From: Candidatus Nanopelagicales bacterium
GTDB taxonomy: Bacteria > Actinomycetota > Actinomycetes > S36-B12 > GCA-2699445
DNA: 41,074 nucleotides
Reading direction: 5' to 3'
NCBI GenBank assembly: GCA_030700225.1
Contig: JAUYJT010000004.1
Coordinates: 1 to 41,074 of the forward strand
Below, in pieces: positions 1 to 41,074 of the stretch (positions are counted from its first letter, which is position 1; each line of letters starts with the position of its first letter). Made by a program: the position numbers and the translations under genes. The notes under the pieces are model-generated. The model made no database searches, was not told the DNA's origin, and worked only from the letters and a program-made list of their open reading frames with translations.

Positions 1-189
1 ACCCGTTACCACGACACCGGCGACACCCCGATCACAAAACCGTCAGCCTGACCATCAAGGCCCCGCCCCGAACACCGCGACGGGGCCCACGTCACACCGC
101 CTCACCCGCACCCGCGATGACGCCGACATCTCAGCCAGCCTTGCGGTCAACAGCTAGCATCTCAGACGGGACAGATGCGGCCCGTTTCA
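1..189. other. Left edge: no complete gene; possible 3' end of a plus-strand gene
   Basis: Frame 1 is open from the window edge to a TGA at 49-51 and would encode about 16 residues (ending DTPITKPSA). It could be the C-terminus of a gene entering from the left, but it is too short to identify. A GC-rich hairpin follows at 59-87. The remainder up to the stop codon of the first RiPP precursor shows no supported coding. A 12-bp direct repeat (gacagatgcggc) at 170-181 recurs at 238-249. Confidence 0.25.
59..87. terminator. GC-rich hairpin, possible terminator of the precursor array
   Basis: A 7-bp perfect inverted repeat, ggccccg (59-65) and cggggcc (81-87), encloses a 15-nt GC-rich loop. It lies about 100 nt past the last precursor stop on the minus strand and just past the possible plus-strand stop at 51, so it could terminate transcription from either side. 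There is no clear U-tract on either strand, so terminator function is inferred from position and stem strength only. Confidence 0.3.
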
Positions 190-336
190 TCAACCGCCGC
201 TGTCCGTTTCCGTAACACGCAAACGCGCCTCAACCGTGACAGATGCGGCGCCGCCGCCTTGCACGGACTGGGCTTCTTCGTCGGTGAGTGGCGCGTCTTG
301 GGCGGTCTTGTCATCGGTGTTGTCTTTGTCGGACAT
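190..336 (-). CDS. RiPP precursor peptide 1, double-Gly leader, Cys-free core
   Basis: A 48-residue peptide, ATG at 336, stop at 190-192. A Shine-Dalgarno-like GGGAG lies just upstream (minus strand). The leader (residues 1-28) begins MSDKDNTDDK and ends LTDEEAQSVQGG, a double-glycine processing site of the kind cut by C39-peptidase exporters. The predicted core is GAASVTVEARLRVTETDSGG. It has no Cys but several Ser and Thr, and is unlike the other two cores. The leader matches precursors 2 and 3 almost exactly, which is the main evidence that this short frame is a gene. It is last in the minus-strand array, diverging from the ycaO operon at 1048. Assigning it as substrate of that operon rests on proximity and the GG/C39 match. 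The exact cleavage point (after GG28 or after G29) is uncertain. Confidence 0.8.
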   Translation of the reverse strand: MSDKDNTDDKTAQDAPLTDEEAQSVQGGGAASVTVEARLRVTETDSGG

Positions 337-436
337 GGTTGTCTCCCGTCGTTCCGGCCGACGCGATGTCAGCCAGTAGTGACTCTATGACTCCGCGTCC
401 ATGATCGCCACCGCAGCGCGCTACCAACACCCCATC

Positions 437-451
437 CCGGCTTTCAGCCGG
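437..451 (-). other. Small hairpin between precursors 2 and 1
   Basis: On the minus strand, CCGGCT-GAA-AGCCGG forms a 6-bp stem with a 3-nt loop, 29 nt past the stop of precursor 2 and about 100 nt upstream of precursor 1. The equivalent spot after precursor 3 (725-736) also folds as a hairpin despite base differences. It could be an RNA-processing or attenuation element. It has no U-tract, so it is a poor classical terminator. Confidence 0.4.
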
Positions 452-479
452 ATCTTCGGTGGCGCTGAGACCTTAGCCT

Positions 480-623
480 TCAGAGACGAAGGTTTTCTTC
501 CTTGGCCTCCAGAATCCACTCAGACCGGCGAAGGGCGGCGCCGCCTTGCACTGACTGGGCTTCTTCGTCGGTCAGTGGCGCGTCTTGCGCGTCGGACTTG
601 CTGGTGTCTTCTTTGTCGGACAT
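480..623 (-). CDS. RiPP precursor peptide 2, double-Gly leader, Cys-free core
   Basis: A 47-residue peptide, ATG at 623, stop TGA at 480-482, with GGGAG upstream. The leader begins MSDKEDTSKS and ends LTDEEAQSVQGG (residues 17-28). The predicted core is AALRRSEWILEAKEENLRL (19 residues), rich in Arg and Glu, with no Cys. It shares AA[LV]RR...KEENL with precursor 3 but carries seven extra residues (SEWILEA). A 2-nt length difference near the end puts the last residues in another frame relative to precursor 3. It is the middle gene of the array. No Cys or Ser/Thr-rich tract suitable for azoles or lanthionines is present, so backbone modification by the neighbouring YcaO/TfuA is the simplest proposal (inference). 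Confidence 0.8.
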   Translation of the reverse strand: MSDKEDTSKSDAQDAPLTDEEAQSVQGGAALRRSEWILEAKEENLRL

Positions 624-724
624 GGTTGTCTCCCGTCGTTTCGGCCGACGCGATGTCAGCCAGTAGTGACTCTATGACTTTGCGTCCATGATCGCCACCG
701 CGGCGGGCTACGAACACCCCATCG

Positions 725-736
725 CGGCTTTCGCCG
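725..736 (-). other. Small hairpin between precursors 3 and 2 (GAAA loop)
   Basis: On the minus strand, CGGC-GAAA-GCCG forms a 4-bp stem closed by a GNRA-type tetraloop. It sits where the 437-451 hairpin lies in the neighbouring repeat unit. The two copies differ in stem bases and loop size but both still pair. Confidence 0.35.
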
Positions 737-759
737 GGATCTTCGGAGGCGCTGAGACC

Positions 760-891
760 TTAGCCTTCAGGGACGAAGAGGTTTTCTTCCTTCCGGCGAA
801 CGGCGGCGCCGCCTTGCACTGACTGGGCTTCTTCGTCGGTCAGTGGCGCGTCTTGGGCGGTCTTGTCGTCGGTGTTGTCTTTGTCGGACAT
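760..891 (-). CDS. RiPP precursor peptide 3, double-Gly leader, Cys-free core
   Basis: A 43-residue peptide, ATG at 891, stop TAA at 760-762. The upstream region has GGGAAG instead of the GGGAG of the other two copies. The leader begins MSDKDNTDDK and ends LTDEEAQSVQGG (residues 17-28). The predicted core is AAVRRKEENLFVPEG (15 residues), the shortest of the three, highly charged and Cys-free. It is the promoter-proximal gene of the minus-strand array and lies about 155 bp from the divergent ycaO start. It has the same processing logic as precursors 1 and 2. The nature of the mature peptide is unknown. Confidence 0.8.
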   Translation of the reverse strand: MSDKDNTDDKTAQDAPLTDEEAQSVQGGAAVRRKEENLFVPEG

Positions 892-1047
892 GGTTGTCTT
901 CCCTTCGTCGCGGCCGACGCGATGTCAGCCAGTAGTGACTCTATGACTGCGCGTCCATGATCGCCACCGGTAGAGTCGCAGACCCAGACGTCCCCCAAGG
1001 TCCACGCAGGTTAGCGCCGCAGCGAGCGGCGATGGCGGTAGATGTGA
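892..1047. promoter_or_regulatory. Divergent promoter region between precursor array and ycaO operon
   Basis: This 156-bp intergenic region must hold the start signals for the minus-strand precursor array and probably the plus-strand biosynthetic operon. About 905-970 is the same 5' repeat found upstream of precursors 1 and 2. On the minus strand it has direct repeats AGTCAtagAGTCA and a TAGAGT that could be a -10 box with only a weak -35. Because the repeat precedes every precursor, each may have its own promoter. No clear plus-strand promoter is visible. Confidence 0.4.
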
Positions 1048-2178
1048 TTGAGTGCCATAGTGCGGCGTCAACCGAAGGTGGTGACTGCTGGTACTCACCG
1101 TGCTAGCAGCGCTGAGGCGACCTGGGAGCGGGTGCGGCCACTGCTGCCCGAGTTTGGAATAACGCGAGTCGCGGATCTGACGTGGTTGGACGACATCGGT
1201 ATCCCCGTATTCCAGGCAGTCCGCCCCAAGAGCAGAGCCCTGGCCGCGTCCCAAGGCAAGGGATTGACGCGCGAATTGGCTCGAGTGTCAGCAGTGATGG
1301 AAGGCGTGGAAGGCTTCGCCGCGGAGTGTGTGCCCGTTACGCGAAGCGGACTAAGGGCAGCAGAACTTGGCTTGCCCTACGACGTCGGGGACTTGGCCCG
1401 GTCCGGTTACGAGTCGATGGCGCGATCTGTCCGATTGGACTGGACTGCCGCAGTGGACTTGATGACCGGGGCCAGCACCTATGTCCCGGTGGATGAAGTC
1501 TCACTGGACTGGACTGTTCGGTTGAGCTGGCGGCCGCCGGTATTCGCCTCCGACAGCAATGGGCTGGCCAGCGGGAACACCTACGAGGAAGCCGTTCTGC
1601 ACGGCCTGTATGAGCTGCTCGAGAGAGAGGCGCTCGCCGTCGGTGGGCGCGAGACGGTGGGTGCGGCGTCGGTCACCGGGGAGCATGCGTTGACCCTGTT
1701 GGACCGGATGACGGCTTCTGGCGCGGATGTCCTTATTGAGTCAATGACGAATGAGATCGGGCTCCCGGCGTTCGCCGCTGAGATGATCGACCCATCGTTC
1801 CCTACGTCGTTCGGTGGCTATGGCGCACACTTGGACCCGGATGTGGCATTGTGCCGGGCGTTGAGCGAGGCCGTGCAGTCTCGGTCCACTGTGATCTCGG
1901 GAGCACGTGACGACATCAGTGCGTCGACCTACAAGTGGAGCAGCACTGATTGGGTCGCGCGGGACCCGGGCTCAACCATCACGTTCTCAGAGGTCGCTGA
2001 GCGCGCTCGCCATCGCGGACTGGTCCCTACGTCTGATCTGGTCGCGGATCTGGCGATCTTGCGGGACTGTCTGCGAAGCTACAGCGAGTCGGTGCTAGTC
2101 GTCGACCTCACACCTGCGGACGGCGTTCACGTCGTGAAGGTAGTCGCTCCCGGCTTGACCCCGTATCGGGGGCACTGA
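1048..2178 (+). CDS. YcaO-domain RiPP modification enzyme
   Basis: A YcaO-family protein of 376 residues. YcaO enzymes use ATP to activate a peptide-backbone amide, giving azolines, macroamidines or, with TfuA, thioamides. Visible hallmarks are the segment WLDDIGIPVFQAVRPKS near residue 50, the Glu-rich YELLEREAL at about 185-195 (ATP/Mg site region), and ALSEAVQSR at about 271-279. It ends APGLTPYRGH and lacks the Pro-rich PxPxP tail typical of azoline-forming cyclodehydratases, so a thioamide role fits better. The start is uncertain: TTG at 1048 has a GGCGG 9 nt upstream, while GTG at 1060 has no good ribosome site. tfuA starts 2 nt after the stop, indicating tight coupling. No dehydrogenase or E1-like partner is present nearby. 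The family call is firm; the chemistry is inferred. Confidence 0.9.
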   Translation: MSAIVRRQPKVVTAGTHRASSAEATWERVRPLLPEFGITRVADLTWLDDIGIPVFQAVRPKSRALAASQGKGLTRELARVSAVMEGVEGFAAECVPVTRSGLRAAELGLPYDVGDLARSGYESMARSVRLDWTAAVDLMTGASTYVPVDEVSLDWTVRLSWRPPVFASDSNGLASGNTYEEAVLHGLYELLEREALAVGGRETVGAASVTGEHALTLLDRMTASGADVLIESMTNEIGLPAFAAEMIDPSFPTSFGGYGAHLDPDVALCRALSEAVQSRSTVISGARDDISASTYKWSSTDWVARDPGSTITFSEVAERARHRGLVPTSDLVADLAILRDCLRSYSESVLVVDLTPADGVHVVKVVAPGLTPYRGH

Positions 2179-2180
2179 TC

Positions 2181-3617
2181 ATGGCATCTGGGACTGTAGT
2201 GGTATTCGCTGGACCGACCATTGGTCACAGCGGTGTCCGCGCCCTGCTCCCGGCAGCGCGGGTGATGCCTCCAATCGCGGCGGCGGACCTGTGGGACCTC
2301 GAGCTGGGCCCGGGCGACACGGTTGCCGTCATCGACGGCTACTACTTCCAGCAGCGGTCGGTGCGTCACAAGGAACTCGTGGCCTTGTGTGACCGAGGGG
2401 TCACTGTGGTCGGGGCGGCCAGCCTGGGTGCGCTGCGGGCCGCCGAACTGGAACCGTTCGGGATGATCGGTGTCGGTCAGGTGTTTCAGTGGTACCGCAG
2501 TGGATTGATCGAAGGCGATGACGAAGTCGCGGTTGTGCACGGCTCGCCCGCAGAGGGATTCCCGGCCTTCTCGGAGGCGATGGTGACGGTTCGCGCGACA
2601 CTGGATGCCGCCGTGTCCGCTGGGGACTGCCCGCTGCGGAGCGCCCAGATGATGGTTGCCGCCCTGGTGGCGATGCCCTTCACGGAACGCACGGTAGCTC
2701 GAATGCGAGCCAGGGTCGCCGCCGAGCTCGGCCCCGAACTCGCCGAAGAGTTCGCTCGAATCTGGACGAAGTGGCAGGTGGACGTCAAACGCGAGGACGC
2801 TGAGACGCTGCTGCGGATGATCGCGCGAGATGAACTTCCCGAACGAGATGTTCGCAGTTTGTCTGCCCATGTGGACGAGACGGACGTCGCCGGAATCTCG
2901 CTGTTCCACGGGTGGGCCGCCGCTGAGCGGGGAACGACGGGCGACAGTGGCGCGTTCATCACGGAGGGCCTGATGGTCGCGTGCGCTCGCATGCTCGCCG
3001 CCGACTTTCCCGCGCTACACCGGCGGGTGGCATTGGCCGCGGCAGTGCCTTCGGACCCTCCGGACCCTTCGGACCAGGCTGTCCTGTCAGAGCTGCTGAC
3101 GGCCCGGGGCCTAATTGATCAACCCACCGATATCGCCGCGCTGGTCAATCCGTGGCTGACCGAGGCGGAACGAGACTCTGCCGACACCGTCGAGCAGCTG
3201 ACGATCTTCCTGGCCCGCACTCACACCGTGCCCTGGCTCACCGAGCAAACGGCGACCGCGATGGACCGCATGGGGATCGCCAAGCACTGGCGCGCGGTGG
3301 CCGACCGGGTCGTTCGGCTCAATGCTGAACTGATAGAGCGCCGCCCCAACTTCGACTTCGACCGAGTGCCGGTCGATGATGTCCGGCGGTGGTGCGAGCG
3401 ACGCTGGCTGGGTGCCGACACCGCCGTGACTGATCAGGAATGGTTGCTGGCCCTGGCTGACCGTGGATTCGTCGACGAGCGCACTTGGCGCGATCAGGCC
3501 CGGCGCACCTTCCCGTTCGCCCTGCTGCGAGCCGATCGGTACGAGGACCTGGGGATATTCGATGAGCCCAGGCCGACGGATGCCAAGGGCGATCAGGACA
3601 ACTCGCCGTCCTTGTAG
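2181..3617 (+). CDS. tfuA: TfuA-like protein, partner of YcaO
   Basis: A 478-residue TfuA-like protein. The N-terminal 200 residues carry the signature: GPTIGHSGVRALLP near the start, DGYYFQQRSVRHKEL at about 52-66, and the conserved GAASLGALRAAEL at about 77-89. TfuA is known to act with YcaO in thioamidation, as in methyl-coenzyme M reductase and thioamitide RiPPs, probably helping to deliver sulfide. The C-terminal 260 residues match no domain I recognise and make this longer than minimal TfuA proteins. They may bind leader or substrate, or be a helical accessory domain. It directly follows ycaO (2-nt gap) and is the strongest clue that the products are thioamides rather than azoles. Confidence 0.88.
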   Translation: MASGTVVVFAGPTIGHSGVRALLPAARVMPPIAAADLWDLELGPGDTVAVIDGYYFQQRSVRHKELVALCDRGVTVVGAASLGALRAAELEPFGMIGVGQVFQWYRSGLIEGDDEVAVVHGSPAEGFPAFSEAMVTVRATLDAAVSAGDCPLRSAQMMVAALVAMPFTERTVARMRARVAAELGPELAEEFARIWTKWQVDVKREDAETLLRMIARDELPERDVRSLSAHVDETDVAGISLFHGWAAAERGTTGDSGAFITEGLMVACARMLAADFPALHRRVALAAAVPSDPPDPSDQAVLSELLTARGLIDQPTDIAALVNPWLTEAERDSADTVEQLTIFLARTHTVPWLTEQTATAMDRMGIAKHWRAVADRVVRLNAELIERRPNFDFDRVPVDDVRRWCERRWLGADTAVTDQEWLLALADRGFVDERTWRDQARRTFPFALLRADRYEDLGIFDEPRPTDAKGDQDNSPSL

Positions 3618-3739
3618 CCAGCTTCTGTTCTCAGGACAGGCGGGAATGCGGTAGACCATACTGGGCGCGTGCGACCGCGACGCTCCGACCGAGTATCGGC
3701 CTGAGCGCGCGGCTGTGGCTGCGACTGAGGTGAGGGCGA
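3618..3739 (+). other. Short gap within the RiPP operon
   Basis: This 122-bp spacer is the only sizeable gap in the operon. AGGACA and CATACT, 18 bp apart, could be a weak internal promoter. GTGAGGGCGA directly before the ATG at 3740 serves as ribosome site. Confidence 0.25.
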
Positions 3740-4561
3740 ATGGGCACACTCTTCCGAGATCGTGCCGCCGCCGGACAGTCGAGCGCTGACACTCTTAACG
3801 CCCAGGTGCGGATAGTTCGGCTTCCTGCTTGGGCTGCCCTCTGCTTCGCTTTGCTCCTGCTCGCCGGACTCGCGGTGTGGCTCTTCGCCGGAACGGTCGC
3901 GATTACGGTCGGCGGATCCGGAGTTGTGAACAACGCTCCCGCGAACGCGGTGGTTTCCGCCCCAGTCACCGGGTTGTTGACGCGGGCCGCCCCGCCCGTC
4001 GGAACGGTAGTGCGTGCCGGTGATGTGATCGGGAAGGTCAAGGAGTCTTGGGAGGATGAGTCGACTATCGTGCCGGTTCTCGCGCCCGTCGCTGGCACTG
4101 TGATCGGCATCGGCGCGGGCAGCCACACGGGTGTGTCATATGGCGACTATTTGGCGACGATAGCCCCTGACACGGCTGACCAGATCGGGTACCTGTTCAT
4201 CCCTGTCGAAAAGGGCGGCGAGTACGTGCAGCCGGGAATGAGCGCGCTGCTCATTCCTGATTCGGCGGAAGCCTCGTCGGAAGGACAACTGCGAGGAAGA
4301 GTGACCGCGGTCAGCCCAATTCCCGTCACGCGATCGCGCATCATGTTCATCACGGCCGACCCCGAGTACACGGACATCCTGTTGAGGCAGGGGCCGTCGG
4401 TCGAGGTGCAGATTGAGTTGCTGCCCGACCCAGCGAACCCGACCGGATGGGATTGGACTCTGCCGCCAGGTCCCAGCCAGCGACTCGTGTCCGGTGTGTC
4501 CACTAATGGAACTGTTGTTCTCGAGGAAGTGAGCCCCTACCGGACGATCTTCGGGAGTTAA
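3740..4561 (+). CDS. HlyD-like membrane-fusion protein, NHLM-type bacteriocin secretion
   Basis: A 273-residue membrane-fusion protein. A single transmembrane segment (about residues 29-51, WAALCFALLLLAGLAVWLF) anchors a large external part. The external part contains a biotinyl/lipoyl-like hairpin domain: VSAPVTGLLTRAAPPVGTVVRAGDVIG, then VLAPVAGTVIGIGAG. This two-part pattern is typical of NHLM bacteriocin-system secretion proteins. It probably links the exporter to the cell surface of a monoderm cell. The stop codon overlaps the next ATG (TAATG), so translation is likely coupled to the peptidase-exporter. No enzymatic role is expected. Confidence 0.82.
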   Translation: MGTLFRDRAAAGQSSADTLNAQVRIVRLPAWAALCFALLLLAGLAVWLFAGTVAITVGGSGVVNNAPANAVVSAPVTGLLTRAAPPVGTVVRAGDVIGKVKESWEDESTIVPVLAPVAGTVIGIGAGSHTGVSYGDYLATIAPDTADQIGYLFIPVEKGGEYVQPGMSALLIPDSAEASSEGQLRGRVTAVSPIPVTRSRIMFITADPEYTDILLRQGPSVEVQIELLPDPANPTGWDWTLPPGPSQRLVSGVSTNGTVVLEEVSPYRTIFGS

Positions 4562-6798
4562 TGATGGCGGACCTTGATCAGAGCACGGAATCCGCGCCCG
4601 AAGCCGACCTGGCCTGGACCATGGACGTTCATGGAAGGCGCGTTTCCGTGCCCACGGTGCTGCAGATGGAAGCCACCGAATGTGGAGCCGCTTGCCTGGC
4701 GATGATTCTCGGGCACTACCAGCGCTGGGTTCCGCTGGAGGATCTCCGAGTAGCTTGCGGAGTCTCCCGCGACGGTGCCAATGCCCACAACATGGTGCTG
4801 GCCGGGCGTGCTCAAGGGCTGATCGTGGACGGCTTTCGGCGGGAGCTGGAGCAGCTGCCGGATGAGCCCTTCCCGGTCATCGCGTTCTGGCGGTTTTCGC
4901 ACTTCGTGGTGATTGAGGGGGTGGACAAACATGGTCTGCTGCTCAACGATCCAGCCGTTGGCCGGGTTCGGGCTGACTGGTCCGAGGCCGACCGGGATTT
5001 CACCGGTGTCGTGCTGCGAACAGCGCCTGGACCTGACTTCGCTAGAAGCGGTCGGGCACCTAGCGCCTGGCGTGGGCTGGGCCGCCGCCTGGGCGGCACC
5101 TGGTCGGCCCTGATCTACTTGACGATCGCCTGCCTAGCGCTGGCAATGCCAGTTGCCTTGGTTCCGATGGCGTTGCGTGCCTACGTGGATCGAGTGGTGA
5201 TCGACGGCATCACCGACTGGATACCGGCCACTCTCACAACCCTTGTGTTCGCCGGCGCCATGACGTTGTGGCTGACCTGGTGGCAAGGGGCGGTGGCTCG
5301 ACGATTGGGACTGGCGCTGTCGCAGAATCAGGCGATTGCGCTCGTCCACCACGCATTGCGACTTCCGTTGAGCTTCTTCGTTCAGCGCTACGCCGGAGAC
5401 ACGGCATTTCGAGTTCAACTCGTTGACGAGGTCAGCTTGGTGGCGTCAATGCAGCTGATCCCGGCGGTCGTTGGTTTGGTGACCGCGACCGTGGTTGGAG
5501 TGACGCTACTCGTCTACTCCTGGCAGCTCGCTTTGGTTGCCTTGGCGGCGGGGCTCGCTGTTGTCTTGGCTGTGCGCGGTTCAGCGCAGTGGCGCCAAAG
5601 TGCCGCTGGCCGATGGGCCCGGGAGCAGGCGGCCTTCTCAGGTTCGCTCGCGTACGGTCTGCGCAGTATCGAGACCGTGAAATCCTCCGGAACCGAGGAT
5701 GATCTTTTCGTTCTCAGCTCAGGCCGTCATGCCCGCTCGGTCAATGCGCTTACCCGACTCTCGGTGTCAGCGTTGGCGCTAGCGGCTTTGCCGACCTTGA
5801 CGGCGGGCATCGCGTCGGCGGTGTTCGTATCGGCCGGGGGACTGCTGGTGATGGCGCAATCCCTGTCGCCGGGTGGTTTCGTCGCCGCTCTCGCCCTGCT
5901 TCCACTGTTCCTGGGCCCGTTGGGGGCTTGGGCCGGACTCGGCGCCACTTTGCAGCAGGCTCGGGCATCCCTTGACCGTCTTGATGACCTGCTGGAATAC
6001 CCGATCGATCCCACGTGCGCCGCCAGTGTCGAATCCATCGAAGAGAACGAGGCCACTGGCCGTTCTCGGGTCGCGGATTCAGCGGAACCCAGTTTGGAGT
6101 TGCGCAATCTGACCTTTGGCTTCAGTCCGTCGGCTCCTCCACTCATCCGTGACCTGTCGTTGATTCTGAGTCGGGGCCGTCGCGTTGGCTTGGTGGGGAT
6201 GTCCGGATGCGGGAAGTCCACGGTCGCGCGCATGGCAGTTGGGCTGCTGCAGCCGTGGTCCGGCGAAGTGCTACTGGACGGCGTGCCCTTGCCGCAGGTA
6301 CGCCGAGATCTTCGGGTGGCTCAACTCGGCTACGTGGATCAGGAGATCGTGTTGTTTCCGGGAACCGTGCGCGAGAACATCACGCTGTTCGATGCGTCCA
6401 TCACGGATAGGCAGGTTGTGGCCGCCGCCCGAGGTGCGGGCATTCACGAGGAAATCGCGGCGCGTCCCGGATCCTACGACTGTGCGGTATCTGAGGGGGG
6501 CTCCAACTTCAGCGGTGGGCAGCGGCAGAGGATCGAGATCGCCCGGGCGGCTGCCGGATCGCCAGCCCTGCTCGTGCTCGATGAAGCCACCAGCGCGTTG
6601 GACCCGATGAAGGAGTTCGAGGTGATGGAGGCCCTGGCACAGTCTGGGGCGGGGCTGCTGATCATCGCTCATCGGTTGTCGACGGTTCGCGACTGCGACG
6701 AGATCTTGGTAATGGATCAGGGCCAACTCGTTGAGCGCGGAACTCACGAAGAGCTTCTCGCGCGGTCGGGTCACTACGCCGCGATGGTGTCGCTGTGA
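4561..6798 (+). CDS. Peptidase-containing ABC exporter (C39), NHLM type
   Basis: A 745-residue peptidase-containing ABC transporter that should cut the precursors after the double glycine and export the product. The N-terminal C39 peptidase shows the full catalytic set: Gln36 (oxyanion), Cys41 (TECGAACLAMIL), His114 (SHFVVIEG) and Asp130 (NDPAVG). About six transmembrane segments follow (about 180-480). The nucleotide-binding domain has Walker A GMSGCGKST (about 546), signature SGGQRQR (about 652), Walker B LLVLDEATSALD (about 670) and H-loop IIAHRLST (about 700). Length and order are normal. Start and stop overlap both neighbours. Its predicted GG specificity matches VQGG in all three precursor leaders, linking the divergent gene sets. 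Confidence 0.93.
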   Translation: MMADLDQSTESAPEADLAWTMDVHGRRVSVPTVLQMEATECGAACLAMILGHYQRWVPLEDLRVACGVSRDGANAHNMVLAGRAQGLIVDGFRRELEQLPDEPFPVIAFWRFSHFVVIEGVDKHGLLLNDPAVGRVRADWSEADRDFTGVVLRTAPGPDFARSGRAPSAWRGLGRRLGGTWSALIYLTIACLALAMPVALVPMALRAYVDRVVIDGITDWIPATLTTLVFAGAMTLWLTWWQGAVARRLGLALSQNQAIALVHHALRLPLSFFVQRYAGDTAFRVQLVDEVSLVASMQLIPAVVGLVTATVVGVTLLVYSWQLALVALAAGLAVVLAVRGSAQWRQSAAGRWAREQAAFSGSLAYGLRSIETVKSSGTEDDLFVLSSGRHARSVNALTRLSVSALALAALPTLTAGIASAVFVSAGGLLVMAQSLSPGGFVAALALLPLFLGPLGAWAGLGATLQQARASLDRLDDLLEYPIDPTCAASVESIEENEATGRSRVADSAEPSLELRNLTFGFSPSAPPLIRDLSLILSRGRRVGLVGMSGCGKSTVARMAVGLLQPWSGEVLLDGVPLPQVRRDLRVAQLGYVDQEIVLFPGTVRENITLFDASITDRQVVAAARGAGIHEEIAARPGSYDCAVSEGGSNFSGGQRQRIEIARAAAGSPALLVLDEATSALDPMKEFEVMEALAQSGAGLLIIAHRLSTVRDCDEILVMDQGQLVERGTHEELLARSGHYAAMVSL

Positions 6799-8972
6799 GC
6801 CCTGAACTATTCGGCGGATCTGGCAGCCCGACGTCGGACACCATTCCGCTGGAGGTCGCCGCCGACGCGGCGCTGCGCGAGATCCTGACCCCCTCCGGCA
6901 TGGACGTCATCCAGGCGTCGGGCTCCGACGTCGTGGACGCACTCGTCGTCGCGGCTGCCGCCAGCGGCTTCCACGTGTCGCCGGCCCGCACGGCCCAGGT
7001 CGGTAGGGGCGAACCCACCGATGTGATGGATGCGGCTCGGCGTATCGGAGTGCCGACCCGGGCTGTGGCGCTGAAAGGCCGCTGGTGGCGCAGGGACTCT
7101 GGACCGTACATTGTTCAATGCCTTGATGGGCGGGTAGCCGCCGCCGTCCCGCGGGGGAGATCGTACGTCCTGGTTCTGGACGCGCGAGCTACTCGGCTCG
7201 ATGACGGCATCGCCGCTTCCCTGAGTCCCAGGGCCTGGTCGGTGACCCCGCGGCTACCCGATGAGGCAACAGGACTACGCGAATTGGTCAAAGCGTCGGT
7301 CGGAACGAGCTTCCGATCGGACATTGTCATCGCGCTTGGCGCGGCGGTGTGCACCGCTGTGCTTGGTATCGCCGTGCCGGCCCTGTCGGGGTATGTCGTG
7401 GGCGACTTGGTGGACCGCGGCGCCGGAGCCCGGACCGTGGCGATCGGGCTTCTGCTGGTGATGGTGGCCCTAGCCGCAGCTGGCTTGATCCTGTTGCAAT
7501 CGCTTCTGCTTCAGGGGCTTACGACCCGCTTGAACTCCAGGATGGTCGCTGCCCTACTCGATCGGGTAGTCCGGTTGCCTCTGTCGTTCTTCCGCGCCCA
7601 TAGCGTCGGCGATCTTGTTCAACGCATCCAAGGGCTTGATCAGGTCGGATTCGCGGTTACCACCTCGTTGCTGCGGATCACTTCGGGCTTGCTGTTGGCG
7701 GTGTCCGGGTTCGCAGTGATGTTCGTCGTCAGCCCGGCGCTGGCGTGGATGGTGTGTGCTGCGCTCTTCGCCACCGGGCTTGTGGTCGTCACAATCATGT
7801 ACCGACAGGTGCAAGCGCGGGAGCGCTATGTCGGGCAAGCCCTAGAGCTGTCCGGGACCACGTTGAGCCTGTTCACTGGAATCGCGAAGATCAAAGTCGC
7901 CGGTGCCGAGACGCGGATGCAGGCCTTGTGGACTTTGACCTACGCTCGGCAACAACAGGCCGCCCGGGACGCTGCCCGCGGGGTTCAGAGGCTGTCGTTG
8001 GTGGCCGCACTCGCACCGGTTCTGGTGACGGTTGTGGTAGTTCTGGGATCGATCCGTGCGTCGAACGGACTTCCGCTGGGGGCCTTCACCTCGTTCATCG
8101 CGGCCGCTGGCCAGTCCGCCGGTGCCCTGGCGGCCCTGTTGGGACCCATGAACGTTGTTGTCGGAGCGATCCCGGTTCTCAAGGCGGTCCGGGTGCTTCT
8201 GGCGGCGAGGCCAGAACCCCTTGGGTCGGCTGCCGCGGATCCCGTGCTGGAGGGCGGTGTCGAACTGGCGGAGGTGTCGTTCAAGTACGACGAAACCGGA
8301 CCCGACGTGCTGTCACACGTGTCGCTTCAAGTCGCGCCCGGGGAGTTCGTCGCCATCGCAGGGCCGAGCGGCGCTGGCAAGAGCACGCTGCTGCGAGTCT
8401 TGATCGGCCTTGAAGTGCCCACCTCCGGTGAGGTTCTCTTCGACGGCCGACCACTGGAGCGACTGGGTTCGGATTCGATTCGCCGACAGATCGGCGCGGT
8501 GGCTCAGTCCGCTGAGCTGGCTAGCGGCACGATCCTGGACAACATCATTGGCGCTTCGCCGCTGACCGAATCGGATGCTTGGGCCGCTGCCGAACTAGCC
8601 GGGATTGCCGCGGACATCCGTGCGATGCCGATGGGTATGCGAACCTTTGTCAGCGACGGTGCGGCCACCTTCTCTGGCGGCCAGAAGCAGCGCATCATGC
8701 TGGCTCGTGCGCTCGTTCGCAATCCCAGAATTCTGCTGCTGGACGAGGCAACAAGCGCGTTGGACAATCGAACTCAGGCGGCGGTCGGCGACAGCATGCG
8801 GGCACTTGGCGCCACCCGTATCGTCGTCGCCCATCGACTGACAACGATCCGCGACGCTGACCGGATCTATGTGGTGGACGGCGGCCGGATCGTTGAGCAT
8901 GGCTCCTACGAAGAACTGATGCGACGCCGGGGTGTGTTCTTCGCGCTTGCCGCCCGGCAGCTGAGTGCCTAG
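6795..8972 (+). CDS. Second NHLM-type bacteriocin ABC transporter, degenerate N-terminal domain
   Basis: A 725-residue ABC exporter starting with GTG that overlaps the previous stop by 4 bp. The N-terminal 150 residues resemble the non-catalytic C39-like domain of NHLM system ATPase/permeases (WWRRDSGPYIVQC, then VAAAVPRGRSYVLVLD). No Cys-His pair is placed for catalysis. Transmembrane segments lie between about 175 and 450. The nucleotide-binding domain has Walker A GPSGAGKST (about 523), SGGQKQR and LLLDEATSALD. With the C39 exporter it probably forms a heterodimer, the usual NHLM arrangement, in which only one half is a protease. It is the last gene of the compact operon. Confidence 0.9.
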   Translation: MSPELFGGSGSPTSDTIPLEVAADAALREILTPSGMDVIQASGSDVVDALVVAAAASGFHVSPARTAQVGRGEPTDVMDAARRIGVPTRAVALKGRWWRRDSGPYIVQCLDGRVAAAVPRGRSYVLVLDARATRLDDGIAASLSPRAWSVTPRLPDEATGLRELVKASVGTSFRSDIVIALGAAVCTAVLGIAVPALSGYVVGDLVDRGAGARTVAIGLLLVMVALAAAGLILLQSLLLQGLTTRLNSRMVAALLDRVVRLPLSFFRAHSVGDLVQRIQGLDQVGFAVTTSLLRITSGLLLAVSGFAVMFVVSPALAWMVCAALFATGLVVVTIMYRQVQARERYVGQALELSGTTLSLFTGIAKIKVAGAETRMQALWTLTYARQQQAARDAARGVQRLSLVAALAPVLVTVVVVLGSIRASNGLPLGAFTSFIAAAGQSAGALAALLGPMNVVVGAIPVLKAVRVLLAARPEPLGSAAADPVLEGGVELAEVSFKYDETGPDVLSHVSLQVAPGEFVAIAGPSGAGKSTLLRVLIGLEVPTSGEVLFDGRPLERLGSDSIRRQIGAVAQSAELASGTILDNIIGASPLTESDAWAAAELAGIAADIRAMPMGMRTFVSDGAATFSGGQKQRIMLARALVRNPRILLLDEATSALDNRTQAAVGDSMRALGATRIVVAHRLTTIRDADRIYVVDGGRIVEHGSYEELMRRRGVFFALAARQLSA

Positions 8973-9102
8973 CCGGGCCTGCTGCCCCTCGGACACACCG
9001 CGCCTTCCGGACCCTGTTCCGGTGATCACCACGTGCCCGAATGGCAACCACGGGCGTTCCCGGGCACACTGCTCGCAGGACGCCTGACGAATGGAGGCCA
9101 CC

Positions 9103-9816
9103 ATGAACAGAAAACGCACCGCGATCGCGGCAGTCGCCGTCGGCATCACCCTGCTACTGGGCGCGTGCTCCAACTCGGAAAGCACCACGCCGACCCCCGA
9201 AGACACGAGCCGCGACATAGGCGCCTCACCGGGCACCCAGTCCGAAACCTACCGCAACTGCGAGGGCATCATGCCGGCACCCGGCGTCGACCTGTCCAAC
9301 TGCGACCTAGCCGGGGTGTACTACCTGGCACGCGCGGACCTGAGCATGGCGAAACTGGACAGGGCGAACCTGAAAGGGACATTACTGTCCGCGACGATCC
9401 TGTACAAGGCGGACCTGAGCGATGCGTTCCTGGAGGGGGCGAACCTGAGCTGGGCGGACCTGGAGGGGGCGGACCTGCCGAAGGCGAACCTGGGCAAGGC
9501 GAATCTGTTTAAGGCGGACCTGACGAAGGCGAACCTGAGCTGGGCGGACCTGGAGGGGGCGGACCTGACCCAGGCGAAACTGGGCAAGGCGAACCTGATG
9601 AAGGCGAACCTGCCGAAGGCGAACCTGCCGAAGGCGGACCTGAGCGATGCGTTCCTGGAGGGGGCGAACCTGAGCGACGCGGACCTGACGAAGGCGAACC
9701 TGACCGGGGCGAACCTGACCGGGGCGGACCTGACCGGGGCGGACCTGACCGGGGCAATTTGGATCGATCGTCGGAGTTGCGATCGAGGCTCGATAGGGAA
9801 GTGCGTATTGCGGTGA
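9103..9816 (+). CDS. Pentapeptide-repeat lipoprotein, possible immunity factor
   Basis: A 237-residue protein. ATG at 9103 is chosen over the in-frame ATG at 9091 because GGAGG at 9093-9097 is a good ribosome site and a signal peptide follows directly. The signal peptide ends in lipobox LLLGAC (Cys22), so a lipid-anchored surface protein is predicted. A Ser/Thr/Pro-rich linker runs to about residue 50. From about 65 to 217 the chain is almost all pentapeptide repeats A(D/N)LXX, which fold as a right-handed quadrilateral beta-helix. Cys pairs flank the helix at both ends. Cytoplasmic pentapeptide proteins protect DNA gyrase from some peptide antibiotics; this one is extracytoplasmic, so that mechanism is unlikely. 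Position 130 bp after the exporter suggests a role with the RiPP, for example immunity (inference). Confidence 0.85.
   Translation: MNRKRTAIAAVAVGITLLLGACSNSESTTPTPEDTSRDIGASPGTQSETYRNCEGIMPAPGVDLSNCDLAGVYYLARADLSMAKLDRANLKGTLLSATILYKADLSDAFLEGANLSWADLEGADLPKANLGKANLFKADLTKANLSWADLEGADLTQAKLGKANLMKANLPKANLPKADLSDAFLEGANLSDADLTKANLTGANLTGADLTGADLTGAIWIDRRSCDRGSIGKCVLR
9410..9760 (+). repeat. Internal DNA repeats in the pentapeptide-repeat gene
   Basis: The segment is built of 15-bp modules (variants of gcgaacctgnnnnnggcg) encoding A(N/D)LXX. Larger blocks also recur: the module run encoding SWADLEGADL appears twice, and that encoding LSDAFLEGANLS appears twice. Such repeats allow slippage or recombination, so repeat number may vary between strains. 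Confidence 0.8.
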
Positions 9817-10221
9817 CTAGTCTAAGCGCGCCTCGCTGATCTTTGGGTGGCTACCGACTCGGTGACCCCGGGATGAACAACGGGGCATCCGACATCCACG
9901 ACAGCCGCGCGGCAGCTGATGCCCCGACACCGGACACCCGTATTCCAAGATCACCTCACGATTGCGACACGTGGATCACATTCAATGGTCGATGCGGGAT
10001 TCAACCGGATCCTCGGCGTTGTATCTGCAGGCTGTGAAACTGTGAGCAGGTTGCCCGCGGATCCTGCACGCCGGGCGGCGGCCGGGCGTGGATCGGACGA
10101 ATCGGACATACCGGGCGCAGCGGCTCACGGCGGAGCGGCGCGCTGCGACGTCGCACACTCCTGGCGCCCGCCTGTGCCCCGAACGAGGCTGTTCGCGGGC
10201 TACGGTGGCGGGGGAGGTCAG
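9817..10221. other. 405-bp stretch with no supported gene
   Basis: No convincing coding sequence is seen. The frame of the downstream esterase is open upstream, but the protein would gain an unconserved Arg/Ala-rich extension, and the ribosome site at 10210-10217 argues against it. An inverted repeat ggggcatc (9882-9889) / gatgcccc (9918-9925) could form a hairpin after the lipoprotein gene. The promoter of the esterase should also lie here but is not recognisable. Confidence 0.5.
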
Positions 10222-11247
10222 ATGGAACTCGGCGGTACCCACATGATCTACCGGCGTAGCGGCAAGGGAGATCTGCCGCATCAGCGGGCGGCGCAGAACG
10301 CTGCTGGTTGGGTGGGCGATCGCTTCTTCCGAGCGATCGCCAGGGCTGGTCGCCTTCACCCCCAGGCCGACCCGTCGCTGCACGGTGTGGAGGTCATCCA
10401 TGACCTTAGCTACGCGCCCCCCGGGGACCGGGAGAACTCACGGGCCCACCGGCTCGACGTCTATCGGCCAACCGGCGCGGGCGAGGGGATGCCGACCGTG
10501 CTGTACATACACGGGGGCGCGTTCCACTCGTTGTCGAAAGACACGCACTGGATCATGGGCCTTGCCTACGCGCGCCAGGGCTACCTCGTCTTCGTGATCA
10601 ACTACCGGGTGGCGCCCAGGCACAAGTTCCCGGCGGCTGCCCAAGACGTGGCGCGGGCATTCACTTGGACGGTCGAGCACGCGGCCGACTTCGGCGGGGA
10701 TCCCCGGCGGGTCGTCGTCGCTGGCGAGTCCGCGGGGGCCAACTTGGCCGCTTCGCTGACGGTCATGGCGTGCTTCGACCGGCCTGAGCCCTGGGCGGCT
10801 GACGTATCGGCCACCGGAGTGACGCCGACCGCCTGCCTGCCAGCGTGCGGCCTGCTTCAGGTGTCAGACACCGAGCGGTTCACGCGGAGGCGCAGTCTGC
10901 CGGGGTTCATTCGCAACCAGATCGTCAGGTGCGAGGCTGGCTACCTGCACGGTGCGCGCCTCGGATCCGGTGGCGTTGACCTGGCAGATCCGTTGCTTGT
11001 GCTGGAGTCGAACGAAGTCCCGACTCGCCCGCTGCCCCCGTTCTTCGCGCTGGTGGGTACCCGCGACCCTCTCCTGGATGACACGCGCCGACTCGAGGCA
11101 GCCCTTCGTGCTCGCGGCGCCGACGTCGAAGCGAAGTACTACCCTGGCGGCCTGCACGGCTTTCACGCTGTGCCGATGTTGCGTAACGCTCGGCGATCGT
11201 GGAGAGACCAGTTCGCGTTCCTCGACCGGGTCTTGGCGCGCACCTGA
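10222..11247 (+). CDS. Alpha/beta-hydrolase, hormone-sensitive-lipase family esterase
   Basis: A 341-residue esterase. ATG at 10222 has a strong ribosome site (GGGGGAGG at 10210-10217). Family IV (HSL) motifs are clear: oxyanion HGGAFH (in YIHGGAFHS), nucleophile elbow GESAGAN with the catalytic Ser, Asp in VGTRDPLLDD, and His in GGLHGFHAVP. It would hydrolyse a small carboxylic ester; the substrate is unknown. No signal peptide is visible, so it is probably cytoplasmic. It lies downstream of the RiPP locus but 400 bp away, so a link is unproven. The TGA stop lies inside a repeated hairpin element (from 11246), and a 28-bp piece of the 3' coding region (11123-11150) recurs at 13648-13675. Confidence 0.88.
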   Translation: MELGGTHMIYRRSGKGDLPHQRAAQNAAGWVGDRFFRAIARAGRLHPQADPSLHGVEVIHDLSYAPPGDRENSRAHRLDVYRPTGAGEGMPTVLYIHGGAFHSLSKDTHWIMGLAYARQGYLVFVINYRVAPRHKFPAAAQDVARAFTWTVEHAADFGGDPRRVVVAGESAGANLAASLTVMACFDRPEPWAADVSATGVTPTACLPACGLLQVSDTERFTRRRSLPGFIRNQIVRCEAGYLHGARLGSGGVDLADPLLVLESNEVPTRPLPPFFALVGTRDPLLDDTRRLEAALRARGADVEAKYYPGGLHGFHAVPMLRNARRSWRDQFAFLDRVLART

Positions 11248-11334
11248 TGCAAATCCTCTGTTGATCAAGCTCGTTCGCGATCTTCCCCGCTCACGTGATC
11301 GCGAATGTCCAAGGTCAACAGAGGATATGCATCA
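11246..11334 (+). repeat. Dispersed hairpin repeat, copy 1 (REP/MITE-like)
   Basis: The core of 70 nt (11255-11324) is bounded by CCTCTGTTGA and TCAACAGAGG, extended outward by gatgcaaat / atatgcatc (imperfect). An inner stem pairs TTCGCGATC (11274-11282) with GATCGCGAA (11297-11305). A second copy with the same core length occurs at 40937-41006. The two copies differ at stem positions in matching pairs, so the fold is preserved. It starts at the esterase stop codon and could act as its terminator. It may be a repetitive extragenic palindrome or small transposon-derived element. Confidence 0.75.
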
Positions 11335-11630
11335 TCTGGGCCGGCGCACACCGAGGCTCGGACCGACCACCTGCGTGGAAGGGATCCCAGAAGCTGACCA
11401 CTCACGATCTGCGGATCGAAGCTTGGTTCCGGGCATGCGCGCGACCCAGGTGAACTTCGACTCGAATTCAGCGATGGCAGCGTGATCGATGCCGGACCGA
11501 GCCACAGGCATGAAGCCGGGACGTCCCCGCCGACTAGCGAGTCGCCCGTAAGCTTATCCAGCGGAGCGTTCGTAACTTTCGCAACTGCGTTACAGTGAAA
11601 GGGCAAGGACATGCGAGGCAAGGAGGAGCC
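11335..11630. other. 296-bp intergenic region with promoter of the HTH/PIN operon at its right end
   Basis: No gene is supported from 11335 to about 11560. Near the right end, GTAAC (11572-11576) and GTTAC (11588-11592) form an inverted repeat around a TACAGT (11591-11596) that could be a -10 box, with a weak TTCGTA upstream. The ribosome site AGGAGGAG (11621-11628) precedes the ATG at 11631. The inverted repeat may be an operator for the HTH protein, as autoregulation is usual in toxin-antitoxin operons. Confidence 0.4.
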
Positions 11631-12134
11631 ATGAACGCGACCGACGCAGAGGTCGTTAGTCCTGCGCCCGCTGACGCTGACGAACTGGCCAAGGTTCTCA
11701 GCTTCATGGAGGCGCACGAGGCGCGTCACGGCACATCGCCTGAGTCGGCGTTCTACCTGACCGGCTCCGGCGAGCACGATCGTGTGGAACTCACCAAGCA
11801 GCTTCACGCCATCCTCAAGCAGGTCGTTCAGGCTCTGAGTCACGGCCAATCGGTCAGCATCCTGACCCGCGATCAGGAGATCTCCACTCAGCAGGCCGCG
11901 GAGATCCTCGGCCTGAGCCGCCCCACCGTCGTGCGCCTGATTAGCGAAGGTGAACTCGCGGCCCATGTGCCAGGAACGGTGCGCCGCAAGCTTCGGCTGG
12001 CCGACGTGCTCGCCTACCGTGAGGGACTGCGCGCCCGGCGCAACCGCTTCATCGCCGAGGGTTCGGCGGAGTACGACGACGTCGAAGACGACGACGTAAC
12101 CTCGCTACTCGCCGAGGCCCGTCGCAATCGCTGA
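11631..12134 (+). CDS. HTH (excisionase-like) DNA-binding protein, probable antitoxin
   Basis: A 167-residue protein with a strong ribosome site. Residues about 82-135 form an excisionase-type winged HTH: ISTQQAAEILGLSRPTVVRLISEGEL followed by VPGTVRRKLRLADVLAYRE. The N-terminal 80 residues are predicted mainly helical. The C-terminus is very acidic (EYDDVEDDDVTS), a form often seen in antitoxins that mask a nuclease. The next gene is a PIN-domain protein 28 bp downstream. This HTH-PIN pairing is a known toxin-antitoxin layout. It probably neutralises the PIN protein and represses the operon; both roles are inferred from context. Confidence 0.75.
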   Translation: MNATDAEVVSPAPADADELAKVLSFMEAHEARHGTSPESAFYLTGSGEHDRVELTKQLHAILKQVVQALSHGQSVSILTRDQEISTQQAAEILGLSRPTVVRLISEGELAAHVPGTVRRKLRLADVLAYREGLRARRNRFIAEGSAEYDDVEDDDVTSLLAEARRNR

Positions 12135-12162
12135 GGTTCGCGGGCTCTGGCAAACTCGTCAC

Positions 12163-12627
12163 GTGTACCGCGCCGTCCTCGACACCTGTGCCCTGGTGCC
12201 GGGGCTTCAGCGGAACTTCCTGCTCCAGCTCGCAGATGAGGACGCCTTCGCTCCGCTCTGGGGGTCGGGAATCCTCTCCGAACTGGACTACGTCCTTGCG
12301 CGCCTCGATCCCAAGCGCGGCCGCGAGGGTAGCGAGGAGCGAAGGCGCCATCTCTTCGAGCAGATGAGTCAGGCTTTTCCCGGCGCTGAGATCAACGCCC
12401 CGAAGGATCGCGACTACGACTACGGGCAGAGCGACGCGGACGACGGGCACGTTGCCCACGCCGCCATCATCGGGAAGGCCGACGCGATCGTCACTGACGA
12501 CACACGAGCGGGGTTCAGATCCTCCTCTGTCCTGATCGACGCGGGGATCGCTATCCTCTGCCCGCACCAGTTCGCCGCGAACACCGTCGCCGAGATCCTC
12601 GAGCGCGAACTGTTGAGGGGCCCGTGA
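12163..12627 (+). CDS. PIN-domain protein, probable toxin ribonuclease
   Basis: A 154-residue PIN-domain protein with a GTG start. Acidic active-site residues are in VLDTCAL (Asp near residue 6), SELDYVL (Glu/Asp near 42), DADDGHVAHAA (about 91) and IVTDDTRAGF (about 108). PIN toxins cleave RNA using Mg2+. It follows the HTH gene by 28 bp, and its stop overlaps the GTG of the next gene, so the three are one operon. Length is normal and nothing appears broken. Confidence 0.78.
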   Translation: MYRAVLDTCALVPGLQRNFLLQLADEDAFAPLWGSGILSELDYVLARLDPKRGREGSEERRRHLFEQMSQAFPGAEINAPKDRDYDYGQSDADDGHVAHAAIIGKADAIVTDDTRAGFRSSSVLIDAGIAILCPHQFAANTVAEILERELLRGP

Positions 12628-13079
12628 CTGATCTGGCCGATGCAGTCCTCCCGCTCCTCAGGACACGTGCTGATCTCCACCGCTGGCGTGCCTCGAACGA
12701 GCATGGCCGCCAGATGCACGAGGCCGTCGACATCCTCGACGAAGCGATTCCGACAACCGACCCGGCCGAGGTCTACCCCGTCACGCACAAGGCCCTTGCT
12801 TCCGCGATCAAGGTCATCACCCGTGCCGACGACTCCAGCGGGATCATTGGCGACGCCTGCCACCGCCTGCTCGACCTCCACCCGAAGGCTGCGGTGGCCG
12901 CCCAGGTCCCGGCTAGCAAACTGATCGTCTGGATGATGAAGTTGCGGTTCGCGACGGCAAGGGCCCATTCGACGCCATCGGGTGCGAGGACACCGAGCTT
13001 GGAGAGTGGGTTGGCGGCCTCGCGTTCCATCAGAGGAGCACCGCCTCTCGGCGGATGTCATCATCGATCCGCGGCTTGA
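12624..13079 (+). pseudogene. Truncated third gene of the HTH/PIN operon
   Basis: A GTG at 12624 overlaps the PIN stop. Residues 1 to about 105 (MTDLADAVLPLL... to KLIVWMMKL) look like a normal helical protein with typical actinobacterial codon use; I do not recognise the family. From about position 12935 the reading frame enters DNA that is antisense to the stub of the HEPN-like gene on the other strand, and the residues become low-complexity (RFATARAHSTPSGARTP). The true C-terminus has therefore probably been lost in a deletion or rearrangement. The N-terminal part may still be translated. Confidence 0.5.
12932..13030 (-). pseudogene. 5' stub of a HEPN/DUF86-like toxin gene
   Basis: ATG at 13030 overlaps the TGA of the HTH-nucleotidyltransferase gene (TGATG). 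The first 33 residues read MEREAANPLSKLG... ending VANRNFII. RNFII followed by His would be the R-x4-H catalytic motif of HEPN toxins, but here the next residue is Gln and the frame then runs antisense through the truncated plus-strand gene. The His and everything after it are missing. MNT (nucleotidyltransferase) and HEPN genes are classically paired as antitoxin and toxin, so this is probably the remnant of the toxin. The family call rests on one short motif and context. Confidence 0.45.
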
Positions 13080-13503
13080 GTCCGCCGTACTCGACAAGGT
13101 CGACCTCGCGCCCGAGGACCTGCTCGATGAGACGCTTGAACCGAATGAACCCAAACGAGGATGTCCCCTCGGGCGCCTCGACGATGAGGTCGATGTCGGA
13201 GTCTCGTCGGGCTTGGCGGCGTGCGACGGACCCGAACGCAGCGAGCCTGGTGTAGCCGTGATCGGCGGCGAGAGCCTTGAGGATGGGCGCTGCCGCTTCG
13301 AGCAGGACCTCGGGGTGGAGGTCGTCGAGCTGGGGGGCGAACTTGAGCTGCTGACTGACCGCAGGCTGGCTGATGCCGAGCGCGTCGGCGATCTGGCGCT
13401 GGCTCATGCCCGTTGCGACCATCGCGCGCAGCGCCAGTACGCGTCGCAGCCGCGCGACTTCTTCGCCGCGTCGGGCGTCGCGGTACTCCGCAGAGAGTGA
13501 CAT
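13030..13503 (-). CDS. HTH-nucleotidyltransferase (MNT) fusion, probable antitoxin
   Basis: A 157-residue protein, ATG at 13503. Residues 30-55 form a helix-turn-helix (MSQRQIADALGISQPAVSQQL). Residues 85-157 form a minimal nucleotidyltransferase: GS at 91-92 and DSDID at 101-105 match the GS...DxD metal-binding pattern. Minimal nucleotidyltransferases act as antitoxins by AMPylating HEPN toxins. The adjoining downstream gene is a broken HEPN-like stub, so this antitoxin appears orphaned. The palindrome ATAAGA-CGA-TCTTAT overlaps the start codon and probably allows autorepression through the HTH. It is convergent with the truncated gene at 12624. Confidence 0.75.
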   Translation of the reverse strand: MSLSAEYRDARRGEEVARLRRVLALRAMVATGMSQRQIADALGISQPAVSQQLKFAPQLDDLHPEVLLEAAAPILKALAADHGYTRLAAFGSVARRQARRDSDIDLIVEAPEGTSSFGFIRFKRLIEQVLGREVDLVEYGGLKPRIDDDIRREAVLL

Positions 13504-13516
13504 AAGACGATCTTAT
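13502..13516. promoter_or_regulatory. Palindromic operator overlapping the MNT antitoxin start
   Basis: A perfect 6-3-6 inverted repeat, ATAAGA-CGA-TCTTAT, includes the AT of the ATG start codon. Binding there would block both transcription and access to the translation start. The HTH of the encoded protein is the natural candidate to bind it. Confidence 0.45.
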
Positions 13517-13647
13517 CAGCACGAGGGCTGCTGACGTGTGAGGCAGGCGCAGCTCAGGGCTGGCGTCGCCGGAAGCGCAGGCATGTCGCGGCCGCGGCAC
13601 CAGACGTCCCGTGCCGCCAGACCGAGGCACGGGAGGTGCGGGTGGAT

Positions 13648-13675
13648 ACGTCGAAGCGAAGTACTACCTTGGCGG
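13648..13675 (+). repeat. 28-bp remnant identical (27/28) to part of the esterase gene
   Basis: This segment matches 11123-11150 in the esterase 3' coding region at 27 of 28 positions, in the same orientation, with no similarity on either side. It lies in a 190-bp stretch (13504-13693) that otherwise has no recognisable gene. Either a decayed esterase paralogue once lay here or the repeat marks the ends of a rearranged segment. Confidence 0.7.
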
Positions 13676-13693
13676 TCCGGCAGCAGATCGGCA

Positions 13694-14113
13694 TCAGTCT
13701 TTCGCGCTCCCGGCCCTCAGGGCCACGACGCTCAGTCCGTTGATGCCTGAGAAGTCGTCAGGGTTCGCGGTGTAGACAGGCATGCTGTTGGCGATCGCGA
13801 TAGCAGCGATGAGTGCGTCGTAGGCCCTGGCTTTGTGCATGCGCCCAGAGCGGCGCAGCGCGGAAGCCACTTGACCGAAAACGCGTGCGGCGGGAGCGTC
13901 GAACGGCAGCGGGTCGAAATCCGACTCGGCTTGTTGGAGGACGCTCTGCCGCCGGGCTCGCTCCGCGGCATCGTCGGTGACCAGCGGTCCGGCCGACAGC
14001 TCCGCGAGTGTGATAGTCGTGATCAGTGGCGTCTCAGGTAGAGCTGACGCGTCGCTCAGCGTCGGGAGAGCGATGATCGCGGACGTGTCAAGAATGCCGA
14101 CGGAGGCACTCAT
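13694..14113 (-). CDS. vapC: VapC-type PIN-domain toxin
   Basis: A 139-residue PIN-domain ribonuclease. Conserved acidic residues are in ILDTSAII (Asp near 9), LAELSAG (Glu near 38), RAYDALIAAIA (Asp near 99) and YTANPDDF (Asp near 118). Its start overlaps the stop of the antitoxin gene by 4 bp (ATGA), so translation is coupled. It would cleave tRNA or other RNA when not neutralised by the upstream Phd/VapB-like partner. Length is normal and the active site complete, so the pair looks functional. Confidence 0.85.
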   Translation of the reverse strand: MSASVGILDTSAIIALPTLSDASALPETPLITTITLAELSAGPLVTDDAAERARRQSVLQQAESDFDPLPFDAPAARVFGQVASALRRSGRMHKARAYDALIAAIAIANSMPVYTANPDDFSGINGLSVVALRAGSAKD

Positions 14114-14346
14114 ACCGAATCGTCCATGACTTCGGCCATGTCAGCGCGGAGCCGGACGAGATCGATCACGGCGACGTTGCGCCAGCGCTCGATGAGAGCT
14201 GGACCGGACAGTGGAGGCCTGGGCAGGGCGGTGAGTTCCATGATGGGCTTGCCCGCGCGGGTGACCGTGACATGTTCACCAGCTAGTACTCGGTCCGCGA
14301 CAGCTCCGCCGCTGTTTCTGAGCTCGCGAATCGGAACATTGGACAC
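14110..14346 (-). CDS. vapB: Phd/YefM-type antitoxin (VapB-like)
   Basis: A 78-residue antitoxin with a GTG start at 14346. The N-terminus IRELRNSGGAVADRVLAGEHVTVTRAGKPIMEL is the Phd/YefM DNA-binding fold, which recognises operator palindromes. The C-terminal part (about 45-78, Arg- and Asp-rich) would wrap around the PIN toxin. It is followed with a 4-bp overlap by vapC. A perfect 16-bp palindrome 10 bp upstream is the likely operator for conditional autoregulation. Confidence 0.85.
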   Translation of the reverse strand: MSNVPIRELRNSGGAVADRVLAGEHVTVTRAGKPIMELTALPRPPLSGPALIERWRNVAVIDLVRLRADMAEVMDDSV

Positions 14347-14355
14347 ACAGTCAGT

Positions 14356-14371
14356 GTCTCACATGTGAGAC
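14356..14371. promoter_or_regulatory. Perfect palindrome, probable VapB operator
   Basis: GTCTCACATGTGAGAC is a perfect 16-bp palindrome ending 10 bp from the GTG start of the antitoxin gene. Phd/YefM dimers bind such sites, so negative autoregulation is expected. Confidence 0.6.
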
Positions 14372-14452
14372 GCCGACAGAGCGCCGTCGCGACGGGTCAG
14401 AAACTCGAATTCGTGAGGGAAAGGCGGCGTGAACCATCAAGATCACAACAAG

Positions 14453-14526
14453 TAGCGGGGGCAGGATTTGAACCTGCGACCTCTGGGTTATGAGCCCAGC
14501 GAGCTACCGAACTGCTCCACCCCGCG
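14453..14526 (-). tRNA. Initiator tRNA-Met (CAT anticodon)
   Basis: The minus strand folds as a complete cloverleaf: acceptor CGCGGGG / CCCCGCT, D-arm GAGC...GCTC, anticodon arm CTGGG-CTCATAA-CCCAG, and T-arm GCAGG-TTCAAAT-CCTGC. The 1-72 position is unpaired (C-U), and three G-C pairs flank the anticodon loop. Both are initiator hallmarks. CCA is not encoded. The 3' end faces the toxin-antitoxin region, and tRNA 3' ends are common integration sites. Confidence 0.95.
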
Positions 14527-14625
14527 ATGATCGCCACCGCGACTTCGCAAGGATACATGGCCGGGCTCGGGGCCGCCAACCGCCGACTGAGCCTGTCGGT
14601 GCGCGGGTCCGACGGGTGTGCGCGG

Positions 14626-17600
14626 TCAGGCACCCTGCTCGTTGTCCGGTTGCTCCCCAGCGGACTCGTCCTGTGGCTGGCTCGGAGCCTCGCCCGGAGC
14701 CGGGCTGGCGTCGGGGTTCGGTGCTTCAACAGATGGTTTCTTGCCCTGGATCTCGGCATTGGCCTTGGCGGCACGGTCCAGAGCGTTCTTCAAAGCCTCT
14801 TGGGCCTTGCCGTAGGCGGCGAAGTCGCCCTTGGCCAGCGCCGCTTGGCCGCTGGCGTACGCCTTGGACGCGTCCTCCAAGGCTTGAGCCAGCTTCTGTT
14901 GGGCGGTGGACTTGTCGGATTCCTTAGAGGTGTCGCCGGTGACGTTGAATACCCTCGTCAGTGCCTCGTCCACCGTGTCGGCCATCACCACTGCCTGGCC
15001 GTAGGACGCGAGCACTTTTTGCAGCAGCGGATAACCCTGTCCCCCAGCGGCAGCCACGTAGATCGGCTCGACGTACAGCATGCCTTCGGCGACCGGCAGG
15101 GACAGAAGGTTGCCGGGCACGACGTCTGAGCCGCCCGCGCGCAGCAAAGTCAGTTGGGAAGAGATCACCGTGTCGGCTTCGAAGTTGCTCTGGACCTGGG
15201 TCGGGCCGGGAATCACAGTGTTCCTCGGCATCTGCAGAATCTGGATCTTCCCGTAGTCGGGGCCCGGTGTGGAGTTCGCGGCCATGAACGCGGCAAGAGT
15301 CTCCCGTCGGCTGGGCGAGAAGGACGTCGTGAGTGAGAAGCTCGGCTCGCGCGCCCCGGGCATCTGAAGCGTTAGGAAGTACGGGGCCTGGTAGGCGCTC
15401 GCGCCGGGCTTGGTCGGGTCGAACGGGATGATCCAGACATCTCCGCCTGAGTAGAACGTCGATGGGTCCGTGACGTGATAGCGGCTCACGATCGCTCGCT
15501 GCACCTTGAAAATGTCCTCGGGGTACCGGATGTGCTCCAGAACGCTAGGGGGTATGTCGGACTTGGGCTGAACCGTTCCCGGGAAGACACGCATCCACGT
15601 TTGGGCCACCGGGTCGGTTTCGTCCCACTGGTAAAGAGTGACCGTTCCGTCGTAGGCGTCGACCGTGGCCTTCACGGAGTTGCGCATGTAGGTGACCTGG
15701 GTTCTCGCCTGAGCGGAGATCGACCTTGAGGTCGTGGTGACCGCGTCACTCGTGGCTTCGCTCAGAGTCGTTCGCGATGCGTTTGGGTACTGGTTCGACG
15801 TGGTGTAGCCGTCGACGATCCACGTGATCCTTCCGTCCTGCACGACCGGGTAGGGGTGGCTGTCCAACGTCAGCCACGGGGCGACCTTCGACACCCGGTC
15901 TCTGGGATCCCGGTCCCACAGGACCCTCGAGTCCTCGTTAACCAGATCGGACAACAGGATGTTCGGGTCTTGGAACTTCGTCGCGAAGACGAGCCGGTTG
16001 AACAACCCACCCATGGCGGCGCCGCCTGTTCCCTCATACGTGTTGTTCCGCTGGCCGGTCGGGCTGGAGTCATCCGGATAGTCCAGCTCCTGCGGCGTGG
16101 CGCCCGCAGGAGCGCCGACGATGGAGTAGGGCGGCGACATCTCCCCGAAGTACACGCGCGGCTGTTCGATGTCGAGCCTGCCGACCGGCGGCACGTCACG
16201 TTCGAAGAAGTCGGGCTTGCCGTCCTTGAGGATCGTGTTGTCGTATGCGGAAACGAATCCGAATCCGTGCGTGTACACGGTCTTGTCGTTGGTCCAGTTG
16301 CGCTGGCCGTCAGGAATCCCGGCCTGGTTCAGCTCGCGGACCGAAACGACTGCCCCCTGCGGAGTGCCACTGGTCAGCGGGTAGCGGTCGATGTTCAACG
16401 CGTCGGGGAAGGCGTAGTAGCCGCGGATCTGCTGTAACTGCCGGAAGGTCGGGCTGATGATCGCGGGGTCAAGGAGCCGGATGTTCTTCAGAGTCCCCTT
16501 GTCCGTCTTCAGGACAGCGTCAGGAGCAACCAGCTTGCCTGGATAGTCCTGGACCTCAGAGCCGTCCAGACCGTACGAGGTGCGCGTGGCGGTGATGTTG
16601 TTCTGGATGTACGGGCGTTCCCGCACCTCCTCGGTCGGGCTGACCTGGAAGGTCTGCACGATCGCGGGATAGAGCCACCCGATGACGATGCTCGACAGCA
16701 CGAGCAACGCCAGCCCGATCAGAGGCAGCGCCCAGCGGCGGCGAGTGGCTCCGATGAACAGCAGGATCGCGACGATCAGTGAGGCGAACATTAGGATGGT
16801 CTTACCCGGCAGGATCGCGTTCGCGTCGACATACTTCATGCCCGTGAACCCTGACCCCTGAACGAGTGACTGGCTCGCGGTGGCCAGCTCGAACCGGTCC
16901 AGCCAGTATGAGCCTGCCTTCACGATCAGCAGTACGCCCGCCAGTATCCCCAGGTGAGTCTGCGCCGCGGGCGAGATCCCGCGGTCCGACCCCTGGACCC
17001 GCAAGCCGCCGTACAGGTAGTGCACAGCTACGGCGGTGACCAGGGAGAGAAGCAGCAAGGCGAACAGGAAGCCCAAGAGGAACCGGAGCCACGGGACCTG
17101 GAAGACGAAGAACCCGATGTCAACTCCGAACACGGGGTCCGTTTGCCCGAAATCGCCACCCTCACGCCACATCTGGTAGGTGGGCCATTCGGCTGCCGCG
17201 GACAGTCCGGTCATCAGCCCCAAGAACGCGCAGCCTCCTGCGGCCAGGATCAAGCGATACGGCTCCAGGGATGCCCGGTAGCGCTGCAAAGAGACCTGCT
17301 CGGGCGTCATCCTGGCGAAAGTCGGCCTGGACCGGAAGGCGATGGCCGCGTTGATGCCGATAACCGCGCCCATCACGGCGCCGAAGACCACGAAGAGACC
17401 TATCTGGGTAGTCAGAGTTGTCGTGAAGACCGACGTCTTGTCGACCGAGTCGAACCAGAGCCAGTCGGAGTAGATGCCGACGAACACGATGAATAGCAGC
17501 ACGAGTCCGCCCAGAACCAGCAGGGTGGGCGCCAGAGCGCGGCTTCGGCCCGGAGGCTCGGCGACGTCGGTGCGACCATATGGGCCGGGCCCGCTGCCTG

Positions 17601-17628
17601 ATGCGCTTCCCGGCATTTCAAACGACAT
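14626..17628 (-). CDS. UPF0182 family integral membrane protein
   Basis: A protein of 1000 residues of the UPF0182 (COG1615) family, conserved across actinobacteria; function unknown. ATG at 17628 is chosen because the sequence from MSFEMPG on is family-like, whereas the upstream in-frame extension overlaps the neighbouring protease gene and is low-complexity. About seven transmembrane segments occupy the first 340 residues (LVLGGLVLLFIVFVGIYSDW is the first). A large extracytoplasmic domain (about 380-900) follows, and then an Ala/Lys/Gln-rich, Pro-tailed C-terminus. It lies just downstream of the PDZ protease gene with an 10-bp gap, probably cotranscribed. Confidence 0.9.
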   Translation of the reverse strand: MSFEMPGSASGSGPGPYGRTDVAEPPGRSRALAPTLLVLGGLVLLFIVFVGIYSDWLWFDSVDKTSVFTTTLTTQIGLFVVFGAVMGAVIGINAAIAFRSRPTFARMTPEQVSLQRYRASLEPYRLILAAGGCAFLGLMTGLSAAAEWPTYQMWREGGDFGQTDPVFGVDIGFFVFQVPWLRFLLGFLFALLLLSLVTAVAVHYLYGGLRVQGSDRGISPAAQTHLGILAGVLLIVKAGSYWLDRFELATASQSLVQGSGFTGMKYVDANAILPGKTILMFASLIVAILLFIGATRRRWALPLIGLALLVLSSIVIGWLYPAIVQTFQVSPTEEVRERPYIQNNITATRTSYGLDGSEVQDYPGKLVAPDAVLKTDKGTLKNIRLLDPAIISPTFRQLQQIRGYYAFPDALNIDRYPLTSGTPQGAVVSVRELNQAGIPDGQRNWTNDKTVYTHGFGFVSAYDNTILKDGKPDFFERDVPPVGRLDIEQPRVYFGEMSPPYSIVGAPAGATPQELDYPDDSSPTGQRNNTYEGTGGAAMGGLFNRLVFATKFQDPNILLSDLVNEDSRVLWDRDPRDRVSKVAPWLTLDSHPYPVVQDGRITWIVDGYTTSNQYPNASRTTLSEATSDAVTTTSRSISAQARTQVTYMRNSVKATVDAYDGTVTLYQWDETDPVAQTWMRVFPGTVQPKSDIPPSVLEHIRYPEDIFKVQRAIVSRYHVTDPSTFYSGGDVWIIPFDPTKPGASAYQAPYFLTLQMPGAREPSFSLTTSFSPSRRETLAAFMAANSTPGPDYGKIQILQMPRNTVIPGPTQVQSNFEADTVISSQLTLLRAGGSDVVPGNLLSLPVAEGMLYVEPIYVAAAGGQGYPLLQKVLASYGQAVVMADTVDEALTRVFNVTGDTSKESDKSTAQQKLAQALEDASKAYASGQAALAKGDFAAYGKAQEALKNALDRAAKANAEIQGKKPSVEAPNPDASPAPGEAPSQPQDESAGEQPDNEQGA

Positions 17629-17638
17629 AGCGCCGAGC

Positions 17639-18706
17639 CTAACGCGCTGTAGGCGACGCGAGAGAGGCCGGGCAAGTCGGAAGCTCATCGCCGGACTGCC
17701 AACGTTTGATCGCGTCCACGGCTTCGGACAGGGTCGAGACTGGGACGATGGGCAGCTCCGGCTGCTGGGCTCCCACGACGTCATCGCAGTTACCGGCGGG
17801 TGCGAGGAATAGCTGAACCCCGGCTCGGGAGGCCGCCAGGATCTTCTTGTCTATCCCGCCGATCTCGCCGACTTCCCCGTTGGGCTTGATCGTGCCGGTG
17901 CCAGCGACCTGGCGCCCGGCGAGCAGGTCTTCGGGGGTGAGCTTGTCGACTATCGCGACGGCCAGCATCAGTCCCGCGCTTGGGCCTCCAATGTCCGGTA
18001 GGGAGAGGACCGGCTTGAAGTTCGACACGTACTGTCCCCCGACGGTGATTCCGATGATGGCGCGATCTGAATCGTCGGGGCTGGCGGTCGTCTTGATCGT
18101 CTCGTCCAACCTCTGGCCGCCTCGCTCGACCCGCAGGTTTAGCTCGTTGCCTGGAGGGCGGCTGGACACCTGCTTCGCGACTTGTCCGGAGCTGGAAACG
18201 CGGTGACCGTCCACTGATCGGATCACGTCGCCGGGTTGGAGCTTGCCGTCGGACGGGGATCCGGGTTTGACGCTGGACACCACGGCGTCGGTCACGGGGC
18301 GGTGCAGGTAGTTGGCGGCCGCGGCGAGAGCATCGGATTGGGATTGGCTGAAGACTTGTTGTTCGAGGGCTCGTTCCTCCTGGCCTGGGTCCCCGCTTGG
18401 GTACCTCGCCTGGACAGGCAGGACGGTCACGTCCGGTGTGAGTAGTCCCCAGATGGCTGTCGCGACGGAGATGCTCCCGGAGGGCCCGCCGGCCTCAGCG
18501 ACGGTCGTCATGTCGAGCTCACCGGTCGTGGGGTAAGAGCGGGTGCCCTCGATCTTGAGCACTGGCTCGCCGTCGTGCTCCCCGAGTATGTCGAAGACTG
18601 GACCAGGCGCCAGAGTCACGAAAGGGGCTGGGGCGATGACCGCTGTGCCAGCGACGGCGACCAGGAGTATCCAGGCGCTGGCGTACCAGAACTGGCGCCG
18701 ACTCAT
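17639..18706 (-). CDS. PDZ and Lon-like (S16) membrane-anchored protease
   Basis: A 355-residue protein of the YlbL/Lon-like type. An N-terminal transmembrane helix (residues 6-27) anchors it outside the membrane. A PDZ domain (about 133-205, with VVSSVKPGSPSDGKLQPGDVI) precedes a Lon C-terminal proteolytic domain. The catalytic dyad is Ser243 (GGPSAGLM) and the Lys in GIDKKILAA (about 288). Unlike Lon, there is no ATPase. It probably processes secreted or membrane proteins. It overlaps the small membrane-protein gene upstream by 4 bp. Confidence 0.9.
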   Translation of the reverse strand: MSRRQFWYASAWILLVAVAGTAVIAPAPFVTLAPGPVFDILGEHDGEPVLKIEGTRSYPTTGELDMTTVAEAGGPSGSISVATAIWGLLTPDVTVLPVQARYPSGDPGQEERALEQQVFSQSQSDALAAAANYLHRPVTDAVVSSVKPGSPSDGKLQPGDVIRSVDGHRVSSSGQVAKQVSSRPPGNELNLRVERGGQRLDETIKTTASPDDSDRAIIGITVGGQYVSNFKPVLSLPDIGGPSAGLMLAVAIVDKLTPEDLLAGRQVAGTGTIKPNGEVGEIGGIDKKILAASRAGVQLFLAPAGNCDDVVGAQQPELPIVPVSTLSEAVDAIKRWQSGDELPTCPASLASPTAR

Positions 18707-18888
18707 CTGTGGGCCTGGGCGTCGCGAGGGACCGGCGTGCGGCGCAGGGCCTTCTCCATCCTTGCCAGACGGCGAGCCCGGTCCGCGGAACTAAGGTCCC
18801 GCTTCCGGGACCGCGCAATGAACAACAAGGCGATGAGGCCACACGTCGCAAGCAAGATCGTCGCGGCCAGCCAGACGAGCGGCTCCAC
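18703..18888 (-). CDS. Small single-pass membrane protein
   Basis: A 61-residue protein with a GTG start at 18888 preceded by AGAGGA. One transmembrane helix (about 4-25, LVWLAATILLATCGLIALLFIA) is followed by an Arg/Lys-rich cytoplasmic tail. The stop overlaps the start of the PDZ protease gene (ATGA), which supports it being a real, coupled gene. Function unknown. It heads a probable three-gene unit with the protease and UPF0182 protein. Confidence 0.65.
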   Translation of the reverse strand: MEPLVWLAATILLATCGLIALLFIARSRKRDLSSADRARRLARMEKALRRTPVPRDAQAHR

Positions 18889-19018
18889 GCAGTTCCTCTC
18901 GCTCGATCAGACCCACAAGTATGCATCCAGATCCACATGTGGCCAACGCCATCGGCTCGGCCATTCGTGTCCAGCCCGCTACGGGGATAGGTTGATCCCA
19001 CACCCTGCAGGAGGACGC

Positions 19019-20293
19019 ATGAGCGGCAACTTCCCCTTCGGCTTCACGCCGCCGGATCCGGACAAGCCAGGAGGCGATCCGACCGGCGGTTTCGACATGT
19101 CCCAGCTTGGGTCCGCTCTTGAATCTCTCGGGCGGATGCTCCAGTCAGGCGAGACCGGACCGGTGAACTGGGACTTGGCAAGTCAGATGGCCAAACAGCA
19201 CGAGGCGCAGCAGAGTGACCCGGAGTTGACCGCCGGAGAGCGGTCGGCTGTCGCGGACGCGGCCATGCTGGCGGATCACTGGCTCGACGGGGCTTGCTCG
19301 TTCGCCGCGAGCGATGCGGGTGCCGTCGCGTGGACGCGCCGGGAGTGGGTAGACGGCACATTACCGACCTGGCAGGAAGTCATCACGCCCGTCGCCGAAC
19401 AGGTCCAAGGCACCTTGGGTGGATTGATCGCTGGACAGGCCATGCCGGGAATGGATGAGCAGGCCGCTGCGATGATGGGCCCACTGGCCGGCATGGCCAA
19501 ACAGCTCGGCGCGGCACTGTTCGCCGCGCAAGTCGGGCAGGGACTAGGGACGCTGTCAGGAGAAGTCCTGTCGGCCAGCGATATTGGCATCCCACTCACC
19601 CGGAGTGGCCGACCAACCATTCTTCCCGGCAACGCGGGTCAGTTCGCTGACGGGTTGGGGCTCGATCGCCAGGATGTGCTTCTCTACGTGGCGCTGCGAG
19701 AGTGCGCCCACGAACGGTTGTTCACGCACGTCCCGTGGCTGCGCTCGCGACTTGAAGCCGCGGTCGCCGCTTACGCTCGCGGGATCCACGTCGATACCGA
19801 TCGGATCGAGCAGGCAGTGGCCCAGATCGACCCCGCCAATCCCGAGTCGATGCAGGAAGTCTTGTCCGGGGGCGTGCTTGAACCTCAGGACACCCCAGAG
19901 CAGCGCGCGGCCTTGTCCAGGTTGGAGACCCTGCTGGCGATGGTTGAGGGCTGGGTGGAGCACGTTGTTACTGAGGCGGTGGCGGACCGGATGCCGGACC
20001 TTGGCAGGTTGTCAGAGGCGATGCGCCGACGCCGCGCTGCGGGTGGGCCGGCTGAGAAGACCTTCGCGACGCTCGTCGGACTGGAGCTTCGCCCCCGAAG
20101 GCTCAGGGAAGCAGCCCAGTTCTGGGGCATGGTTCTTACGGCGGAGGATGCCGCTGGGCGTGACGCACTGTGGGAGCACCCCGACCTGTTGCCCGCGGCC
20201 GACGACTTGGACGACATCGATGGCTACTGGGAGCGGCGTCAGTCGTCCGAGCCGCTCCAAGTGCCTGAAGATCCTGGGGCCGCAGGCGAGTAG
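19019..20293 (+). CDS. DUF2342 family zinc-dependent metalloprotease-like protein
   Basis: A 424-residue protein. ATG at 19019 has a ribosome site GCAGGAGG. The family signature is the helix LRECAHERLFTHVPWLRSRL (about 220-239), a variant of the zinc-binding pattern usually written E-x-x-H-x-R-L-F; the Glu and His are kept. The N-terminus is Gly/Pro-rich (NFPFGFTPPDPDKPGG) as in other actinobacterial members. These proteins are annotated as putative zinc hydrolases; substrates are unknown. It is transcribed divergently from the PDZ protease unit, an arrangement that I believe recurs in actinobacteria. The long upstream extension in the same frame is unlikely because it runs antisense through the small membrane gene. 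Confidence 0.88.
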   Translation: MSGNFPFGFTPPDPDKPGGDPTGGFDMSQLGSALESLGRMLQSGETGPVNWDLASQMAKQHEAQQSDPELTAGERSAVADAAMLADHWLDGACSFAASDAGAVAWTRREWVDGTLPTWQEVITPVAEQVQGTLGGLIAGQAMPGMDEQAAAMMGPLAGMAKQLGAALFAAQVGQGLGTLSGEVLSASDIGIPLTRSGRPTILPGNAGQFADGLGLDRQDVLLYVALRECAHERLFTHVPWLRSRLEAAVAAYARGIHVDTDRIEQAVAQIDPANPESMQEVLSGGVLEPQDTPEQRAALSRLETLLAMVEGWVEHVVTEAVADRMPDLGRLSEAMRRRRAAGGPAEKTFATLVGLELRPRRLREAAQFWGMVLTAEDAAGRDALWEHPDLLPAADDLDDIDGYWERRQSSEPLQVPEDPGAAGE

Positions 20294-20311
20294 GCGTGCT
20301 GTCCGATCTGA

Positions 20312-21253
20312 TCAGGTCGTCAGTTTGTACTTGCCGTACCGCCGTTTGACGAAGAATCCGGCGATGCGGTTCGTCATGGACGGCTTGCGGGCGAAGTCAT
20401 CGATGTTGGCGGCGATCCAGTCCGCGACCGCGACCGGCGCCTGTCCGGTGACCCGGGCGACTGTGTCCGTCACCAGGTCCGCGTCGCCGTTCCGCCAGGC
20501 GCGCAGGTGACACAGGACGTTGATCTCGAGGGCACGCATGTCGGGGTAGGCGCCGTGCTCGAGCAGCATCTTCGCGAATTCGTCCTCGGGCAGGTCGTAG
20601 TAGGGGATGGGCCGATGTAGTGCGTTCGAGAACAAGGCGGTGACCTCAGCCATGTCCAGCGCAGCGGGGCCGGTGCACTCGAGGTTCTCTCCCTCGTGCC
20701 CCGCCGTCGTGATCACCGTTGCGGACACGCGGGCGACATCGGCCAGCGCGACGAGACCGACCCGGCCCCTCCCGCTCATGCCCATGACAGCTCCCATCCT
20801 CAGCTGCGAGGCGAACGGCGCCAGCGATGTCTCCATCACGGAGTTGGGAGATACGAGCGTCCAGGGCAACCCTGAGTTCTTCAGATGGTTGATCGACTCC
20901 ACGTGCATCGAGTCGAGCGAGTCGCCATGATGGCGCACGGCCCCGTAGATGGCCACGATGTGGGGTGCGCCGCCAGCCCGTGCTGCGTCGACGACGGCGG
21001 TTTCCCGTTCCGCGATGTGCCCATCCATCGGCGATGAAAGGTACACATGTGTGACGTCTGTCAGAGGCGCGACGAGCGAGGCCGGGTCATCCATGTCCCC
21101 TTCGACGACTTCGATGTTGTTGCCTGACAGCTTGAACTTCGACCGGTCGCGGACCATCGCTCGCACCTGGATGTCGTCGCGGTTGGCGAGTTCGGCGACG
21201 AGCGCATGGCCGAACATCCCGTTCCCGGTTGTCACGAGCACACGTCGGGTCAT
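20312..21253 (-). CDS. NmrA-like NAD(P)-binding oxidoreductase
   Basis: A 313-residue atypical short-chain dehydrogenase. The Rossmann start VLVTTGNGMFGHALVAEL has a GxGxxG-like motif. VRDRSKF is consistent with NADP binding, and VEGDMDDPASL follows. NmrA/QOR2-type proteins sense redox cofactors or reduce quinones; the role here is unknown. The C-terminus is basic (FFVKRRYGKYKLTT). It is the last minus-strand gene after choD (43-bp gap) and convergent with the DUF2342 gene. Confidence 0.8.
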   Translation of the reverse strand: MTRRVLVTTGNGMFGHALVAELANRDDIQVRAMVRDRSKFKLSGNNIEVVEGDMDDPASLVAPLTDVTHVYLSSPMDGHIAERETAVVDAARAGGAPHIVAIYGAVRHHGDSLDSMHVESINHLKNSGLPWTLVSPNSVMETSLAPFASQLRMGAVMGMSGRGRVGLVALADVARVSATVITTAGHEGENLECTGPAALDMAEVTALFSNALHRPIPYYDLPEDEFAKMLLEHGAYPDMRALEINVLCHLRAWRNGDADLVTDTVARVTGQAPVAVADWIAANIDDFARKPSMTNRIAGFFVKRRYGKYKLTT

Positions 21254-21296
21254 GTGTCGTCCTCCTGATCGAACTGTCGGCCGCGTGCCACCAGAA

Positions 21297-23006
21297 CTAA
21301 GGCTGAGACGTACTCTCCGCTACGGGTAGCCGCAAGGCCCCAGGCGCGCTGGCGGGGACGGCCGGGGAGTTCGGCGGGACAGGGTCGACCCTGCGGTACG
21401 GCTCACCCTGTTCGGGACGCGGGTCGGCCTCGCCGCGGTTGGGCCACATGGCGAAGGCACGCTCGGCTTGCGCCGTGATCGTCAGCGAGGGGTTGACCCC
21501 GAGGTTCGCTGTCACGGCCGCTCCGTCGACGACGTGGAGCCCGTCGTAGCCCCAGGCCCTGTGGTACGGGTCGATGACACCGGTCTCGGGTGACTCCGAA
21601 ATAGGCGCTCCGCCGATGAAGTGGGCGGTCAGCGGGGCCGAGATGACTTCACCGAAGTTCCCACCAGGTATGCCGTCGACGCGCGCGGCCATCCGGCGTA
21701 CCGCGTCGTTAGCGGCTGGGATCCAGCTCGGCGAAGGCTCGCCCATCCCCTGCTTCGACGTCAGCTTCCAACGTCCAGATCGGGTCTTCTTGCTGTAGAC
21801 GGTCAGCGAGTTATCAACCGGTTGCATGCAAAGCGCGATCACGCTGCGCTCCGACCATCCGCGGATCCCCGCGTACAAGCCCACGAAGTCCCTGGGCCGC
21901 TTGGCGACGGTCTTGACCCATGTCTTCCAACGAGGAACGCCCGGCTCCTCGTCAGTCATGACAGTCCCCAGCAGTCCCATCATGTTCGAGCCCTTGCCAT
22001 ACCGGACCGGCTCGATGTGAGTGTGAGGCTCGGGGAAGAACGACGAAGTGATCGCTACGCCGCGCGTGAAGTCGCGACGCCGGTCACGCGAGATCGCTCC
22101 CAGCAGGCTCTCGGAGTTCGTGCGCGAAAGCTCTCCCAGCGCTGGGCTCAGCGCGTGCAGGTGTCCTTCGTCCTTCATCCTGTGCAGCAGCTTCTGAGTG
22201 TTGAAAGTTCCCGCGGCGAAGACGACGTGCTCGGCTGAGAACTCCCGGCGACCCCGCTTGGGCAAGATCCCCGTGCGTTCGCTCTCGACGGCGAACCCCC
22301 CACCGGGAAGCGGGCGGATCGCCCGGACCGTAGTCATCGGGAACACTTCAGCGCCAGCGTTCTCGGCGAGCCAGATGTAGTTCTTGGCCAGGGTGTTCTT
22401 CGCGTTGTTCGGGCATCCGGTCATGCATGAGCCGCACTCCCTGCAGCCGTTGCGTTCCGGGCCCGCCCCTCCGAAGAAGGGATCTGGCGACTTCACTCCC
22501 GGCCCGTCACCGAAGAACACCCCGACTGGAGCCATCCGGAAGGTGTGACCAGCCCCCATCTCATCCGCCACGGCCTTCATGATCTCGTCGGCTGGCGTCA
22601 TGTGCGGGTTCTCGACCACGCCCAGCATCCTGGCGGCCTGGTCGTAGTAGGGAGCCAGCTCGGTGGACCAATCGGTGATGCCACTCCACTGCGGGTCGTC
22701 GAAGAACCGCTTCGGAGGCACGTACAGCGTGTTCGCGTAGACGAGAGACCCTCCGCCGACCCCGGCTCCCGCAAGGATGATGACGTTCCGCAGGAAGTGC
22801 ATCCGCTGGATTCCCGTCATGCCCAGCCTGGGTGCCCACAGGAACTTGCGAAGCCGCCAGGATGTCTTCGGGAAGCTGTAGTCGTCGAACCTGCGGCCCG
22901 CCTCCAGCATGCCGACGCGGTAGCCCTTCTCGGTGAGGCGCAACGCCGCGACCGAACCGCCGAATCCGGATCCGATCACAACCGCGTCGAAGTCGAACGA
23001 GTCCAT
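21297..23006 (-). CDS. choD: GMC-type FAD oxidoreductase, ChoD (cholesterol oxidase-like)
   Basis: A 569-residue flavoprotein. The N-terminus VVIGSGFGGSVAALRLTEKGYRVGMLEAGRRF is the FAD-binding Rossmann motif. AGAGVGGGSLVYANTLYVPP follows. A Cys-rich stretch CRECGSCMTGCPNNAKNT (about 188-205) is typical of this branch. The C-terminus DGAAVTANLGVNPSLTITAQAERA is the GMC C-terminal signature. Similarity through the Pro-rich tail, and its position after guaB and guaB3, match mycobacterial ChoD (Rv3409c). ChoD was named as a cholesterol oxidase, but its physiological substrate is disputed. It is probably cotranscribed with the aldehyde dehydrogenase gene (27-bp gap). Confidence 0.88.
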   Translation of the reverse strand: MDSFDFDAVVIGSGFGGSVAALRLTEKGYRVGMLEAGRRFDDYSFPKTSWRLRKFLWAPRLGMTGIQRMHFLRNVIILAGAGVGGGSLVYANTLYVPPKRFFDDPQWSGITDWSTELAPYYDQAARMLGVVENPHMTPADEIMKAVADEMGAGHTFRMAPVGVFFGDGPGVKSPDPFFGGAGPERNGCRECGSCMTGCPNNAKNTLAKNYIWLAENAGAEVFPMTTVRAIRPLPGGGFAVESERTGILPKRGRREFSAEHVVFAAGTFNTQKLLHRMKDEGHLHALSPALGELSRTNSESLLGAISRDRRRDFTRGVAITSSFFPEPHTHIEPVRYGKGSNMMGLLGTVMTDEEPGVPRWKTWVKTVAKRPRDFVGLYAGIRGWSERSVIALCMQPVDNSLTVYSKKTRSGRWKLTSKQGMGEPSPSWIPAANDAVRRMAARVDGIPGGNFGEVISAPLTAHFIGGAPISESPETGVIDPYHRAWGYDGLHVVDGAAVTANLGVNPSLTITAQAERAFAMWPNRGEADPRPEQGEPYRRVDPVPPNSPAVPASAPGALRLPVAESTSQP

Positions 23007-23033
23007 GCTTGCCCTCCCAGGCTTCGCCGAGCC

Positions 23034-24599
23034 CTACTTCAGGCCAAGCCGCTTCATTATCCCTATGGAGACCGTCAGCGCGTTGCCCCACTGCTCGTCG
23101 CTGAGGCCGAACTGAGCTCCGAGTCCGAGCAAACGCTGGTTGGCGACTGTCTGCGACTCGGTGTACTTCAGAAGTCCCTCGTCGCCGTGTCTTCTGCCCA
23201 TGCCCGAGTCGCCCATGCCGCCCATGGTCGAGGTGTTGCTGCCGAAGGCGGCCGCGTACCCCTCATTGATGTTGACGGTGCCGACCCTAAGGCGCTGGGC
23301 AATGTCGTGACCGCGCTTCCAGCTCCTTGTCAGGACGGAACCGTTCAGGCCATACTCAGTGTCGTTTGACGCCGCCACGACCTCGTCATCCGTGTCGAAC
23401 GGGTACACCGAAACTACTGGGCCGAACGTCTCCTCCCGGTAGACAGTCATACCGGCGGTGACATCGGCGAGCACCGTTGGCTCATAGGCGTAGGGGCCAA
23501 GATCGGGGCGAGCCTTGCCTCCGGCGAGGACGCTGGCTCCCTTCGCGGTGGCGTCGTCCACGTGGCTCTCGACGGTCCGCAGCTGGCCCTCCGATATCAA
23601 CGACCCCATGTCGGCTCCCCAGCCGACGCCGACTTCGAGACGCATTCGCGCGACGCGGGGGATGAACAGGCTGAGGAATTCGTCCCAGACTGACCGGTGG
23701 ATGTACATGCGCTCGATGGAGATGCACAGCTGCCCAGCGTTGGCGAAGCAGGCGCGCACAGCGACCTCGGCCGCCCGCGGCAGATCGGCGTCGTCGCACA
23801 CGATCAGCGCGTTCTTGCCGCCCAGCTCCATTGAGCAGCCGATCAGGCGCTCTCCGCAGGCTGCGGCCAGAACCCGGCCAACCCGTGTGGAGCCGGTGAA
23901 CATCAGGTAGTCGCTTTCGGCGACGATCGCGGGTCCGAGTTTGGACCCGGCTCCAACAACGATGCTCATCACGTCATCGGGAAGTCCGGCTTCGCGCAGG
24001 AGTTCCAGAGCCCAAAGGGCAGTCAGTGGTGTCTGGGAGTCAGGCTTCAGGACCACGGCGTTGCCAGCCAGCAGAGCTGGCAACGCGTCAGTGATCGCGA
24101 GTGTCAGGGGATAGTTCCAAGGCGCGATGACGCCGATTACGCCCTTGGGATGGTGGAATTCGCGTACCCCGACGACGAAGGGGAGGACGCCGCGGTGGCG
24201 TTTGGGTCGAAGCACGCGCCGACCGTCTCTGCCGTAGTGCCGGGCCACGATGCAGACGTCGAGGATCTCCTCAAGGGCGTCGCGGCGAGCCTTGCCGGTC
24301 TCCTGTTGCACCAGGTCGAGTCCCTCGTCGCGGTGCTGCAGCACTAGATCGTGGAAACGCAACAGGACCGAGGCGCGGTGCGCGACGGTCGACTCAGCCC
24401 ACGCCCGTTGCGCGCGGCGCGCGAACCTGAATGCTTGGTTGACGTCCTCCACAGTTGACACGGGCACATCGGCCAGATGCGCCCGGTTGATGGGTGAATT
24501 GATGCTGAGGTGTTCACCGGAGGTCCCGTGCACTCGTCGCGTCAACCGCCTCACCAGACTGGGTTCAAGAGTTGACTGCTGGGAAACGACCGTACTCAC
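23034..24599 (-). CDS. gabD2: Succinate-semialdehyde-type NAD(P)+ aldehyde dehydrogenase
   Basis: A 521-residue aldehyde dehydrogenase. APWNYPL and TGSTRVGR mark the cofactor site, MELGGKNALIV holds the general base Glu, and FANAGQLCISIERMYIH holds the nucleophilic Cys (about 292). The C-terminus (GRRHGDEGLLKYTESQTVANQR) resembles actinobacterial succinate-semialdehyde dehydrogenases (GabD2). It would oxidise an aldehyde to the acid in the cytoplasm; exact substrate not provable from sequence. It lies between guaB3 and choD on the same strand. Confidence 0.85.
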   Translation of the reverse strand: MSTVVSQQSTLEPSLVRRLTRRVHGTSGEHLSINSPINRAHLADVPVSTVEDVNQAFRFARRAQRAWAESTVAHRASVLLRFHDLVLQHRDEGLDLVQQETGKARRDALEEILDVCIVARHYGRDGRRVLRPKRHRGVLPFVVGVREFHHPKGVIGVIAPWNYPLTLAITDALPALLAGNAVVLKPDSQTPLTALWALELLREAGLPDDVMSIVVGAGSKLGPAIVAESDYLMFTGSTRVGRVLAAACGERLIGCSMELGGKNALIVCDDADLPRAAEVAVRACFANAGQLCISIERMYIHRSVWDEFLSLFIPRVARMRLEVGVGWGADMGSLISEGQLRTVESHVDDATAKGASVLAGGKARPDLGPYAYEPTVLADVTAGMTVYREETFGPVVSVYPFDTDDEVVAASNDTEYGLNGSVLTRSWKRGHDIAQRLRVGTVNINEGYAAAFGSNTSTMGGMGDSGMGRRHGDEGLLKYTESQTVANQRLLGLGAQFGLSDEQWGNALTVSIGIMKRLGLK

Positions 24600-24669
24600 C
24601 GGACCTCGCTCTCACCGTCGACGCTGACCTCGGACCTAGAGTAGGGGCAGGCGAACAGCCGACCTGGCT

Positions 24670-27299
<2,630 letters not shown>

Positions 27300-27360
27300 T
27301 CACAGATCAATGCACCAGCGTAACGCGGTTGGCTGAAGGCTGTTGATTCCACGAATCGAG

Positions 27361-27960
27361 TCACACAAGCAGCCCCAGGCGGAATCCTTCCGCGACGGCG
27401 TGGCTGCGGTCGCACACTCCGAGCTTCCTGAACAGCCGCCGAGCGTGGGTCTTCACCGTGTCTTCGGACAGGAAGAGGTCGCTTCCTATCTGGGTGTTGC
27501 TTCGTCCCTCGCTCATGCCACGTAGGACCTGGAGTTCCCTCTCCGTCAGTCCCGGCTTCGCGGAAGCTCTCGGTTTCGGCAGCGACGCGAGCGCCTTGTT
27601 CCGCATCACTGTCGCCAGGACCGCGGAGACTTCCTGGGGGGATGCGTCGGTGGCCAGGTAGCCCAGAGCGCCCCCGGCGATGGCTTCGGCTACCACCGAT
27701 GGCGACTCTCCCAGGGTCAGCACCAGGACACGGGCTCCCGCGTCGAGCTGAAGTAGCTTCGACAGGGCGCTTGTTCCGTCGAGTCCGGGCATTTGCGCGT
27801 CAAGGAGCACCAGATCAGGCCTGTCCTTCGCGTACCGCGAGAGCATCTCCTCGCTGCTGCGAGCCGCCAGTACATTCTTGACTTCCGGTAGCGCCGACAG
27901 GCATCTGCGCAGAGCCTGCTGGTTGGCCGGGGAGCGGTCGACAATCAAGACAGCTGTCAT
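27361..27960 (-). CDS. bldM: BldM-like atypical response regulator (NarL/LuxR family)
   Basis: A 199-residue regulator: receiver domain (1-115) and LuxR-type HTH (about 138-195, LTERELQVLRGMSEGRSNTQIG then DTVKTHARRLFRKLG). In the receiver, Asp54 (LLDAQMPG) and Thr82 are kept, but the second acidic residue of the pocket is Arg9 (VDRS) and the conserved Lys is Thr104 (YLATDAS). Phosphorylation control is thus doubtful. Streptomyces BldM, a developmental regulator next to guaB with a degenerate receiver, is very similar in its HTH half. The ortholog call rests on this and on position between groEL and guaB. No histidine kinase gene is nearby. Targets here are unknown. Confidence 0.8.
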   Translation of the reverse strand: MTAVLIVDRSPANQQALRRCLSALPEVKNVLAARSSEEMLSRYAKDRPDLVLLDAQMPGLDGTSALSKLLQLDAGARVLVLTLGESPSVVAEAIAGGALGYLATDASPQEVSAVLATVMRNKALASLPKPRASAKPGLTERELQVLRGMSEGRSNTQIGSDLFLSEDTVKTHARRLFRKLGVCDRSHAVAEGFRLGLLV

Positions 27961-28055
27961 GGACCGCCTCTCTTAGGGTCGCGGCGCCGACTGAATAGCC
28001 AACTTTCCCACGGCGGCGTCGATTCTGTGAGGTTTTCGCCCTTGAACCCGGCTGA

Positions 28056-28829
28056 TTAGCGGAGCCAGGCGATGTCCGCCCGGTCGAGCCAGAAGCGGTC
28101 CGCCCCGGCCGGCAGGTGATCATCTATGAACGCGATCGCGTCTCGGGCTCCCGCTACAGCGTCTGGACCGGCCTTGGCCCCAGCCGCGCACACCGCGGAC
28201 CAGGCCAGGGGGCGAAGCTTCAGGCCAGCGGCGTCGATAGCGACCTCCGCGAGGGAGTCGCTGGGACCCGATGGGGTTGGGGCCACCCCTGCGGCGGCGT
28301 CACGTGCGACGAGCAGGAACAACCTGCTCTTGATTGAGTGCTTTGGCGATCCGGAGGCTATAGACAGGCTAAGCGCATGCCCAGCGTGGTTGATGGCTGA
28401 GACCGGCTGATCGGCAAGGAGGCTGAGTTCGGTCCTAACCCAGTTCAGTCGGACTTCGTCCCGCCAGCCGTTTGCAGCGGCCGAGGCCCGCGCGAGGTAG
28501 CTAGCGGCCGCTCCGGCGTGGCCCAGTCCGATCTCGTCAGCCGTCCTGCCGATAAGTCCATCCGCCACGGCCGCTCCTTCGGCCGAAATAGCCAAGTCGT
28601 CCCATGCGATCGCGAGATCGTGGGCTCCCAGTTCGCGGTAGACCGACCCGATCGCAGCGGCTGCCAGTCCGGACGGTTCCGGGGGCGCGGACTCGCACAC
28701 CCCCGCCAGGGCGTCGACAGCGTCGTCGTAACTGCCAAGTGCCGCTAGGCACACCCCACGGGCCCAAGTCGCCCAGGGTCCGGAACTCGTGCTGAGGTCC
28801 GAAAGCCCCGTCAGGGGTTCGCTCGACAC
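28056..28829 (-). CDS. Conserved hypothetical protein, TPR-like helical (Rv3415c-like)
   Basis: A 257-residue Ala-rich helical protein with a GTG start. Repeated short helices (ARGVCLAALGSYDDAVDALAG, then IGSVYRELGAHDLAIAWDDLAI) suggest TPR-type repeats and a protein-binding role. It lies between groEL and the BldM-like gene. Mycobacterium has a hypothetical protein (Rv3415c) in the corresponding place between groEL1 and guaB2. Function unknown; orthology is inferred from position and size. Confidence 0.7.
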   Translation of the reverse strand: MSSEPLTGLSDLSTSSGPWATWARGVCLAALGSYDDAVDALAGVCESAPPEPSGLAAAAIGSVYRELGAHDLAIAWDDLAISAEGAAVADGLIGRTADEIGLGHAGAAASYLARASAAANGWRDEVRLNWVRTELSLLADQPVSAINHAGHALSLSIASGSPKHSIKSRLFLLVARDAAAGVAPTPSGPSDSLAEVAIDAAGLKLRPLAWSAVCAAGAKAGPDAVAGARDAIAFIDDHLPAGADRFWLDRADIAWLR

Positions 28830-28870
28830 CGCGAGCCAGGCTGCGCGGCGACTGTGTCGGGGGGCGGGTG

Positions 28871-30559
<1,689 letters not shown>

Positions 30560-30576
30560 TCAGCGGTGCGCGCAAA

Positions 30577-30611
30577 GCCCCGGGAAGCCCGGGTGACGGG
30601 CCGCCCGGGGC
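30577..30611 (-). other. Intercistronic hairpin between groES and groEL
   Basis: GCCCCGGG (30577-30584) and CCCGGGGC (30604-30611) form a perfect 8-bp all-GC stem in the 129-bp spacer. It has no U-tract, so it is more likely an RNA processing, stability or partial-termination element affecting the groES/groEL ratio than a full terminator. Confidence 0.4.
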
Positions 30612-30631
30612 GGTGCACTAGTGAGTCGGAG

Positions 30632-30931
30632 TTACTTCTCGACGATCGCGAGCACGTCGCGAGCGGAGAGAATTAGGTACTCCTCGTTGTTGTACTTGAC
30701 TTCGGTACCGCCGTACTTGCTGTAGATGACGGTGTCCCCGACCTTGATGTCGAGCGGGATTCTGTGCTTCCCCTCGTCGTCAAAACGGCCTGGGCCCACA
30801 GCCAAGACTTCGCCCTCCTGGGGCTTTTCCTTGGCTGTGTCCGGAATTACCAGGCCGGATGCGGTTGTTTGCTCCGCATCCAGCGTCTGGACCACGATGC
30901 GGTCCTCAAGTGGCTTGATGGCGACCGACAC
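30632..30931 (-). CDS. groS: Co-chaperonin GroES
   Basis: A 99-residue GroES, GTG start at 30931 with GGGAGG upstream. It begins [20 protein letters not shown] and carries the mobile loop [10 protein letters not shown] that binds GroEL. The end [17 protein letters not shown] is canonical. It caps the GroEL cavity during folding. It is the first gene of the groESL operon, controlled by two CIRCE elements and a promoter about 120-150 bp upstream. Confidence 0.97.
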
Positions 30932-31017
30932 GGTCTAACCTCCCACACGGGTGGATCGAACTACGGTTGGACTCCGACAGGAACGCACCGTCGTCGCGGT
31001 ACGGCGGAACCTGCCGA

Positions 31018-31044
31018 CTGGCACTTTCAGGGTGAGAGTGCCAG
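31018..31044. promoter_or_regulatory. CIRCE element 1 (HrcA operator)
   Basis: CTGGCACTT-N9-GAGTGCCAG matches the CIRCE consensus CTAGCACTC-N9-GAGTGCTAG. It lies just downstream of the predicted -10 on the groES strand, in the transcript leader, where HrcA would block initiation or elongation. Confidence 0.88.
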
Positions 31045-31048
31045 GGCC

Positions 31049-31078
31049 ACACTAAGCGGATTCTTAGCACTCCGTCAA
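31049..31078 (-). promoter_or_regulatory. groES promoter embedded between CIRCE elements
   Basis: On the minus strand, TTGACG (31073-31078) and TAGTGT (31049-31054) are separated by 18 bp, a good vegetative-sigma promoter. The -35 lies in the spacer of CIRCE 2 and the -10 between the two operators, so HrcA binding would occlude RNA polymerase. Confidence 0.75.
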
Positions 31079-31090
31079 GCAGAGTGCCAG
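31064..31090. promoter_or_regulatory. CIRCE element 2 (HrcA operator)
   Basis: TTAGCACTC-N9-GAGTGCCAG is a near-consensus CIRCE. The groES -35 box sits in its 9-nt spacer. hrcA itself is not in the window. Confidence 0.9.
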
Positions 31091-31115
31091 CGTGTCGGAG
31101 TTGGGCTGCGGTGTG

Positions 31116-32588
31116 TCAGCGGTGCCCCGCTCTGAGGCGATGCGCTGCGGCGGCGTCGGCTTGCCGCCCAACGGCGACGAGCAGGGAATCCAAGGGCAAG
31201 GACCCCGGCTCGCCATGTTTGGGGGCACGGGTGGGGGAGTCGGGACTGACGAGGTAGGCGCGGTCGGCCAGTTTCGGATGCAATTCGACAAGCTTGCGCA
31301 GTCCGCCCAGATGATGTGACGGGGACGAAGCGACTTCGAAGGCAACCGGACCGCTTGGGTGGTCGAGAACGAAATCCACCTCGGTCTTGGCGTGGCGCCA
31401 GTGGTAGAGGCGGTGACCGGACTGAAGCGCCAGTGAGTGCAGGGCACTGGCCACTAGGCCCTCCAGCACCAATCCCATCTCTGCCGGGTCAGTGAGCGGG
31501 GCCAATCCCCGTTGTAGAGCGGCGTTTCGTACCGCGCCATCCAGGAAGTACAACTTGCGCCCGCGCCGCTGGACGCTGGCTTCGGTCCCCGAGTAGTTCA
31601 GGGTTCGGAACACCAGGAAGGTTTGCTCGAGGTAGGAGATGTATCGATCAAGCGTCGGTTGCGACAGCCCGTCCAGCTCCTTCGTCAGATTCGACGGGGA
31701 GAGGATCCCCGCGACTTGCCCGGCCAGCACGTAGAGCAGGCGCTCCAGGAGCATCGGGTTGTCGATACCGAACGACTGGGGAATGTCCTTGTACACGGCG
31801 CGCTCGATGGCTTCGTCACGAAGGCGCTGTTGCGATCGGAGAAGGCGGGTTTCCATGTCCGCACCGCTTTGATCGGCCATGAGTAGCTCGGGGAATCCTC
31901 CGACGAGTGCGAACGTACGCCGCAGCTCGGCAAGGTCTCTTCGCGGGCCAGATGACCGGGGCATCTGGGTCAAGGTCTCAGCAAGGTTCGGGCCCACGTC
32001 CACAGCAGCGTCGAAGGAGACCAAGTCCAGGTACTCGCTGAACTGGTATGGGCCCAGGTGGTGCTCGTCCCAGCGGCCGACGCCGCTCTCGCGGTGGCGG
32101 TCACGCAGTGCGGCGGTGGCACTTGAGGTGCCCACGATCCGAACTGGCCAACGTTCGTCGTGGAAGGTCTTCAGCCACAGGTCCCAGTCCGCCGCGTACA
32201 CCAACTCGTCCAGGAACAAGTACACCTCCGAGCTGGCGTTCGCCTGTGTTTCCTCGATGACCCGACGCACAAGATCCCCGAGCGGTTCGCGCATGAGGAA
32301 CGGATGGTCCATGCGCAGCCACCACAGCCGACCGGGGAGGATGCCCTCGGCGAGCAGCCGACGCACTGTTTGGTACATGACGGTGGTCTTGCCTACGCGC
32401 CGGGGGCCCAGGATCACATGCGCTCGCCGTGGATTGCCGGGGTCGAGGACCGGCCGCCACAGCATCCGCGCGAGTGGGCGTTCCACCTCCTGGGCGAGGG
32501 CGGTCGGAACGGCGCCAGTGGCGTGCCACGGACTCTGCTCCACGAGGATCCGGGCGACCTCGTGCGGGCTGGGTTTCCAGCTAGCCAC
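31116..32588 (-). CDS. AAA ATPase with DUF4143 C-terminal domain
   Basis: A 490-residue protein. Residues about 45-190 form an AAA_14-type ATPase: Walker A LGPRRVGKTT (about 59-68) and Walker B VYLFLDELVY (about 122-131). A winged-helix region follows, then the DUF4143 domain (about 320-460), with the typical TEVDFVLDHPSGPVAFEV nuclease-like motif. Such proteins are common and patchily distributed; they are suspected mobile, defence or regulatory ATPases, but no function is established. The start at 32588 lies just after an AT-rich stretch (32605-32655) that probably holds the promoter. Confidence 0.85.
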   Translation of the reverse strand: MASWKPSPHEVARILVEQSPWHATGAVPTALAQEVERPLARMLWRPVLDPGNPRRAHVILGPRRVGKTTVMYQTVRRLLAEGILPGRLWWLRMDHPFLMREPLGDLVRRVIEETQANASSEVYLFLDELVYAADWDLWLKTFHDERWPVRIVGTSSATAALRDRHRESGVGRWDEHHLGPYQFSEYLDLVSFDAAVDVGPNLAETLTQMPRSSGPRRDLAELRRTFALVGGFPELLMADQSGADMETRLLRSQQRLRDEAIERAVYKDIPQSFGIDNPMLLERLLYVLAGQVAGILSPSNLTKELDGLSQPTLDRYISYLEQTFLVFRTLNYSGTEASVQRRGRKLYFLDGAVRNAALQRGLAPLTDPAEMGLVLEGLVASALHSLALQSGHRLYHWRHAKTEVDFVLDHPSGPVAFEVASSPSHHLGGLRKLVELHPKLADRAYLVSPDSPTRAPKHGEPGSLPLDSLLVAVGRQADAAAAHRLRAGHR

Positions 32589-32656
32589 GTCGAACGCCGC
32601 CAGTGAGGCGTAAATGAACCATAAGCATCATGGCGTGAATGTTATAGGAAGAACAA

Positions 32657-32682
32657 GCCTCACGGCAGGCGGAACGTGAGGC
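32657..32682 (-). terminator. Intrinsic terminator after the CXC/His-rich gene
   Basis: On the minus strand, GCCTCACG-N10-CGTGAGGC forms a perfect 8-bp stem followed directly by TTGTTCTTCC, a U-rich tail in RNA. It lies 23 bp past the stop of the CXC/His-rich gene. Confidence 0.6.
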
Positions 32683-32706
32683 CTGTGTCGTGACGTCGAC
32701 AGGCCT
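32679..32706 (-). other. Second hairpin overlapping the terminator stem
   Basis: AGGCCTGT (32679-32686) and ACAGGCCT (32699-32706) form a perfect 8-bp stem with a 12-nt loop, starting at the stop codon. Four bases (32679-32682) are shared with the terminator stem, so the two hairpins are mutually exclusive at full length. This might be accidental or an attenuation-like switch. Confidence 0.4.
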
Positions 32707-32894
32707 TAGCCCTTGCCGCAGCCACAGCCGCCTTTCTTGCCTTCGTCCGCCTTGGCCTGGGCGCCGTGTCCTTGGCCATGGCCCTTGCCCCCGCAGCCGC
32801 AACGGCCGCCGCCATGACCGCCTTCGTGGCCCTTGCCGCCGCAGCCGCAGCCGCCCTGTTCGCTGGCTGCTTCTTCGGATGAGTGGATCTGCAT
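32706..32894 (-). CDS. CXC/His/Gly-rich mini-protein, possible metal-binding
   Basis: A 62-residue protein. ATG at 32894 is chosen because GGGAG lies 7 nt upstream; an in-frame GTG-type start 4 codons earlier has none. The N-terminus MQIHSSEEAASEQ is acidic. Then three CXC blocks, GGCGCGGKGH, GRCGCGGKGH and KGGCGCGKG, are separated by His/Gly-rich linkers (EGGHGGG, GQGHGAQAKADEG). Six Cys and six His in about 45 residues suggest metal binding, for example Zn, Cu or Ni. No family is recognised. It has its own ribosome site and a good terminator, which supports a real gene. It is also conceivable as a Cys-rich modified peptide, though no modifying enzyme is adjacent. Confidence 0.65.
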   Translation of the reverse strand: MQIHSSEEAASEQGGCGCGGKGHEGGHGGGRCGCGGKGHGQGHGAQAKADEGKKGGCGCGKG

Positions 32895-33105
32895 TAGCGC
32901 TCCCAAACCATTGGTGTCGCTACGACTGTGCCAGTCGCGACGTCGGACCTAGACGATTCCAGAGTAGCCGCCCCAGCTGGGACTCACGGGTCAGCCGTCG
33001 GTCGGCTTCGCGGGCGGAGGAATCCGCTTGCACGCAACACGGATAAGCTTGATCCATTGCCCGCAGTGGTCGGGTAGGTGTGTCGAGAGAGAATCAGGAG
33101 ATCCC

Positions 33106-34392
33106 GTGGCCGATGTTCCTTCAGATCCCAACTGGCACTGGGACGGACAGAAGTGGCTCTGGTGGAATGGCGTCGAGTGGGTCGCCGCCGAGCAGCCCGC
33201 AGCGCCGCCACCGGCTCCCGAGGTCCCTGCGACACCTCCGGCACCAGTGGCACCCGCGCCCGCAGCGGCCGCACCGCCGTCGGCACCCGTCGTACCTGCC
33301 CCTGCGGCGGCCGCGCCCCCCCGAGGCCCGGGGTACGGCAAGAGGCTGATCGTTGCCCTGTGCGTCGCGGGTGCGCTCGTGGTCGCGGCGATCGGCGCGA
33401 GCGTCGTGATGCTAACGAAGCAGAGTGGCACTGATGGCGAGACGACAGTCATCCAGACCGAGCCGGTGTCCACCGCATCGGACCCCTTCACTCCGGCTGG
33501 AGAAGTCGGCACCGACAAGAAGGTCAAGCCAGTCGAGAGCGATTCCTCCGTAACGGTTCCCGGCGGGCACGCGGGGCTGTACGGCGGGACGATGAAGGTC
33601 TCGACATGCGACGCCAAGAAGTTGGTCAGCTTCCTTGAGGCCCATCCAGACAAGGCAGCGGCGTGGGCTGAAGTTCAGGGAATCAGCGTCGACGAGATCC
33701 GCTCCTTCGTGGATCGCTTGACACCCTTGATTCTTCGTTCCGACACTTTGGTCACCAACCACGGCTACGTTGACGGCCGCGCGACGACGGTCCCCGCCGT
33801 GCTCCAGGCCGGAACGGCCGTCCTGGTGAACGACCGCGGACTGCCGGTCGTGAAGTGCTACTGCGGGAATCCGCTGACCGCAGCGCCTGTCGACCGCGGC
33901 CCGGTGATCTACACGGGTCCGACGTGGCCGGGTTGGCGCCCGACCTCGGTGACGGTGATCCAGACGAACGTCACGATCATCGATGACTTCACGGTCATCA
34001 ACATCATCAACAACAAGCCGTTCGACCGCCCGGCAGGCACTGACGGATCTCAGGACACTCCGACAACGATGCCGACCGCGACGCCAACGCCGACTGGGCC
34101 GTCGCCTTCGGCTACCGGGTCGGGCGACGAGGCCTACGACATACTCCGCAGGGCGGCGGGCGAGTGTTCGAAGGAACTCGGCGGTGGGGGGCTCACGGAA
34201 CTGGATAAGGATCCGGGGAGGTTCAACGTGACGACCACTCCTGCGGCGGGGCCCGACCTGTACAAGGTGTCCATCAAGGACTCAGAGGACGGGAACGTCT
34301 ACTCCTGGACGGTGAACGTAGCCACTGGGAAGCTCACGCCGGCAAACCAGTTGGCCTCGGAGGTCGCGGACTTCTGCACGAGCCTCGGCTAG
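33106..34392 (+). CDS. DUF6777-containing membrane-anchored protein
   Basis: A 428-residue protein, GTG at 33106 with CAGGAG 6 nt upstream. The N-terminus has a WDG-x-W-WNG motif (HWDGQKWLWWNGVEW), like the short Trp-rich segment at the start of many actinobacterial membrane proteins. A Pro/Ala-rich linker (about 28-75), one transmembrane segment (about 82-105) and an external domain follow. The domain with GLYGGTMKVSTCD, LVTNHGYVDGRATTVPAVLQAGTAVLVNDRGLPVVKCYCGNPLT and TNVTIIDDFTVINIINN is DUF6777, of unknown function. After a Thr/Pro-rich linker there is a C-terminal 70-residue domain. It probably acts at the cell surface. Confidence 0.8.
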   Translation: MADVPSDPNWHWDGQKWLWWNGVEWVAAEQPAAPPPAPEVPATPPAPVAPAPAAAAPPSAPVVPAPAAAAPPRGPGYGKRLIVALCVAGALVVAAIGASVVMLTKQSGTDGETTVIQTEPVSTASDPFTPAGEVGTDKKVKPVESDSSVTVPGGHAGLYGGTMKVSTCDAKKLVSFLEAHPDKAAAWAEVQGISVDEIRSFVDRLTPLILRSDTLVTNHGYVDGRATTVPAVLQAGTAVLVNDRGLPVVKCYCGNPLTAAPVDRGPVIYTGPTWPGWRPTSVTVIQTNVTIIDDFTVINIINNKPFDRPAGTDGSQDTPTTMPTATPTPTGPSPSATGSGDEAYDILRRAAGECSKELGGGGLTELDKDPGRFNVTTTPAAGPDLYKVSIKDSEDGNVYSWTVNVATGKLTPANQLASEVADFCTSLG

Positions 34393-34475
34393 ACGTAGCG
34401 GTCTAGGCCCTCTTCGAGATCAGGTGCCGCGCTCATGGTGCGCCTGATCTCGGGGGGGCCCAATAGAGTGACGCA

Positions 34476-35720
34476 GTGCGCATCCTGATCTGGCACGGGT
34501 ACTTGCTACACGGAACCGGGTCTAACGTCTACACACGGGAACTCGCGCGGGCCTTGGGCGCGCTCGGCCACGAGGTCACCGTCCTGTGCCAGGACCCGGA
34601 CTCAGCCAACGTCGACTTGGGTGGGGCGCGTGTAGTGCGGCCCGAGTTGACTGGCCCTCTTCCAGTCTTCGTCCTTGACCGGTACCAGGACGCCGATCCT
34701 CAGCTCTTGAACGAGATGAGTGAAGGAGACCTGCGGCGGTTCGTACGGATCAACGCGGACGCGGTGCGCGCCGCTGGTCCGGCAGACCTGCTACTCCTGA
34801 ACCACGTTCTGCTAGGTGGACCGGTGGGAGAGGCCTCCGGCTTGCCGTTCATCGTCAAGGCACATGGCTCGGAGCTTGAGTTCGCGATGCGTGGCAACCC
34901 AGGCATGTGTCGATGGGCGAAGGAGTCCTTGCTTCCGGCGAAGGCCGTCATCGCCGGATCGGCTCACGTCGCGGAGGTTCTGCGGGATCTGGTTGGGACG
35001 GCGCCCGGTCAGGTTCATGTTATTGCCCCTGGAGTCGACCTTGAGCGGATGCGACCGCAGCCCCGCGCCGTGGCTCTCGCGGCTCTGCTTGCTGAGTGCC
35101 GCGAGGATCCCGCCAGCCCGATGGGACCGCGGAATGAGCGTCTGCCCGACACCAACAATGCCGCTCGGCTGGCCCGGTTCCTGGCTGGCGACCGGCCGAC
35201 CGTGGTCTACGTGGGGAAGCTGAGTCAGGAAAAGGGCGTCCACTTGCTTCTGGAGGCGCTGCGTGGCCTCGGCACCCGGGCGGTGGTAGTCGGTTTCGGC
35301 CCGGAGCGGGCGCGTCTGGAGTCTCTGGCCGACCCGGACGTCTTGTTCACCGGACCACTGGAACATCGGCACTTGCGTCATCTGTGGCCCCTGGCCGACG
35401 TGAGCGTGACCCCTTCGATGTTCCCGGAGGCCTTCGGCATGGTCGCCGCCGAGGCGGCCGCTTGCGGGTGTCCACCACTAGTGGCGCGGCACTCCGGACT
35501 CGCTGAGATAGCGGCCGCTCTTGAGAGTGCCTATCCGCCCCACTTGAGCGCACTGACGTCCTTTGACAGCGGCAGCGCTTCGGATTTGCGGGCGAGACTC
35601 TCGGCCGTGCTGGCGCTGCCGCCTGGTCAGCGGCGAGTCTTGTCCGCCTCGGCGCGGCGGGCCGCAGAACTGAACTGGGGCTGGGAGACAGTCGCGCGGC
35701 GGATCCTCGCGCTGGCTTGA
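34476..35720 (+). CDS. GT4-type glycosyltransferase
   Basis: A 414-residue GT-B fold glycosyltransferase with a GTG start. The N-terminal part has the acceptor-side GSNVYTRELARALGALGHEV motif. The donor-side half has VVYVGKLSQEKGVHLLLEAL and the E-x7-E type loop PEAFGMVAAEAAACGCPPLVARHSGLAE, which binds the nucleotide sugar. It transfers a sugar to an unknown acceptor, perhaps lipid or glycan, at the cytoplasmic face of the membrane. It is followed 24 bp later by ung. Confidence 0.87.
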   Translation: MRILIWHGYLLHGTGSNVYTRELARALGALGHEVTVLCQDPDSANVDLGGARVVRPELTGPLPVFVLDRYQDADPQLLNEMSEGDLRRFVRINADAVRAAGPADLLLLNHVLLGGPVGEASGLPFIVKAHGSELEFAMRGNPGMCRWAKESLLPAKAVIAGSAHVAEVLRDLVGTAPGQVHVIAPGVDLERMRPQPRAVALAALLAECREDPASPMGPRNERLPDTNNAARLARFLAGDRPTVVYVGKLSQEKGVHLLLEALRGLGTRAVVVGFGPERARLESLADPDVLFTGPLEHRHLRHLWPLADVSVTPSMFPEAFGMVAAEAAACGCPPLVARHSGLAEIAAALESAYPPHLSALTSFDSGSASDLRARLSAVLALPPGQRRVLSASARRAAELNWGWETVARRILALA

Positions 35721-35744
35721 ACGCGCCAGGGGTATGGTTCCCGC

Positions 35745-36422
35745 GTGGGTCGGCCCTTGACAGAGATTGTCCATCCCGAGTGGGCCGAAGCCCTTGAGCC
35801 GGTGGCTGGGCGCATCCGCGCCATGGGGGATTTCCTGCGAGGTGAGCTCGCCGAGGGGCGCGGCTACCTTCCCGCGGGCGAGAATGTCTTGAGGGCGTTC
35901 AGTCGTCCGCTATCCGAGATACGGGTCGTCGTGGTTGGCCAGGATCCATACCCAACGCCTGGTCATGCGGTTGGGTTGTCGTTCTCTGTCGCCCCCGACG
36001 TGCGGCCGCTGCCGCGCAGCCTGGCCAACATCTTCCGCGAATACCAGGCCGACCTGGGTCTTCCCGCGCCCAGCAACGGCGACCTTGCGCCATGGTTCGA
36101 ACGGGGCGTCCTGCTGCTCAACCGGGTCTTGACCGTGCAGCCCGGCCGACCTGGCTCGCATCGCGGACAGGGATGGGAGGAAGTGACCGAACGGGCCATC
36201 GCCGCTGTGACAGACAGAGGTCAGCCGATGGTGGCGATTCTGTGGGGGCGCGACGCCCAAGCGGCCCGGTCTCTGCTAGGTGACTTCCCGGTGATCACCA
36301 GCACGCATCCAAGTCCCATGTCGGCTGACCGAGGGTTCTTCGGAAGTCGCCCGTTCAGCCGGGCGAACGACGCTCTGGCGCTGCAGAACGCCGAACCGAT
36401 CGACTGGCGGCTGCCTGGTTAG
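35745..36422 (+). CDS. ung: Uracil-DNA glycosylase
   Basis: A 225-residue family-1 uracil-DNA glycosylase with a GTG start. The water-activating loop [20 protein letters not shown] has the catalytic Asp, and [22 protein letters not shown] is the minor-groove intercalation loop. It removes uracil from DNA to start base-excision repair. Length is normal. It converges on the CBS-domain gene with a 5-bp gap. Confidence 0.96.
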
Positions 36423-36427
36423 GTGAG

Positions 36428-36865
36428 TTAGCCGCCCAGCGTGATGTATTGGACCAGAGCATCTCGTTCGTGCTCGAGTTCGCCGAGCCTGCTCTTGACG
36501 ACATCTCCGATGCTGACAATGCCCATCAGCAGTTGGGCCTCGTCTAGAACTGGTACGTGGCGAATTCGGGAGTTCGTCATCAAAGACATGAGGTCCGACG
36601 TCAGTGCCGTGGGTGGCGCGCACTGGACGACTGAAGTCATGATGCTCGAGACCGGTTGAGACAGCACTGAGGCGCCTTGAGTGACGATGCCGCGGACGAT
36701 GTCGCGTTCGGACACAACGCCTTCAACAGACCGCCCGTCAGTTGATACCACCATCGCGCCGACATTGCGGTCAGCGAGCTCGGCTGCCAGTTCAGCGACG
36801 GTAGCTTCCGGCGAGATCGTGAAGACATCCCCGCCCTTGAGTTGCAGCACGTGCTCGAGTTTCAT
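36428..36865 (-). CDS. Tandem CBS-domain protein
   Basis: A 145-residue protein made of two CBS domains (about 10-65 and 75-130). VGAMVVSTDGRSVEGVVSERDIVRGI and RHVPVLDEAQLLMGIVSIGDVVKSRL are the typical ends of each. Stand-alone CBS pairs bind adenine nucleotides or S-adenosylmethionine and act as energy sensors; the partner is unknown. It is monocistronic by appearance, 77 bp from the upstream phosphatase stop. Confidence 0.9.
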   Translation of the reverse strand: MKLEHVLQLKGGDVFTISPEATVAELAAELADRNVGAMVVSTDGRSVEGVVSERDIVRGIVTQGASVLSQPVSSIMTSVVQCAPPTALTSDLMSLMTNSRIRHVPVLDEAQLLMGIVSIGDVVKSRLGELEHERDALVQYITLGG

Positions 36866-36942
36866 CTGTACCTCCCGATCAGCACCTGGGGCGCTCCTGG
36901 CATATCGGGCGCCCGCAAGATCAGACTACTGGTGGCAGGCCG

Positions 36943-37782
36943 CTAGCGCACTAGCGCGAGGACTTCATCGTGGAGGATTCCGTTTGTCGTCACCGCTGAC
37001 CCATCTGCCAGAGGGTCACCGCCCTTCAGCGACGTCATTCGGCCTCCGCTCTCGGTGACGATTGGAATTAGAGCTGCCAGATCCCACGGCTTCAGGTCGG
37101 GCTCCGCGGCGACGTCCACCGCGCCTTCGGCTACCAGGACGTGCGACCAGAAGTCCCCGTAGGCGCGGGTCCTCCAGCAGCGCTTGATGAGATCATGCAG
37201 ACCATCGCGAGCCGAACCCCAGCCGACTTCATCGGAGTACGAGAACGAGGCGTCGGCGAGGTGTCTGACGCCGCTCGCGTGAAGCTGCCGTACTGAGCCG
37301 TCGACGTCTCGGGTCCAGGCGCCTCCTCCGGCCGATGCCCACCAGCGCCGTCCCAACGCGGGCGCCGACGCCACTCCGACGACAACCGAATCCCCTTGCC
37401 GCAGTCCTATCAGCGTGCACCACACTGGGACGCCGCGTAGGAAGTTCTTCGTGCCATCGATCGGGTCGATGATCCACTGCCGGTCCGACCCGTGCTCTTC
37501 GCCGAATTCCTCCCCAAGGATCGAATCGTGGGGCCGTTCGCCGGCCAGCAGGTCGCGGATTGCGCGCTCCGCCTTCAGATCAGCCTCGGTCACGGGCGTG
37601 TTGTCCGGCTTGGTCCGCACTCGCAAGTCCGCGGACCGGAACTGGCTCATGGTCAGCGCGTCCACTGCGTCCGCGATCTGCAGTGCGAGCGCAAGATCAT
37701 CGGCAGGTGGCGGCAGCGCCGGAGATGCCGGTGATCGCACAGGATCGTCGCCTTGGGCGCTCACCAGATCAGCCGCCATCAT
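36943..37782 (-). CDS. hisN: Inositol-monophosphatase family phosphatase, HisN-like
   Basis: A phosphatase of about 279 residues. There are consecutive candidate starts (TTG 37785, ATG 37782, ATG 37779); the first ATG is taken. Metal-site motifs are GEEFGEE, IIDPIDGTKNFLRGVPVW and PWDLAALIPIVTESGG. Actinobacterial proteins of this branch act as histidinol-phosphate phosphatase (HisN), though broader sugar-phosphate activity cannot be excluded. It lies 10 bp from the stop of the upstream coiled-coil gene. Confidence 0.85.
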   Translation of the reverse strand: MMAADLVSAQGDDPVRSPASPALPPPADDLALALQIADAVDALTMSQFRSADLRVRTKPDNTPVTEADLKAERAIRDLLAGERPHDSILGEEFGEEHGSDRQWIIDPIDGTKNFLRGVPVWCTLIGLRQGDSVVVGVASAPALGRRWWASAGGGAWTRDVDGSVRQLHASGVRHLADASFSYSDEVGWGSARDGLHDLIKRCWRTRAYGDFWSHVLVAEGAVDVAAEPDLKPWDLAALIPIVTESGGRMTSLKGGDPLADGSAVTTNGILHDEVLALVR

Positions 37783-37792
37783 CAACGTGGTC

Positions 37793-38536
37793 TCATGAGT
37801 CAGTCCGCTGCCCCCTGCGGAGCCGTGAGCTCACCGCTCTTCCGACGCGGACTGTGGTGCGGCTACCAAGCGCCTGGTTCTCGGCACGCAAGTGCTTGAC
37901 GCGCTGTTGGAGGCGCTCTCTCCTCGCTCGGGCAGCCGCCATTTTCGCGGTCAGACGATCCACTTTGGCGGTGGATGCCTTCAGCTTCCGATCCGACTGA
38001 GCAAGTTGGAGAGTCGCTGCGGAAGCTGCGTTCTCGGCCATCACCGCCCGCTCCTCCTGTGCGGAGGCGCGGAAACGTTCGAAGAGCAGCTCACCGGCCA
38101 GTCGCCTCCAGGTCGCGCGTTCGTCGGTGCTTCCCAATGGTGGAATCGCGTGCTGGGTCGCGGAAACGAATGCGAGGACTCCGCTGGGTACCTGGATCCC
38201 GGCCAAGTGGGTGAGCTGACAGTCATGTCGGCTCACCCAGGCGAGCACTGATGGGACGTCAACAGCGCCAGGGCGGCCTGGAAGAACCACGGCGAGATCC
38301 GGCCACTTGTCCGCAGGGATTGCGGACAGCCACTCGTCCGCGTCATCCAACTGGTCAGCTAGCACGATGAGCACGTCGCGTTCGGACAGATCCTCGGGAG
38401 GTACAGCCGCGACGAGAACTTCGCGAGCTTCTTCGGATGACAGCGACATCGTGTGTCGCCTGTCTTCTAGCCGCAGGTCCACGAAGCGCGAATTCGCCTG
38501 GGTCTGCCGGATGAGGTGATCTTCAAGACGCATCAA
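37793..38536 (-). CDS. Hypothetical protein with C-terminal coiled coil
   Basis: A 247-residue protein overlapping the methyltransferase stop by 4 bp. The first 150 residues are a globular domain I do not recognise (VLIVLADQLDDADEWLSAIPADKWPDLAVVLPG, alternating strands and helices). Residues about 165-225 form a basic coiled coil (LQLAQSDRKLKASTAKVDRLTAKMAAARARRERLQQRVKHL shortened here by position). The tight overlap with the methyltransferase gene suggests the two act together, possibly on cell-surface glycans or lipids (weak inference). Confidence 0.65.
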   Translation of the reverse strand: MMRLEDHLIRQTQANSRFVDLRLEDRRHTMSLSSEEAREVLVAAVPPEDLSERDVLIVLADQLDDADEWLSAIPADKWPDLAVVLPGRPGAVDVPSVLAWVSRHDCQLTHLAGIQVPSGVLAFVSATQHAIPPLGSTDERATWRRLAGELLFERFRASAQEERAVMAENAASAATLQLAQSDRKLKASTAKVDRLTAKMAAARARRERLQQRVKHLRAENQALGSRTTVRVGRAVSSRLRRGQRTDS

Positions 38537-39195
38537 GATTCCCGTCTGCCGATCACGAAGACGTTTGGGTAGCCCATTGGGCCGCAGGGCGATGTGCCAT
38601 CCGGACGCAGGCCGCGGCTCTCGTAGATGTCGAAGTATGCCCTGGGCGCGCGCGTCTTCTGGTAGTCGGCCCAGCGGCGCGGTTCCGGATTTCCATGATC
38701 CACGAGTGCGATCAGCCCACCGAGCTGGACAGAATCACAGAGGTGTTTCACGGATCGATCCCATTCTCCGTCGTCCATGATGTGGAACATGACGTCGATC
38801 GAGTATACGAGCGCGAAGAGCCGGTCCGGAGCGTAGCTGGCGGCTGTCGACAGTTGGTAGGCATCGCCGCCGACTGCCTTCGCCCGGCACTCGGCGATCG
38901 CCGATTCGCTGGGGTCAAAGGCGTGAACGCGGTAGCCGGACTCGGCCATGCCCCGGGCGAAGATGCCTTTGCCGCATCCGGCGTCGAGGATATCCAGCGG
39001 GACCGATCCGGATGGGCCGGCTCCGGCGAGCGCCATCAGCTGAGCCAGACGAATCTGGTAGAGGATGCGATTGCCCTTTTCCCCCAGACTGGAATGACCC
39101 CCGGAGGATCGATCGCCGAGCTTGACGTGACGGCTCTCCCAGTATCCGACCGCTTCGTCTGGGGTGAGTTCACGTTGGTTGCCTGGCCCTGTCAC
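38533..39195 (-). CDS. Class I SAM-dependent methyltransferase
   Basis: A 220-residue methyltransferase. GTG at 39195 is preferred: GGAAGG lies 8 nt upstream, and the longer frame would overlap the divergent gene at 39235. The SAM-binding motif LDAGCGKGIFARGMAESGYRVHAFDPS is clear, and VYSIDVMFHIMDDGEW follows as motif IV. Such small-molecule or glycan methyltransferases cannot be given a substrate from sequence. It is coupled to the coiled-coil gene by a 4-bp overlap. Confidence 0.83.
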   Translation of the reverse strand: MTGPGNQRELTPDEAVGYWESRHVKLGDRSSGGHSSLGEKGNRILYQIRLAQLMALAGAGPSGSVPLDILDAGCGKGIFARGMAESGYRVHAFDPSESAIAECRAKAVGGDAYQLSTAASYAPDRLFALVYSIDVMFHIMDDGEWDRSVKHLCDSVQLGGLIALVDHGNPEPRRWADYQKTRAPRAYFDIYESRGLRPDGTSPCGPMGYPNVFVIGRRES

Positions 39196-39234
39196 TCGCA
39201 CCACCTTCCGCGCGCAGTCTGACAGACTCCACAC

Positions 39235-39699
39235 ATGAGTTCGCTGATGGGTTTCGCTTTCCCGAATGTTGAGATCAGCGGTGTGCCATTGCACCCGCTT
39301 GTGGTCCACGCGGTCGTCGTACTCGTGCCCTTGGCCGCGCTGGGGTTGATCGTGATGGCCTCGAGCGTAGCCAGGTCCAAGCGCTACAGCCCGGCCGTTC
39401 TGTTCGTCGCCGCCGTCGCTGTGGTGTCCGCGTTCGTGGCGCAGGCGAGTGGCCTGGCGCTGCGTGACAAGCTCAACCTGTCAGCGTCGAACCACTTCAA
39501 CGCGGGCAAGTGGGAGCCCTGGGCGGCGGTTGCTGTGCTGGTTGGCGTTGGTTTGCTGGCGGGACTGGACCGGAAGTCCGGTGGCAAGCGCAACACCCTC
39601 GGCACGCTAATCGCATTCCTCGGGGTCGTCGCCGCGATCGTTGCGATCGGATGGACCGTCTACACCGGGCACGCTGGGGCGTCCCTGGTATGGGGGTAG
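39235..39699 (+). CDS. DUF2231 integral membrane protein
   Basis: A 154-residue membrane protein. The N-terminal GVPLHPLVVHAVVVLVPLAALGL is the DUF2231 signature with a conserved His in a helix. Four transmembrane helices are visible (about 20-44, 50-72, 92-112, 124-148). Some DUF2231 proteins are associated with redox or haem functions, but the role is unknown. The gene is divergent from the methyltransferase and followed 5 bp later by the phosphatase-fold gene. Confidence 0.85.
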   Translation: MSSLMGFAFPNVEISGVPLHPLVVHAVVVLVPLAALGLIVMASSVARSKRYSPAVLFVAAVAVVSAFVAQASGLALRDKLNLSASNHFNAGKWEPWAAVAVLVGVGLLAGLDRKSGGKRNTLGTLIAFLGVVAAIVAIGWTVYTGHAGASLVWG

Positions 39700-39703
39700 G
39701 CAT

Positions 39704-40654
39704 TTGGTTGACGCGCTGCCTCAACCGAGGCCGACTGTCACCGCCATCGCAGTGGTCGCTTTGGCTGGCGTAGCTGCCGTTGAGATGTCTCGCGCCTTTG
39801 GCTGGGAAGCCGGGCCTTTGACGTGGCTAGTGGCGACAACGCCCTACTTGCTTCTTGTCGCGCTGGCTGCCGCCGCAGGCGCAGCGCTTGTGTGGTCGTG
39901 GTTGGTGGCCGGAGTCGGCGTGGTCCTGGCGGCGGTGATCGTCTGGTGGTGGGCTCCCGCGTTCGTGGCGCAGCCTGTGGATCCGGGGCAACCGCGGCTG
40001 ACGGTCATGACGACGAATCTCCTGATGGGCGGTGGAGACGCGAAGTCGGTCGTCGATGCGGCTCGCGGGGTCGGCGCCGAGTTGGTGTCAGTCCAAGAGC
40101 TGACGCCGGAAGCTGAGGCGGGCCTGGCATTAGCGGGCTTGAATGACTTGCTGCCGTACCACTTCAGCTTCGCCCGCCCGGGCATCAGCGGCACGGGAGT
40201 GTGGTCCCGGTTCCCGGTTTCCAATGGACGGGCGCTGCCGGGCGCGACGCTGGGCGACGTGGTGGCGACAGTGACGACGGACCTAGTGCCCATCACCGTT
40301 GTCGCCGCGCATCCGTCCGCTCCGACGAGGCTTGACCATTCATATGCTGAGGCTGACTTCTCCCGGCTCACGGAAGTCTTGGCCGAGATTCCTGGGCCGG
40401 TCGTCGTGGCGGGTGACCTCAACGCGACACGCGACCACGAAGGCGTCTTGGATCTTGAGGCCATGGGGTTCCGGGACGCTGCCACGACGGCCGGCGCGGG
40501 ACTGGTTCGGACGTGGCCCGCGAACCTGTCGCCGATTCCGCCTCTGTTCGGAATCGACCACGTCATGACGAGGGACTACGCGCAGGCAGCTCGCCGAGTC
40601 GAGACTGTGTTCATCCCGAACAGCGACCACAAGGCCCTGATCGCCTGGTTCTGA
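39704..40654 (+). CDS. Endonuclease/exonuclease/phosphatase-fold membrane protein
   Basis: A 316-residue protein. TTG at 39704 is preferred because GGGGGTAGG ends just before it; the longer frame would run through the DUF2231 gene. Three hydrophobic helices (about 10-30, 38-60, 65-85) precede an EEP catalytic domain: TTNLLMGGGD, VQELTPEAE, AGDLNATRDHEG, GIDHVMTRDY and NSDHKALIAWF contain the metal-binding and catalytic Asn, Glu, Asp and His residues. It is probably a surface-facing phosphodiesterase of unknown substrate. Confidence 0.85.
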   Translation: MVDALPQPRPTVTAIAVVALAGVAAVEMSRAFGWEAGPLTWLVATTPYLLLVALAAAAGAALVWSWLVAGVGVVLAAVIVWWWAPAFVAQPVDPGQPRLTVMTTNLLMGGGDAKSVVDAARGVGAELVSVQELTPEAEAGLALAGLNDLLPYHFSFARPGISGTGVWSRFPVSNGRALPGATLGDVVATVTTDLVPITVVAAHPSAPTRLDHSYAEADFSRLTEVLAEIPGPVVVAGDLNATRDHEGVLDLEAMGFRDAATTAGAGLVRTWPANLSPIPPLFGIDHVMTRDYAQAARRVETVFIPNSDHKALIAWF

Positions 40655-40748
40655 GGTCCGGGGGTAGGCGCTCGGCGTGACGGACAGGTGCGTCCTGACT
40701 GACACGCGGCGCCCGAACCGGCACTCCGCGCCACGGATCTGCCCGGAG

Positions 40749-40796
40749 TGGGGGTCCCCCTCCCCCGCAAGTAGGGGTACCCCCAACTGGGGGAGT
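40749..40796. repeat. Cluster of G/C-run palindromes
   Basis: Three nested or adjoining inverted repeats lie within 48 bp: GGGGGTCCCCC (40751-40761), GGGGTACCCC (40775-40784) and CCCCCAACTGGGGG (40781-40794). The region from 40655 to 40927 has no supported gene. Similar GC-run palindromes occur between genes in actinobacteria; this may act as a terminator for the preceding gene. Confidence 0.5.
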
Positions 40797-40927
40797 CGCT
40801 ATAGGCCGGAGATCCGCGTTCCTAACGACATCCTCGGGTCGATGCTGTCCAGGAACCTGACAAAACGGACACGTAGATCCTTCACCGGCTCGTTGCCGCC
40901 TCCGCTCGCCTCCGCAGAGGCCCCGCT

Positions 40928-41015
40928 GATGCGAATCCTCTGATGATCAAGCTCGTCAGCGATCTTCCCTTCCTGGGTGATCGTCGACCTCCATGATCAT
41001 CAGAGGAGTGTGTCC
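40928..41015 (+). repeat. Dispersed hairpin repeat, copy 2 (REP/MITE-like)
   Basis: The 70-nt core (40937-41006) runs from CCTCTGATGATCA to TGATCATCAGAGG (the stem is 14 bp perfect at 40936-40949 / 40994-41007). An inner stem pairs GTCAGCGATC with GATCGTCGAC. It is the same length as copy 1 at 11255-11324 and shares the left flank ctgatgcRaat. The right flank differs, so either the element ends here or an adjacent insertion truncates it. Confidence 0.75.
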
Positions 41016-41046
41016 TGAAAGGCGAGTGGTTGCGATGTAGGAGGTC

Positions 41047-41074
41047 GTGATTGTGGACCGTGCTGTGTTGGTGA
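41047..41074 (+). CDS. Start of a gene running off the right edge
   Basis: GTG at 41047 follows a strong AGGAGG (41039-41044) by 2 nt; a second GTG at 41053 has better spacing. Only about nine codons (VIVDRAVLV) are visible. A transposase start is conceivable given the neighbouring repeat, but this is too short to identify. Confidence 0.3.

Follow-up and report, generated by a model that had tools for sequence, protein, structure and literature searches.

The two 70-nt hairpins in the window (the whole of contig C4 of a Candidatus Nanopelagicales genome, 41,074 nucleotides) are very probably the cores of a lineage-specific, dispersed intergenic palindrome, which serves as a multicopy homing site for an endonuclease-less, IIB-type group II intron. 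The palindrome family, the insertion point, the intron with its RT/maturase, the EBS/IBS matches and the mirrored hairpins described below were all computed directly. In the mechanism that we propose, the intron RNA would recognise GATCANCAGAGGA in either arm of the hairpin through EBS2-IBS2 and EBS1-IBS1 pairing and would insert after its last A, with copy 2 of the window representing one such event. Both arms would be open to invasion, because the target is present on both strands of the palindrome. Invasion of both arms would create a giant inverted repeat, and deletion between the two domain VI stems would then leave a new short hairpin derived from the intron's own 3′ end (TGATGCAAAGGTGAGTAGCC...). 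The relevant features of the window are as follows.

11244–11336, plus strand: palindromic element copy 1, unbroken; outer arms TGATGCAAATCC/GGATATGCATCA, inner stem CCTCTGTTGATC/GGTCAACAGAGG; 97.1 bits with covariance model R1
11254–11266, minus strand: perfect intron target in the left arm of copy 1, unused
40926–41007, plus strand: palindromic element copy 2, right arm cut at the intron start; 5′ exon ending ...GATCATCAGAGGA
40936–40948, minus strand: second perfect intron target, in the left arm of copy 2, unused
40995–41007, plus strand: intron target in use (IBS2 GATCA, IBS1 AGAGGA), in the right arm of copy 2
41008–41074, plus strand: first 67 nt of the group II intron (GTGTGTCCTGAAAGG...), running past the contig end; 100% identical to the intron start at C5:12666 and on C28, C54, C59 and C60

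The hairpins belong to a dispersed palindrome family

The original prediction placed two 70-nt hairpin cores in the window, and both were confirmed by coordinates, pairing and comparison with shuffled DNA. The cores lie at 11255–11324 (copy 1) and 40937–41006 (copy 2), each 70 nt long and paired, with RNA MFE values of −50.9 kcal/mol (z −10.5) and −46.0 kcal/mol (z −6.9), respectively; for each copy, 0 of 200 shuffles were as good. The full palindrome extends beyond the core to ~93 nt (TGATGC...GCATCA, 11244–11336 in copy 1), and the stop codon (TGA, 11245–11247) of the ORF at 9919–11247 falls at the start of copy 1. In copy 2, the right arm ends at 41007 and foreign sequence follows from 41008; the group II intron that interrupts this copy had gone unremarked in the original prediction. 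Another GC-rich palindromic stretch occupies positions 40745–40800 of the window (CCCCCTCCCCCGCAAGTAGGGGTACCCCC...GGGGGAG). Similar C/G-run hairpins occur next to elements at L010 and L016; at L020 (C3:44191), one lies within the hairpin loop. The Rfam scan of the window matched only a tRNA gene (14453–14526, minus strand; RF00005, 65.2 bits), and no family at the hairpin sites.

We searched the window's own genome (2.6 Mb in 85 contigs, 95.7% complete), where further copies were first located by BLAST and a pattern search, and a covariance model was built on the 15 unbroken copies. This model detected 22 loci, rather than just the two copies of the window, and nearly all of them matched in both orientations because the two arms resemble each other. 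When genes were called by a simple codon score, almost all of 26 elements fell between genes: 11 lie between co-directional, five between convergent and four between divergent genes, five are undetermined owing to contig ends, and one overlaps a predicted frame. Outside this genome, the model matched nowhere in the family (7 further genomes) or the order (165 further genomes), and conservation of the fold in relatives, on which the original prediction had partly hinged, was not seen there. Viral contigs searched with the exact hairpin pattern and plasmids searched by BLASTN with the hairpin also gave no match.

A group II intron interrupts the palindrome at one exact point

Five hairpins, on C4 (window copy 2), C28, C54, C59 and C60, are cut at the same base, directly after CAGAGGA, by the identical sequence GTGTGTCCTGAAAGGCGAGTGG..., which in each case continues to the contig end; on C60, it is the opposite arm that is broken. 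A complete copy of this sequence without the ORF, on C5 (~710 nt from C5:12666), contains the ribozyme core of group II introns (domain V and D1–D4), with matches to RF01999 (group-II-D1D4-2, 84.8 bits) and RF00029 (Intron_gpII, 61.2 bits). The RT/maturase is encoded on C19 without stops (TIGR04416, 394.9 bits); it comprises the RVT_1 (PF00078) and GIIM (PF08388) domains and a YADD motif, lacks an endonuclease domain, and has the GsI-IIC RT as its best PDB match. A search of the order genomes at E 1e-60 found the intron RT in its own genome only.

The intron begins with GTGTG at all six 5′ junctions, as expected from the GUGYG consensus, and ends with CTCACC, that is, with CC in place of the usual AY. 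Relatives at unrelated sites end with CTCACC, CTCGAC or CTCGCC, in which the final C is conserved, and introns departing from the GUGYG..AY consensus have already been published (PMC7923331). Intron 3′ parts form the starts of contigs C19, C59, C61, C62 and C81. The 3′ flank on C19, C59, C61, C62 and C5, and not on C81, is T[TC][TC]GCATCA, the outer right half of the hairpin. Since the unbroken hairpin reads CAGAGGA/TTTGCATC, insertion at the slash costs no base if the intron ends with CTCACC. Two junctions lie outside hairpins, one 5′ (C5) and one 3′ (C81). Five contigs end within the 5′ part of the intron and others start within its 3′ part, and no contig of this fragmented assembly spans a complete ORF-bearing intron in a hairpin; the 5′ and 3′ junctions presumably belong together across each broken hairpin. 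In the window, the right half of the hairpin, TTTGCATCATC, would be expected on the far side of the intron, which is cut off at the end of C4. The intron may be active.

The ORF-less copy on C5 (L069, 1600–1670) has a non-hairpin 5′ flank (GATAGGGGA) together with the 3′ flank of the hairpin element, and these mixed flanks might stem from recombination, from another target site or from joining during assembly. Elsewhere, one and the same sequence, with a CATTAACTCAGAAGCACCTCA end, interrupts intron copies in L088 (C62; 1–150) and L091 (C66; 370–501) and resembles an IS inserted into introns. For the sequence interrupting the hairpins themselves, an IS110-like IS was considered as well, and was dropped after the Rfam group II intron matches and the RT match.

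The target in the hairpin arm matches the intron EBS loops

Using the EBS loops of the ORF-less C5 copy, we found that EBS1 (UCCUCU) pairs with AGAGGA and EBS2 ((A)UGAUC) with GATCA(U), both located in the hairpin arm. Copy 1 of the window, with a perfect target in its left arm and a right-arm target that has one mismatch, is empty of the intron. We extended the comparison to seven relatives, the intron proteins of which are 64–72% identical over the best segment and come mostly from actinobacterial MAGs. In all eight introns, the conserved GCATCGAAACC motif is flanked by two loops that match the 5′ exon: EBS1 pairs with 4–8 of the last exon nucleotides, and EBS2 with nucleotides just upstream. 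The summed pairing with the introns' own exons was 125 for EBS1, versus a permuted mean of 84.5 (p 0.0002), and 98 for EBS2, versus 75.6 (p 0.0042). The exons of the relatives showed no hairpin fold (z −1.7 to +1.2), as compared with z −5.4 to −7.5 for the occupied exons here; the intron lineage thus has no general need of a hairpin. Applied around 74 of the 80 loci with related RT/maturases, the hairpin model found no match. In the unoccupied hairpins of this genome, left-arm changes gather at the bases flanking the intron insertion point (columns 11–12 of alignment A1; TCC to TAC, GGC, TTC, TGC or GCC), for which survivorship, scars or chance could be the explanation.

Mirrored hairpins carry the intron 3′ junction in both arms

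At four loci (C30, C52, C54 and C70), we found hairpins whose sequence, apart from small changes, is TGATGCAAA/GGTGAGTAGCCGGGGGG-loop-CCCCCCGGCTACTCACC/TTTGCATCA, and which carry the exact intron/3′-exon junction in both arms. If introns occupied both arms of a palindrome, their 3′ ends would face outward, and recombination at 10-bp repeats of the domain VI stems (AGCCGGGGGG or CCCCCCGGCT) would yield exactly two products, with the loop TGCAACT or AGTTGCA. Both predicted products are present: written in one orientation, the loop is TGCAACT in one copy and AGTTGCA in three. Among these copies the arms vary and the intron-derived part hardly does, a pattern that points to separate events. We infer that the mirrored (type 2) hairpins arose by deletional collapse after introns had entered both arms. 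Fold-back template switching during the synthesis of a single intron copy, which would also result in a perfect palindrome of the intron 3′ end, is possible, if rather unlikely; it must in addition remove the rest of the left arm exactly at the target site, whereas double insertion yields this loss automatically and predicts both loop orientations.

An intact stem may be associated with intron occupancy

The 13-bp inner stem is fully paired in all five occupied hairpins, and in just one of the ten that hold no intron and have one or more perfect 13-nt targets (Fisher p 0.002, in a post hoc test with small n in which three of the occupied copies have identical arm sequences). That an intact stem favours intron occupancy is a lead, not a result. 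A bolder version of our explanation, which we offer with considerable doubt, is that a non-IIC, IIB-type intron uses two layers of recognition, EBS pairing and an intact hairpin (a cruciform or a stem at the replication fork), and that one family of repeats gives rise to another when double insertions collapse. For IIB introns, upstream structure is stated to have had no reported role (PMC7923331), and the present case makes the importance of a hairpin to an intron outside class C testable.

The intron is best read as IIB-type

Class C (IIC) introns are known from attC sites and from positions after terminators (PMC4424553). A IIC intron at such a usual site, downstream of a stem-loop, would account for the strong stem-loop directly 5′ of the insertion at five of the six known 5′ junctions, and for a maturase that has no endonuclease domain and most closely matches the GsI-IIC RT. 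This assignment is nonetheless improbable. The domain V triad, taken from the alignment of the C5 copy, is AGC rather than the CGC that some introns have. Instead of a stem-loop for IBS2 and an IBS1 of 3–4 bp, we found a 6-bp IBS1 plus a 5–6 bp IBS2, unlike IIC introns (PMC7923331), and the exons of the relatives have no stem-loop. Judged by the triad, the IBS1/IBS2 lengths and the hairpin-free sites of its relatives, the intron is best read as IIB-type, not as a typical IIC intron.

The palindrome may have originated as a MITE

A subset of the elements with shared flanks is bounded by outer terminal inverted repeats, CCTGAATCCACCG...CGGTGGATTCAGG, and such copies are ~210 bp long; many other copies are without these repeats. 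CTAA or TTAG stands on both sides, as a 4-bp duplication, in two copies only. The outer repeats and the flanking CTAA/TTAG suggest a MITE of a transposon that we take, by its likeness, to be IS5-like, and a DDE transposase may once have spread the palindromic element; the transposase responsible was not found. When the autonomous partner was sought by the terminal-repeat pattern, the examined matches were hairpin elements or solo remnants.

Multicopy, intergenic palindromes would also be expected of a RAYT-dependent REP family (HUH tyrosine transposase), in which the intron insertions were incidental, but this explanation is very improbable. The linked RAYT transposase envisaged in the original prediction was not found: the 95.7% complete genome gave a single Y1_Tnp match, an IS605-type TnpA fragment next to TnpB. 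The GT(A/G)G head carried by REPs (PMC2817692) is missing beside the palindrome on inspection of alignment A1, and the copy number is only 22. At 1344–2865 of L094 (G000:C48:15500-18500), the TnpA fragment of a degraded IS605-type element overlaps a TnpB-like frame.

The original prediction further described a compensatory stem change, took the structure to be kept while the sequence drifts, and proposed a REP/MITE-like element or a structured RNA. The compensatory change is present in the two window copies (T-A versus A-T), but this column pair is intact in 8 of the 15 unbroken copies and broken in 7. Over the same 15 copies, covariation is weak, with a modest excess over column shuffles (score 0.151 versus 0.127; 92.4% versus 91.0% paired). 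The palindrome itself is real, and this excess argues only faintly for RNA-fold selection as the cause of its kept structure. The REP/MITE-like half of the proposal agrees with a dispersed intergenic palindrome of 22 copies; the structured-RNA half does not agree with the absence from the 165 other genomes of the order and the lack of an Rfam match at these sites. A conserved structured RNA or bidirectional terminator selected for its fold is hardly credible, since the very stable fold and the several copies between convergent genes are set against weak covariation with a key pair broken in nearly half of the copies, four copies between divergent genes and no occurrence in the order relatives.

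Comparison with known systems

This case joins bacterial palindromic repeats with group II introns, which are usually treated separately. Through a palindrome that recurs across the genome, a retroelement guided by RNA gains numerous safe sites between genes on either strand. Where it inserts twice, new hairpins can remain, which gives hairpin families a concrete way to arise.

The copies with outer inverted repeats CCTGAATCCACCG/CGGTGGATTCAGG may resemble MITEs of IS5-like elements, and differ in that no autonomous partner was found here and that many copies are missing the outer repeats. With RAYT/REPIN systems (PMC2817692), the family shares dispersed palindromes between genes, but it comes without a RAYT or a GT(A/G)G head, and its hairpin is longer and its copies few. 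Like the IIC introns at terminators and attC (PMC4424553, PMC7923331), the present intron is En-minus and inserts beside a stem-loop; unlike them, it has an AGC triad and a 6-bp IBS1 with IBS2, it targets one repeat family instead of terminators, and its relatives use hairpin-free sites.

IS elements of the IS110 and IS3 families (ISPsy8, ISPpu9, IS621) are known to strike REPs at one exact point, and two of the nine group II introns of P. putida KT2440 are REP-associated (PMC1525189). What is new here, on our best reading, is an IIB-type intron for which a dispersed palindrome is the standard homing site. As with REPs as IS110/IS3-family targets (PMC1525189), a mobile element enters a dispersed intergenic palindrome at one exact point; in the present case, that element is a group II intron, and RNA pairing guides it.
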